DNA from: Bacteroidales bacterium
GTDB lineage: Bacteria; Bacteroidota; Bacteroidia; Bacteroidales; WCHB1-69
Direction of reading: 5' to 3'
DNA: 47,383 bases
Assembly (NCBI GenBank): GCA_016285085.1
Contig: JAEEQA010000009.1
Location: 1 to 47,383 of the forward strand
Below are positions 1 through 47,383 of this stretch, piece after piece (positions within the stretch are counted from its first letter, which is position 1; every line of letters starts with the position of its first letter). The notes under the pieces were generated by a model that was given only the letters and a program-made list of their open reading frames with translations, was not told where the DNA came from and did no database searches. The position numbers were made by a program, and so were the translations under genes.

Positions 1-2
1 AA

Positions 3-542
3 AGTATTATAGCAGGCTTCGGCGGCCAGGGCGTACTCTCAATGGGTAAGATTTTGGCATACGCCGGCATCATGCAGGACAAGGAAGTCAGCTGGCTTCC
101 CTCCTACGGCCCGGAAATGCGTGGCGGTACCTCCAATGTCACGGTGATTCTGAGCGACGAGCGCATCTGCTCCCCGTACCTCAACCAGTTCGACACCGCC
201 ATCATCCTCAACCAGCAGTCTATGGACAAGTTCGAGTCAGCAGTGAAACCTGGCGGTTTGCTGATTTACGACCCGAACGGAATTTCCCACCACCCCACCC
301 GCAAAGATATCAACATCTACCAGGTGGCCGCTGCCGACAAGGCCAGCGAACTGGGTATCTCCAAGCTGTTCAACATGATTATCCTCGGCGGTTTCCTCAA
401 GGTGAAACCTTTGGTCACCCCCGAAATGCTCCACAAGGGTTTGGAAAAATCCCTGCCGGAACGTCACCATCACCTCATCCCCAAGAACGAAGAGGCAGTG
501 GAGATCGGCAAGGGCCTGTTGAAACCCTACCACACCCTGTAA
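3..542 (+). CDS. 2-oxoacid:acceptor oxidoreductase gamma subunit (KorC/VorC-like), 5'-truncated by window edge
   Basis: Frame is open from base 3 (SIIAGFGGQGVLSMGK...); GFGGQGV motif plus PSYGPEMRGGTSNVTV typical of the gamma subunit. Confidence 0.9.
   Translation, partial: SIIAGFGGQGVLSMGKILAYAGIMQDKEVSWLPSYGPEMRGGTSNVTVILSDERICSPYLNQFDTAIILNQQSMDKFESAVKPGGLLIYDPNGISHHPTRKDINIYQVAAADKASELGISKLFNMIILGGFLKVKPLVTPEMLHKGLEKSLPERHHHLIPKNEEAVEIGKGLLKPYHTL
409..542 (+). repeat. Direct repeat, copy 1: 3' end of oxidoreductase gamma gene
   Basis: 134 bp aligned without gaps to 4353-4486; 7 nt differences, same protein over the shared frame. Confidence 0.95.
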
Positions 543-569
543 TCGCTCCGACGGTTACGGACATGAAAG

Positions 570-602
570 AACGGCGGACCGCAAGGTTCGCCGTTTTGTT
601 TT
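570..602 (+). terminator. Rho-independent-like terminator of the oxidoreductase gamma gene (copy T1)
   Basis: aacggcggacc-gcaa-ggttcgccgtt followed by T-rich tract. Confidence 0.75.
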
Positions 603-646
603 ATGTTGTGTGATTTTAGGATAGCGTAAAAATGGACGGTGTACAA

Positions 647-859
647 TCATACAGTGTCATGTTTCCGTTTTCTTTTCAAGTCGTCAATAAAAAAGAAAAC
701 AACCATAGGGAGAAAACAGACCAGCAACACCCATGCGAAAGATCTTGTAAAAATAAGGGAAATGGCCAGAAGCACTGCCATAAATAGAGAGTAGAGGATT
801 GTTCTCATAAAAGGTTTCGCCGAAGTTTTGTTCATGTCCGAAGGATGCTTGTCGCACAT
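647..859 (-). CDS. Small membrane protein, unknown function
   Basis: 70 aa ORF with two hydrophobic segments; directly downstream of 862-1077. Confidence 0.55.
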   Translation of the reverse strand: MCDKHPSDMNKTSAKPFMRTILYSLFMAVLLAISLIFTRSFAWVLLVCFLPMVVFFFIDDLKRKRKHDTV

Positions 860-861
860 AC

Positions 862-1077
862 TTACTTTTGTTTTTTATCCCTACTTATTGTGAAATATGC
901 TATGGCTGCAAAGGCAACGGAAACGACTACAGAAGTAATCAATACGTTGATTGTATAGTTCCAATTTGCAGGAAGCAAAAAACGTAATGCCAAGGTGGTA
1001 ACGAACACCACCACAAAGGAAAGCAATCCCCAGATTAAAGTTTTAGTTTTCATATATTTATTTTTATTATTTGCCAA
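862..1077 (-). CDS. Small membrane protein, unknown function
   Basis: 71 aa ORF with two hydrophobic segments; overlaps the end of the upstream lipoprotein ORF. Confidence 0.6.
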   Translation of the reverse strand: MANNKNKYMKTKTLIWGLLSFVVVFVTTLALRFLLPANWNYTINVLITSVVVSVAFAAIAYFTISRDKKQK

Positions 1078-1882
1078 ACACTCTGTCCCATATTTGTCCA
1101 GCTGCTTCAGCAGCCGAAGATCCTATTGATGCTCCTGCTACGGCAGCGGTGCCGGCAGCCCATCCTGGAGGACCTGCAACCGCAGCGGCTGCGCCAACGC
1201 CACAAGCTCCTGCTACCGCTCCTTTTACATCTTCTTTGCCTACACTTTTCCAATTAAACCATTTCTCTTTTTCTGTTGTTTCGGCCAATGACTGCCAATT
1301 ATCACAGTTGTTATGCCAATAATATAGAGAAGCCATTGCTATTTCAGATGCCACAATAGCAATATATTGTTCCTCGGAATTGCCTTCTTTCATTATGGAG
1401 GCTTCCAGACAATCTAATTTATACAATATGTCTTCCAAATTATCATAACTGTCAATTATATTGTTGATTGAAGATAGCACATTTTTTTGTAGATCAGATA
1501 ATTTTCCCTCATCTTTTTTGAACCATAATTCGTTGTTATTTTCTTCATCTCGAATATAGTTACCCGTATAACTATGTACAATATCTGGAATATCATCTGA
1601 TTCAAAGTTTTGTTTTATAAAATTTTCTCCATAATGTTTGGTATTAGCAATTATATTTTCGGGTGAGTAGTTGTTTTGGTTTTTATGTCTGCTTAAAATG
1701 AAATCCATACATTCATTGTGTATTTCCCCTATGTGTTTCATGTCGCTCTTAAAATCAATGATTGTGTAATCGGATGTTTTCTTTTTTATGATCTGTTCTT
1801 TCTCGCAGCTTATAAAGATAAAGCCTAAAACAAGGATTGCTACTAATGTTGAAATGAGTCCAGATTTAAATATATTTTTCAT
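1067..1882 (-). CDS. Putative lipoprotein with C-terminal glycine-zipper/bacteriocin-like segment
   Basis: MKNIFKSGLISTLVAILVLGFIFISCEKE signal with lipobox; C-terminus GAVAGACGVGAAAAVAGPPGWAAGTAAVAGASIGSSAAEAAGQIWDRVFGK. The track ORF start at 2257 is probably an open leader, not coding. Confidence 0.65.
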   Translation of the reverse strand: MKNIFKSGLISTLVAILVLGFIFISCEKEQIIKKKTSDYTIIDFKSDMKHIGEIHNECMDFILSRHKNQNNYSPENIIANTKHYGENFIKQNFESDDIPDIVHSYTGNYIRDEENNNELWFKKDEGKLSDLQKNVLSSINNIIDSYDNLEDILYKLDCLEASIMKEGNSEEQYIAIVASEIAMASLYYWHNNCDNWQSLAETTEKEKWFNWKSVGKEDVKGAVAGACGVGAAAAVAGPPGWAAGTAAVAGASIGSSAAEAAGQIWDRVFGK

Positions 1883-2254
1883 TGTTATTTGACTTTTAAA
1901 ATTACACAAAACTCCACCTGACGCGGGCGCACAATAAATAATCGTGCGTTTCGGCTCGCTCCGCAATGAAAAAAATGGTATTGTTGCATCGCAGTTTTCT
2001 GTGCCGCCGCAAGCAAGCGTTGCGGCGTGCCTCGGGTGCCCGGTAGTAGGTGACAACGCTAATGGTCTGCTAAACTCACTTGCGATGCCCCTGCGGGAGG
2101 CACCTTTCTTTTTATGCTCCGCTATCGGCGCGGAGCTTTGCTCGAGGAAGTTGTTCTTGCCCAACCGCTGTAAGCCGGGAGTTCGGGAATTATTATTTGC
2201 GAGCGTTCTCATGGTAGTGCGGTTATTTCCGGTAGTGTTTCTGAATTTCGGTTG

Positions 2255-2262
2255 CAAAGGTA
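2255..2262 (-). promoter_or_regulatory. Putative Bacteroidota -7 box (TACCTTTG) for the lipoprotein operon
   Basis: Reverse complement of caaaggta matches TAnnTTTG; implies a ~370 nt leader. Confidence 0.5.
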
Positions 2263-2399
2263 AGTGATTCTCTTTTACGGACGGTGGTGCAAGTTAGCTC
2301 AAGTTGGCTCAGGTTGGCTCAAGTTTTTTTTGAGGGGGGGGATGTGGTTGCTACTTGTTTATATACAAATTGTTAACATTGTGACACCACTCCATGTCA

Positions 2400-2463
2400 T
2401 CGTTCCGACGGTTGCGGACAAAAAGAACGGCGAACCTTTGGTCCGCCGTTCTTGGTTTTATGT
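2400..2463 (+). terminator. Diverged third copy of the oxidoreductase-gamma terminator region (copy TM)
   Basis: tcgttccgacggttgcggaca...aagaacggcgaacc/ggtccgccgttctt...ggttttatgt aligns with 543-606. Confidence 0.75.
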
Positions 2464-2496
2464 CTCAAATACGGTACCCCTGTAGGGCAGCCATTG

Positions 2497-2522
2497 TAGG
2501 GCTGCCATAATATGACAGCCCT
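2497..2522. repeat. Intergenic palindrome, AGGGCTGYCATA family
   Basis: agggctgccata/atatgacagccct; related copies at 22280, 22401, 23558, 23641. Confidence 0.7.
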
Positions 2523-2537
2523 GCAATACGGTGATAA

Positions 2538-3890
2538 TCATTCTGGCACTATCCCCTTCTCTCTCAGAAACCGTTTCAACAAAAAGGCGAGGAAGTAGGG
2601 GAAAGTGTAAAAGTTGCCGTTCCAACCGATGTTCTTATAGCCGAATTTGATACCGTAACGGACTTCAGGATAGGAATCCCATTTGATCAAGTTGTTCAGC
2701 GAGGCGGTGGCCCCGTCTTTTGCCTTCACCTCCACCGGAACCATTGAGTGGGCATCCCTCACAAAGAAATCCATCTCGAGCGAAGGATTGTCATGCTTGT
2801 AGAAATAGAGTTGCTCATAGCCTGACTTTCGTAGCATCTCACCGACAACATTCTCATAGAGGGCGCCCTTGTATGTGCCAAAATTTTTGTTGGCACGAAG
2901 GTCATCCTGCGCCTCCTCATCCAGCGATGCAATAAGCAGTCCGATGTCGTGATAATATATCTTGTAACAGTCGGCATCGTAATTGCCCTTCAACGGCAGC
3001 TCCACATTGTTCAAGCAGTAGCACACATGGATTACGCCTGCCTCCTTCAGCCAGTCAACCGCGCCAATATACTCTCGATTGCGTGCGCCTTTGGCAATCT
3101 TGGTGATTTGGTATTTTTTGTTCTCCTTGGCGAGAAAAGTCGGGATATGGTTGTACACCGCCAGCACTTTCGCCTTGTCAGCGCCCGTGGCATATTTGGT
3201 GATGTCTTCCTCGTAATCCTTCAACAGCTGCCGTTGCAACTTCAGTATTCCTCCAAAATGACCATTGTCAATGTACATTCTCACTACTTCCGGCATCCCT
3301 CCCAGCGTCATGTAATCGCGAAACAGGTTCATAAAGGTGTCCATCTCCAGTTGCGAAAACGGCTTCACCGAAAGCATGTGCGTGTAAAGATCCTCCACCT
3401 GCTGCTTGGAATAGCCCTTGGCCCAAAGAAATTCCTCGAAATCCATCGAAAACATATCGTAATCCTCTTTGAATCCCACCGCATTCGATTCAATCTCCTC
3501 ATAATAAATGCCCATCAGCGAGCCCGAACAAATCACGTCGAAACGGCCGTCCTGACAGAACGACTTGAGTGAAGTGGCGCAATCGGGACATTTTTGAAGC
3601 TCATCAAAAAACAGCAGTGTCTTATTGGGTATGATCTTCCACGACGGTTCCAAAATACTGATATTCTTGATGATATTATCCACTTCGTAGCCATCGTTGA
3701 AGATATTTCGGAATTTCTTCTGAAGCACGAAATTCATCTCCAGTACCGATTCGTAATGGGCTCGTCCGAAGGCACGGATGGACTCGGTTTTGCCGATTTG
3801 CCGGGCGCCTTTCACAATCAGCGGTTTTCTATTGGGATTTTGCTTCCAATCTTCAAGAAATCTATCTATCTTTCTTTCAAGGAGTTTCAT
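2538..3890 (-). CDS. AAA ATP-binding protein with DUF4143-type C-terminal region
   Basis: MKLLERKIDRFLEDWKQNPNRKPLIVKGARQIGKTESIRAFG (Walker A), LLFFDELQKCP (Walker B), C-terminal PVEVKAKDGATASL nuclease-like motif. Confidence 0.9.
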   Translation of the reverse strand: MKLLERKIDRFLEDWKQNPNRKPLIVKGARQIGKTESIRAFGRAHYESVLEMNFVLQKKFRNIFNDGYEVDNIIKNISILEPSWKIIPNKTLLFFDELQKCPDCATSLKSFCQDGRFDVICSGSLMGIYYEEIESNAVGFKEDYDMFSMDFEEFLWAKGYSKQQVEDLYTHMLSVKPFSQLEMDTFMNLFRDYMTLGGMPEVVRMYIDNGHFGGILKLQRQLLKDYEEDITKYATGADKAKVLAVYNHIPTFLAKENKKYQITKIAKGARNREYIGAVDWLKEAGVIHVCYCLNNVELPLKGNYDADCYKIYYHDIGLLIASLDEEAQDDLRANKNFGTYKGALYENVVGEMLRKSGYEQLYFYKHDNPSLEMDFFVRDAHSMVPVEVKAKDGATASLNNLIKWDSYPEVRYGIKFGYKNIGWNGNFYTFPYFLAFLLKRFLREKGIVPE

Positions 3891-4232
3891 ATTATTCTAT
3901 CACATTTTCGGCTGCAAAAATACTAAAAAAATCACATTTTCGGCCATAAAATCATTAAAAAAATCACATTTTCGAAAATGGTGCGGATTTTTATTTGGGC
4001 GGCCCGGCTCCCTGCGGTCGCCGTCGGGCTATCCGCTGTACTTCGCTTCGCTCGTGCCGCTCCTATCCCTGCCGCGACCGAACCTCGGGGCGGTGTCGGT
4101 ATAATCCATTCTGCCACGGGGATATGGGCATCCCCACCCGGACGCACGCCGTCAGGTGTGCGGGTGAAGATTCCGCCCCCCACCATTCCGTTGCCGACGA
4201 CAGGAGGCAACGGAATCTCCAAGGGTTGAACG

Positions 4233-4352
4233 TTACAAGTTCAAATCAAAATCTTTTTCCTTGTATTCCGCTTTCACTAACTCCTGCAGCCAATCCTTAT
4301 CAAGTTCACCTATCATACCCTTTTGATAATAGTTTTCTATTATCGGTTCTAA
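4233..4352 (-). pseudogene. C-terminal remnant of an unidentified gene, truncated at the repeat junction
   Basis: Minus frame reads ...EPIIENYYQKGMIGELDKDWLQELVKAEYKEKDFDLNL* and has no start before the 4353 junction. Confidence 0.55.
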
Positions 4353-4486
4353 CTTTGGTTACCCCCGAAATGTTGCACAAGGGTTTGGAAAAATCCCTTC
4401 CGGAACGTCACCATCACCTCATCCCCAAGAACGAAGAGGCAGTGGAGATCGGCAAGGGCCTGTTGAAACCCTATCATACCCTCTAA
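4353..4486 (+). pseudogene. Duplicated 3' end of the oxidoreductase gamma gene (repeat copy 2)
   Basis: Encodes LVTPEMLHKGLEKSLPERHHHLIPKNEEAVEIGKGLLKPYHTL*, identical protein to 411-542. Confidence 0.95.
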
Positions 4487-4504
4487 CCGATTCTGCGGTT
4501 AATC

Positions 4505-4539
4505 AAAAACGGCGAACCTTTCGGTTCGCCGTTTTTTTT
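4505..4539 (+). terminator. Terminator following the duplicated gene end (copy T2)
   Basis: aaaaacggcgaacctttcggttcgccgtttttttt. Confidence 0.85.
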
Positions 4540-4542
4540 GTT

Positions 4543-4570
4543 GTAGAGACGCAAAATTTTGCGTCTCTAC
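4543..4570. repeat. GTAGAGACG palindrome, core CAAAATTTTG
   Basis: Perfect 28 bp palindrome gtagagacgcaaaattttgcgtctctac. Confidence 0.9.
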
Positions 4571-4903
4571 ACGATTGATTATTTCCATTTAGAATGGGAA
4601 TAATTTTAAAATATTTCTATTCGGAATGGGAATATTGGAAAATAGAAAACGGAAAATGGAAAGGTGATGGGGGATGGGAAGGAGATGTCGGGTAATCCAA
4701 TTTTATTTTTGTAGAGTAATGGTTCTATTCAATGATTCATCAAATAAGGTCAGATACAGTATTGGAATATATGGGTACTGCTATCTGTCAAATCTATAGG
4801 GAACTCCTGTTTTTAATCCTTTTATCCATTCCACAGAGACAGCGAATCTCTTAAATACAACGGGACAAATTTACAGATTATTTTCTATTTGGCTCTTTAA
4901 TGT

Positions 4904-5236
4904 TCATGGTTTTGACTTCTCGGCCTTGTAGGGCGCTTTGTCCTCGGCCACAAGGTCCGGAGTTGTTGTGGACTCATCATATACAACGACTCCTTTTTCG
5001 TAAAGGTATTCAGGGGCGATGTCAATGGTGCCGTTCAACCAAGTCACAGTCCATCCATCCAACGAAATGTTGCGAAAAACGGCTTCGTCATTCAATGCAT
5101 GAAAAGCGGGCATTTCTGCAATAAGGGACTTACAATCAAATATTTTCACTTTCCCATTATTGAAAATTAGCCGTAAAAGGTAATTGTCAAGCGCCTCAGC
5201 GGCAGTAACCCATACAATATCATTTATATTTTCCAT
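4904..5236 (-). CDS. DUF2442 domain-containing protein
   Basis: VTAAEALDNYLLRLIFNNGKVKIFDC...; adjacent to DUF4160 partner. Confidence 0.8.
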   Translation of the reverse strand: MENINDIVWVTAAEALDNYLLRLIFNNGKVKIFDCKSLIAEMPAFHALNDEAVFRNISLDGWTVTWLNGTIDIAPEYLYEKGVVVYDESTTTPDLVAEDKAPYKAEKSKP

Positions 5237-5238
5237 AA

Positions 5239-5496
5239 TTATTCTAATGGTTTAATTGTATTCAAAGGCTTGCTATTCTCCATCCTTCTCCAGTTGTCAA
5301 ACAATTCTTCTTTATGTGAATTTCTCCATTCTTCTATCATCTTTGAAGCATGACGTGGCATTGTTCCCATAGTTTTACCAGTGGCAATTTCAATAATAGC
5401 ACGAAATTCATTGTACTTAGCATGAAAATGAGGTGGATTGTGATCGGGGAAATACATCGTAATAATAATCCCATAGAATCTGCTTATTTCTGGCAT
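5239..5496 (-). CDS. DUF4160 domain-containing protein
   Basis: MPEISRFYGIIITMYFPDHNPPHFHAKYNEFRAII is the DUF4160 signature. Confidence 0.9.
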   Translation of the reverse strand: MPEISRFYGIIITMYFPDHNPPHFHAKYNEFRAIIEIATGKTMGTMPRHASKMIEEWRNSHKEELFDNWRRMENSKPLNTIKPLE

Positions 5497-5585
5497 GGCT
5501 CGCGTTTGTTTTGCGCGGCAAAGATATGAAAATTTTTATTAAAGTTATAAATCTATTATTTTTTAATTTTTAGTTTTATACTATA

Positions 5586-7286
5586 TCACCGCTCCCGCCG
5601 TTCTATCACCTCCCGCAAGCGGTAGCGGTCGCCGGTGGATTTGCCGACGGCGTCAATAAACTGCTGGTCGTAGCCGGGTGTGTCGTAGCCCCAGCGGAGA
5701 AGCGTGCCATCCTCGCCGACCTTGCGTACAACCTGGTCGTTGTAGCGCACAATCAGGAATTTCGCCAGCTTGTCCCAACGCTGCATCATCCGGTTGGCAT
5801 ATTCAATGCTCTTGTTGTTCAAATAATTGCGTCGGTCATCGGGCGTCATCGTTTGGACTGCCTCCAGAACCTTGTCCTGATCGGCAAAGTAGTAGTCCTC
5901 CAGCTCATTCTGCGCCGCCCGCAGGTCACCAATCATCATGGAGTAGCGCGGATAGACCATGTTGGCCACCCAGTTGTTCATCCAGAATGCCGACTGGTCG
6001 TTGAACTCGGTGCGCGGGTTGTTCTCGGGGCGGAAGGGGTCGGGAACCTGCGTGATGCAGCAGTAGAGCGGCACGTAGGCCACCATGTTGGCATCATCGC
6101 AGTTGAACCACGTCACGCCGCCCACATCGTCGGGCAGCCACGAGCGCATCTGGCAGGTCATGGTGAACCCCGACTGCTGCGTGGCGATGGGGCGCTCGCG
6201 GAAGTAGTCGAGACTGTCGCTGTCTTTGAAGTGCATCGGCAGCGGCCGGATGGGCATTCCCCACGGTCCGGCGGTCATGTCGGCGGTCATATCGAGCGGC
6301 GTGCCTTCGAAATGGTCGCGCATATCACGCTGCAAATCGCGCAGGGAGAGCGGCGCGTCGGGCTTGATCCACAACGGCAGATGGTCGTATTCGCGGAAGT
6401 CGCCGTTGAGGTAGGGGAGGTATTGGTCCATCACCTCAGGGCTGCAGTGGTGCCGGAAGAAGCTCCACACGCGGGCATCGGCGTAGCGCACATTCTCAAA
6501 GTCGATGGGGCAGTAGGCGTCGCGGAACGAGAAATCCTCGTCCTTGCCGCTGAAAAATCCTTTCTCGCGTGCGAAAGTGATGACGTCGGCGGCATACACA
6601 CACTCCACCTCGGGCCGATGAATCTGCTTCAGATTCTGGCTGCTGATGCTGGCATACTTGCCTTTCTTTTCCAAAGGGAACTGGCGGATGCGGCTGAGGT
6701 TGGCATGGGCACATATGCAGTCGTCGGGAATGCGCAGCGCCACCCATACGGCACCCTTGCGACCGGGCCCTTTACCCACAATCTCCATGATCCAGGCCTC
6801 GTTGGGGTCGCACACGGTGATGCTCTCGCCGCTGCTGTTGTAGCCATATTCCTCCACCAGCTCCACCATGCAACGGATGGCCTCGCGGGCATTGGAGGAG
6901 CGCTGCAGTGCCAGCCGCATCAGCGTGAAGTAGTCGAGCAGGCCGTCGTTGTTGACCAGTTCCAGCCGCCCGTCGAAGGTGGTTTCCACGATGGTCACCT
7001 GCCGCTCGTTCATCAGCCCCACCACATTGTAGGTATAATCCACCTGCCGCACATACTGGTCTTCGTGCGTGGGTCCCCAGCCGTGCACCGCAATTTTCTC
7101 GTCCGGACTGTGCTTTCCCGAAGGAAGGTAAAACAGGTAGCCGGAAAAGCCGAAGCCGTCGCAGTTGTAGGTGCACATGACGCTTCCGTCCACCGAGGCT
7201 TTCTTGCCGACGATGAGGTTGGTGCAGGCCTTTGCAGGCACCATCATGGCCGCCAGCAATAGGGATAACAGGATTATCTTTTTCAT
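5586..7286 (-). CDS. C69 family dipeptidase (PepD-like)
   Basis: Signal peptide then ACTNLIVGKKASVDGSVMCTYNCDG with N-terminal nucleophile Cys; full-length family similarity. Confidence 0.88.
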   Translation of the reverse strand: MKKIILLSLLLAAMMVPAKACTNLIVGKKASVDGSVMCTYNCDGFGFSGYLFYLPSGKHSPDEKIAVHGWGPTHEDQYVRQVDYTYNVVGLMNERQVTIVETTFDGRLELVNNDGLLDYFTLMRLALQRSSNAREAIRCMVELVEEYGYNSSGESITVCDPNEAWIMEIVGKGPGRKGAVWVALRIPDDCICAHANLSRIRQFPLEKKGKYASISSQNLKQIHRPEVECVYAADVITFAREKGFFSGKDEDFSFRDAYCPIDFENVRYADARVWSFFRHHCSPEVMDQYLPYLNGDFREYDHLPLWIKPDAPLSLRDLQRDMRDHFEGTPLDMTADMTAGPWGMPIRPLPMHFKDSDSLDYFRERPIATQQSGFTMTCQMRSWLPDDVGGVTWFNCDDANMVAYVPLYCCITQVPDPFRPENNPRTEFNDQSAFWMNNWVANMVYPRYSMMIGDLRAAQNELEDYYFADQDKVLEAVQTMTPDDRRNYLNNKSIEYANRMMQRWDKLAKFLIVRYNDQVVRKVGEDGTLLRWGYDTPGYDQQFIDAVGKSTGDRYRLREVIERRER

Positions 7287-7426
7287 TATCAGATTATTTA
7301 TTGGGGATGCAAAAATAGGGAAAAGGCCGAGTGTAGCATTCCATAGTCCAATACTATTGCTGCTTTTATACGGGAGAATAGAGACGATGTGCGCAGGGAA
7401 AACTCAAATTAAGACACCTCTGTAAA

Positions 7427-8275
7427 TTACATCTCAAATTCCAGTTTTATCGGATAATGGTCTGATATGTAGGGCTTCCCGTAGTTCTTGGTGAGGGTCT
7501 GGAACCGCAGCGGTGTCGCATTCCGGAAGAAAATGTGGTCGATGATGCAGGGTTTCGGCGCGTTTCCGAACCCGTTGAAGGTATCCTTGTGGTCGGTCTT
7601 GGGCGCCACCTCCCTCGCCGCTTGGAGCCCGTTCTGGTCGAACGGTGCGAAAATGGGGCTTTCGATGGAGGAGTTGAGGTCGCCGCCAAGCAGTACCGGT
7701 GTCCCTTTCGGCACCATTTCGTCAATGAGCCGGCACAGCAGCAGCACGGAGTTCTTCCGCGCTTCCTGCCCCACATGGTCCAAATGTGTGTTGAAGTACC
7801 AAAAGTCGCGGCCGCTGGATTTGTCCTTCAGGTGCACGAAGGTCACTGTGCGGAAGCAGGCCGCGTCCCATCCCATCGACACTTTCTCCGGCGTCGCGCT
7901 CAGCCAGCGGGTTCCGTTCTCCAACAGTTCGAACTGGTCGGTGCGGAAAAAGACGGCCATGCACTCGCCGGCCTTCTTCCCGTCGTCGCGCCCCACTCCG
8001 ATCCGGGTGTATTGCGGGAAATTCTCCTCTATGTACTGAAGCTGGTCGGACAGCGCCTCCTGCAGCCCGAACAGGTCGGGTTTCTCCTCTTTCAGCATCT
8101 TGACGGTGGCGGATTTGCGCTTGTCCCACTGGTTTTCACCGTCTTCGCCGGAAGCGACATTGTAGCGGATGTTGAAGGAAATCAGTTTGTAATGTCCTGG
8201 CTTTTGCGCAAAAAGTGGGGCAATCGCAGCCGAAAGGCACAAGCTGATGAAAAGGGTGGAAAGGAAGCGTTTCAT
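7427..8275 (-). CDS. Endonuclease/exonuclease/phosphatase family protein, secreted
   Basis: ISFNIRYNV, FGLQEA, NTHLDHVG, LGGDLN, IDHIFFR, SDHYPI motifs. Confidence 0.92.
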   Translation of the reverse strand: MKRFLSTLFISLCLSAAIAPLFAQKPGHYKLISFNIRYNVASGEDGENQWDKRKSATVKMLKEEKPDLFGLQEALSDQLQYIEENFPQYTRIGVGRDDGKKAGECMAVFFRTDQFELLENGTRWLSATPEKVSMGWDAACFRTVTFVHLKDKSSGRDFWYFNTHLDHVGQEARKNSVLLLCRLIDEMVPKGTPVLLGGDLNSSIESPIFAPFDQNGLQAAREVAPKTDHKDTFNGFGNAPKPCIIDHIFFRNATPLRFQTLTKNYGKPYISDHYPIKLEFEM

Positions 8276-8277
8276 GA

Positions 8278-9183
8278 TTATCGTACTCTTATTTTTTGGC
8301 CTAATTGAAGCGTTGCGTTTTCGTCAATGTTGTTCAAACGGCATATTTTTTCTACCGTTGTGTGGTTGTTGAGGGCGATGCGGTATAAAGTATCGCCTTG
8401 TTTCACAATGTGATAGTCGCCATTGGCCGGCGCGGTTGGTTTAGCGGGCTCGGTCGTGGCCTGCGGTTTTTTGTTCTCCGGTTCGAGAGTGGGCGTGACG
8501 GCGTTCTCCTCCGGGTACTCCTCTTCCATATGAAGATCCGACTTGGTAAGGACGAGGATGTTGCTGATCAGTTCCTCCTCGTCGAAGTCGATCATTTTGG
8601 AGGGGTCGAAGTGGGTGTAAAGGAAACGTGTTTCAAAGTGCAGGTGCTCCGTGGAGGCACGGCCGGTGCGTCCCGCCAAGCCGACCAACTGTCCTGATTT
8701 CACGATTTCGCCCCGCCCGACACATACAGAGTCCAGATGGGCGTAAAGGGTTTCCAGGGCATTGTAATGCCGCACCACCACCACTTTCCCGTAACTCGGC
8801 GAGTTCTTGACCAAGCGGACCACGCCGTCGAAACAGCAGCGGACAGGTGCCCCCAACGACAGTTTGAGGTCTATGCCCGTGTGCATTTTGCCGCTGCGCG
8901 TCCCATATTTCGACAGCACCTTTTCCGGCTCGCACGGCATTGCAAAGGGAGTGTTGCTTGCGTCAACCAATATGATTTTCAGGTCGTTGTTGTTTCCGAA
9001 AGGCAGCGGCAATTCGCGTCCCACTACATACTCGGCGCTCCAGTCCTGAACGTACAGGTTGTTTGCGGGAATCTCGTAATCCTCCCGGATGAAATTGGCA
9101 CTGTCGGTGCTACCTCCGTTTTGTGCAAATAATTGAATGCCAATGAGAAGAGCCAGCAATAGCAGAAAAGCGACTTTTTTCAT
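8278..9183 (-). CDS. M23 family metallopeptidase with C-terminal LysM domain
   Basis: [22 protein letters not shown]-terminal [30 protein letters not shown]. Confidence 0.93.
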
Positions 9184-9650
9184 AATACATTGATGATTTT
9201 GGTGGAAGAATAGCCGTCCACAAAAGGAATGGTGAGGACTTTTCCGCCGTTTTTCTGGACAAAGTCGGCACCGACGATATCTTCGATTTTGTAGTCACCG
9301 CCTTTGACGAGAATGTCGGGTCTCACCTGCTCTATCAAATTTTTGGGAGTATCTTCTTCAAAAAGAATAATATAGTCAATAAACGAAAGTGCAGCTAATA
9401 CGAGGGCGCGGTCGTTTTCGTTGTTGATGGGTCGGCTTTCGCCTTTGAGCCGTCTCACAGAGGCATCGCTGTTGAGTCCCACCACAAGGCAGTCGCCGAG
9501 GTCGCGGGCTGCTGCCAAATAGGTGACGTGTCCGCGGTGCAGCACGTCGAAACAGCCGTTGGTAAAAACGACATTATGGTTCTCTTTGCGAACCTTCGCC
9601 CACTGCGCAATCGTAATGATTTTTGATTCTATTGATTGAATAATGGACAT
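9180..9650 (-). CDS. rfaE2: D-glycero-beta-D-manno-heptose 1-phosphate adenylyltransferase
   Basis: [27 protein letters not shown]...[13 protein letters not shown]...[10 protein letters not shown]. Confidence 0.92.
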
Positions 9651-9655
9651 TTGCG

Positions 9656-10696
9656 TTATTCTTTCCGTTTGACAAAAGAGGTCGCGATCATGGAGAAGAT
9701 GCCGAGCACGAGCACTTGCAGGGTCTGCACGCCCCAGCCAATCCAGCCGGCAGCAAGTCCCGCGCTGTAGTCCACGCCGAACAGGACAAGTGTCGCCGCC
9801 ACAATCAGAGGATATGCCCCGATGCCGCCGGGACCGATGAGGAAGCCAAGATTGCCGAGGGCAAACACGGTGAACATTACGGTGAAACTCATACCCGCCA
9901 GAAAGTCAAAGGCCTGGAAACAGAACACGGTTTCCAATATCCATAGAATCCAGATGGATACGGTATAAACAATGAATAAACCGGGATTCTTCAGGTCCTT
10001 GATGGATACAAGCCCTTGCCAGATTCCAACAAAAAAGTTTTTGATTTTGACGAAAAAGTTGATTTTCGACCACCATTTTTTTGTCAATATTGCCACAATG
10101 ATAAAGGCGATGATGGCTCCGAGGAGGATGAACATCGTGTAGTTGTGAACCATGTCGGAGAATTTGGCGCTCATGCCTTCCCGCAGGGTGACATCGCCGA
10201 CTTTGATGGCGTCAAGCAGCCCCGTGTTGATGACGAACGCACTGAGAAACACGAGGATAAGGCAGATGAGGTCCACCGCCCGTTCCGTCACCACGGTTCC
10301 CAAAGACTTCTCGAAGGGGACTTTCTCATACCTTTGCAAGAAGGTGCAACGCAGCACTTCACCCAGGCGGGGAAATGCGTAGTTGGCGAGGTACATCACC
10401 ATCACAGAGTAGAAAACCATGCTTGTCCGCGTTTCGTAGCCGAGCGGCTGGAGAAGCTGTCGGTTCCGGAGCGCGCGGATGTAGTTGGAAATCGCTGCCA
10501 CCAAGAAAGCGAGGAAGAGGAAAACCCACGCCGAACCGCGGGTCACCTGCGCCGCGCTTTCTTTCAGATTCTCCACATCATCAGGGGACAATTTTCTGAC
10601 TGACAGCCAGATAAAGAAAGCACCGATTCCAAAGAAAAGAATGAATTTAAGTACCTTTTTGGCGATTTCGCCGAACTTATTGGTTGTGGTTTCCAT
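9656..10696 (-). CDS. Lysylphosphatidylglycerol synthase TM-domain / YbhN-like flippase-type membrane protein
   Basis: Multi-TM protein with [30 protein letters not shown] and [20 protein letters not shown] motifs. Confidence 0.85.
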
Positions 10697-10729
10697 TTGC
10701 TAAAAATAAGTCGGCAAAGGTACGATTTT

Positions 10730-11677
10730 TTACCGCATAATTGTCAGTGTGCCGGTGCGTGTTTCGTCAATTCCGTGCAGGGTGTAAACGAACTGGTAGA
10801 AATAGGTGCCGTCGGGGAGGTTCGGTGCACCCCAGTCGTTCTTGTAGTTGACGGTCTGGAACACGATGGTGCCGCTGCTATTCCTGATAATGAGCCGGTT
10901 GCGCTCGGTTTGGTCGATTCCTTTGATGATGAAGACATCGTTGTAGCCGTCGCCGTTGGGGGTGATGATGTTGGGAATGACGAGTGTCACCGGCGGCGTG
11001 AAGTCGATATTGCTGAGGTTTTCAGCCTCCTCCAGGACGGGGTCGGAAAGGTCGGTGAGGGGAGAGGTTTGGGCTGGTTTGTTCTCCTTCGCGGGTTTGG
11101 GATCTGTTTTGGGGGTGGACGTTGCTGCGGAAGGCTTCGCAGGTGCGGTGGAGGCCGTGGCTTGCGGAGCGGGCGGGGTGGCGGGAGCGGGTGTCACTAT
11201 GGTTTCCGCAACCTTCGGGGCGGGGACTGAGGAGGTCGGAAGGTCGTCAGTGGCTGCGGCGGGACTTCCGTTGGCAGCGGCTTCGGACGGCCGGGAGGTT
11301 GCGGGCGTACCCTTGATTCCGGCGGGTTGGGGCTCTTCTGTGACTTCCGTCACCTCCGCCACGAGGTCGTCCGTGTGGACGGAATCGGACAGGACAATCC
11401 GGTTCTCAATATTCTGTTGGGCCGGGGTCGGAACAACGGTGTCGGATTTGGAGAGCGACAAGATGACGGCAGTGGTGGCGATGGCGGCGGCGCCGACGGC
11501 CCCGATGATGACTTTGGCCGCCGTCGAGAGTGCGTGACCTGCAACTTTTGTGGCTGTGGCGGCCGTGCCCGCTGCACCTGAAGCGGCGGCGAGGTTACCC
11601 TCAATCGCCTCCCAGCAGTGTGCCGATGGGGTCACTTCCACATTTTCCAGTAACTGTTTAATCTCTTCGTCTCTCAT
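10730..11677 (-). CDS. Putative anti-sigma-like membrane protein with C-terminal gliding-motility/T9SS type B (CHU_C) domain
   Basis: Short N-terminal cytoplasmic segment, one TM (VIIGAVGAAAIATTAVILSL), ~130 aa Pro/Ala/Thr linker, then IITPNGDGYNDVFIIKG...NDWGAPNLPDGTYFYQFVYT. Confidence 0.8.
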   Translation of the reverse strand: MRDEEIKQLLENVEVTPSAHCWEAIEGNLAAASGAAGTAATATKVAGHALSTAAKVIIGAVGAAAIATTAVILSLSKSDTVVPTPAQQNIENRIVLSDSVHTDDLVAEVTEVTEEPQPAGIKGTPATSRPSEAAANGSPAAATDDLPTSSVPAPKVAETIVTPAPATPPAPQATASTAPAKPSAATSTPKTDPKPAKENKPAQTSPLTDLSDPVLEEAENLSNIDFTPPVTLVIPNIITPNGDGYNDVFIIKGIDQTERNRLIIRNSSGTIVFQTVNYKNDWGAPNLPDGTYFYQFVYTLHGIDETRTGTLTIMR

Positions 11678-11695
11678 TTTTTTATGGGTGAAAAA

Positions 11696-12229
11696 TCACC
11701 GTTTTATTCTTTCTTTCAACCAGTTGCGGGCCCTTGTCAGTTGCGATCGCGAGGTGCTTTCCTGAATGTCGAGCATTTCGCCGATCTCTTGGTGTGAGTA
11801 CCCTTCGACCACCGCGAGGTTGAAGATGACGCGGTAGGTTTCGGGCATCCGTTGGATGAGTGCCAGCAGCTCTTTCTCCTGTATGTGGTCCGAGGGCAGT
11901 TCGTTTGTGCTTCGGAGTTCGTTTTCGGCATCGTCGAGCGGCAGCGCGTTGTGGTGCTTGTGGTGCATCCGGAAATGGCTGATGGCCGCGTTCACCATAA
12001 TCCGTCGCATCCATGTGGCGAGGCTGCTGTCGAAGCGGAAGTTTTGCAGGTTGGAGAATATTTTCGTAAACCCCTCTATCAGAATGTCTTCTCCCTCTTC
12101 TCGCGAATTGGCATACCTCATGCACAACCCCATCATTTGCGATGAGTAGGTGTCGTAGAGTTGCCTTTGGGCGTTCTTGTCGTTTCCCAGGCACTTTTCG
12201 ACAAGTTCTTTCTCATCCATTGGTTTCAC
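11696..12229 (-). CDS. RNA polymerase ECF sigma factor (sigma-70 family)
   Basis: MGLCMRYANSREEGEDILIEGFTKIF (region 2); YRVIFNLAVVEGYSHQEIGEMLDIQESTSRSQLTRARNWLKE (region 4). Confidence 0.93.
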   Translation of the reverse strand: MKPMDEKELVEKCLGNDKNAQRQLYDTYSSQMMGLCMRYANSREEGEDILIEGFTKIFSNLQNFRFDSSLATWMRRIMVNAAISHFRMHHKHHNALPLDDAENELRSTNELPSDHIQEKELLALIQRMPETYRVIFNLAVVEGYSHQEIGEMLDIQESTSRSQLTRARNWLKERIKR

Positions 12230-12268
12230 AGAGGGGCTAGACGCAGGAAAATCGGAAATGTTGCAAAA

Positions 12269-13234
12269 TTATTTTACAGATTTTACAATAGCCTCTACCT
12301 GACGGAGATAGTTGCGCTTTGGCTCATTGGGGGCGTACACAAAACCGTCCACGCTGATGCACTTGTTCTGGGCGTTCACGTATGAAAAATGGTAGAAGGG
12401 GCCACCCATATAGTCGTTTTCAGTTTCCCAAAGGCCGCGCATCTCCATCCCGATTTTGCTGCCGAGTTGCATCGGTTGCGCGTCGGGAAGGTCGGCCAGT
12501 CGGGTGACAACGGGATGGACCGTCTCTTTCTCGCCTTCAATGAACTTGCGGCAGAAATTGTTGCGGTCGTTGATCATGCTTTCGCGTGTGATGACAGTGC
12601 TGTCGGAGCGGTAGATCATAACGAAGCGGTCGTTGACAGCCGTGCGGTAGGCAATCCAAAGGAAGTCGTCGCCTTCACGGGCCACACTGTAGTCTTTGGG
12701 TACAGTCAGCAGAATTCCGAATTTGTCCTTGATGCGGCGTTGCAGTTCCACGTTGAGGATGGTTTCGTATGCCGCTTGTATTTTCCGTATGTCATTTTCG
12801 TACAAGGCAGTGCGGATTTCCATCTGCTGGTCCACAAAACTTTGGAAGCAGCTGTTGATATCCTTTCCCCTCACTTCGACATAAATCTGCGGATTGGCAT
12901 AGACACCTTTTGATATGTCACAGGTGGCGGAATCGTCCTGTGTGATTTCAAAACGGACGATATTGTGGTGGCGCTGCTTGTCGGCTTGGAAAAACTGCTC
13001 GTCCAGAAGCAGCACGTCGAACATCGGCTCATCCTGGTTAAGGCAGGGCTGCGGCACGCTCAGCAGTTTGCGTACGCTGTCCTGGATTTCCTGGGGCCAG
13101 ACATCTTTGTCCATAATGACCAACACCTCGTTGGCGATGCCTACGGAGGCGTTGTCCACTTTCACGGTGAACGCTTTTTTGCACGATGTCATCACTGCAA
13201 TGGCGGCGATGCATAAAACCAATATTTTTTTCAT
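12269..13234 (-). CDS. DUF4837 family lipoprotein
   Basis: Lipobox MTSCKK; VLVIMDKDVWPQEIQDSVRKLLSVPQPCLNQDEPMFDV; GLWETENDYMGGPF. Confidence 0.85.
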   Translation of the reverse strand: MKKILVLCIAAIAVMTSCKKAFTVKVDNASVGIANEVLVIMDKDVWPQEIQDSVRKLLSVPQPCLNQDEPMFDVLLLDEQFFQADKQRHHNIVRFEITQDDSATCDISKGVYANPQIYVEVRGKDINSCFQSFVDQQMEIRTALYENDIRKIQAAYETILNVELQRRIKDKFGILLTVPKDYSVAREGDDFLWIAYRTAVNDRFVMIYRSDSTVITRESMINDRNNFCRKFIEGEKETVHPVVTRLADLPDAQPMQLGSKIGMEMRGLWETENDYMGGPFYHFSYVNAQNKCISVDGFVYAPNEPKRNYLRQVEAIVKSVK

Positions 13235-13341
13235 AACATTAAATTTTTGAGTTTAATAAAATATGTTTGGTATGGATGTTGCTTCTTTGAGATTCGCTAC
13301 CGTATGTCGCTACTGATTTCTGATTCCTAATTTCTAAATCC

Positions 13342-14196
13342 TTATTCCTCACTCCTGTTTTTTATGAATTTCGCTGCGGTCCATTCGTTTTTCACCTTGT
13401 TGGAAACGAATTCCAGACCGAGACTGGCGGCTTTTTCTTTGATGATGTTGAGGTCGTTGCCCTGGTAGAAACCGCTGAAGAAGATGCAGGAGCCGCTGTG
13501 CATGGACTTGGCATAAAGGTGCATGTCGTTGAGCAGGATGTTCCGGTTGATGTTGGCGATGATGACATCGAAGACCTGCTCGCCGATGGCGTTGGCGTCT
13601 CCCAGCTTCACGGTGATGTCGTCGATGCCGTTGCGGGCATTGTTCTCGATGTTGTTTTCGTAGGCCCACGGGTCGTTGTCGATGGCGACGACGGGGCTGG
13701 CGCCGCGTTTGCGGGCAAGGATGGCCAAAACGCCTGTTCCGGAGCCCATGTCGAGCAACGATTTTCCGTTGAAGTCCTCTTCCAGAATGTATTCAATCAT
13801 CAGGGAGGTGGTTTCGTGGTGCGCCGTCCCGAACGACATCTTCGGTTCGATGATGATTTCGTATTCAACATCGGGCTTGGGTTCGTGGAACGGGGCACGG
13901 ATGTGGCAGCGACCGGCAATCGTCACCGGCTCGTAGCTGGCCTCCCATACCGCATTCCAGTCTTGCTCTTCAATACGGCTGATGTCGTATTTTACATCGG
14001 TGTCGAAGCCGTGGTTTTGAAGAAGTTGGTCAATGGTTGCGGCATCATAGAGTTCCTCTTTGATGTAGGCGAGCAGGATGTTTTCGAACTCGCCTTCCAT
14101 AAAGCTGTCGCAGCCCGCATCGGCGAGGAGGGAGGTGAAGACGTCCTTCCACGGTTCCGCTTGTGCTAAGGTCAGTTTGATTTCAATGAAAGCCAT
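13342..14196 (-). CDS. prmA: Ribosomal protein L11 methyltransferase
   Basis: FGTAHHETTSLMIEYI, LLDMGSGTGVLAILARKRGA, ANINRNILL. Confidence 0.93.
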   Translation of the reverse strand: MAFIEIKLTLAQAEPWKDVFTSLLADAGCDSFMEGEFENILLAYIKEELYDAATIDQLLQNHGFDTDVKYDISRIEEQDWNAVWEASYEPVTIAGRCHIRAPFHEPKPDVEYEIIIEPKMSFGTAHHETTSLMIEYILEEDFNGKSLLDMGSGTGVLAILARKRGASPVVAIDNDPWAYENNIENNARNGIDDITVKLGDANAIGEQVFDVIIANINRNILLNDMHLYAKSMHSGSCIFFSGFYQGNDLNIIKEKAASLGLEFVSNKVKNEWTAAKFIKNRSEE

Positions 14197-14271
14197 ACGT
14201 TATCTATTAAAAAGCGCGTGTCGAAGCCGAAGCTCGCGGGCACGCGCGTTGTTCTTGAATGAAGTTCTGCT

Positions 14272-16134
14272 CTATTCTTCTTGTTCAAATTCGCCCTTGG
14301 CGGAGAACCAGAGGTATTTGGAGTATTTGCTCTTGTTCGGGATGATGATCAGTTTGTAGTGGTTCTCGTTGTCCTTCTTGACGGAGAAGTAGTTGACCAA
14401 CTCATACTTCCCGTAGGTGGATTTGAGATAGCTCTCGATTTCAGGAATCACTTTGGTCGGATCGAGGAAGTAGAGGTCTTCAAGGAGGCGGCCGTCGGGT
14501 GAGAAGATGCACATCTCTTTTCCTTTGGTGCCGGTGAACTGCACGTCGAAGTTCTCGTTTTCGTCCTCATCCCAGACGGGGTTGTCCACGCGCGGGAATT
14601 TGGCTTTGAAGGCGTTGAGCACCACTTCGGGAACCTCGATTTCGTCGTAGTCGCCGTAGGATTTCACGGTTTTCTTGCCGTCGCTCATCTCTTTTTTCAG
14701 GAATTTTCCGCTCTTGTCGAAGAAGAGGGTGATGTAGCTGGTGCCGCCGGAGGTGATTTCCACGCGGTAGATTTCGCCAAGGTCGGCATCCTCTTCGGTG
14801 TCGGCCTCACGGATCTTGTAAGGCGGGTAGTTGGAGGCGACATACGACTTGATGGCGGCGGGGAGCTCGTCGATGGCGGCTTGGATGTCCTCCTGCGACG
14901 GCTCCGTGTTGGTGAAGAGGTCGGGATCGTTGAACGGGTCCTCGAAGTTGGGATCCACGGTGCGGATCATCTTGCGGGTCTTTTCGTCGAACCAGATGCC
15001 GGTGGGCAGTTTCTTCTTGTAGTTCTTCTTTTCGTAGAATTCAACGTAAACCTTGTTCTTCTTGTCGGCGCGGAGTTCCTTGAACGCCTTGATGAACTTG
15101 TAGCCTTTGTAGTAGGTCTCAATGTGCTTGACCATGGCGCTGGTGATGCGCTCCTGGAGCATGTAGGAGTAGGTTTTCTTCCATGCGCCTTTCTTGGAAA
15201 TATAGACTTCCACGGGGAGGTCACGCACAACGCATTTGCCGACGTAGGTCTCGCCGACGAGGAACCACTGGGTGTTTTCGGGTTTGGTGGCTTTCTTTTT
15301 GAACATCTTTTGGACGGTCATGGGAACCTTGTTTTCGGCGATGGCGTATTTTGCCCACGGGTCGAAGGGCTCGGCGGCTTCGCCTTTGCCTTTTTTCTCT
15401 TTCTTGGGCTTGTCGGCCTTTGCGGCGGGTTCGTCTTTTTCTGCCTTGCCCTTCTCGGCCTTTACGGGTCTTTCGGCGACGGCGGGCTGGTCGTTCTTCA
15501 CGACCTCGATACGCTGCGGCTGGGCCGGTTCGCTGGCAACGGGTTCATTCCGGGCCTCATTTCTGGCGTCGTTCTTGCCCTCGTTCTTGGAGGATTCGGC
15601 TTTGGCCGGTTTCTGGGCGGCGGCGGGCTGGGTCGGGGTGTCTGTGCGGAGGGTGAAACCTTCGGGATCCTCACGTTTCGTGAGATTGCCGACGTAGTCG
15701 AATGTGAGGATGGAGGGAGCATCTTTGCCGCCCACTTCCGGGAATCGCACTTCCAGGTAGTAGTGGGTGTTCACCTTGGGCATCTCACGAAGGTTGCAGA
15801 CGGAAATTTCATAATTCGGATAGTTTTCCGTGACATATTTGGAGATGCTGAGCGGAATTTCGGAGGTGGGGATGTCGTAGGTCGTTTTGAGCCATGTCCC
15901 GTCATTCTTGAAATAGGCTTTACCGATGGATCCGTCATCCTTGAAGTTGGCGACATATTGGTTGTCTTCCAGTATCCATGAGGAGATTTTTGCGCTGGGA
16001 TACTCGGAAGTGAAGGACTGGCTCACATCGCCGGGAACGTCGTCAGTCTTGAGTTTCTGTGCATTTAGCGTGGATGAAAAACTAAAAGCGAGTTGCAAAG
16101 TGACTGCAATCAGAATAAAACGGAATATTTTCAT
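14272..16134 (-). CDS. Secreted protein with multiple PepSY-like (BLIP-like) modules and a Lys/Glu/Ala/Pro-rich linker
   Basis: Signal peptide; repeated pattern of helix (YVxxNYPxYxI), strands and FDxxGxxL in several modules. Confidence 0.65.
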   Translation of the reverse strand: MKIFRFILIAVTLQLAFSFSSTLNAQKLKTDDVPGDVSQSFTSEYPSAKISSWILEDNQYVANFKDDGSIGKAYFKNDGTWLKTTYDIPTSEIPLSISKYVTENYPNYEISVCNLREMPKVNTHYYLEVRFPEVGGKDAPSILTFDYVGNLTKREDPEGFTLRTDTPTQPAAAQKPAKAESSKNEGKNDARNEARNEPVASEPAQPQRIEVVKNDQPAVAERPVKAEKGKAEKDEPAAKADKPKKEKKGKGEAAEPFDPWAKYAIAENKVPMTVQKMFKKKATKPENTQWFLVGETYVGKCVVRDLPVEVYISKKGAWKKTYSYMLQERITSAMVKHIETYYKGYKFIKAFKELRADKKNKVYVEFYEKKNYKKKLPTGIWFDEKTRKMIRTVDPNFEDPFNDPDLFTNTEPSQEDIQAAIDELPAAIKSYVASNYPPYKIREADTEEDADLGEIYRVEITSGGTSYITLFFDKSGKFLKKEMSDGKKTVKSYGDYDEIEVPEVVLNAFKAKFPRVDNPVWDEDENENFDVQFTGTKGKEMCIFSPDGRLLEDLYFLDPTKVIPEIESYLKSTYGKYELVNYFSVKKDNENHYKLIIIPNKSKYSKYLWFSAKGEFEQEE

Positions 16135-16259
16135 ACTATTGAATTTTATTCAAAAAAACGAGCCGCAAAAATAGCAATTTTTTTTGAATCGTCGTTTTTT
16201 TCGTTGGGCAAAAAAAAAGAGGTTCGGAAGAACCTCTTTTTTTATAATGGTTGAAAGGA

Positions 16260-18719
16260 TTATTCCACGATGAATTTGTGGACGCTGGAGCCCTGCTTGC
16301 CCTCGATGCTGAGGAGGTAGAGGCCCTTGGAGAGGTTGCTGACATTGATAGTGTGCAGCATTTCGCCACCGAGGTTCTCGACGCTTTCGGTGGAGAGGGT
16401 GCGTCCGGTCATATCGGAAATGCGGAAAGTGAGCTGTCCGGCCTCTTCAGCGGTCAGCAGGACGTTCATGGTGCTGCTGGCGGGGTTCGGGAAGATGCTC
16501 AGGTCGCTGATTCCGTTTTCTTTCACATCAGTGACAATCTGATAGGTGAGCTCGAAACCGGTTCCTTCGATGTAGTTATCGGTCATGAAGTGGATTCTGA
16601 TTCTGCTGGAATGGGCTACGAACACGTCTTCTTCCGGCCAGTTGTACATATCGATGCGTTTCAGGAGCTCGTATCTTTGGAGACCTTGATATTCATAGAT
16701 GTCCACATAGTCGCCCATACCGAGGTCGATTTTCGGATAGGAGAAGAAAGTCGTGTTGCTGTTGTCGATTTTCCATTTGCAGATCTTGTCTGCGATATAC
16801 ATCTCATCGGAGGAAACTTCGCTGGATCCCTTGTCGGAGATGGTGCCGCTGCCGCTGAGGGTAACGTACTCGTCACTGCAGTAGGCTTCGCCGGTTGTAG
16901 CGCTGTATTCAAGGACAAAGCCTCTGTCAACGACTTCATTGTCATCAGAGATGAAGCGGATGGTCACGCTGTCGGCGTCGATGGTGAATGTTCCGGGGGC
17001 AGTGGTGCCGGAAACGCGTCTTTCCTCGTTGTCCAAATTGCCGTTCTTGTAGAAAATGACGACATCGTGGTCAGCTTCGGTGGCGAGGCGTGCGAACGTG
17101 AAGGTGTATCGGGTTGCTCCGTTGGCAGCAATGGTCCAGGTGCGGTTCGTGGCCGGTTCGTAATAGAGGTTGCCTGCACCGTCGCTGATGGTGCCTCGTG
17201 TTGCGGAAATCCGTTTGTCGCCCGAAGTCTCTTTGGGCTGTTGGTTCGCGGGATAGACCCCGATCATCGCCGCTTCGTATCGCGTGTATCCTCCAATGTG
17301 TCCACTGCCGTTGAGGGCGTAGTAACCATCACTGGATCCACCCCAGCCCCAGTTCACGTGCATCATCGTGTTGACGTAAGCCGTGTCGTAGGTGTAGGTG
17401 GTCAGACTGTCGGTATGGGTGTAATAATAAGTGGTGTCGTAGTTGACGAAGGTGTAGATTTGGGTGGTGTCGTAGCCATAGGTGTAGGTAGTGTCGTAGG
17501 TGAAATAGTAGGTGGTGTCGTTGAGAGCGGTGTCAATGTCGAGAATATGTGCCACGGAATCGATGTTGGTGGAAAGGATCAGCGTGTCGATGTCATATTC
17601 ATAGGTAGTGATGGTGTCGATGCGGTCGATGTTCTCGATGGTGTCACCATAGTGGGTGGTACGGTTGACGTCGTTTACAACCTGATAGCCGTCAAGGACG
17701 AAAGCGTGGCCGCCGTCGCTGTCAGCACCGGAATAGTAAATGGGGCGTAAAGCTGCCAGCTCCTTCTTGAGTGTGTCGGCCCATTTTGCATTGGAGAATT
17801 CGCTACGGTCGTACATTTGGGCGCTGCGGTTGTATTTCCAATAATCTTTCAGGGAGGTGAGAGCGTTGGCGGACTGGGCAGAGGAGCCGCTCGGACCGTA
17901 TTCCATATGGACGGAGATGCCGGCGTGCCACATCAATTTGGAAACCTCACCTGTGTAGAAGCTGAGGGTGTTGGGCATGGCATCAAATTCATGCAAGGTG
18001 TTGAAATTCTGAACCTGCCACGGATAGGTGATGGTATCGGTGGGATTGTTGTCCGCGTCAAGTTCGTAGTGGATGGGCTGGTAGCCGATGCCACCGGTGC
18101 CATATTCCGGATAACGGTAATAGAACATCACTTGGGTCATTGCTGTGGCCACACAACCTACCGGTACATGGTTGTCGCAGTCAAGGTTGGCCTGATACTG
18201 GGTGGCATCCGGCTGCGCGGGGCAAAGGTAGTTGAAGTATTTGCCCTGGTTCCATTTCGAGGTGACAAGAGGTTTCACTTCGTCGGAAATGAATTGACCG
18301 ATCACCTCTCTGGTTTGGTTCGCATTCAGTAACTTGTTCCAAGCCTTGAGAGCCTGGGCATTCACGATGTTCTTGGAGGCGATGATTTCATCGCGGTAGG
18401 AGTTCACCATGTAGTTGGGAACGTTCCTGTCGAAATTGTTGGTGACGGAATAGGCCAGGACCGGTTCCACCGCGTCATTGGCGGAAACAAGGATGAAGCC
18501 CTGTTCCCCGATGGCGAACTGATAATAGACGGGATCCCCGTTCTCGTCCAGCTCCGTGTGTTTGAGAACGATGTCGGAAGCGCTCACGTTCATCTCGGGA
18601 TATACGGCCTTGATGAAGTTCACGGAAACGGTTCTCGCATCGTTAACGGAAACGATGTTGCCTGCAAATCCGAGGGAGAACAGGCAGCACAAGAGTGCAA
18701 GTAAAAAGGTCTTTTTCAT
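16260..18719 (-). CDS. C10 family (streptopain-like) cysteine peptidase with T9SS type A sorting domain
   Basis: DNHVPVGCVATAMTQVMFYYRYP (Cys), GGHAFVLDGYQ (His), MHVNWGWGGSSDGYYAL; CTD SIFPNPASSTMNVLLTAEEAGQL...GLYLLSIEGKQGSSVHKFIVE. Confidence 0.94.
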   Translation of the reverse strand: MKKTFLLALLCCLFSLGFAGNIVSVNDARTVSVNFIKAVYPEMNVSASDIVLKHTELDENGDPVYYQFAIGEQGFILVSANDAVEPVLAYSVTNNFDRNVPNYMVNSYRDEIIASKNIVNAQALKAWNKLLNANQTREVIGQFISDEVKPLVTSKWNQGKYFNYLCPAQPDATQYQANLDCDNHVPVGCVATAMTQVMFYYRYPEYGTGGIGYQPIHYELDADNNPTDTITYPWQVQNFNTLHEFDAMPNTLSFYTGEVSKLMWHAGISVHMEYGPSGSSAQSANALTSLKDYWKYNRSAQMYDRSEFSNAKWADTLKKELAALRPIYYSGADSDGGHAFVLDGYQVVNDVNRTTHYGDTIENIDRIDTITTYEYDIDTLILSTNIDSVAHILDIDTALNDTTYYFTYDTTYTYGYDTTQIYTFVNYDTTYYYTHTDSLTTYTYDTAYVNTMMHVNWGWGGSSDGYYALNGSGHIGGYTRYEAAMIGVYPANQQPKETSGDKRISATRGTISDGAGNLYYEPATNRTWTIAANGATRYTFTFARLATEADHDVVIFYKNGNLDNEERRVSGTTAPGTFTIDADSVTIRFISDDNEVVDRGFVLEYSATTGEAYCSDEYVTLSGSGTISDKGSSEVSSDEMYIADKICKWKIDNSNTTFFSYPKIDLGMGDYVDIYEYQGLQRYELLKRIDMYNWPEEDVFVAHSSRIRIHFMTDNYIEGTGFELTYQIVTDVKENGISDLSIFPNPASSTMNVLLTAEEAGQLTFRISDMTGRTLSTESVENLGGEMLHTINVSNLSKGLYLLSIEGKQGSSVHKFIVE

Positions 18720-18835
18720 ATAACTATGATTTAAATTACTAATTGCAAATTAAGCGGGCAAAAATACAAAAATCTTGCGAATATTGGATTGTGTCTGATT
18801 ATTTTTTGAAAAATCCTGATTAAGAGATGTTTCAA

Positions 18836-21800
18836 TCAGAAATCAAGGCCGATGGAGAAGTGCAGCCTCCCCCTTTTTTCCTTGATTTTGTAATCCTCCA
18901 CCCCCCACGCATAGTCAAGCCGCAGGAAATAGCCGAAAAGTTTGGCCCGCAGACCGAGTCCGAAGCCGCCGACAAAAGGTTCCACCTGCCGCTTCACCAT
19001 CGCGGTGATGTCGCCGGAAGTTATCCATCTTGTATAGAGGCAGTTGTCATCCGAATAGGGCGTGAGGCCTGTCCATGCCGTCCCCACGTCGCCGAAAGCC
19101 ACCAACTGCAGTGAGTTGAAGAACTGGTTTGCCAGCTGCCGGCGGGCAATCAACTGCACGAAGGGAATCCGTAACTCTGTGCTAAGCACGATGAAGGATG
19201 TGCCATTCCGGATGTTCTGCTGAAAGCCGCGCATGTTCGTCGCCAACGTCTGGTAGGCGTAGTTCTTGCTCAAATCCACCCAGATGTCGCTGTTGAACTT
19301 GGCAAAAATCCAGTTGTCCACCCCGCCCATGTAGTAAACCAGACGGCTGGTCCCGAAGTTGGTGCTGGCGGCGATGCGGGTCGCCCACGTCATGTTGCGA
19401 TAGATTTTCACCGACTTGCGGGCATCGAACCCCACCACGAAAAGGTGCATGTTGTCGCGGTCGATGCGGTGCTGGTATTCACCGAAGACCTTGACCTTGC
19501 TGCCCCGCCACAGGTTGGTGTACAGCTCTTTGGAGGAGTCAAAAACATACTCCAACTTGATTGCGCCCCAGAAGTGCCGCTCGTCCGCCGCCGCCAGCGA
19601 ATAGTCGTTCAGGCCCGCCATCACGAACTTTTCGTACCGCCCCGTCAATGTCAGGCGCAGGCTGTTCAGCTTGTTGAACGGGTACTTGATGATGTAGAAG
19701 ATGCTGTTGGAATACTGTTTGTAGTAGTAATAGTCGATGACATCCTTGATGCTTTGCCGATAAAATACCACTTGGTGGTCGAGCCGGCGGTGCAGGTCTT
19801 CATAGCTGACCATCACCTCGTTGCTTTTGAGGTCGAAGGAGAGCCGGAAGCCGCCGGTGATGCGGTAGTCCTCGAACAGGTCGTTAATGCCGACCATCAC
19901 GAGGGCGTTGATGCCGGTGTTGAGATAGACGGGCGAGGTGCCGCCGGTGAACTGCTGGTAGGTGGTGTTCAGGAAGCTGAAGTCGGCCTGCGTAATCAGT
20001 TTGTTGATGGTGAACTGGGTGTAGTAGTTGCGGGCGGCGTAGTGTTCCGGGGCGGCGGTGTCGGTTGAGACCGGGCTGTCGTCGGATTCTGCGTTCGGCG
20101 CGGCGGCACGCAGCAGGTCGCTTTGCCGCAGCTGGCGGAAACGGTGCCGCGGCCCCGTGCTGTTTCCGTAACGGGCGCGGTTCGCCGCCGCGATGCTGTC
20201 CTTCCGGGCCTGCAACTGCCGCATCTTCTCCACGTAGGATGCTTCCGCCGGAGCCGCTACGGTTGTCTCCGGTTGGAAAGGCTTGATATGCAAACGCTTG
20301 GCCCCCTTCCGCAAGATGATTTCCGCCACTTCGCCCGTCCTGGGATTGTAGTCCTGCTCGAAAATGCTGTAGGCGTAGTCGGTATTGGGCTGGCTTTGTG
20401 CGTAATAGGCATAGTGGATGGCGGTGTCGATGGTGCTGATGGCACTGTCGAAGCGGGCGGTGTAGCGGTTGTTGATGCCGTTGGCGTCGCTGAGGTAGGT
20501 GAGGGTTCTTCCGTCGATTTCGCGCGGGTCCGACTCGTTGGCGTCGGGCGTGTAGGTGACCCGCAGCAGCGTCGTGTCCTTGTCCGCATAGTTGTACATG
20601 TACAGATCGTACTTCTTCTGCGGGTTCAGTGTGCGGAAGTCCTCCTTCGGGTGCAGGCGGTTGTCGGGACGGTTCGAGGCGAAGACAATCTGCCGGTTCC
20701 CGCTGAAGAACCTCGGTGCGTAGTCGTCGTAAAAGTCGTTGGTGATGTTCTGGAACGAGCGGGCGCGGAGGCTATAGACGAAGATGTCGGACTGCCCCTT
20801 CAGGAAACCGGAAAAGACGATGAGTTTCCCGTCGGTGGAGAAGGAGAAGTCGGTGATTTTTTCGACGTCGATGAGCAGCCGTTTGTCGTGTTTCCGCTCG
20901 CTCACTTTGTAGGGGTAGTAGTAGCAGCGTCCGGCGTCTTCAAGGGTGAAGCCGAGCACGTCGCCGTTGGGGTGCCAGGCGAGCAGGGGATAGGTGAGGT
21001 CGGGATTGTCCTCGGTTTTCTGGTAGCGGCTGAAGATGCGGCGCGGCTTTTGGTCGTCCTCGGTCTTGAGCCAGATGATGACCTTGCCGGCTTCGTTGGT
21101 GACGTAGGCATAGCTCTTGCCGTCGGGCGAGAGGCGGAACTGCTTGTAGTCGCGGCTCCGTTTGGCACGGGCGAGGAGGCCGTCGTCTTCGGGCTTCTCC
21201 CGTTTTATGTCTTTTTTATAAAGAACATAATAATGTCTGTACCAATCGATTAAAAGCTGTTTGAAAGGCCTTCCGGTCACGTTGTAGAACCCTCTTTCGT
21301 GGCTTCGCGAGGAGCGGGTGGCGTAGAGGATGGCGGGAATGGCGCTCTCTCCGAACTCGTCGGCGATGTACTTCCAGAACGAATGGCCGGCGTAGGTCGC
21401 CTCCACCGGGGTCAGCTCGTCGAAGTCGGCGTACCGTTGCGACAAAATCCCGTTCTTGACATACGCGTCGGTTTCGGTGCTCCAATTTTCTGCCAGATAG
21501 GAGGATAGTCCAGAAAAATACCAATTCGGAACGTCCAGCAAATAGTCGCTGGAGATGTTGGCCCCCACAGAGCTTCCGTTGATGATCCAATGGGCGTAAA
21601 GATTCGTCACGCCCGCTTTCATCATCTTGTCGAAATGGGTGCGGTTGCCGTCGAAATAGAGGTAGATTTTTGTTCCATAGATATTGGTGATGCCGCCTTG
21701 ATTGTAGAAGTTGTCGTTGTCGTAGGCGAAGTTCGACTCGCGGAAGTCGGACTGGGTGTTGTAAACGATGAACTGGATTTTCTTGGTGGCGGTGATATTG

Positions 21801-22075
21801 AACATCCGCTCGATTTCGTCAATCACTTTGGGCGCTTCCGCCAGCGTGTACTCGGCGAGTTGTTTTCCCGTGGGGTAGAAGTAAACGTCGAACTGGGTGG
21901 TGCGGTAGTACTGCCAGTTCTGCTTCTGGTACTGCACGCGGTTTTTGCCAAAGGAGAGCTGCGAACCGTTGTAGAACTGCGCGTTGGACGTGCCCACGGA
22001 CAGCAGCAGGCACGTGGCGAACACCGCCGTGAGGGCGAGGTGGATTTTACTGGAGCGGGAAGTTCTTACAGACAC
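18836..22075 (-). CDS. Large exported protein: TolB-like beta-propeller region followed by outer-membrane beta-barrel-like C-terminus
   Basis: Propeller repeats (LSPDGKSYAYVTNEAGKVIIWLKTEDDQKPR, FSTDGKLIVFSGFLKGQSDIFVYSL); C-terminal barrel strands ending LHFSIGLDF. Confidence 0.75.
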   Translation of the reverse strand: MSVRTSRSSKIHLALTAVFATCLLLSVGTSNAQFYNGSQLSFGKNRVQYQKQNWQYYRTTQFDVYFYPTGKQLAEYTLAEAPKVIDEIERMFNITATKKIQFIVYNTQSDFRESNFAYDNDNFYNQGGITNIYGTKIYLYFDGNRTHFDKMMKAGVTNLYAHWIINGSSVGANISSDYLLDVPNWYFSGLSSYLAENWSTETDAYVKNGILSQRYADFDELTPVEATYAGHSFWKYIADEFGESAIPAILYATRSSRSHERGFYNVTGRPFKQLLIDWYRHYYVLYKKDIKREKPEDDGLLARAKRSRDYKQFRLSPDGKSYAYVTNEAGKVIIWLKTEDDQKPRRIFSRYQKTEDNPDLTYPLLAWHPNGDVLGFTLEDAGRCYYYPYKVSERKHDKRLLIDVEKITDFSFSTDGKLIVFSGFLKGQSDIFVYSLRARSFQNITNDFYDDYAPRFFSGNRQIVFASNRPDNRLHPKEDFRTLNPQKKYDLYMYNYADKDTTLLRVTYTPDANESDPREIDGRTLTYLSDANGINNRYTARFDSAISTIDTAIHYAYYAQSQPNTDYAYSIFEQDYNPRTGEVAEIILRKGAKRLHIKPFQPETTVAAPAEASYVEKMRQLQARKDSIAAANRARYGNSTGPRHRFRQLRQSDLLRAAAPNAESDDSPVSTDTAAPEHYAARNYYTQFTINKLITQADFSFLNTTYQQFTGGTSPVYLNTGINALVMVGINDLFEDYRITGGFRLSFDLKSNEVMVSYEDLHRRLDHQVVFYRQSIKDVIDYYYYKQYSNSIFYIIKYPFNKLNSLRLTLTGRYEKFVMAGLNDYSLAAADERHFWGAIKLEYVFDSSKELYTNLWRGSKVKVFGEYQHRIDRDNMHLFVVGFDARKSVKIYRNMTWATRIAASTNFGTSRLVYYMGGVDNWIFAKFNSDIWVDLSKNYAYQTLATNMRGFQQNIRNGTSFIVLSTELRIPFVQLIARRQLANQFFNSLQLVAFGDVGTAWTGLTPYSDDNCLYTRWITSGDITAMVKRQVEPFVGGFGLGLRAKLFGYFLRLDYAWGVEDYKIKEKRGRLHFSIGLDF

Positions 22076-22279
22076 AAAATCGCAGTTTACAAAATGGGCG
22101 GCAAAGATACGACAAGTTCGTTAAATTGAAAATTGAAAAATGAAAATTGAAAATTGGAAGATGCGATGAAATGATGAAGGGAAAATAATTCCCCTTCTAT
22201 GTAGAAGGGGTGGCCGAAGGCCGGGGTAGTAGTTCAGGGGACAGGGTTCAGGAACGAAGAAGTTAAGGGGAGAGTATGT

Positions 22280-22303
22280 AGGGCCGTCATAGCATGGCGG
22301 CTA
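22280..22303. repeat. Intergenic palindrome, AGGGCYGTCATA family
   Basis: agggccgtcatagcatggcggct. Confidence 0.6.
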
Positions 22304-22400
22304 ATCGGTGGTTTCGTAAAAGGTGATAGGTGATAAGTAATAGGTAGGAGGGAAAAGGAGTTAAGAAGTTCAGGAACGAAGGAGTTAAGGTGAGAACAGA

Positions 22401-22424
22401 TAGGGCTGTCATATTATGGCAGCC
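22401..22424. repeat. Intergenic palindrome, AGGGCYGTCATA family
   Basis: tagggctgtcatattatggcagcc. Confidence 0.65.
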
Positions 22425-22610
22425 AATCAATAAGTGGAAAGAGTTCACCTCGGAGAGGTGATATTTTATTAACCCCAGATAAGCGAAACGTCAGTGGAGC
22501 GCAATCTGGGGGCGGGGAGGCCTTGTGTGTCAGTCCGCGGCACGGGCGGCAGGTACGGAAGAACACCGCAGGTGATGCCGCGGAAAAGAGAATGGTACCT
22601 AAAGGGGATT
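22423..22610. repeat. Multi-hairpin intergenic block, copy A
   Basis: Near-identical to 23663-23851; contains three successive hairpins. Confidence 0.95.
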
Positions 22611-22627
22611 AGGTGGAAAAAATACGT

Positions 22628-23431
22628 CTATTTTTTTATCCTTAGATGTGTGCTTTCTCCGTCTTCCTCAGTATGAATGATGTCATATAAAATAATAAAA
22701 CCATCATTGTCAATCGTAAAATAGTAATGATAGTAATCGCCATAGTTTCCTTCAATATTGAGAGTCAAAATCGAATCGGTCAAAGAATAGTTAAGGAAAG
22801 AATCGTTCACTTTATGTTCACTTGTAGTTCCCGAATTCCACCACTTTTCATCATCAAATGCGAGATAGCCATAGAGGCATATAGATGATAAAAAGTTATA
22901 ATTCTTATCAAATGAAAAAAGGTAGTACAGGCAAGATTCGACATCATAGTATTTGATGAACAGAAAAATCATGTTCTCTTTGGTGATTTTTCCGCAGTCG
23001 TATATTTTTTCTGAAAATTTTTCAAGAACCCCAGGAGGAAAACAGAGATATTCTGCAAAACCAGACAATGCAATTTCATCTGTAGGAACATTATTCCGTA
23101 TTTTTGCTGTGTCGCAATAGGTGTACTCTTTAGACCAGCAATAGTGTCTATTTCCTATCGGGTCGTAATAAGATTCTCTGTTTTGTATGAAAAACGCCAT
23201 AAGGCTGGTGTCTTCAATGAGTTTGGGGACAACGGTGTCAAAAAACGTGGAGTCGGGGAACTCGGACAGTTCTGTGGAATGGTCAATGATGTCCTTTATT
23301 GCGGGAAAGGGATAGCGGGTTTTGGGAAAAACTTGCACCGAATCGGAGGTGTCGGGCGGAAGGGTACGATCCTTGCAGGAGAGCAAACAAAATGCGGTGA
23401 GGAATAATAATGTGAACGTTAGCGGTTTCAT
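22628..23431 (-). CDS. Putative lipoprotein, unknown function
   Basis: MKPLTFTLLFLTAFCLLSCKDRT lipobox; the track ORF start at 23797 reads through the repeat block. Confidence 0.7.
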   Translation of the reverse strand: MKPLTFTLLFLTAFCLLSCKDRTLPPDTSDSVQVFPKTRYPFPAIKDIIDHSTELSEFPDSTFFDTVVPKLIEDTSLMAFFIQNRESYYDPIGNRHYCWSKEYTYCDTAKIRNNVPTDEIALSGFAEYLCFPPGVLEKFSEKIYDCGKITKENMIFLFIKYYDVESCLYYLFSFDKNYNFLSSICLYGYLAFDDEKWWNSGTTSEHKVNDSFLNYSLTDSILTLNIEGNYGDYYHYYFTIDNDGFIILYDIIHTEEDGESTHLRIKK

Positions 23432-23557
23432 ACGCAAAAGTCGGTGGGTTTTCAGTCCGCAAAGATACGACAAGTTCATCAAACTGAAAATTGAAAAATG
23501 AAAATTGAAAGATGCGATTATATGATGAAAGGATGAAAAGATGGAGGGGAGAGCATG

Positions 23558-23581
23558 TAGGGCCGTCATATTATGGCGGCC
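23558..23581. repeat. Intergenic palindrome, AGGGCYGTCATA family
   Basis: tagggccgtcatattatggcggcc. Confidence 0.65.
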
Positions 23582-23640
23582 AATCGATTGATTCCGTAAA
23601 AGGTGATAGGTGATAAGTAATAGGTAGGAGGTGGACAATG

Positions 23641-23664
23641 TAGAGCCGTCATAGTATTGCGTCC
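23641..23664. repeat. Intergenic palindrome, AGGGCYGTCATA family, degenerate
   Basis: tagagccgtcatagtattgcgtcc. Confidence 0.5.
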
Positions 23665-23851
23665 AATCAATAAGTGGAAAGAGTTCACCTCGGAGAGGTG
23701 ATATTTTATTAACCCCAGATAAGCGAAACGTCAGTGGAGCGCAATCTGGGGGGCGGGAAAGCCTCGTGCGTCTGTCCGCGGCACGGGCGGCAGGCACGGA
23801 AGAACACCGCAGGTGATGCCGCGGAAAAGAGAATGGTACCTAAAGGGGATT
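23663..23851. repeat. Multi-hairpin intergenic block, copy B
   Basis: Near-identical to 22423-22610. Confidence 0.95.
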
Positions 23852-23892
23852 CAATGACAAACTGTACGACAATTTGTTTGAAAATTTAGTTG

Positions 23893-23900
23893 TACCTTTG
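23893..23900 (+). promoter_or_regulatory. Putative Bacteroidota -7 box TACCTTTG
   Basis: TTTG at 23873-23876 as possible -33 element; upstream of the YfcC-like gene. Confidence 0.6.
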
Positions 23901-23919
23901 CGGCCTGTTTCAATTCCGA

Positions 23920-25527
23920 ATGCTTATGGCTTCAAAGTTCAAGATTCCCCATACCTTCACCATTGTTTTTGCTATCGTGGTTGCTTGCGCCGCCCTAACA
24001 TGGTTCGTGCCGGGCGGTGAGTTCGAGCGGCAGACCGTTACGGTGGACGGCTCCACCAAGGACGTGGTCGTCGCTGACTCATACCATGCTGTGGACAGCC
24101 AGCCGCAGACGTGGCAGGTTTTCACCGCCTTTTACGAGGGTTTCAAGAAGAGTGCCAACATCATCGTCTTCATCTTGATGATCGGCGGCGCCTTCTGGAT
24201 TTTGAACACCACCAATGCCGTGAATGTAGGCATCTACTCGTTTCTGAACTTCACCAACCGGTTGCAAAAGAGGCGATTCTTTCAAAAAATCGGAGTGAAC
24301 AACCTTGTTATCATACTGATAATGTTGTTGTTCAGCTCTTTTGGCGCCATCTTTGGAATGAGTGAGGAAACCCTTGCTTTCGTCGTTATCTTCGTGCCGC
24401 TGGCCGTTTCCATGGGCTACGACTCGGTGACGGGCCTGCTGATGTGCTATGTGGCGGCCCACGTCGGGTTTGCCGGCGCCCTGTTCAACCCCTTCACCAT
24501 CGGCATCGCGCAGGGACTGTCGGGCCTTCAGCCCTTCTCCGGCATGGAGTACCGCTTTTTCTGCTGGATTCTGCTGACCGTCATCGCCATCACCTTCACG
24601 CTCATCTATGCGGCGCGGGTGAAACACAACCCCCAACGCTCGTTCATGTACGAGGAAGATGCCTACTGGCGCAACGCTTCGGTGCAGTCCACCGACCAAC
24701 AGACCCAGAAATCGGGAGTGGCTGCATGGGTGGTCTTCGGCCTCGTGTCGCTGCTGCTGGTTTACTTGGCGGTGCGTTTCCCTCAGACGGAAATTACGGT
24801 CGGCGGCGGTACACACCAACTGGTGCTGTTTCCCGTCATTGCCTTCATTTACATAGCGTTGGGTGCGTATGCCACCTGGCGTTCCGTCCATGGTTCCATC
24901 CTGATGCTGCTCTTCCTCACCATCGTAATTTTGGTGGTGGGCGTGCTCGGCTACGGCTGGTATGTGGGCGAGATTGCCGGGCTGTTCCTCGCCATGGGCT
25001 TGGCGGCGGGCTTCGCCTTCGGCACTTCCTTCGACCAGATTATCCGCCAGTTTTTGGAGGGCTGCAAAGACATCATGACCGCGGCGCTGGTAGTGGGCAT
25101 GGCGGGCGGCATCATCATTGTCTTGCAGGAAGGAAAAATCATCGATACAATATTATATAGTGCTTCGCAGTTGGTGGCCGACAGCGGCAAGGTGGGTGCT
25201 GTGGGAGGAATGTATGTGATACAGAACCTGCTGAACCTGATTATTCCGTCGGGTTCGGCCAAAGCCGCCCTCACCATCCCGATGATGGCGGAGTTCTCCG
25301 ACCTGGTCGGCGTCTCTCGTCAGGTGAATGTGCTGGCCTTCCAGTTCGGCGACGGTTTCACCAATATGATTACGCCCACCTCAGGCGTTCTCATTGGCGC
25401 TTTGGGCATTGCGCGGATTCCGTATGCCAAATGGGCGAAATTTATTTTTCCGTTCATTTTGGCCCTCGTGATTATTGGATTTTTATTACTTTTGCCGACC
25501 ATTTTTCTAACCTTTAATGGATTCTGA
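23920..25527 (+). CDS. YfcC family membrane transporter/permease
   Basis: KIPHTFTIVFAIVVACAALTWFVPGGEFER, many TMs, IIPSGSAKAALTIPMMAEFSDLVGVSRQ. Confidence 0.9.
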   Translation: MLMASKFKIPHTFTIVFAIVVACAALTWFVPGGEFERQTVTVDGSTKDVVVADSYHAVDSQPQTWQVFTAFYEGFKKSANIIVFILMIGGAFWILNTTNAVNVGIYSFLNFTNRLQKRRFFQKIGVNNLVIILIMLLFSSFGAIFGMSEETLAFVVIFVPLAVSMGYDSVTGLLMCYVAAHVGFAGALFNPFTIGIAQGLSGLQPFSGMEYRFFCWILLTVIAITFTLIYAARVKHNPQRSFMYEEDAYWRNASVQSTDQQTQKSGVAAWVVFGLVSLLLVYLAVRFPQTEITVGGGTHQLVLFPVIAFIYIALGAYATWRSVHGSILMLLFLTIVILVVGVLGYGWYVGEIAGLFLAMGLAAGFAFGTSFDQIIRQFLEGCKDIMTAALVVGMAGGIIIVLQEGKIIDTILYSASQLVADSGKVGAVGGMYVIQNLLNLIIPSGSAKAALTIPMMAEFSDLVGVSRQVNVLAFQFGDGFTNMITPTSGVLIGALGIARIPYAKWAKFIFPFILALVIIGFLLLLPTIFLTFNGF

Positions 25528-26426
25528 TGATGTTCAAAACTATTCGCAGAGTCGCCGTTGTTTTTTTGTTGTTCACCCTTTCCTATACGGCCGATTCTCA
25601 AGAAGATAACTATTATTTCTACAACGATTATGAATCGTGGGAAGGTGGCTTGTCCTTTGGCGTGAACTCCTTTTACGGCGATGTAAATGATAATACCAAC
25701 AAGATTTTTCCTGCCACACCGTTCCAACGCTCCTTCTATAAGGACCGTCATTTTGTGGCGGGAGGTTATTTCGGCAAAAGGATGACTCCGTTCTGGACGC
25801 TTGCTTTGGATTTCAAATTCGGGCGTGTGTCGGGAACGAACAAATACGAGAATCTTACTTTTCGCACTTCGTGGAATACGGAGGTGGTGATTTCCAATTC
25901 GTTGGATGTCCTTTCGATGGCGAATCTTAGTACTAATTGGTCTCTGTATCCGAAAATTGGCGTGGGTATTTACGCTTTCCGCTCCACGCTTCGTAATACG
26001 GCCACGAATGATGTGGTGAATTGTTTCCCGACGGCAAAGTGTGCGGACGATGGCACGGCCATCAAGGCGGCGGGTTATCGTTGTGCCTTTGCGCTGCCGG
26101 TGGCGCTCGGTGTCGGCTTTCGCCCGATCCCCGAACTGCGTGTTTTCTTTGAAACCGGCATCACATGGGTCGCTAACGACTATCTGGACGCATACGCATC
26201 GCCAAAGCCTTCATTTGAAGGAGTATGGAACACGATGATCGGCGTAAGCTATCAGTTTGATTTCATCCCGCGGCGTGGGGCCAACCCGCGTTACGCCACG
26301 GCCAATGACGCGTTGAAGGATGACGGCGTCACCCGCAAGTACAAAAAGATGCGCAACCGTTCCAACCTCGGCAACGGCGGCCATCCTCAGTACAGCAAGT
26401 CCAGTGCAATGAAGAAGCACAAATAA
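25527..26426 (+). CDS. Outer membrane beta-barrel-type protein
   Basis: Signal peptide; WEGGLSFGVNSFYGDVND, YFGKRMTPFWTLALDFKFGRVSGTN; barrel-like alternation. Confidence 0.7.
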   Translation: MMFKTIRRVAVVFLLFTLSYTADSQEDNYYFYNDYESWEGGLSFGVNSFYGDVNDNTNKIFPATPFQRSFYKDRHFVAGGYFGKRMTPFWTLALDFKFGRVSGTNKYENLTFRTSWNTEVVISNSLDVLSMANLSTNWSLYPKIGVGIYAFRSTLRNTATNDVVNCFPTAKCADDGTAIKAAGYRCAFALPVALGVGFRPIPELRVFFETGITWVANDYLDAYASPKPSFEGVWNTMIGVSYQFDFIPRRGANPRYATANDALKDDGVTRKYKKMRNRSNLGNGGHPQYSKSSAMKKHK

Positions 26427-26434
26427 TCAATCCT

Positions 26435-26462
26435 GTAGAGACGTTTCATGAAACGTCTCTAC
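26435..26462. repeat. GTAGAGACG palindrome, core TTTCATGAAA
   Basis: Perfect 28 bp palindrome gtagagacgtttcatgaaacgtctctac. Confidence 0.9.
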
Positions 26463-26467
26463 AACAA

Positions 26468-27835
26468 TCACAATTCCGCCTTTTCCACCACCAACTGCGC
26501 GTTCTCAAAGCGCACCACCCGTACGGTTGTGCCCTGTTCCACCACGCCCATGTCGGTGACGGCGTCGTAGATTCCCCCGTCAATTTCCACTTTTCCCGCC
26601 GGGCGCATGAAGGTCAGCGCGGTGCCCTCCTTGCCGACAAGTTCGGATAAGTGGGTGTCCACCGACGAGAAACCTTCCGTCTCTTTCAGCTCCGTATCCA
26701 AGGCCAGAACCCCGTATTTTGTTTTCATCAGAAATACTTTCTTACTGAGCCACAACGAGATAAAGAAACCGATGATGAGTGCCGAAAGCACGTTGAAGAA
26801 GCCGCCGACAACTGCTCCCTTCGGCGCGAAATGGAAATCGAAGCCGATGTTGAAAATCATGGCAAAGACAAGGGCGGTGACCATCAAAACGATGCCGCTG
26901 ATGCCCGCCACACCGAAGCCGGGAATGACGAATATTTCAAGGATGAGCAGCGCCAGACCGCCGATGAACAGCAGGATTTCCCAGTGGTCGGCCAACCCTT
27001 GCAGGTAATGGGGCGCAAAAAACAGCAGCGCTCCGATGGCGGCAATGATGATGGGAAGTCCCAGTCCGGGCGACTGCAACTCAAAGTAGATACCCCCGAC
27101 CATCATCATGATCAGGATGCTGCTGACCACGGGGCTGACCAGGAAGTTGATGACTTTCTCAATCCAGCTGAGGTTCTGTTCGGTGATGTTGTAATCGGAG
27201 ATGCCGGCGGCATGGATAACGGCTTCACGACTGTCGGCTTCGCCTTCGCAAAAGCCGTGTTCCATTGCCTCTTTCGATGTGAACGTCAACACTTTGCCTT
27301 TTTCGGAAATGCCTTCCACATAGGTGTCAGGATCGACCATCGCTTCGGCGATTTGGGGGTTGCGGCCGTTCTTTTCCGCCGTGGCCCGCATCAGCGACCG
27401 CATGTACGATTGGTACTTGTCGGGCATGATCTCGCCTGACTGGTTCACCACGGAGGCCGCCCCGATGGAGGCACCGGGTGCCATATAGATGCTGTCGCAC
27501 GCGATGGAAATCAGCGCCCCCGCCGAGGCCGCGTTGTTGTTGATGAAAACAAAAACGGGCATGGGGGCCTCCAACAGCAATGTCCGGATTTCATCGGCAG
27601 AATGTAATTCTCCACCAAATGTATTCATTTCCAACAATATGTAGTCACACTTTCCTTCGGTGGCCTCCTTTAATGCCAACTGGGTCTTGCGGAGGGCCGG
27701 CTTGGCAATTTCCTCGTCAATTTTATAATAGTAGATGCTTTCCTGCGCCGAGGCCGAAAAAACTCCGAAAAGGAGCGACAATGTTCCTAAAAATGTGATA
27801 ACAATTTGTTTCATGTTTTCAAATTTGCGCGGCAA
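26468..27835 (-). CDS. NfeD family membrane-bound serine protease (ClpP-class)
   Basis: INNNAASAGALISIACDSIYMAPGASIGAASVV; C-terminal NfeD OB domain. Confidence 0.92.
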   Translation of the reverse strand: MPRKFENMKQIVITFLGTLSLLFGVFSASAQESIYYYKIDEEIAKPALRKTQLALKEATEGKCDYILLEMNTFGGELHSADEIRTLLLEAPMPVFVFINNNAASAGALISIACDSIYMAPGASIGAASVVNQSGEIMPDKYQSYMRSLMRATAEKNGRNPQIAEAMVDPDTYVEGISEKGKVLTFTSKEAMEHGFCEGEADSREAVIHAAGISDYNITEQNLSWIEKVINFLVSPVVSSILIMMMVGGIYFELQSPGLGLPIIIAAIGALLFFAPHYLQGLADHWEILLFIGGLALLILEIFVIPGFGVAGISGIVLMVTALVFAMIFNIGFDFHFAPKGAVVGGFFNVLSALIIGFFISLWLSKKVFLMKTKYGVLALDTELKETEGFSSVDTHLSELVGKEGTALTFMRPAGKVEIDGGIYDAVTDMGVVEQGTTVRVVRFENAQLVVEKAEL

Positions 27836-27932
27836 AGGTACGCTAAATTTTTCAATAACCTCTTTAAATCAGAGAAATAGGGAAAATTAAAAAAGTTATC
27901 AACAATACTTGAAATTCGTACTTCTGTTATAG

Positions 27933-27940
27933 TATCTTTG
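27933..27940 (+). promoter_or_regulatory. Bacteroidota -7 box TATCTTTG with TTG about 21 nt upstream
   Basis: cttgaaattcgtacttctgttatagtatctttgcgg, 20 nt before ATG at 27961. Confidence 0.65.
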
Positions 27941-27960
27941 CGGAGTTAAAATTAACCAAT

Positions 27961-28770
27961 ATGTTTCGCAAATACGCAGCAAGATTATTGTTGTTTTTCT
28001 TTTGTTTTATAAGGATTGTAAACGCTTTTAGTGACACAGTCCCGCTTGCTGTATCATCTATTAAATATTCGTTAATCGATGACGGCTTGAGGATGTCTGC
28101 GGCGGAAAATATGGCGGCAAATGCGTTTGTGGGTCCGTCGTACCTGCATGCGGGATTTGAGAACCGTTTTTGTTTGAGGGAGCTGATGTCGGAAGAACTG
28201 GACGCAGTTTTCCGATACGGGCAGAACGCTTTTGCGGTTTCCGCGACGTATTCAGGCTATCGGTTCTACGGCGAAATGTCGTTGGCGGCGGGCTTTTCCC
28301 GCAGCTTCGGCAAACATGTTGCGGTGGGACTTCGTGCCTATTACCTGATGTCGCACGCGGCGGAATGTAGCCCGATACACTCCTTCACCTTCGATGTCTC
28401 CCTCTATGCGCGGGCGGGCCCGAACTGTGGCATCGGTTTTGCCGTCTATAATCCGGCCCGGCTGAAATATGGGGTCGTGGGGAAGGTGCCTCTTCCCGTG
28501 AAGCTACACTGGGACTTTAACTACCGGATTGGCAACAACGTATTGTTGCTTGCCATGGCCGACTGGGAGTTGAAGACACGCTTTGCCTTTTCTGCCGGTG
28601 TGAAGTATCGGGTGAAATGTCTGCTGCTTACGGCGATGGCCCGTCTTCCCGATCCGTCGGGCGATGTTCGTATCGACTTGCTGTATAAGCGGTTCCTGTT
28701 CGGCGTGTCGTGCCGTTATCTGTACCCGCTGGGGTTCATCCCTCGGGCGGAGGTTACTATATTGTTTTAA
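27961..28770 (+). CDS. Conserved hypothetical membrane/outer-membrane protein
   Basis: Continuous ORF with signal peptide, barrel-like pattern, promoter upstream. Confidence 0.65.
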   Translation: MFRKYAARLLLFFFCFIRIVNAFSDTVPLAVSSIKYSLIDDGLRMSAAENMAANAFVGPSYLHAGFENRFCLRELMSEELDAVFRYGQNAFAVSATYSGYRFYGEMSLAAGFSRSFGKHVAVGLRAYYLMSHAAECSPIHSFTFDVSLYARAGPNCGIGFAVYNPARLKYGVVGKVPLPVKLHWDFNYRIGNNVLLLAMADWELKTRFAFSAGVKYRVKCLLLTAMARLPDPSGDVRIDLLYKRFLFGVSCRYLYPLGFIPRAEVTILF

Positions 28771-28793
28771 TGGATTGTTTCAATGGATGTGAA

Positions 28794-30848
28794 ATGAAGA
28801 AACTTTTGATAGTCGGATGTTTGATGTTTTTCTCATGGGCTGCCTCGGCGCAGCAGGATTCCGTCGTGCCCGCGGTGGAAGACCTGATGCTGGAATCGCT
28901 GGAGGAGCGCATGGTGGAGGTGGAGGATGCGGCCGATTTTTCCGATGAGGTGGAACAGTTGCTTCAATATCAGAACCGGAAGATTAACTTGAACGATATG
29001 CCGGCGGAGGTGGCCTACACTTTGCTGGGACTTTCCGACTATCAGTACTATCAGTTGCAGCTATATATAGAAATGTATGGGGAGTTGGTGACAGTATATG
29101 AATTGGCGGCGGTGGAGGGCTTTTCCCGTGCCGATGTGGAGCGGATTTGGGATAGGGTGGAGGTGCTGCCTGCCCGAAAGGGACGGAAACCTTTTGCCGA
29201 TTTCTTCCGTAGGTCAAAGAGTACCCTATTGTTGCGGTACGGGCAGGTGCTGGAACGGCAGGCGGGGTATGACACCGCCTATCGAAACGGTTACCTCGGC
29301 AGTCCCCAGCACCTTTCGTTCAAGTACTCGTTTCAGTCGGGAGAGCATTTTGCTTTGGCGTTGGCCGGAGAGAAGGATGCAGGGGAGGCGTTCTTCCGAG
29401 GCGGCCAGAAACAGGGCTTTGACCACTACTCTTTTTTCGTGAATGTGAAGAATATTGGTGTCTTAAAAAACTGTGTGATAGGCGACTACACCCTCAGTTT
29501 TGGACAGGGTTTGGTGATGGGCGGTCGGTCGATGGGGAGCCGGGGTGGGGGAGCGGCGCAGGTCCGTCGCTTCCCGCAGTTGCTGCGTGCCACCGCTCCG
29601 ATGAACGAGGGCGACTTCCTTCGGGGCGCGGCGGTGGTGTTGGGCAACGCTTACTATACCGGCACGATCTTCTACTCCCACCGGTTCTTCGACGGCAAGG
29701 TGTCGGTGGACGAGGAGGGAACGGAGTGGTTCGCCGGTTCCTTGTCCCCGACGGGTTATCACCGCACCGCCTCGGAGGTAGCGACAAAGGGCACGGCGCG
29801 AAATCGTATCTATGGTGCCCACTTCCAACTGAAGCGGCGTATTTTTGAGGCGGGCGTCACCGTGACGAACACGCAGTTCGTGACGGCGGTGTCGCCGGCT
29901 TCCGAACCCTGCCGGAAGTACGGTTTTTCTGGCAAGTCGGTGTGCAACGTCTCCGCTGACTACAAGGTGATTCTCCACAAGACCATCCTGTTCGGGGAGG
30001 CGGCGGTGAGTGTGTGCGGCGGCAGGCCGGGGCTTGCCGTCTTGCAGGGCGCCATCTTCGACCCCGACCCGCGCAGCAAACTGTCGGTGCTGTTCCGCTA
30101 TTACGACCGTTCCTACATCGCCCTGCAAGGCTCTGGGTTCGGGGCGGGCGGCGGCAGCAACGAGTGGGGTGCCTACGTCGCTGCCGACTTCGTGACGGGT
30201 CGCCGCACCGCCCTCAACCTCTTCGCCGACTACTACCGTTTCCCGTGGCTTCGCTACCGCGTGGACAGTCCGTCGGGAGGGTTCGACTTCGGTGCGGTTT
30301 TCTCCGTCAGTGCCTCCAAGTACCTGTCACTGAACCTGAAGTACCGATTCGCCCAGCGGGAGCAGAACGTACGGCTTACCGACTACTATCAGTCGGTGAC
30401 ATCCGTCCGGAAACACCGGTTCCGATGTGCCGTGGAGTGTTCTCCGACGGGCTGGCTGCAGCTGAAGACGGAAGCGGACTATGCCGTGAATGCGGCAGCT
30501 TCGGCCAACGCCCGGAACGGACTCTTGCTGTTTCAAGACGTGGCGGTCAAGGTCGAGAAGTGGGACTTCGCGGTGAAGGCGCGGGTCGCCTTCTTCCAGA
30601 CCGACAGCTACGACGAACGGCTGTACGCCTACGAAAGCGACCTGCTCTATACGTTCACCGTCAACAGCTACTACGGCAAAGGAGTACGCTACTATTTGAC
30701 GGCGAGCTACGGCTATGCCTTTTTCGACATCCAGCTGCGGTTCTCACAGACCTATTACGATGACCGTGCCGTCATTAGCTCGGGGCCGTCGCAGATTGAC
30801 GGGCGCACCAAGAGTGAGTTGAAGGCGCAGGTGATCTTCCACTTCTGA
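28794..30848 (+). CDS. Helix-hairpin-helix domain protein with C-terminal beta-barrel-like region
   Basis: Signal MKKLLIVGCLMFFSWAASAQ; HHH-like NRKINLNDMPAEVAYTLLGLSDYQYYQL...LAAVEGFSRADVERIWDRV; terminal ...LKAQVIFHF. Confidence 0.75.
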   Translation: MKKLLIVGCLMFFSWAASAQQDSVVPAVEDLMLESLEERMVEVEDAADFSDEVEQLLQYQNRKINLNDMPAEVAYTLLGLSDYQYYQLQLYIEMYGELVTVYELAAVEGFSRADVERIWDRVEVLPARKGRKPFADFFRRSKSTLLLRYGQVLERQAGYDTAYRNGYLGSPQHLSFKYSFQSGEHFALALAGEKDAGEAFFRGGQKQGFDHYSFFVNVKNIGVLKNCVIGDYTLSFGQGLVMGGRSMGSRGGGAAQVRRFPQLLRATAPMNEGDFLRGAAVVLGNAYYTGTIFYSHRFFDGKVSVDEEGTEWFAGSLSPTGYHRTASEVATKGTARNRIYGAHFQLKRRIFEAGVTVTNTQFVTAVSPASEPCRKYGFSGKSVCNVSADYKVILHKTILFGEAAVSVCGGRPGLAVLQGAIFDPDPRSKLSVLFRYYDRSYIALQGSGFGAGGGSNEWGAYVAADFVTGRRTALNLFADYYRFPWLRYRVDSPSGGFDFGAVFSVSASKYLSLNLKYRFAQREQNVRLTDYYQSVTSVRKHRFRCAVECSPTGWLQLKTEADYAVNAAASANARNGLLLFQDVAVKVEKWDFAVKARVAFFQTDSYDERLYAYESDLLYTFTVNSYYGKGVRYYLTASYGYAFFDIQLRFSQTYYDDRAVISSGPSQIDGRTKSELKAQVIFHF

Positions 30849-30884
30849 TGCGGAAAGAAGATTTTGTTTTTGTTGTACTAACTT

Positions 30885-31205
30885 TTGGAAAACTACGTTA
30901 TGTTGCAGGAAAATCACCGTATTATGACCGACGTGCCGTTGTCCTCCCTTTTGGAGGAGTTCCTGAAGAAGAACCACAAGGAGGCTGCTTTCAACGAGCA
31001 GACCGCAGTGGCGCGTTTCCCGGAACTGCTGCCCGAAAACTTCCGCTCCTACATCCAGAAGGTGCGGGTGGTGAACGGTGTACTGTTCGTCAGTTGCGAC
31101 AATGCCGCCCTTCGTTTTGAACTCACCAACCGCCGCTCGGAACTGCTGGCGCAGCTGAACGAAGGCTTCGCAGAGGCCGTGATCAGCGACATTGTGGTTA
31201 GGTAG
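30885..31205 (+). CDS. DUF721 (DciA-like) domain-containing protein
   Basis: DVPLSSLLEEFLKK...VRVVNGVLFVSCDNAALRFELTNRRSELLAQLNEGF. Confidence 0.85.
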   Translation: MENYVMLQENHRIMTDVPLSSLLEEFLKKNHKEAAFNEQTAVARFPELLPENFRSYIQKVRVVNGVLFVSCDNAALRFELTNRRSELLAQLNEGFAEAVISDIVVR

Positions 31206-31206
31206 G
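31105..31206 (+). repeat. Direct repeat copy 1: 3' end of DUF721 gene
   Basis: 102 bp aligned to 31962-32063 with 4 mismatches and no gaps. Confidence 0.95.
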
Positions 31207-31247
31207 AAAATTCCTCGCATTATTCTTTTATAAGGTATTTGATGGTA

Positions 31248-31264
31248 TTCGCAATTTTTGCGAA
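31248..31264. promoter_or_regulatory. Candidate HigBA operator (perfect inverted repeat)
   Basis: ttcgcaa-ttt-ttgcgaa just upstream of -7 box TATTTTTG (31283-31290). Confidence 0.6.
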
Positions 31265-31306
31265 CTTTTCAAAAAAAAGTATTATTTTTGCACCCGAAAG
31301 AATGAT

Positions 31307-31615
31307 ATGGAAATAATGTTTGAGAAGGATTATCTTCGCGAATTGTTTTATGATGGAGAGGCTAAGGACAAGCAGCACCGTTATCAGCCTCATATTGTGC
31401 GGAGATATGTTCGCGTGGTAAATATTTTGGATTCAGTGGGGAAAGTGACGGATTTATTTCGCTACAGGTCACTTCGCTACGAAAAATTAGTAGGCGATAA
31501 GGATGGCTTGGAATCAGTACGAGTTAATGACCAGTATCGTATTGAGTTTGAGTCATCTGCAAAAGATAATATTACCATTTGCAATATTGTAGAATTGTCA
31601 AATCATTATAAATAA
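31307..31615 (+). CDS. higB: HigB/RelE-like type II toxin
   Basis: YRSLRYEKLVGDKDGLESVRVNDQYRIEFE; followed by HigA. Confidence 0.9.
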   Translation: MEIMFEKDYLRELFYDGEAKDKQHRYQPHIVRRYVRVVNILDSVGKVTDLFRYRSLRYEKLVGDKDGLESVRVNDQYRIEFESSAKDNITICNIVELSNHYK

Positions 31616-31626
31616 GAAGGAACAAT

Positions 31627-31938
31627 ATGGGAAATTTAGGTTATGGAGCATACCCTACGCATCCAGGAGAGGTATTGAAAGATGAAATTGAGGAACGTGG
31701 CATCACCCAACGTCAGTTAGCTGATAGTATGGGTCTAACCTATTCAGTAGTCAACGAAATTCTTAATGCCCGCCGCCCACTGACGGCGAAAACGGCTCTG
31801 ATGTTTGAGGCTGCTTTGGATGTGCCGGCCGACTCTTTGATGTATCTTCAAATGAAATATAATTTACAGACGGCGAGGAAGGATGCTTCAATATTGGATA
31901 TATTGAAGCACATCAGAAAGGTGGCTGCTGTGCTATAA
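31627..31938 (+). CDS. higA: HigA-type XRE antitoxin
   Basis: HPGEVLKDEIEERGITQRQLADSMGLTYSVVNEILNARRPLTAKTALMFEAAL. Confidence 0.95.
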   Translation: MGNLGYGAYPTHPGEVLKDEIEERGITQRQLADSMGLTYSVVNEILNARRPLTAKTALMFEAALDVPADSLMYLQMKYNLQTARKDASILDILKHIRKVAAVL

Positions 31939-31961
31939 ATCCTGCTGTCTGCTTTTCCTTT

Positions 31962-32063
31962 CCGCCCTTCGGTTCGAACTCACCAACCGCCGCTCGGAAC
32001 TGCTGGCGCAGCTGAACGAAGGCTTCGCAGAGGTCGTGATCAGCGACATTGTGGTGAGGTAGG
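31962..32063 (+). pseudogene. Duplicated 3' end of the DUF721 gene (repeat copy 2)
   Basis: Encodes ALRFELTNRRSELLAQLNEGFAEVVISDIVVR*-equivalent; no start codon or N-terminus. Confidence 0.95.
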
Positions 32064-32220
32064 TTGGATGTTTTTTACGACAAATTATTCCCGCAGGGGT
32101 GAGTCATTCGAATTTTTTTGTATTTTCGCTTCCCGATTGAAAATCGGTCCTTCTTGTATATTTATTTGAGAATGAACCAGTTGTCAATTACTTTGTTGTT
32201 GACTTAAACCTTTATTGTGT

Positions 32221-33687
32221 ATGGAAAAAATCGGGTTTGACAATGAAAAGTATCTGAAAATCCAATCGGAACACATCAAACAGAGAATTTCACAGTTTGG
32301 GGACAAATTGTACATGGAATTTGGCGGCAAGCTGTATGACGACTACCATGCCAGCCGTGTCCTTCCCGGTTTCCAGCCGGATAGCAAGCTTCGGATGCTG
32401 ATGCAGCTGAAAGACGATGCCGAAATCATCATTGCCATCAGCGCGGTCGATATTGAAAAAAGCAAGATCCGGGGCGACCTCGGCATCACCTACGACGAGG
32501 ATGTCCTGCGCCTTCAGGATATCTTTACCCAGCGTGGCCTTCTCTGTCAGTCGGTGGTCATCACCAAGTTCAATGGACAGGCCAGCGCCAAGGCATATCG
32601 CGAACGCTTGGAACGCCTCGGCCTCAAGGTGTATTATCTCTATAACATTGTTGACTATCCCAATAATGTGAACCTGATTGACTCGGAGGACGGCTTTGGT
32701 CGGAACGATTATGTGGTAACTTCGCGCCCGCTGGTAGTAGTCACCGCCCCCGGTCCCGGAAGCGGCAAGATGGCCGTGTGCCTCAGCCAGTTGTACCAGG
32801 AGAACAAGCACGGCGTGAGAGCTGGTTATGCCAAGTTCGAGACCTTCCCCATCTGGAGCATCCCCCTCAAGCACCCGGTCAATATGGCTTACGAAGCGGC
32901 CACCGCCGACCTCAACGATGTCAACATGATTGACCCGTTCCATTTGGATGCGTATGGTGAGACCGCAGTCAACTACAACCGTGACATTGAAATCTTCCCT
33001 GTCTTAAACGCCATATTTGAAGGAATTTATGGTGAAAATCCTTACAAGTCGCCTACGGATATGGGAGTGAACATGGCGGGCTTTTGCATCTGTGACGATG
33101 AGGTGTGCTGTCAGGCCTCCCGTGACGAAATCATCCGTCGCTATTTCACCACCCTCTGTAACGTGGTGGAAGGAAAATCCGCTGAGCGCGAGGTGAGCAA
33201 AATCTCCCTGCTGATGAAGATGGCCAAGATTGAACCGGAAGATCGCCGCGTGGTCGGCGCTGCCCGCCTCAAAAAGGAGCAGTCGGAACTGAACTCGTCC
33301 GCCATTGAACTGGCCGACGGCACAATCATCACGGCCAAAACCAGTTCGCTCCTCGGACAAAGCGCCGCGTTGCTGCTGAACGCCACCAAGTACCTGGCCA
33401 ACATTGACCATGATGTCAAGCTGATTCCGCAGGAGATGATTGAGCCGATCCAGAGGATGAAGGTGTCGCTGCTGCACGGCAACAATCCGCGCCTGCATAC
33501 CGATGAGGTTCTCGTCGCCCTCTCCATGTTGAGCCTTCACGACGAGAATTGCCGCAAGGCTCTCGCTACCCTGCCGCAGCTGAAGGGTTGCCAGGTACAC
33601 AGCACGACGATGCTGAACGAGGTGGACCGCAAGATTTTCAAGAAATTGGGCATCGGTCTCACCTGCGAGCCGGTCCGGAAGAAATAA
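32221..33687 (+). CDS. DUF1846 (UPF0371) domain-containing protein
   Basis: GFDNEKYLKIQSEHIKQRISQFGDKLYMEFGGKLYDDYHASRVLPGFQPDSKLRML. Confidence 0.93.
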   Translation: MEKIGFDNEKYLKIQSEHIKQRISQFGDKLYMEFGGKLYDDYHASRVLPGFQPDSKLRMLMQLKDDAEIIIAISAVDIEKSKIRGDLGITYDEDVLRLQDIFTQRGLLCQSVVITKFNGQASAKAYRERLERLGLKVYYLYNIVDYPNNVNLIDSEDGFGRNDYVVTSRPLVVVTAPGPGSGKMAVCLSQLYQENKHGVRAGYAKFETFPIWSIPLKHPVNMAYEAATADLNDVNMIDPFHLDAYGETAVNYNRDIEIFPVLNAIFEGIYGENPYKSPTDMGVNMAGFCICDDEVCCQASRDEIIRRYFTTLCNVVEGKSAEREVSKISLLMKMAKIEPEDRRVVGAARLKKEQSELNSSAIELADGTIITAKTSSLLGQSAALLLNATKYLANIDHDVKLIPQEMIEPIQRMKVSLLHGNNPRLHTDEVLVALSMLSLHDENCRKALATLPQLKGCQVHSTTMLNEVDRKIFKKLGIGLTCEPVRKK

Positions 33688-33798
33688 ATCATTGTCGTTT
33701 CATGAAATGTCTCAAACATTCCGGCATCCCTGCTGGCGGAATGGGAAAAGAAAAGGGAGATCTTTCGACCTCCCTTTTCTTGTATCAGAAGAAATGGA

Positions 33799-36537
33799 TT
33801 ATCTTTTGATGAACTTCTGAGTGGTGGTGCCTTCGGCATTGTTCAGACGGATGAAATAGACCCCGTTGCTGAGGTCGCTGACATCAATCTTCAGATGTCC
33901 AGTAATGTCGGTGGTGTAAACCGTCTGCCCGAATGCATTGACGATCTGGAGGTTGTCGTACCCGTCGGCGACTACATTCAGAATGGTGCTGGCAGGGTTC
34001 GGGTAGATGCTGAACGAACGTCCTTCGTTTTCACTGATGCCGACGGTTTCAGCCGTTCCGTTCAGGGTGATGGTCGCAGTGTATGTGCCGCTGACCAGAT
34101 TGACCGTGCCGCTGTGGGTGCCTTCCTCTGTGGGATTGTAGCGGACATACAGGATGTCATTGGTAGCGATATCATCAACAGCGATTGTCGCCTCATTGCC
34201 GTAGGTGTTGCCGTCAATGGAGATTTCAAAGGGGGCTGCGACAGAAACGGAAATATCCTCCATCAGGAACATACTGGTCACAACAGCGGTTTGCGCCTCG
34301 GTGGGTTGTCCGATGGTGTTGGTTGTGAATTCCATGCTGGCCGGGCTCGCTGTCAGCTCCGGTTCATCGGCCTCGCTGACCACAAAGTTGTCGATGTACA
34401 GCACGGAAGCGCCGCCGGAGATGCAGTGGATGGCAAGCCGGTAGGTTCCATTCAAACTTCTTAAGTCAATCGTAATGTTTTCGTAAGTGTTGGTGCTGGT
34501 TTCCAGTTCATCAGAGAGTGGAATGGCGATGCCGCCGTTGGTGGCTACTACTACCAAGGTTTCTGTGGTGCCGGGAGTTTGGTTCCGGTAGCTGAATGTC
34601 AGCATCTGATTGCCCGTCAACTCCATCACGGGAGAGAACAGCCAGTCGTCGGCGGGAACGCCGTTGCCGGCATACTGTGCGGCGCCGTCCTCGAAGGTGA
34701 AGGTGATGCCGTCAAGGTTCGCGTCGTCCACATCCCAGCAGCCGATGGTGGCGGAACTGGTTTCAAAATCCTCGGTGAAGGTGAACTCCGTCACGGTGTC
34801 GCAGTCGAAGGCATCGCCTTTCAGGGTGATGTTGACGGAGAGGGTGGAAGTGGTGGCAGTTGCGGTTCCCGTGTAGTTTCCTTCTGCTTCAGGGGCGAAC
34901 TGGACATAGAGGGTGTCCTCGACAAGAGTTGCGGGATTGGCGGGGAAAGTGGTGGTGGTGGCGAAGTTGATGCCATCGGTGGAGACCTTGAACGGAGCCG
35001 TCGTCGTGACGGTGATGGGTTCGTTCAGGTTCGTGCTGGTAAGTACGGCAATCATCTCCTGTGTGGTACCGACACGGATTCGGTCGAACTCGAGGCCGGC
35101 CACGTCGGAAGTCAGTGTGGGCGGTTCATCGCCGTCAACCACGAAGTGATCGAGCCAGAGGCGGAACATGTCCGCGGGGGAGGTGATATGGATGGCGATG
35201 CGGACGGTCTGGTTGCTGTAGGCGGCGATATCGACGTTTTGCAAAGTCCACACCGTGTCGTAGGCATCGTGGGGGGCAAGAACCTGTATGGCGTTGGCGT
35301 AGGTGCCGCCTTCCGGGATGACGTACACACCGAACCGCTCGGGGATGATTGCATAGTTGTTGTCTGCGTCCCAATGGCCGACTTTATAGTTGAAAGAGGC
35401 GCGGGCATTGGAGCCGAGGGTGATCTCTGGAGAAATCAGCCAGTCGTTGGCCGCCGTCGTTCCATTCGTGTTGTAGCTGTAAACGACCGCATCGATCGCG
35501 AAGATGAACGGGTAGCCGTCGGAGTTGGCGTCCACGATCTGCCAGCAGTTCAGCTCGGCGGAGCCGGTGTTGAACTCGCAGGTGTAGGTGATGTTATGAA
35601 CCACGCTGCAGTCAACGGATGCGCCCGTAAGGGGAACGGTTTGCGTAGTGGTTCCGCTGGTAAGGGTCAGGGTGCCGTAGTGTGCGCCTTGTGTGGTGGG
35701 TTCGTAGCGCACATACAGGGTGCCGCCGCTGGGGATGATGGTGACACTGGAACTGAAATTGGTGCCGTCGGCGGAAACCGTGAAGGGTGCGCTAACGGTG
35801 GTCGTGAGGTTCTCGGTGAGGTTGTAGCCGGTGACGTTCACGCTGCGGGTGGGCGTGGCAGGTATGTTGATTTCACCGAAATCAACTGCGGTCGGGTCGG
35901 CCATGATGATGGGGTCGGGAGTGGAAAAGCTGATGGTGACATCATCGATGAACAAAGCGAAAATATCGTTGGAAATGCAGTTGAATGCCACATACTTTGC
36001 GCCGGAAGGGATGGAATAGCTGTATTGTGCCCACGTCGTGGTGCTGACATTCACCGTCTGAAGTTCTATAAAGCTGCTGGGGTCGTTGTTGGTGGAGGAG
36101 TAGAGAATCCTCATCACTTCGGAACCGTACTGGTCGGTGAGTTCCCGTGCCCAGAAGGTGAGTGTCCCGCCATTGGTGAAGGGGATTTCGGGCGAAATGA
36201 CCCAATCGTTGGTGGTAGTGCCGCTGGTAATGGTTGCAGGGACCGCGTTGTAGATGGCGAGGAACTGACTGCCTCCGTGGGCGGATTGCGAGTCGGTGAT
36301 GTCGGGGTCGGTCTGTGACGGGTTCATCACGATGCAGCTTCCCACGTAGGGGAGGTTGGGCACCGTGACACTGCTGTAGTTGTAGGTTGTCCCGCCGTCG
36401 CCGTCGTAGTAGGTCCATGTGCCGGTCGGGTTCACGGTGAAAGCGTCGTAGCTTTCAAAGTTATCCGTGATGGTTTGCGCGTTTGCAAGGAAAGTGCAAG
36501 CCAAAATCGCAAAGATCAGGAAGAAAATCTTTTTCAT
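33799..36537 (-). CDS. T9SS type A secreted protein with choice-of-anchor J-like domains
   Basis: Three DDWLFSPV/NDWLISPE modules; CTD SIYPNPASTILNVVADGYDNLQIVNAFGQTVY...NGVYFIRLNNAEGTTTQKFIKR. Confidence 0.9.
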   Translation of the reverse strand: MKKIFFLIFAILACTFLANAQTITDNFESYDAFTVNPTGTWTYYDGDGGTTYNYSSVTVPNLPYVGSCIVMNPSQTDPDITDSQSAHGGSQFLAIYNAVPATITSGTTTNDWVISPEIPFTNGGTLTFWARELTDQYGSEVMRILYSSTNNDPSSFIELQTVNVSTTTWAQYSYSIPSGAKYVAFNCISNDIFALFIDDVTISFSTPDPIIMADPTAVDFGEINIPATPTRSVNVTGYNLTENLTTTVSAPFTVSADGTNFSSSVTIIPSGGTLYVRYEPTTQGAHYGTLTLTSGTTTQTVPLTGASVDCSVVHNITYTCEFNTGSAELNCWQIVDANSDGYPFIFAIDAVVYSYNTNGTTAANDWLISPEITLGSNARASFNYKVGHWDADNNYAIIPERFGVYVIPEGGTYANAIQVLAPHDAYDTVWTLQNVDIAAYSNQTVRIAIHITSPADMFRLWLDHFVVDGDEPPTLTSDVAGLEFDRIRVGTTQEMIAVLTSTNLNEPITVTTTAPFKVSTDGINFATTTTFPANPATLVEDTLYVQFAPEAEGNYTGTATATTSTLSVNITLKGDAFDCDTVTEFTFTEDFETSSATIGCWDVDDANLDGITFTFEDGAAQYAGNGVPADDWLFSPVMELTGNQMLTFSYRNQTPGTTETLVVVATNGGIAIPLSDELETSTNTYENITIDLRSLNGTYRLAIHCISGGASVLYIDNFVVSEADEPELTASPASMEFTTNTIGQPTEAQTAVVTSMFLMEDISVSVAAPFEISIDGNTYGNEATIAVDDIATNDILYVRYNPTEEGTHSGTVNLVSGTYTATITLNGTAETVGISENEGRSFSIYPNPASTILNVVADGYDNLQIVNAFGQTVYTTDITGHLKIDVSDLSNGVYFIRLNNAEGTTTQKFIKR

Positions 36538-36654
36538 AATTATAGGGTTTGGTTAATACTTCAAAAAGAACGCGCAAAAATACACATTTTTTTATATATA
36601 GGCAAAAAAAAGGGAGGCTGAAAACCTCCCTTTTCCCGTATCAGAAGAAATTGA

Positions 36655-37494
36655 CTATTTCTTGATGAATTTCTGAGTGGCAGTACCGTTGGCACCGTTC
36701 AGACGGACGAAGTAAACGCCGTTGTCGAGGTTGCTGACGTTGATCTGCATGTTGCTGGTAGCGTTGGCGCTGTAAACCACCTGACCGAGCACGTTCACCA
36801 TTTCGATGGTGCTGAAACCTTCAGCTTCCACATTCAGAACGGAAGTAGCGGGGTTCGGGTAGATGGAAATGCTGTTGTTGTTTTCAGCAATACCGGTTTG
36901 ACCACCAGTAACGGTTACTTCATCCAGCAGCAAACCGAACATATCATTGGATTGATGGACAAAAGCGATTCTGACGTTTTGTCCAGCATAGGCGCTGAGA
37001 TCAACGGTCTGTTCTGTCCATTCACTCCAAGAAACGGTGGTTAAAGGCATAAGAGTGGTGGAGAAGTCGCCTTCAGAGGTACCACCGGTGGACAATTTAA
37101 CCATGATAGCATCCGGATATTGTGTTCCATTGAAACTCATGCAGTAGAAAGAAAGGGTGGAACCTGCTACAGGTGTGAAGGCGGGAGAGATTAAATAGTT
37201 GTTCTGATCCAAGGAAGTTCCTTGGAAACCGCTGGAAGTATAAGCTGAGGGATAGTAGGACCATGAAACCATGCAGTCGCCAGTTTCGCCATAGCTGAAT
37301 TGGTCAGCAGTGTAGGGACAATCAGAAACATTTGTAAGGCTCTGTGACACTGCCTCCCACGGATAGCCGGTTTGGTTGACATCGAGGGTGCTCCAATTGG
37401 ACGGCATACCATTGTCAAAGTTTTCATAAAGAACTTGTGCATTCACAGCAACGACTGCGAATAAAACTGCAACAAAGGATAAAACTTTTTTCAT
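36655..37494 (-). CDS. T9SS type A secreted protein with choice-of-anchor J-like domain
   Basis: QNNYLISPAFTPVAGSTLSFYCMS; CTD SIYPNPATSVLNVEAEGF...NGVYFVRLNGANGTATQKFIKK. Confidence 0.9.
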   Translation of the reverse strand: MKKVLSFVAVLFAVVAVNAQVLYENFDNGMPSNWSTLDVNQTGYPWEAVSQSLTNVSDCPYTADQFSYGETGDCMVSWSYYPSAYTSSGFQGTSLDQNNYLISPAFTPVAGSTLSFYCMSFNGTQYPDAIMVKLSTGGTSEGDFSTTLMPLTTVSWSEWTEQTVDLSAYAGQNVRIAFVHQSNDMFGLLLDEVTVTGGQTGIAENNNSISIYPNPATSVLNVEAEGFSTIEMVNVLGQVVYSANATSNMQINVSNLDNGVYFVRLNGANGTATQKFIKK

Positions 37495-37579
37495 AATAAT
37501 ATGGTTTTAGTTAATAATAAATTTATTTGGGTGCAAAAATACGTTTTTTTTTCAATGTTTTGCATAAAAAATGCAATTT

Positions 37580-38293
37580 TTATTTTGCCAAAAGCGCAGC
37601 AAGAATCGGCACCGAATCAATATGATGAATCTGCTCGTTATGTTTTTCAAAATACCGTATCATACCGTATAACAATTCGTTACGTATTTCTTTGGGTGGC
37701 AACTGCGGGACATCTTCGTGCATCAGGTCGGAAAGATAGGCCGAAGCCTCCCGCGAAAGATAGTCGGGGTAGTCGAAATGGTCGTGGATAAACGCAGATT
37801 CTTCAATAAAAAAATGACAATTCTGGTCGGAAAAGTTGTCTTTCGGCGCAAAACCCAAAATTTTTGAAAAGTTGATCAGGAAACGGAGGTGGATGTCGGC
37901 AAGCCTGACCTCCTCGCGGTCCAGCTCCAGCAGGGCCTCCTCCACAAAATCATAAAGCTCGGGATCGGTCGAGTAGTCCGTCAGGGTCTTGTACAGGATT
38001 TCGTTGTAGAAGATGAAAAGGGTCCGCCGCACCATATCGAACGGAATGAGCGAGTAGGGATGGTACAAGGCGATGTCATTCAGGTACTTGATGCCGTCGT
38101 GGTGGCCGTCGAAAGTGAGTTCCACCAGCGAGAGGTTTTCCAGCAAAGCCAGCTTCCCTTTGTTTTTTTTTGAAAATGCGCTCTTCAAGATGAAGCTTTG
38201 CACCCCTGCCTCCCGCGTGAAGAGGCGCGCGATCAGGCTGCTGTCGGCGTACTTGGTCTTGTTCAGGACGATGGCTCGGGTGCGGATGTGCAT
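37580..38293 (-). CDS. recO: DNA repair protein RecO
   Basis: MHIRTRAIVLNKTKYADSSLIARLFTREAGVQSFI. Confidence 0.93.
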   Translation of the reverse strand: MHIRTRAIVLNKTKYADSSLIARLFTREAGVQSFILKSAFSKKNKGKLALLENLSLVELTFDGHHDGIKYLNDIALYHPYSLIPFDMVRRTLFIFYNEILYKTLTDYSTDPELYDFVEEALLELDREEVRLADIHLRFLINFSKILGFAPKDNFSDQNCHFFIEESAFIHDHFDYPDYLSREASAYLSDLMHEDVPQLPPKEIRNELLYGMIRYFEKHNEQIHHIDSVPILAALLAK

Positions 38294-38298
38294 GGCAG

Positions 38299-39486
38299 CT
38301 ACTCGGCTAATTGTACCAGCATTCCCTTGAGGTAGCTTCCTTCGGGGTGGAAGATATCGACGGGGTGGTCGGCCCCCGCCTCGAGATGGCGCACCACACG
38401 GAGGGGAATGCCCTCCATGGCGGCGGCGGAGAAGACGATGGTCTGGAAGTCGTCTTTGGAGATGGCCTGCGAGCAGGAGAAGGTGAACAGGAATCCTCCT
38501 TTAGCCACCTTCCTCATTGCTAATCGGTTAAGGTTCCGGTACCCTTTGATTCCCTGGTCTTTCACCTTGTGGTGCTTGGCGAAGGCGGGCGGATCGAGCA
38601 CCACCACATCGTAGCGGTAATCGGGCACTTTTTCAAGAAAATCGAACACGTTTTCTGCGAAAGAGTGATGTTTCTCCACGAAAGAAGCACCCATTTCGGC
38701 GATGTTCTTTTCGGTAAGTTCGATGGCTTTCTTGGAAATATCGACCGAATCGACACTGCGGGCGCCGTTCATCAGGGCGTAGGCCGAAAAACCGCCGGAG
38801 TAGCAGAAAAGGTTGAGCACGTCGCGGTCAGCGGAGTAGGTGCCGACGAGAGCGCGGTTCTCGCGCTGGTCGAGAAAGAAGCCGGTTTTCTGCCCGTTTA
38901 TTATATCAATGTAAAAAGGCACGCCGTTCTCGCGGACCAGCACCTCGTCGAAACTGCCGTACAGAAGCTGGTCAACGGGTTGAAAACCTTTGGTTTCCGG
39001 AAGTGTGGCCGAACTTTTGTCGTATATGGACTTCACCTTCTCGCCGAAAAGGGTGAGCAATGCCTTCACGAAGGTATCGCGCAATCGGTACATTCCATAA
39101 GAATGGAACTGCAGCACGATGTTGCCGTTGTACCAGTCGATGATGAGGCCGGGGAGGAAGTCGCCTTCGCCGTTCACCAGACGGAAGGCGGTGGTTTCGA
39201 TATTGTCGGTGAGGCCCAGGCTGCGCCGGTAATTGAAGGCGTTGGCAAGTTTTTCCGTCCAGAATTCCTCGTCGGGTTCCACCTGCCCGAAGCTGAACAC
39301 CTTGACACAGGTGGAGCTGTTGTGGTAGTGCCCGGTTGCAAGATACTGGTTGTCGGAGCTGTAAACTTCCACGATGTCGCCTTCGGCGATGCCGTTTTCT
39401 TTTTTTGCAATGGCGCCGGAGAAGACCCACGGGTGGTACCGCAGCAGCGATTTCTCTTTTCCTCTTTGGAGTGTGATTCGTTTCAT
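38299..39486 (-). CDS. Class I SAM-dependent rRNA methyltransferase (RlmI-like, PUA domain)
   Basis: ITLQRGKEKSLLRYHPWVFSGAI, NGQKTGFFLDQRENR, VLNLFCYSGGFSAYA, DPPAFAK; the ORF extension to 39837 overlaps RluD and is spurious. Confidence 0.93.
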   Translation of the reverse strand: MKRITLQRGKEKSLLRYHPWVFSGAIAKKENGIAEGDIVEVYSSDNQYLATGHYHNSSTCVKVFSFGQVEPDEEFWTEKLANAFNYRRSLGLTDNIETTAFRLVNGEGDFLPGLIIDWYNGNIVLQFHSYGMYRLRDTFVKALLTLFGEKVKSIYDKSSATLPETKGFQPVDQLLYGSFDEVLVRENGVPFYIDIINGQKTGFFLDQRENRALVGTYSADRDVLNLFCYSGGFSAYALMNGARSVDSVDISKKAIELTEKNIAEMGASFVEKHHSFAENVFDFLEKVPDYRYDVVVLDPPAFAKHHKVKDQGIKGYRNLNRLAMRKVAKGGFLFTFSCSQAISKDDFQTIVFSAAAMEGIPLRVVRHLEAGADHPVDIFHPEGSYLKGMLVQLAE

Positions 39487-40580
39487 GATATGGATTCTGG
39501 GGTGATGTCGGTGTCGTCGGTGTAATCTTCTTCGTCGAGCTCGCGGTGCTTGGCGTAGTTGCGCCATTTGTCGAGCACGGCGGCGAAGTCGTCGGGCATT
39601 TCCGAGTCGAACAGCATGTATTTCCCTGTGATGGGGTGGGTGAAGCCGAGCGACTTGGCGTGGAGGGCCTGGCGGGGCATCAGTTTGAAGCAGTTGCTGA
39701 TGAACTGTTTGTACTTGGTGAAGGTGGTGCCTTTCAGAATCTGGTCGCCGCCGTAGGACTCGTCGTTGAAGAGGGGGTGCCCGATGTATTTCATGTGGAC
39801 GCGGATCTGGTGGGTGCGGCCGGTTTCGAGCTGGCACTCGATGAGGGTGACGTAGCCGAACCGTTCCACCACGCGGTAGTGGGTGACGGCGTGCTTGCCC
39901 TGCTCGCCGTCGGGAAAGACGGTCATGACGAGGCGGTTGCGTGGGTCGCGCCCCACGTTCCCGATGACGGTCCCTTCATCCTCCTTGAAGTCGCCCCACA
40001 CCAGGGCGCGGTACTTGCGGTCGATGGTGTGGTCGAAGAAGTTGGCGGCCAGCTTGATCTGCGCCTCTTCCGACTTGGCCACGACCAGGATGCCGGAGGT
40101 GTTCTTGTCGATGCGGTGCAGGAGCAGCGGTTTCAGTTCGTCGCCGTTCTTGTCTTTCTGTCCCTGGAAGTGGTAGGCGAGGGCATTGACGAGGGTGCCG
40201 TCGTAGTTGCCGAAGGCGGGATGCACCACCATGCCGGCGGGTTTGTTGATGATGATGAGGTCGTTGTCCTCGTACAGGATGTCGAGCGGGATGTCCTGGG
40301 GGATGATCTCGAACTCGCGGGGCGGGCGGGGCAGCAGGATGGAGATGACATCGTTGGGGTGTACGCGGTAGTTCGACTTCTCGGGCCGCCCGTTCACGAG
40401 GATGCAGCCGGCTTTCGCTGCCTCTTGGATGCGGTTCCGCGACACATGGGCTATCAGGTTGGTAAGGTATCGGTCCATCCGCAGCAGCTCCGTGCCCGGA
40501 TCGACCTTGAATCGGAAATGCTCGTAAAGTTCCTCCTTCTCTTCGGAGTTCATTTCCATGATTTCGTCATTTTCGGTCAT
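39483..40580 (-). CDS. RluD-type pseudouridine synthase
   Basis: S4 domain; LHRIDKNTSGILVVAKS; ETGRTHQIRVHMKYIGHPLFND. Confidence 0.95.
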   Translation of the reverse strand: MTENDEIMEMNSEEKEELYEHFRFKVDPGTELLRMDRYLTNLIAHVSRNRIQEAAKAGCILVNGRPEKSNYRVHPNDVISILLPRPPREFEIIPQDIPLDILYEDNDLIIINKPAGMVVHPAFGNYDGTLVNALAYHFQGQKDKNGDELKPLLLHRIDKNTSGILVVAKSEEAQIKLAANFFDHTIDRKYRALVWGDFKEDEGTVIGNVGRDPRNRLVMTVFPDGEQGKHAVTHYRVVERFGYVTLIECQLETGRTHQIRVHMKYIGHPLFNDESYGGDQILKGTTFTKYKQFISNCFKLMPRQALHAKSLGFTHPITGKYMLFDSEMPDDFAAVLDKWRNYAKHRELDEEDYTDDTDITPESIS

Positions 40581-40653
40581 AGTCTTAAAATGGCTTCAAT
40601 TCGGGGTGCAAAAATACGACAATAATATTTTTCTTTATTTAAAGAAATATTTG

Positions 40654-40661
40654 TATTTTTG
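40654..40661 (+). promoter_or_regulatory. Putative Bacteroidota -7 box TATTTTTG
   Basis: Upstream of the TPR lipoprotein ATG. Confidence 0.55.
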
Positions 40662-40716
40662 CCTGCTTTTTGAAGTGTAATATAAATAGTTGTAAATCAA
40701 TTTAAAATAAAAAAAT

Positions 40717-42534
40717 ATGATGAAGAAAAATTTTAGAGTTATTCTTTTGGCATGCTTTGTCGGCCTGCTCGTGGCGGGCTGCGGCCTTGGAAAAATGGTT
40801 CCGCGTTATCCGGAAGTGAGCATCAAGCTGGACAACGAAAATCTTGAGAACAGAGGCGGTCAGGTGGCGTATCAAGTGAAGGGCACCATTCCTCCGAAAT
40901 ATATGAAGAAGAAAGCCACGATGACGGTGACGCCCACCATCGAGTACAACGGCCAGCGCATCGCCCTCGCCCCGATTGAACTTCAGGGTCAGAAGGCCAA
41001 GGCCAAAGGAACGGTCATCAATTACAAGCAGGGCGGCAACTTCTCCGCCACCGGTTCCTTCGAGTTCAAGGACGGATATGAAGAAGCCAATCTCGTGGCT
41101 TCCAGCACCGCCCAGAAGAAGAAAAAATCCCACACTTTCCCCGATGTGATGCTTTGCGAAGGCATCTGCAACTCCGCCGCTTTGATGGACATCAATCCTG
41201 AACTGTCCGAAAAGGCCGGCAACGGCACACAGCTCCTCTATGGCGATCATGGCTACAAAGCAGAATTCCTTACGCAAACCGCCATCATCTATTTTGACCT
41301 TAACAAGGCCGATCTCAACATGAACCTCAAACTCAACAAGGAAGATGCCGCCAAGAAGGCCGTCGCCGACTTCGCCGCCTTTATGAAAGAGGGCCGTGTC
41401 ATCGACAAGATCGTCGTCACCGGTTGGGCCTCTCCCGAAGGTGAAGAGAGCCTCAACCGAGGTCTTTCCCAGAAACGTGCCGAACAGGGCAAGAAATGGT
41501 TCGACAACGAGTTCGACAAATACCTCCGCCAGTATGCGAAGGAAAACAAAATCAAATACAAAGATTTGAAGAAACCCGAAATCGTTTTCGACGTCACCTC
41601 CCCGGGTGAGGACTGGAGCGGTTTCGAAAGAGATCTCCAGGCTTCCAACATCGCCGAAAAGAGCAAGATTCTCAATGTGGTGCGCTCGCAGCCCAACGGT
41701 GCAATGAAGGAGGAGAAAATCCGCAATATGACCGACATCTATCCCACCATCGCCGACATCATCCTGCCCCCGCTCCGCCGCGTGGAAGTTTCTATGGTCT
41801 GCAACAAGAATATGTTCAACGATGAGCAGATTGCCAAGTTCATGACCACCAACCCCGATACCCTTTCTGTGAACGAGAAACTCTATGCCGCTTACATGGA
41901 GAAAGACCTCACCAAGAAAGAAGCCATCTACAAGGTGATTATGGACAAGGAAGAGAGTGACTGGCGCGCTTACAACAATGCCGGTATCCTTGAAATCCAC
42001 AATTATATGGAAAACGGCGACAACGCTGCTCTTACCGAGGGTATGAAGAACCTTGACAAGGCTGCCGCCATCTCCCCGAGCAACGGCATCATCCTCAACA
42101 ACCAGGGTGTCGGCTTGTTCCTGCAGGGAAAGAAAGCCGAGGCCATGCAGAAGTTTGCCGAGGCTGCCAAGGCTACCACCAACCCCGTCGGCCAGGACTA
42201 CAACCTCGCCATGAACCAGATCCAGTCCGGTGACTATACAGGCGCCGCCAAGTCGATGAACAACAAGACTTGCGACTACAACATGGCCCTCGTCCAGATG
42301 CTGGATAAGAACTACACTGCCGCCCAGAACACCTTGGAGTGTATCGCCCAGAAGGATGCCAAAACCTACTACCTCGCCGCTGTTCTGGCCGCTCGCACCA
42401 AGAACGAGGCAAAAGTTTACGAGAACCTCGCACAGGCAGTGAAACTCAATGCTTCCTACAAGGCAAAAGCCAAGAAGGACGCAGAGTTCAAGAAATACAA
42501 GAACCAATCAAAATTCCAGGAAATCGTGAAATAG
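40717..42534 (+). CDS. Lipoprotein with TPR-like repeats and OmpA-like segment
   Basis: Lipobox LLVAGCG; VTGWASPEGEESLNRGLSQKRAEQGKKWF (OmpA-like); C-terminal TPR helices. Confidence 0.85.
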   Translation: MMKKNFRVILLACFVGLLVAGCGLGKMVPRYPEVSIKLDNENLENRGGQVAYQVKGTIPPKYMKKKATMTVTPTIEYNGQRIALAPIELQGQKAKAKGTVINYKQGGNFSATGSFEFKDGYEEANLVASSTAQKKKKSHTFPDVMLCEGICNSAALMDINPELSEKAGNGTQLLYGDHGYKAEFLTQTAIIYFDLNKADLNMNLKLNKEDAAKKAVADFAAFMKEGRVIDKIVVTGWASPEGEESLNRGLSQKRAEQGKKWFDNEFDKYLRQYAKENKIKYKDLKKPEIVFDVTSPGEDWSGFERDLQASNIAEKSKILNVVRSQPNGAMKEEKIRNMTDIYPTIADIILPPLRRVEVSMVCNKNMFNDEQIAKFMTTNPDTLSVNEKLYAAYMEKDLTKKEAIYKVIMDKEESDWRAYNNAGILEIHNYMENGDNAALTEGMKNLDKAAAISPSNGIILNNQGVGLFLQGKKAEAMQKFAEAAKATTNPVGQDYNLAMNQIQSGDYTGAAKSMNNKTCDYNMALVQMLDKNYTAAQNTLECIAQKDAKTYYLAAVLAARTKNEAKVYENLAQAVKLNASYKAKAKKDAEFKKYKNQSKFQEIVK

Positions 42535-42627
42535 TATTTCAGGTTTCCGGTTGATATAAAAAAGGCATTTGAAAAAATGCCTTTTTTTGATGAAAACAGG
42601 TACAAAAACAAGCAAAACCAACAAGTT

Positions 42628-43572
42628 ATGGATAAAGCAAAAGTCAAGGAACTAAACTCGAACACCTCGCCGACGAGGGTCAAGATGGATAAAGCAAAAG
42701 TCAAGGAACTCGTTAGAGACTATTGTATGATCTTACTGGGCACGGCCATTATGGCGGTGGGATACGTGGTGTTTGTCTCCCCGCTGAAGCTGGCGCCCGG
42801 CGGTGTGTACGGTATTGCCATCATTCTGCACCACCTGTTCAACTTCCCGATCGGTTTGTCGGGTCTGTGCCTGGACTTGCCGCTGTTGCTCATTGGCACG
42901 CTGTGGCTCGGCCCCAAGTTTGGCGCGAAGACGGTGGCGAGCGTGCTGGCTCTGCCTGCCTTCATCTCCGTTCTTGAGTACTTCTACGGGTACGAGCCCC
43001 TGGTTTCCGATCCTGCCGCCACCGTGATTCTGGTGCTGTTCGGCTCGGTGCTCATCGGATTGGGCCTCGGCATCATCTTCAAGACCCGCGCCACTTCCGG
43101 CGGTACTGATATTATCGCCATGATCATTGCCAAATATCTGAAACACATATCTTTGGGAAAGATAGTGATTGTTGTGGACTCTACTGTCGTGCTGTTGTCG
43201 CTCGTGGCGTTCAACGACTGGACCATTCCGCTCTATTCGTGGTTGGTGATTTACATTGAAGGCATCATCATCGACAAGGTGGTGGCCGGCGGGCAGTCGG
43301 GCAAGGCTGTGATGATCATCTCCGACAAACCGGAGGAGATCAAGGACTGCATCCTCCAGAAGCTGCAGCGTGGCGGCACCTTCATCAAAGGCGAGGGTAT
43401 GTACAACCATTCCGACAAGAAAATCATCTACACGACGGTTTCCCGCAAGCAGCTCCCGCAGCTGATCCACTATGTGCACGAGACCGATCCGGCGGCCTTC
43501 CTGTCGGTGCTGGAGGCTTCCGAGGTACTGGGCAACGGCTTCGCCTCGCTGAAGGAGAAAGCAGAGGCGTAG
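42628..43572 (+). CDS. YitT family (DUF2179) membrane protein
   Basis: MILLGTAIMAVGYVVFVSPLKLAPGGVYGIAIIL; C-terminal DUF2179. Start at 42628 or 42685 is ambiguous. Confidence 0.9.
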   Translation: MDKAKVKELNSNTSPTRVKMDKAKVKELVRDYCMILLGTAIMAVGYVVFVSPLKLAPGGVYGIAIILHHLFNFPIGLSGLCLDLPLLLIGTLWLGPKFGAKTVASVLALPAFISVLEYFYGYEPLVSDPAATVILVLFGSVLIGLGLGIIFKTRATSGGTDIIAMIIAKYLKHISLGKIVIVVDSTVVLLSLVAFNDWTIPLYSWLVIYIEGIIIDKVVAGGQSGKAVMIISDKPEEIKDCILQKLQRGGTFIKGEGMYNHSDKKIIYTTVSRKQLPQLIHYVHETDPAAFLSVLEASEVLGNGFASLKEKAEA

Positions 43573-43615
43573 GGATTAATAAAAATTATTATTTTTGCGG
43601 CTCAATTCTTATAGC

Positions 43616-44407
43616 ATGAGAAAACTGATTTTTTTAATGGCACTGTTGCTGTTTGCTGGTGCGGTGAATGCTTCGCCGATAGCGGATAATGGCGGCAGTG
43701 GCGACCAGTGGCCGGGCGTTTACCGCGACCGTCCGCCCCGTAATCCGCGCCCGCCCCGTCCGCACGACGCTGACTTCGGAAAACGTGTCACGCTCGGTGT
43801 CGCGTTCGGCATCGGGCCTGGCTGGCTGAACCCGCGCACCGACTCCGTCAACCGCGCCGGCATCGTCAATACCATGCGCTACGGTATCCCGCTCGACATC
43901 AACTTCACCACCAAGAACAACTACTACTTCACCACCGGTGTCTTCTTTTCCCACTCCGGCGGCAAGCTCCGTTTTGTGGATGACATCGAAAACGTGGGCA
44001 TTGTGGAAACTATCCGCAAGTACAATGCCATCTATCTCTCTTTGCCGACCGGTATCAAGCTGAAAACGCCCAGCATGAAGGGGTTTGTGGTGGCGGCGCA
44101 GTTCGGCTTCCTCCACAGCTTCCGTCTTACGGCAAAAGCCTCCGACCAGTACGAGGTAGGGGAGGAGAAGGTGACCACTAATAAATATATGTACACCAAA
44201 GAGACGGCTTGGTTCCGTGAGGCCGGCTTCATTGGGTTGGGCATGGAGTACGTCATCAAGGACGATTTCCGAGTCTATTTCTATGCCACTTACGACCATA
44301 CTTTCATCAATTTCTTTGGTAAAAAGGCAGAAGCCAACTTCTTGTCAGGAAGAGATATGCGTGCCACTGCTGGCAACATCGAATTTATGGTCGGTATCTG
44401 TTTCTAA
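43616..44407 (+). CDS. Outer membrane beta-barrel protein (PorT-like family)
   Basis: MRKLIFLMALLLFAGAVNA; GVAFGIGPGWLNPRTDSVN...; -7 box TATTTTTG at 43589. Confidence 0.75.
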   Translation: MRKLIFLMALLLFAGAVNASPIADNGGSGDQWPGVYRDRPPRNPRPPRPHDADFGKRVTLGVAFGIGPGWLNPRTDSVNRAGIVNTMRYGIPLDINFTTKNNYYFTTGVFFSHSGGKLRFVDDIENVGIVETIRKYNAIYLSLPTGIKLKTPSMKGFVVAAQFGFLHSFRLTAKASDQYEVGEEKVTTNKYMYTKETAWFREAGFIGLGMEYVIKDDFRVYFYATYDHTFINFFGKKAEANFLSGRDMRATAGNIEFMVGICF

Positions 44408-44418
44408 TCTGTAACGAT

Positions 44419-45030
44419 ATGAAAATCATCTGTATAGGCCGGAACTATCTTCCCCATATCAAGGAACTGGGACATCAGGTGCCGGAAAGTCCGACCTTTT
44501 TTCTGAAACCCGACACTTCGGTGATTACCTGCAACCGTCCCTTCCCGCTGCCCGCTTTTTCGCAGCAGGTGGAGTACGAGGTGGAGATTCTGGTGCGCAT
44601 CGGCAAGGAGGGGAAGAATATCCAGGAGTGCGAAGCCCACACCTGTTACCATGAATTGGGGCTCGGTATCGACTTCACGGCACGTGATTTGCAGAAAAAG
44701 TGCATCGAGCAGGGCAATCCGTGGGAAATCGCCAAAGCCTTTGATGGTTCTGCGGTGATTAGTCAATTTATTGAAAAAGAAGCATTTGAAGATATCAATA
44801 ACCTGAATTTCCATCTGGACTTGAACGGCACGACGGTGCAAGTCGGCAACAGCGGCGATATGCTGTTCCCCATTGACAGGATCATCGCCCATGTGTCGCA
44901 GTTCCTCACCCTGAAGGAGGGCGACATCCTCTTCACCGGTACGCCGAAAGGGGTAGGGAAGGTCGCCGTCAACGACCGTCTGGAAGGGTGGCTGGAAGAC
45001 CGGAAACTGCTGGATTTCAGGGTGGAATAG
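44419..45030 (+). CDS. Fumarylacetoacetate hydrolase family protein
   Basis: MKIICIGRNYLPHIKELG...PTFFLKPDTSV...EVEILVRIGKEGKNI...GIDFTARDLQ. Confidence 0.94.
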   Translation: MKIICIGRNYLPHIKELGHQVPESPTFFLKPDTSVITCNRPFPLPAFSQQVEYEVEILVRIGKEGKNIQECEAHTCYHELGLGIDFTARDLQKKCIEQGNPWEIAKAFDGSAVISQFIEKEAFEDINNLNFHLDLNGTTVQVGNSGDMLFPIDRIIAHVSQFLTLKEGDILFTGTPKGVGKVAVNDRLEGWLEDRKLLDFRVE

Positions 45031-45047
45031 AAATATGGAATATTATT

Positions 45048-45072
45048 GAGACGCGGTACACCGCGTCTCTAC
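45048..45072. repeat. GTAGAGACG palindrome, core CGGTACACCG
   Basis: gagacgcggt-ac-accgcgtctctac. Confidence 0.8.
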
Positions 45073-45114
45073 TTGATAAACCTGTAACTTTATAAACTTT
45101 ATAAACCCATTGTT

Positions 45115-46401
45115 ATGCAACTGAAAATCAGACTTATTGTAATGAACTTCCTCGTATTTGCGGTGTGGGGTTCATATTTGACCAGTATGGGTTCCTATTT
45201 GGCTTCTGTGGGCATGGGAATGCACATCGGATGGTTCTATTCGGTTCAGGGCATTGTGTCGCTGTTTATGCCAGCCTTGATCGGTATCGTGGCCGACCGA
45301 TGGATTCCGGCACAGAAAATGTTGAGTATCTGTCACTTCCTTGCAGCAGGTTTTATGGCGCTCACTGGTTATATGGGTATGGCCTACGGCGATCATGTGA
45401 CCTTTGCGCAGCTTTTTCCGTTTTATACAATGAGTGTGGCGTTTTTCATGCCGACAATTGCCTTGGACAATTCGGTTTCCTATACGGCGCTGACGGCTGG
45501 CGGCTACGACACGGTGAAGGCTTTCCCGCCCATCCGGGTGTTCGGTACCATCGGTTTCATCTGCTCCATGTGGATTGTCGATCTGCTCGGTTTTCAGCAT
45601 GATTACCGCCAGTTCTTTGTCTGTGCGGTATGGGGTATTGTTCTCGGTTTTTATGCCTTGACGCTTCCCAACTGTCCCGTAAACAAGAATGTGGAGAAGA
45701 AGTCGTTTGTCGATACGTTCGGTTTGCGGGCGTTCTCCCTTTTCAAGGATAAGAAGATGTGTATCTTCTTCATTTTCTCGATGTTGCTGGGTGTATCGCT
45801 GCAAATCACCAACGGTTACGCAAACGCCTTCATATCCGCTTTTGCCAGCGTGAAGGAGTATGCCGACACGTTTGCCGTGCAGCATGCCAACATTCTGATT
45901 TCGCTGTCTCAGATTTCCGAAACGCTATGTATCCTGCTGATTCCGTTCTGCTTGCGCCGTTTCGGTATCAAGAATGTGATGCTGATGGCGATGTTTGCAT
46001 GGGTGTTCCGTTTCGGCTTTTTCGCTGTCGGCAACCCGGGCAACGGCGTATGGCTTTTCATCCTTTCGATGATTGTCTATGGCGTGGCGTTCGACTTTTT
46101 CAACATCAGTGGCTCTCTCTTTGTGGATCAGGAGACGAGTCCCGAGATTCGTTCCAGTGCGCAGGGTGTGTTCATGATGATGACCAACGGCTTCGGCGCC
46201 ACCATTGGAACGCTAGGAGCGCAGTTCGTGGTTAATCGTCTCGTTTACAGCAATTCCGACCCTGTCGCCCAAATTCCGGGCTGGACTTCCACATGGTACA
46301 TCTTCGCGGGTTACGCCCTCGTGGTCGCGATTCTGTTTGCCATTTTCTTCCGGTACAAACATGTGAGACCGGAAAATGGTGAATTGAAAACGGAAAATTA
46401 A
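45115..46401 (+). CDS. MFS nucleoside transporter (NupG/NHS-type)
   Basis: MQLKIRLIVMNFLVFAVWGSYLTSMGSYLASVGMG..., PPIRVFGTIGFI, 12-TM pattern. Confidence 0.9.
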   Translation: MQLKIRLIVMNFLVFAVWGSYLTSMGSYLASVGMGMHIGWFYSVQGIVSLFMPALIGIVADRWIPAQKMLSICHFLAAGFMALTGYMGMAYGDHVTFAQLFPFYTMSVAFFMPTIALDNSVSYTALTAGGYDTVKAFPPIRVFGTIGFICSMWIVDLLGFQHDYRQFFVCAVWGIVLGFYALTLPNCPVNKNVEKKSFVDTFGLRAFSLFKDKKMCIFFIFSMLLGVSLQITNGYANAFISAFASVKEYADTFAVQHANILISLSQISETLCILLIPFCLRRFGIKNVMLMAMFAWVFRFGFFAVGNPGNGVWLFILSMIVYGVAFDFFNISGSLFVDQETSPEIRSSAQGVFMMMTNGFGATIGTLGAQFVVNRLVYSNSDPVAQIPGWTSTWYIFAGYALVVAILFAIFFRYKHVRPENGELKTEN

Positions 46402-46411
46402 AAATTGACCA

Positions 46412-46437
46412 TAGAGACGCGATGAATCGCGTCTCTA
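46412..46437. repeat. GTAGAGACG palindrome, core CGATGAATCG
   Basis: tagagacgcgat-ga-atcgcgtctcta. Confidence 0.85.
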
Positions 46438-46470
46438 CTATACCCTAATCCCTATACCCTATACCCTATT

Positions 46471-47151
46471 ATGGTAAATCCTGTCATTGAAGAATCTTGG
46501 AAACGTGAATTAGCGGACCAGTTTGCATCGCCGTACTTTGAGGATTTGAAGCAGTTTTTGCTTGCGGAGAAGCGACAGTTTCCGGTTTATCCTCCGGGAC
46601 CGCTGATTTTCAATGCGTTCAATCTTACACCGTTCGACAAGGTGAAGGTGGTGATTCTCGGGCAGGATCCGTACCACGAGCCGGGGCAGGCGCACGGATT
46701 GTGTTTCTCGGTGATGCCGGGCACGAAGTTTCCGCCGTCGCTGATGAACATCTTCCAGGAGTTGCAGTCGGACCTCGGGGTGCCGGTGCCGCCCACGGGC
46801 AACTTGGAGGGTTGGGCGCGTCAGGGGGTGCTGCTGTTGAACGCCACGCTGACGGTGCGGGCGCATCAGGCGGGTTCGCACCAGCGGCACGGTTGGGAAA
46901 CCTTCACCGACGCCGCCATTTCGCGGCTTTCGGAAAAACGGAGCGGCATCGTCTTCCTGCTGTGGGGCTCGTACGCGCAGGCGAAGGCGCAGCTGATAGA
47001 CGGCTCCAAGCACTTCATCCTTACCGCCCCGCACCCGTCGCCGCTGTCGGCCTACCGCGGCTTCTTCGGCTGCCGCCATTTCTCGCAAACGAACCAACTG
47101 CTGCTACAAACGGGTCAAACACCCATTGACTGGGCCGTGACCAATGTGTAA
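46471..47151 (+). CDS. ung: Uracil-DNA glycosylase
   Basis: [40 protein letters not shown]. Confidence 0.97.
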
Positions 47152-47306
47152 TACTATACCAACACGGGCAATATATACCCGCGGAAGCGGACATTTCATA
47201 CCCGCCTACAATCCGTCACCCCTACGGGGTTCATAATGTAAAACCTTTTACCTTCTACCTTCTAACTTCTACCTTCTAACTCCTAACTCCTAACCCCTAC
47301 CCCCCC

Positions 47307-47371
<65 letters not shown>

Positions 47372-47383
47372 ACCCACATCACC

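Follow-up and report, generated by a model that had tools for sequence, protein, structure and literature searches.

The window (the whole stretch of Bacteroidales DNA that was analysed, 47,383 nucleotides long) carries a predicted HigBA toxin-antitoxin pair between the replication gene dciA and a gene of the DUF1846 family, and the pair is bracketed by two direct copies of the dciA 3' end. The features of the locus, all on the + strand, are:

30900..31205, +: dciA (formerly DUF721; PF05258 DciA), complete, its 3' end forming the left repeat copy
31105..31206, +: left copy of the 102-bp direct repeat (dciA 3' end including the stop codon)
31207..31246, +: left spacer, unconserved among cassettes, its first part resembling the sequence after a stray dciA fragment in the related genome G007
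31247..31306, +: higBA operator and promoter with the inverted repeat TTCGCAATTTTTGCGAA; conserved DNA begins about 60 bp 5' of higB
31307..31615, +: higB, predicted RelE/HigB-type toxin of 102 aa (PF05015)
31627..31938, +: higA, predicted HTH antitoxin of 103 aa (TIGR02607; matches solved HigA chains)
31939..31961, +: right spacer, between higA and the right repeat copy
31962..32063, +: right repeat copy, a dciA 3' fragment without a start of its own
32064..32220, +: native upstream region of the DUF1846 gene, aligning to relatives (87-90%) from about 32100 onward
32221..33687, +: DUF1846 gene (PF08903, PF20921), the native right neighbour of dciA

A repeat search of the window returned the duplication as an earlier, sequence-only reading had described it: the two copies are spaced 857 bp apart and agree at 98 of 102 positions (96%), and the four mismatches (31115 T/G, 31118 T/C, 31177 C/T and 31199 T/G) comprise three synonymous changes and one Ala to Val. 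Identity is lost sharply at either edge of the copies, and the flank-to-flank repeat score of 184 compares with none of at least 60 among 740 random 640-bp intervals from the window, which puts the duplication beyond chance. A search of the organism's own assembly gave no third copy. That reading had placed the pair within a duplicated DUF721 3' end, and this holds under the gene's present name, with the dciA copy intact; the gene start it gave, 30885, is an upstream TTG, and the ATG lies at 30900. DciA matches PF05258 over the full domain length (53.8 bits, profile positions 1-89 of 89), and an orthologue is present in all 13 genus genomes searched, the organism's own included. Collapsing both repeats in silico yields a complete dciA that carries a single substitution, Ala to Val.

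The only gene-like ORFs between the copies are higB and higA; no transposase or integrase lies in the insert. Both products score above the curated cut-offs of their families (HigB, PF05015, 36.5 bits against 27; HigA, TIGR02607, 63.8 bits against 47.7), and HigA matches solved HigA chains, while a single-sequence search of solved structures with HigB returned no relative. The order of the genes, toxin first, and the inverted-repeat operator are those of the type II HigBA family, and only the genomic setting of this pair is unusual.

Such a setting could be produced by an assembler that joined strains with and without higBA at their common dciA end. The assembly is a 132-contig draft, and a 4% difference between the copies is what two strains might show, but the junction of higA with the right copy is continuous sequence and the same architecture is present in separate assemblies (see below), so that we consider an artefact barely credible.

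Empty sites and spacer sequences

In the nearest members of the genus, G007 and G012, the gene upstream of dciA, dciA itself and the DUF1846 gene are consecutive, with a single dciA end at the locus and no higBA; both genomes are of other species (DciA identities of 79 and 77%). Because the 136-141 bp 5' of the DUF1846 gene in these genomes align at 87-90% to the window's sequence 3' of the right copy, the right flank appears to be native, with the alignment beginning only at about 32100. By these comparisons, higBA is an apparent insertion at the dciA 3' end, at a site that is empty in the nearest relatives. Relatives with a DUF721 gene lacking higBA, for which the sequence-only reading had called, thus exist, and because of these empty alleles the arrangement cannot be the old, universally fixed duplication that it had set against its own proposal.

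That reading had further taken everything between the repeats as a minimal cassette. The gene content bears this out, but DNA similarity to close relatives extends only from about 60 bp 5' of higB through the higA stop (about 31247-31938, some 690 bp) and not over the whole 755 bp. The conserved unit consists of the inverted-repeat operator, the promoter, higB and higA, and the adjoining 40 and 23 bp are unconserved. An operator of the form TTCGC-N-GCGAA occurs in 49 of 54 testable relatives, as against 13 of 1620 background windows.

The spacers have a partial counterpart in G007. This genome carries a stray dciA 3' fragment that is 88% identical to the window's left copy, whereas its own dciA is 80% identical. 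At that site (L081, about 12780-12890; G007:C11:172808-172887) the dciA 3' end is fused to the end of dciA's upstream neighbour, and the fragment is closer to the window's dciA than to that of G007 itself, which suggests that it was transferred from some relative of the window's species. The fragment runs on, without a cassette, as gagaattccccgcAAATCCTGCT, and the window sequence before the cassette reads gaaaattcctcgca; AAATCCTGCT (31937-31946), which begins within the higA stop, also stands directly after the stray fragment. The motif ATCCTGC was absent after higA in all 81 relative loci. Both spacers match the sequence following the stray fragment, a match of about 24 nt, and on that basis we infer that the cassette may once have lain behind a related dciA allele, within host DNA, and have been imported with that flank. 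A one-step insertion does not fully explain the dciA locus, since the downstream flanks of the two copies differ and the spacers resemble host sequence behind another dciA allele.

Direct repeats at other HigBA cassettes

A genome scan recovered 80 close relatives of HigA (76-94%), mostly from ruminant-gut Bacteroidales MAGs, whose cassettes lie at many places. We compared 250 bp on either side of each of 79 testable cassettes, the window's included, with random 640-bp intervals from the same loci (n=3417) as controls. Direct repeats scoring at least 80 flanked 6 of the 79 cassettes and 12 of the 3417 random intervals (Fisher p ~2e-6; ~3e-4 with the window excluded and L121 and L124, which share a site, counted once). 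The five cassettes outside the window represent four independent places, with close flanking repeats of 51-109 bp:

L194: 109 bp, 94%
L139: 88 bp, 99%
L165: 52 bp, 96%
L121: 101 bp, 88%
L124: 51 bp, 94% (site shared with L121)

At most of the 79 cassettes scanned no flanking repeat was found. The arrangement is looser at L196, where a second copy of the 3' end of an AraC-type gene (73 bp, 93%) immediately follows higA and over 1 kb of additional DNA intervenes on the upstream side; at L109, a 33-bp terminator stands at either side of the cassette. A match at L118 was discarded as a contig-edge artefact. Genus-wide searches for the empty sites of L165 and L139 were dominated by hits to the cassette or to dispersed repeats and were set aside, and the flanks of L194 fall on separate contigs in its sole genus-mate. 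The footprint, then, is not peculiar to the dciA locus: it recurs for the same cassette family and, as described below, for toxin-antitoxin, Abi-like and AAA_14-type genes.

These data bear on two other accounts of the locus. In the first, the dciA end was duplicated earlier, or arrived with a strain whose flank differed, and higBA was inserted into the spacer afterwards in an unrelated event, the repeat being incidental. The stray G007 fragment joins both spacer sequences without a cassette, just as if higBA had slipped between them; however, unrelated repeats bracket the same cassette family elsewhere far more often than they do random intervals, and a simple tandem duplication of the dciA end is ruled out because its copies have different downstream flanks. 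We regard later entry as improbable. In the second, the locus is the remnant of an IME or CIME with a tyrosine recombinase directed at the 3' ends of genes, so that the repeats would be attL and attR and the integrase would have been lost or act in trans. There is indeed a preference for gene 3' ends at several sites, with the host gene left intact, as in site-specific integration, but the repeats differ from locus to locus and share no common recombination site (as would be looked for in an integron cassette or site-specific element), being the ends of dciA, EamA-transporter, Por-secretion-tail and AraC-type genes, terminators and intergenic DNA, and in some cases gene 5' ends, and an integrase is absent between the copies. 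An element with a single integration site is already unlikely, and a remnant of this kind is very unlikely at dciA.

Carriage on plasmids or phages was also set aside: HigA relatives there are less than 60% identical, save on one unannotated phage contig (62.5%), and a scan of viral contigs gave two relatives, the better at 64%. The window's own genome holds a second, more distant HigBA (L090, G000:C3:37161-37472; HigB 54% identity), at which a flanking repeat was not found.

Decay of the toxin with retention of the antitoxin appears to be common among these cassettes, because a single full-length higB match remains in 53 of the 81 relative loci, and it would offer another exit from addiction. 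At L214 (G538), L122 and L242 (G748), higB is internally deleted and higA is kept.

Repeats around other toxin-antitoxin and defence-like genes

Several matches among the supposedly random control intervals turned out to be other modules beside HigBA. At L137 (2711-3602), an MntA-HepT pair (PF01909, PF01934) lies between 72-bp copies of a terminator (99%) directly 5' of HigBA, and G821 (L234) provides a clean empty site, with the same terminator and HigBA, nothing between them, and both outer flanks matching. At L142, HicAB (PF05534, PF07927) lies between 54-bp copies, and a MuF_C-domain protein at L184 is also among the bracketed control matches. At L195 (4441-5020), just after higA, an antitoxin-like gene of 77 aa without a Pfam match is bracketed by copies of a gene end, that of the ribosomal protein L31 gene.

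We also surveyed 1.38 Mb of the organism's own sequence, about half of the genome, for repeats of 45-250 bp at spacings of 0.35-3.5 kb that do not fall within one ORF. Two low-complexity repeats and one HsdS-type repeat were set aside. The bracketed genes were the window's higBA, one Abi-like gene, three AAA_14-type ATPases and one HTH antitoxin-like gene; every informative repeat thus encloses a toxin-antitoxin, Abi-like or AAA_14-type gene, by classes set after inspection. The Abi-like gene (L267:8653-9898; G000:C15) stands between 108-bp copies (98%) of the 3' end of a sufS-like gene. The same site holds an AAA_14/DUF4143 ATPase in G012 and a different gene, for a large protein, in G007, so that neither genome offers an empty site for the Abi-like insert, and this gene end is an integration hotspot.

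Nested direct repeats with REP-like palindromes surround an AAA_14/DUF4143 ATPase and the HTH antitoxin-like gene at L273 (4200-6753; G000:C21). Further AAA_14-type ATPases lie in direct repeats of 45-111 bp at L316 (177-1779; G000:C65), L269 (9055-10717; G000:C17) and L194 (347-1811), and in two of these cases the repeats are copies of the 5' part of a neighbouring gene. There are six AAA_14 homologues in the 1.38 Mb, and 3 of the 5 testable ones are bracketed. The PADLOC candidate-defence models PDC-S01 and PDC-M64 match ATPases and the HTH gene of the own-genome set, with PDC-M64 models matched at L273.

Probable route of arrival and its relation to known systems

Cumulatively, we favour, at a probability of roughly three in four, a reading in which an acquired unit of about 690 bp (operator, higB and higA) integrated at the dciA 3' end with a long, 102-bp target duplication and without a recombinase of its own. 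A type II toxin-antitoxin cassette encoding no recombinase would have arrived horizontally, on a transferred piece (linear, or a small circle with the repeat) made up of higBA and short host sequence. We infer that one side was joined by homologous recombination over the gene end and that the other was closed by an illegitimate join or by template switching; the same appearance would result from a single crossover of a circle. The outcome would be a complete dciA, with a dciA 3' fragment left between higA and the DUF1846 gene. Later excision could proceed by recombination between the repeats, with retention favoured by addiction; the sequence-only reading had proposed such a RecA-dependent loss opposed by addiction, and the putative pathway is plausible.

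The closest known process is one that Kobayashi and colleagues reported for restriction-modification systems, insertion with long target duplication (PMC3874152 and PMC3031569, citing Nobusato et al., 2000, and Furuta et al., 2010). According to a review, the target duplications are long and variable, on the order of 100 bp (PMC3874152), and direct repeats of this kind permit amplification by unequal crossing-over (PMC3031569). The cases described there and those reported here share poison-antidote genes, the lack of a recombinase, variable and locus-specific repeats of about 100 bp, and empty sites in relatives. The window has site-specific repeats of about 100 bp, a single-copy empty site and no transposase or integrase; its outer flank aligns to the empty site from about 32100 on the right, and the MntA-HepT insert of L137 aligns to G821 on both sides. 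Unlike the restriction-modification insertions of these sources, however, the cargo here is a type II toxin-antitoxin pair and, elsewhere, MntA-HepT, HicAB, Abi-like and AAA_14-type genes, and the reach of such a process to toxin-antitoxin and defence-like singletons would be new.

A donor flank on one side would be accounted for by homology-facilitated illegitimate recombination, an outcome observed experimentally upon DNA uptake or conjugation (PMC3240628). As that source presents it, the process needs homology at one end only, and it would leave a donor flank together with a partly duplicated target; there it was followed experimentally, whereas here it is deduced from sequence alone. Chromosomal mobile toxin-antitoxin modules and islands are likewise known, and modules such as MNT-HEPN have made recent, clean insertions between syntenic genes (Makarova et al., 2009, PMC2701414). 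Our loci resemble these in their clean insertions between syntenic genes and in their clusters of unrelated modules, but the term "direct repeat" does not occur in the main text of that study, and adjacent modules here carry duplicated gene ends or terminators.

Given the empty sites and the recurrence of the footprint elsewhere, small genes of the higBA type appear to be mobile although they encode no recombinase. More tentatively, and with somewhat less than even confidence, we suggest that HigBA, MntA-HepT, HicAB, Abi-like and AAA_14/DUF4143 genes of Bacteroidales may share one recombinase-free mode of movement into gene ends and terminators, whose duplications of about 50-230 bp would be reused as homologous repeats for loss and re-insertion. 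If this is true, serial insertions at one terminator would build toxin-antitoxin islands. The transposase-free hopping of toxin-antitoxin and defence genes between chromosomal sites is poorly understood, and the cassette next to dciA points to a way in which such genes may adjoin a replication gene without harm to it. Its footprint (a long target duplication, an intact host gene and empty sites) is readable, and could therefore be counted across genomes and tested at the bench.
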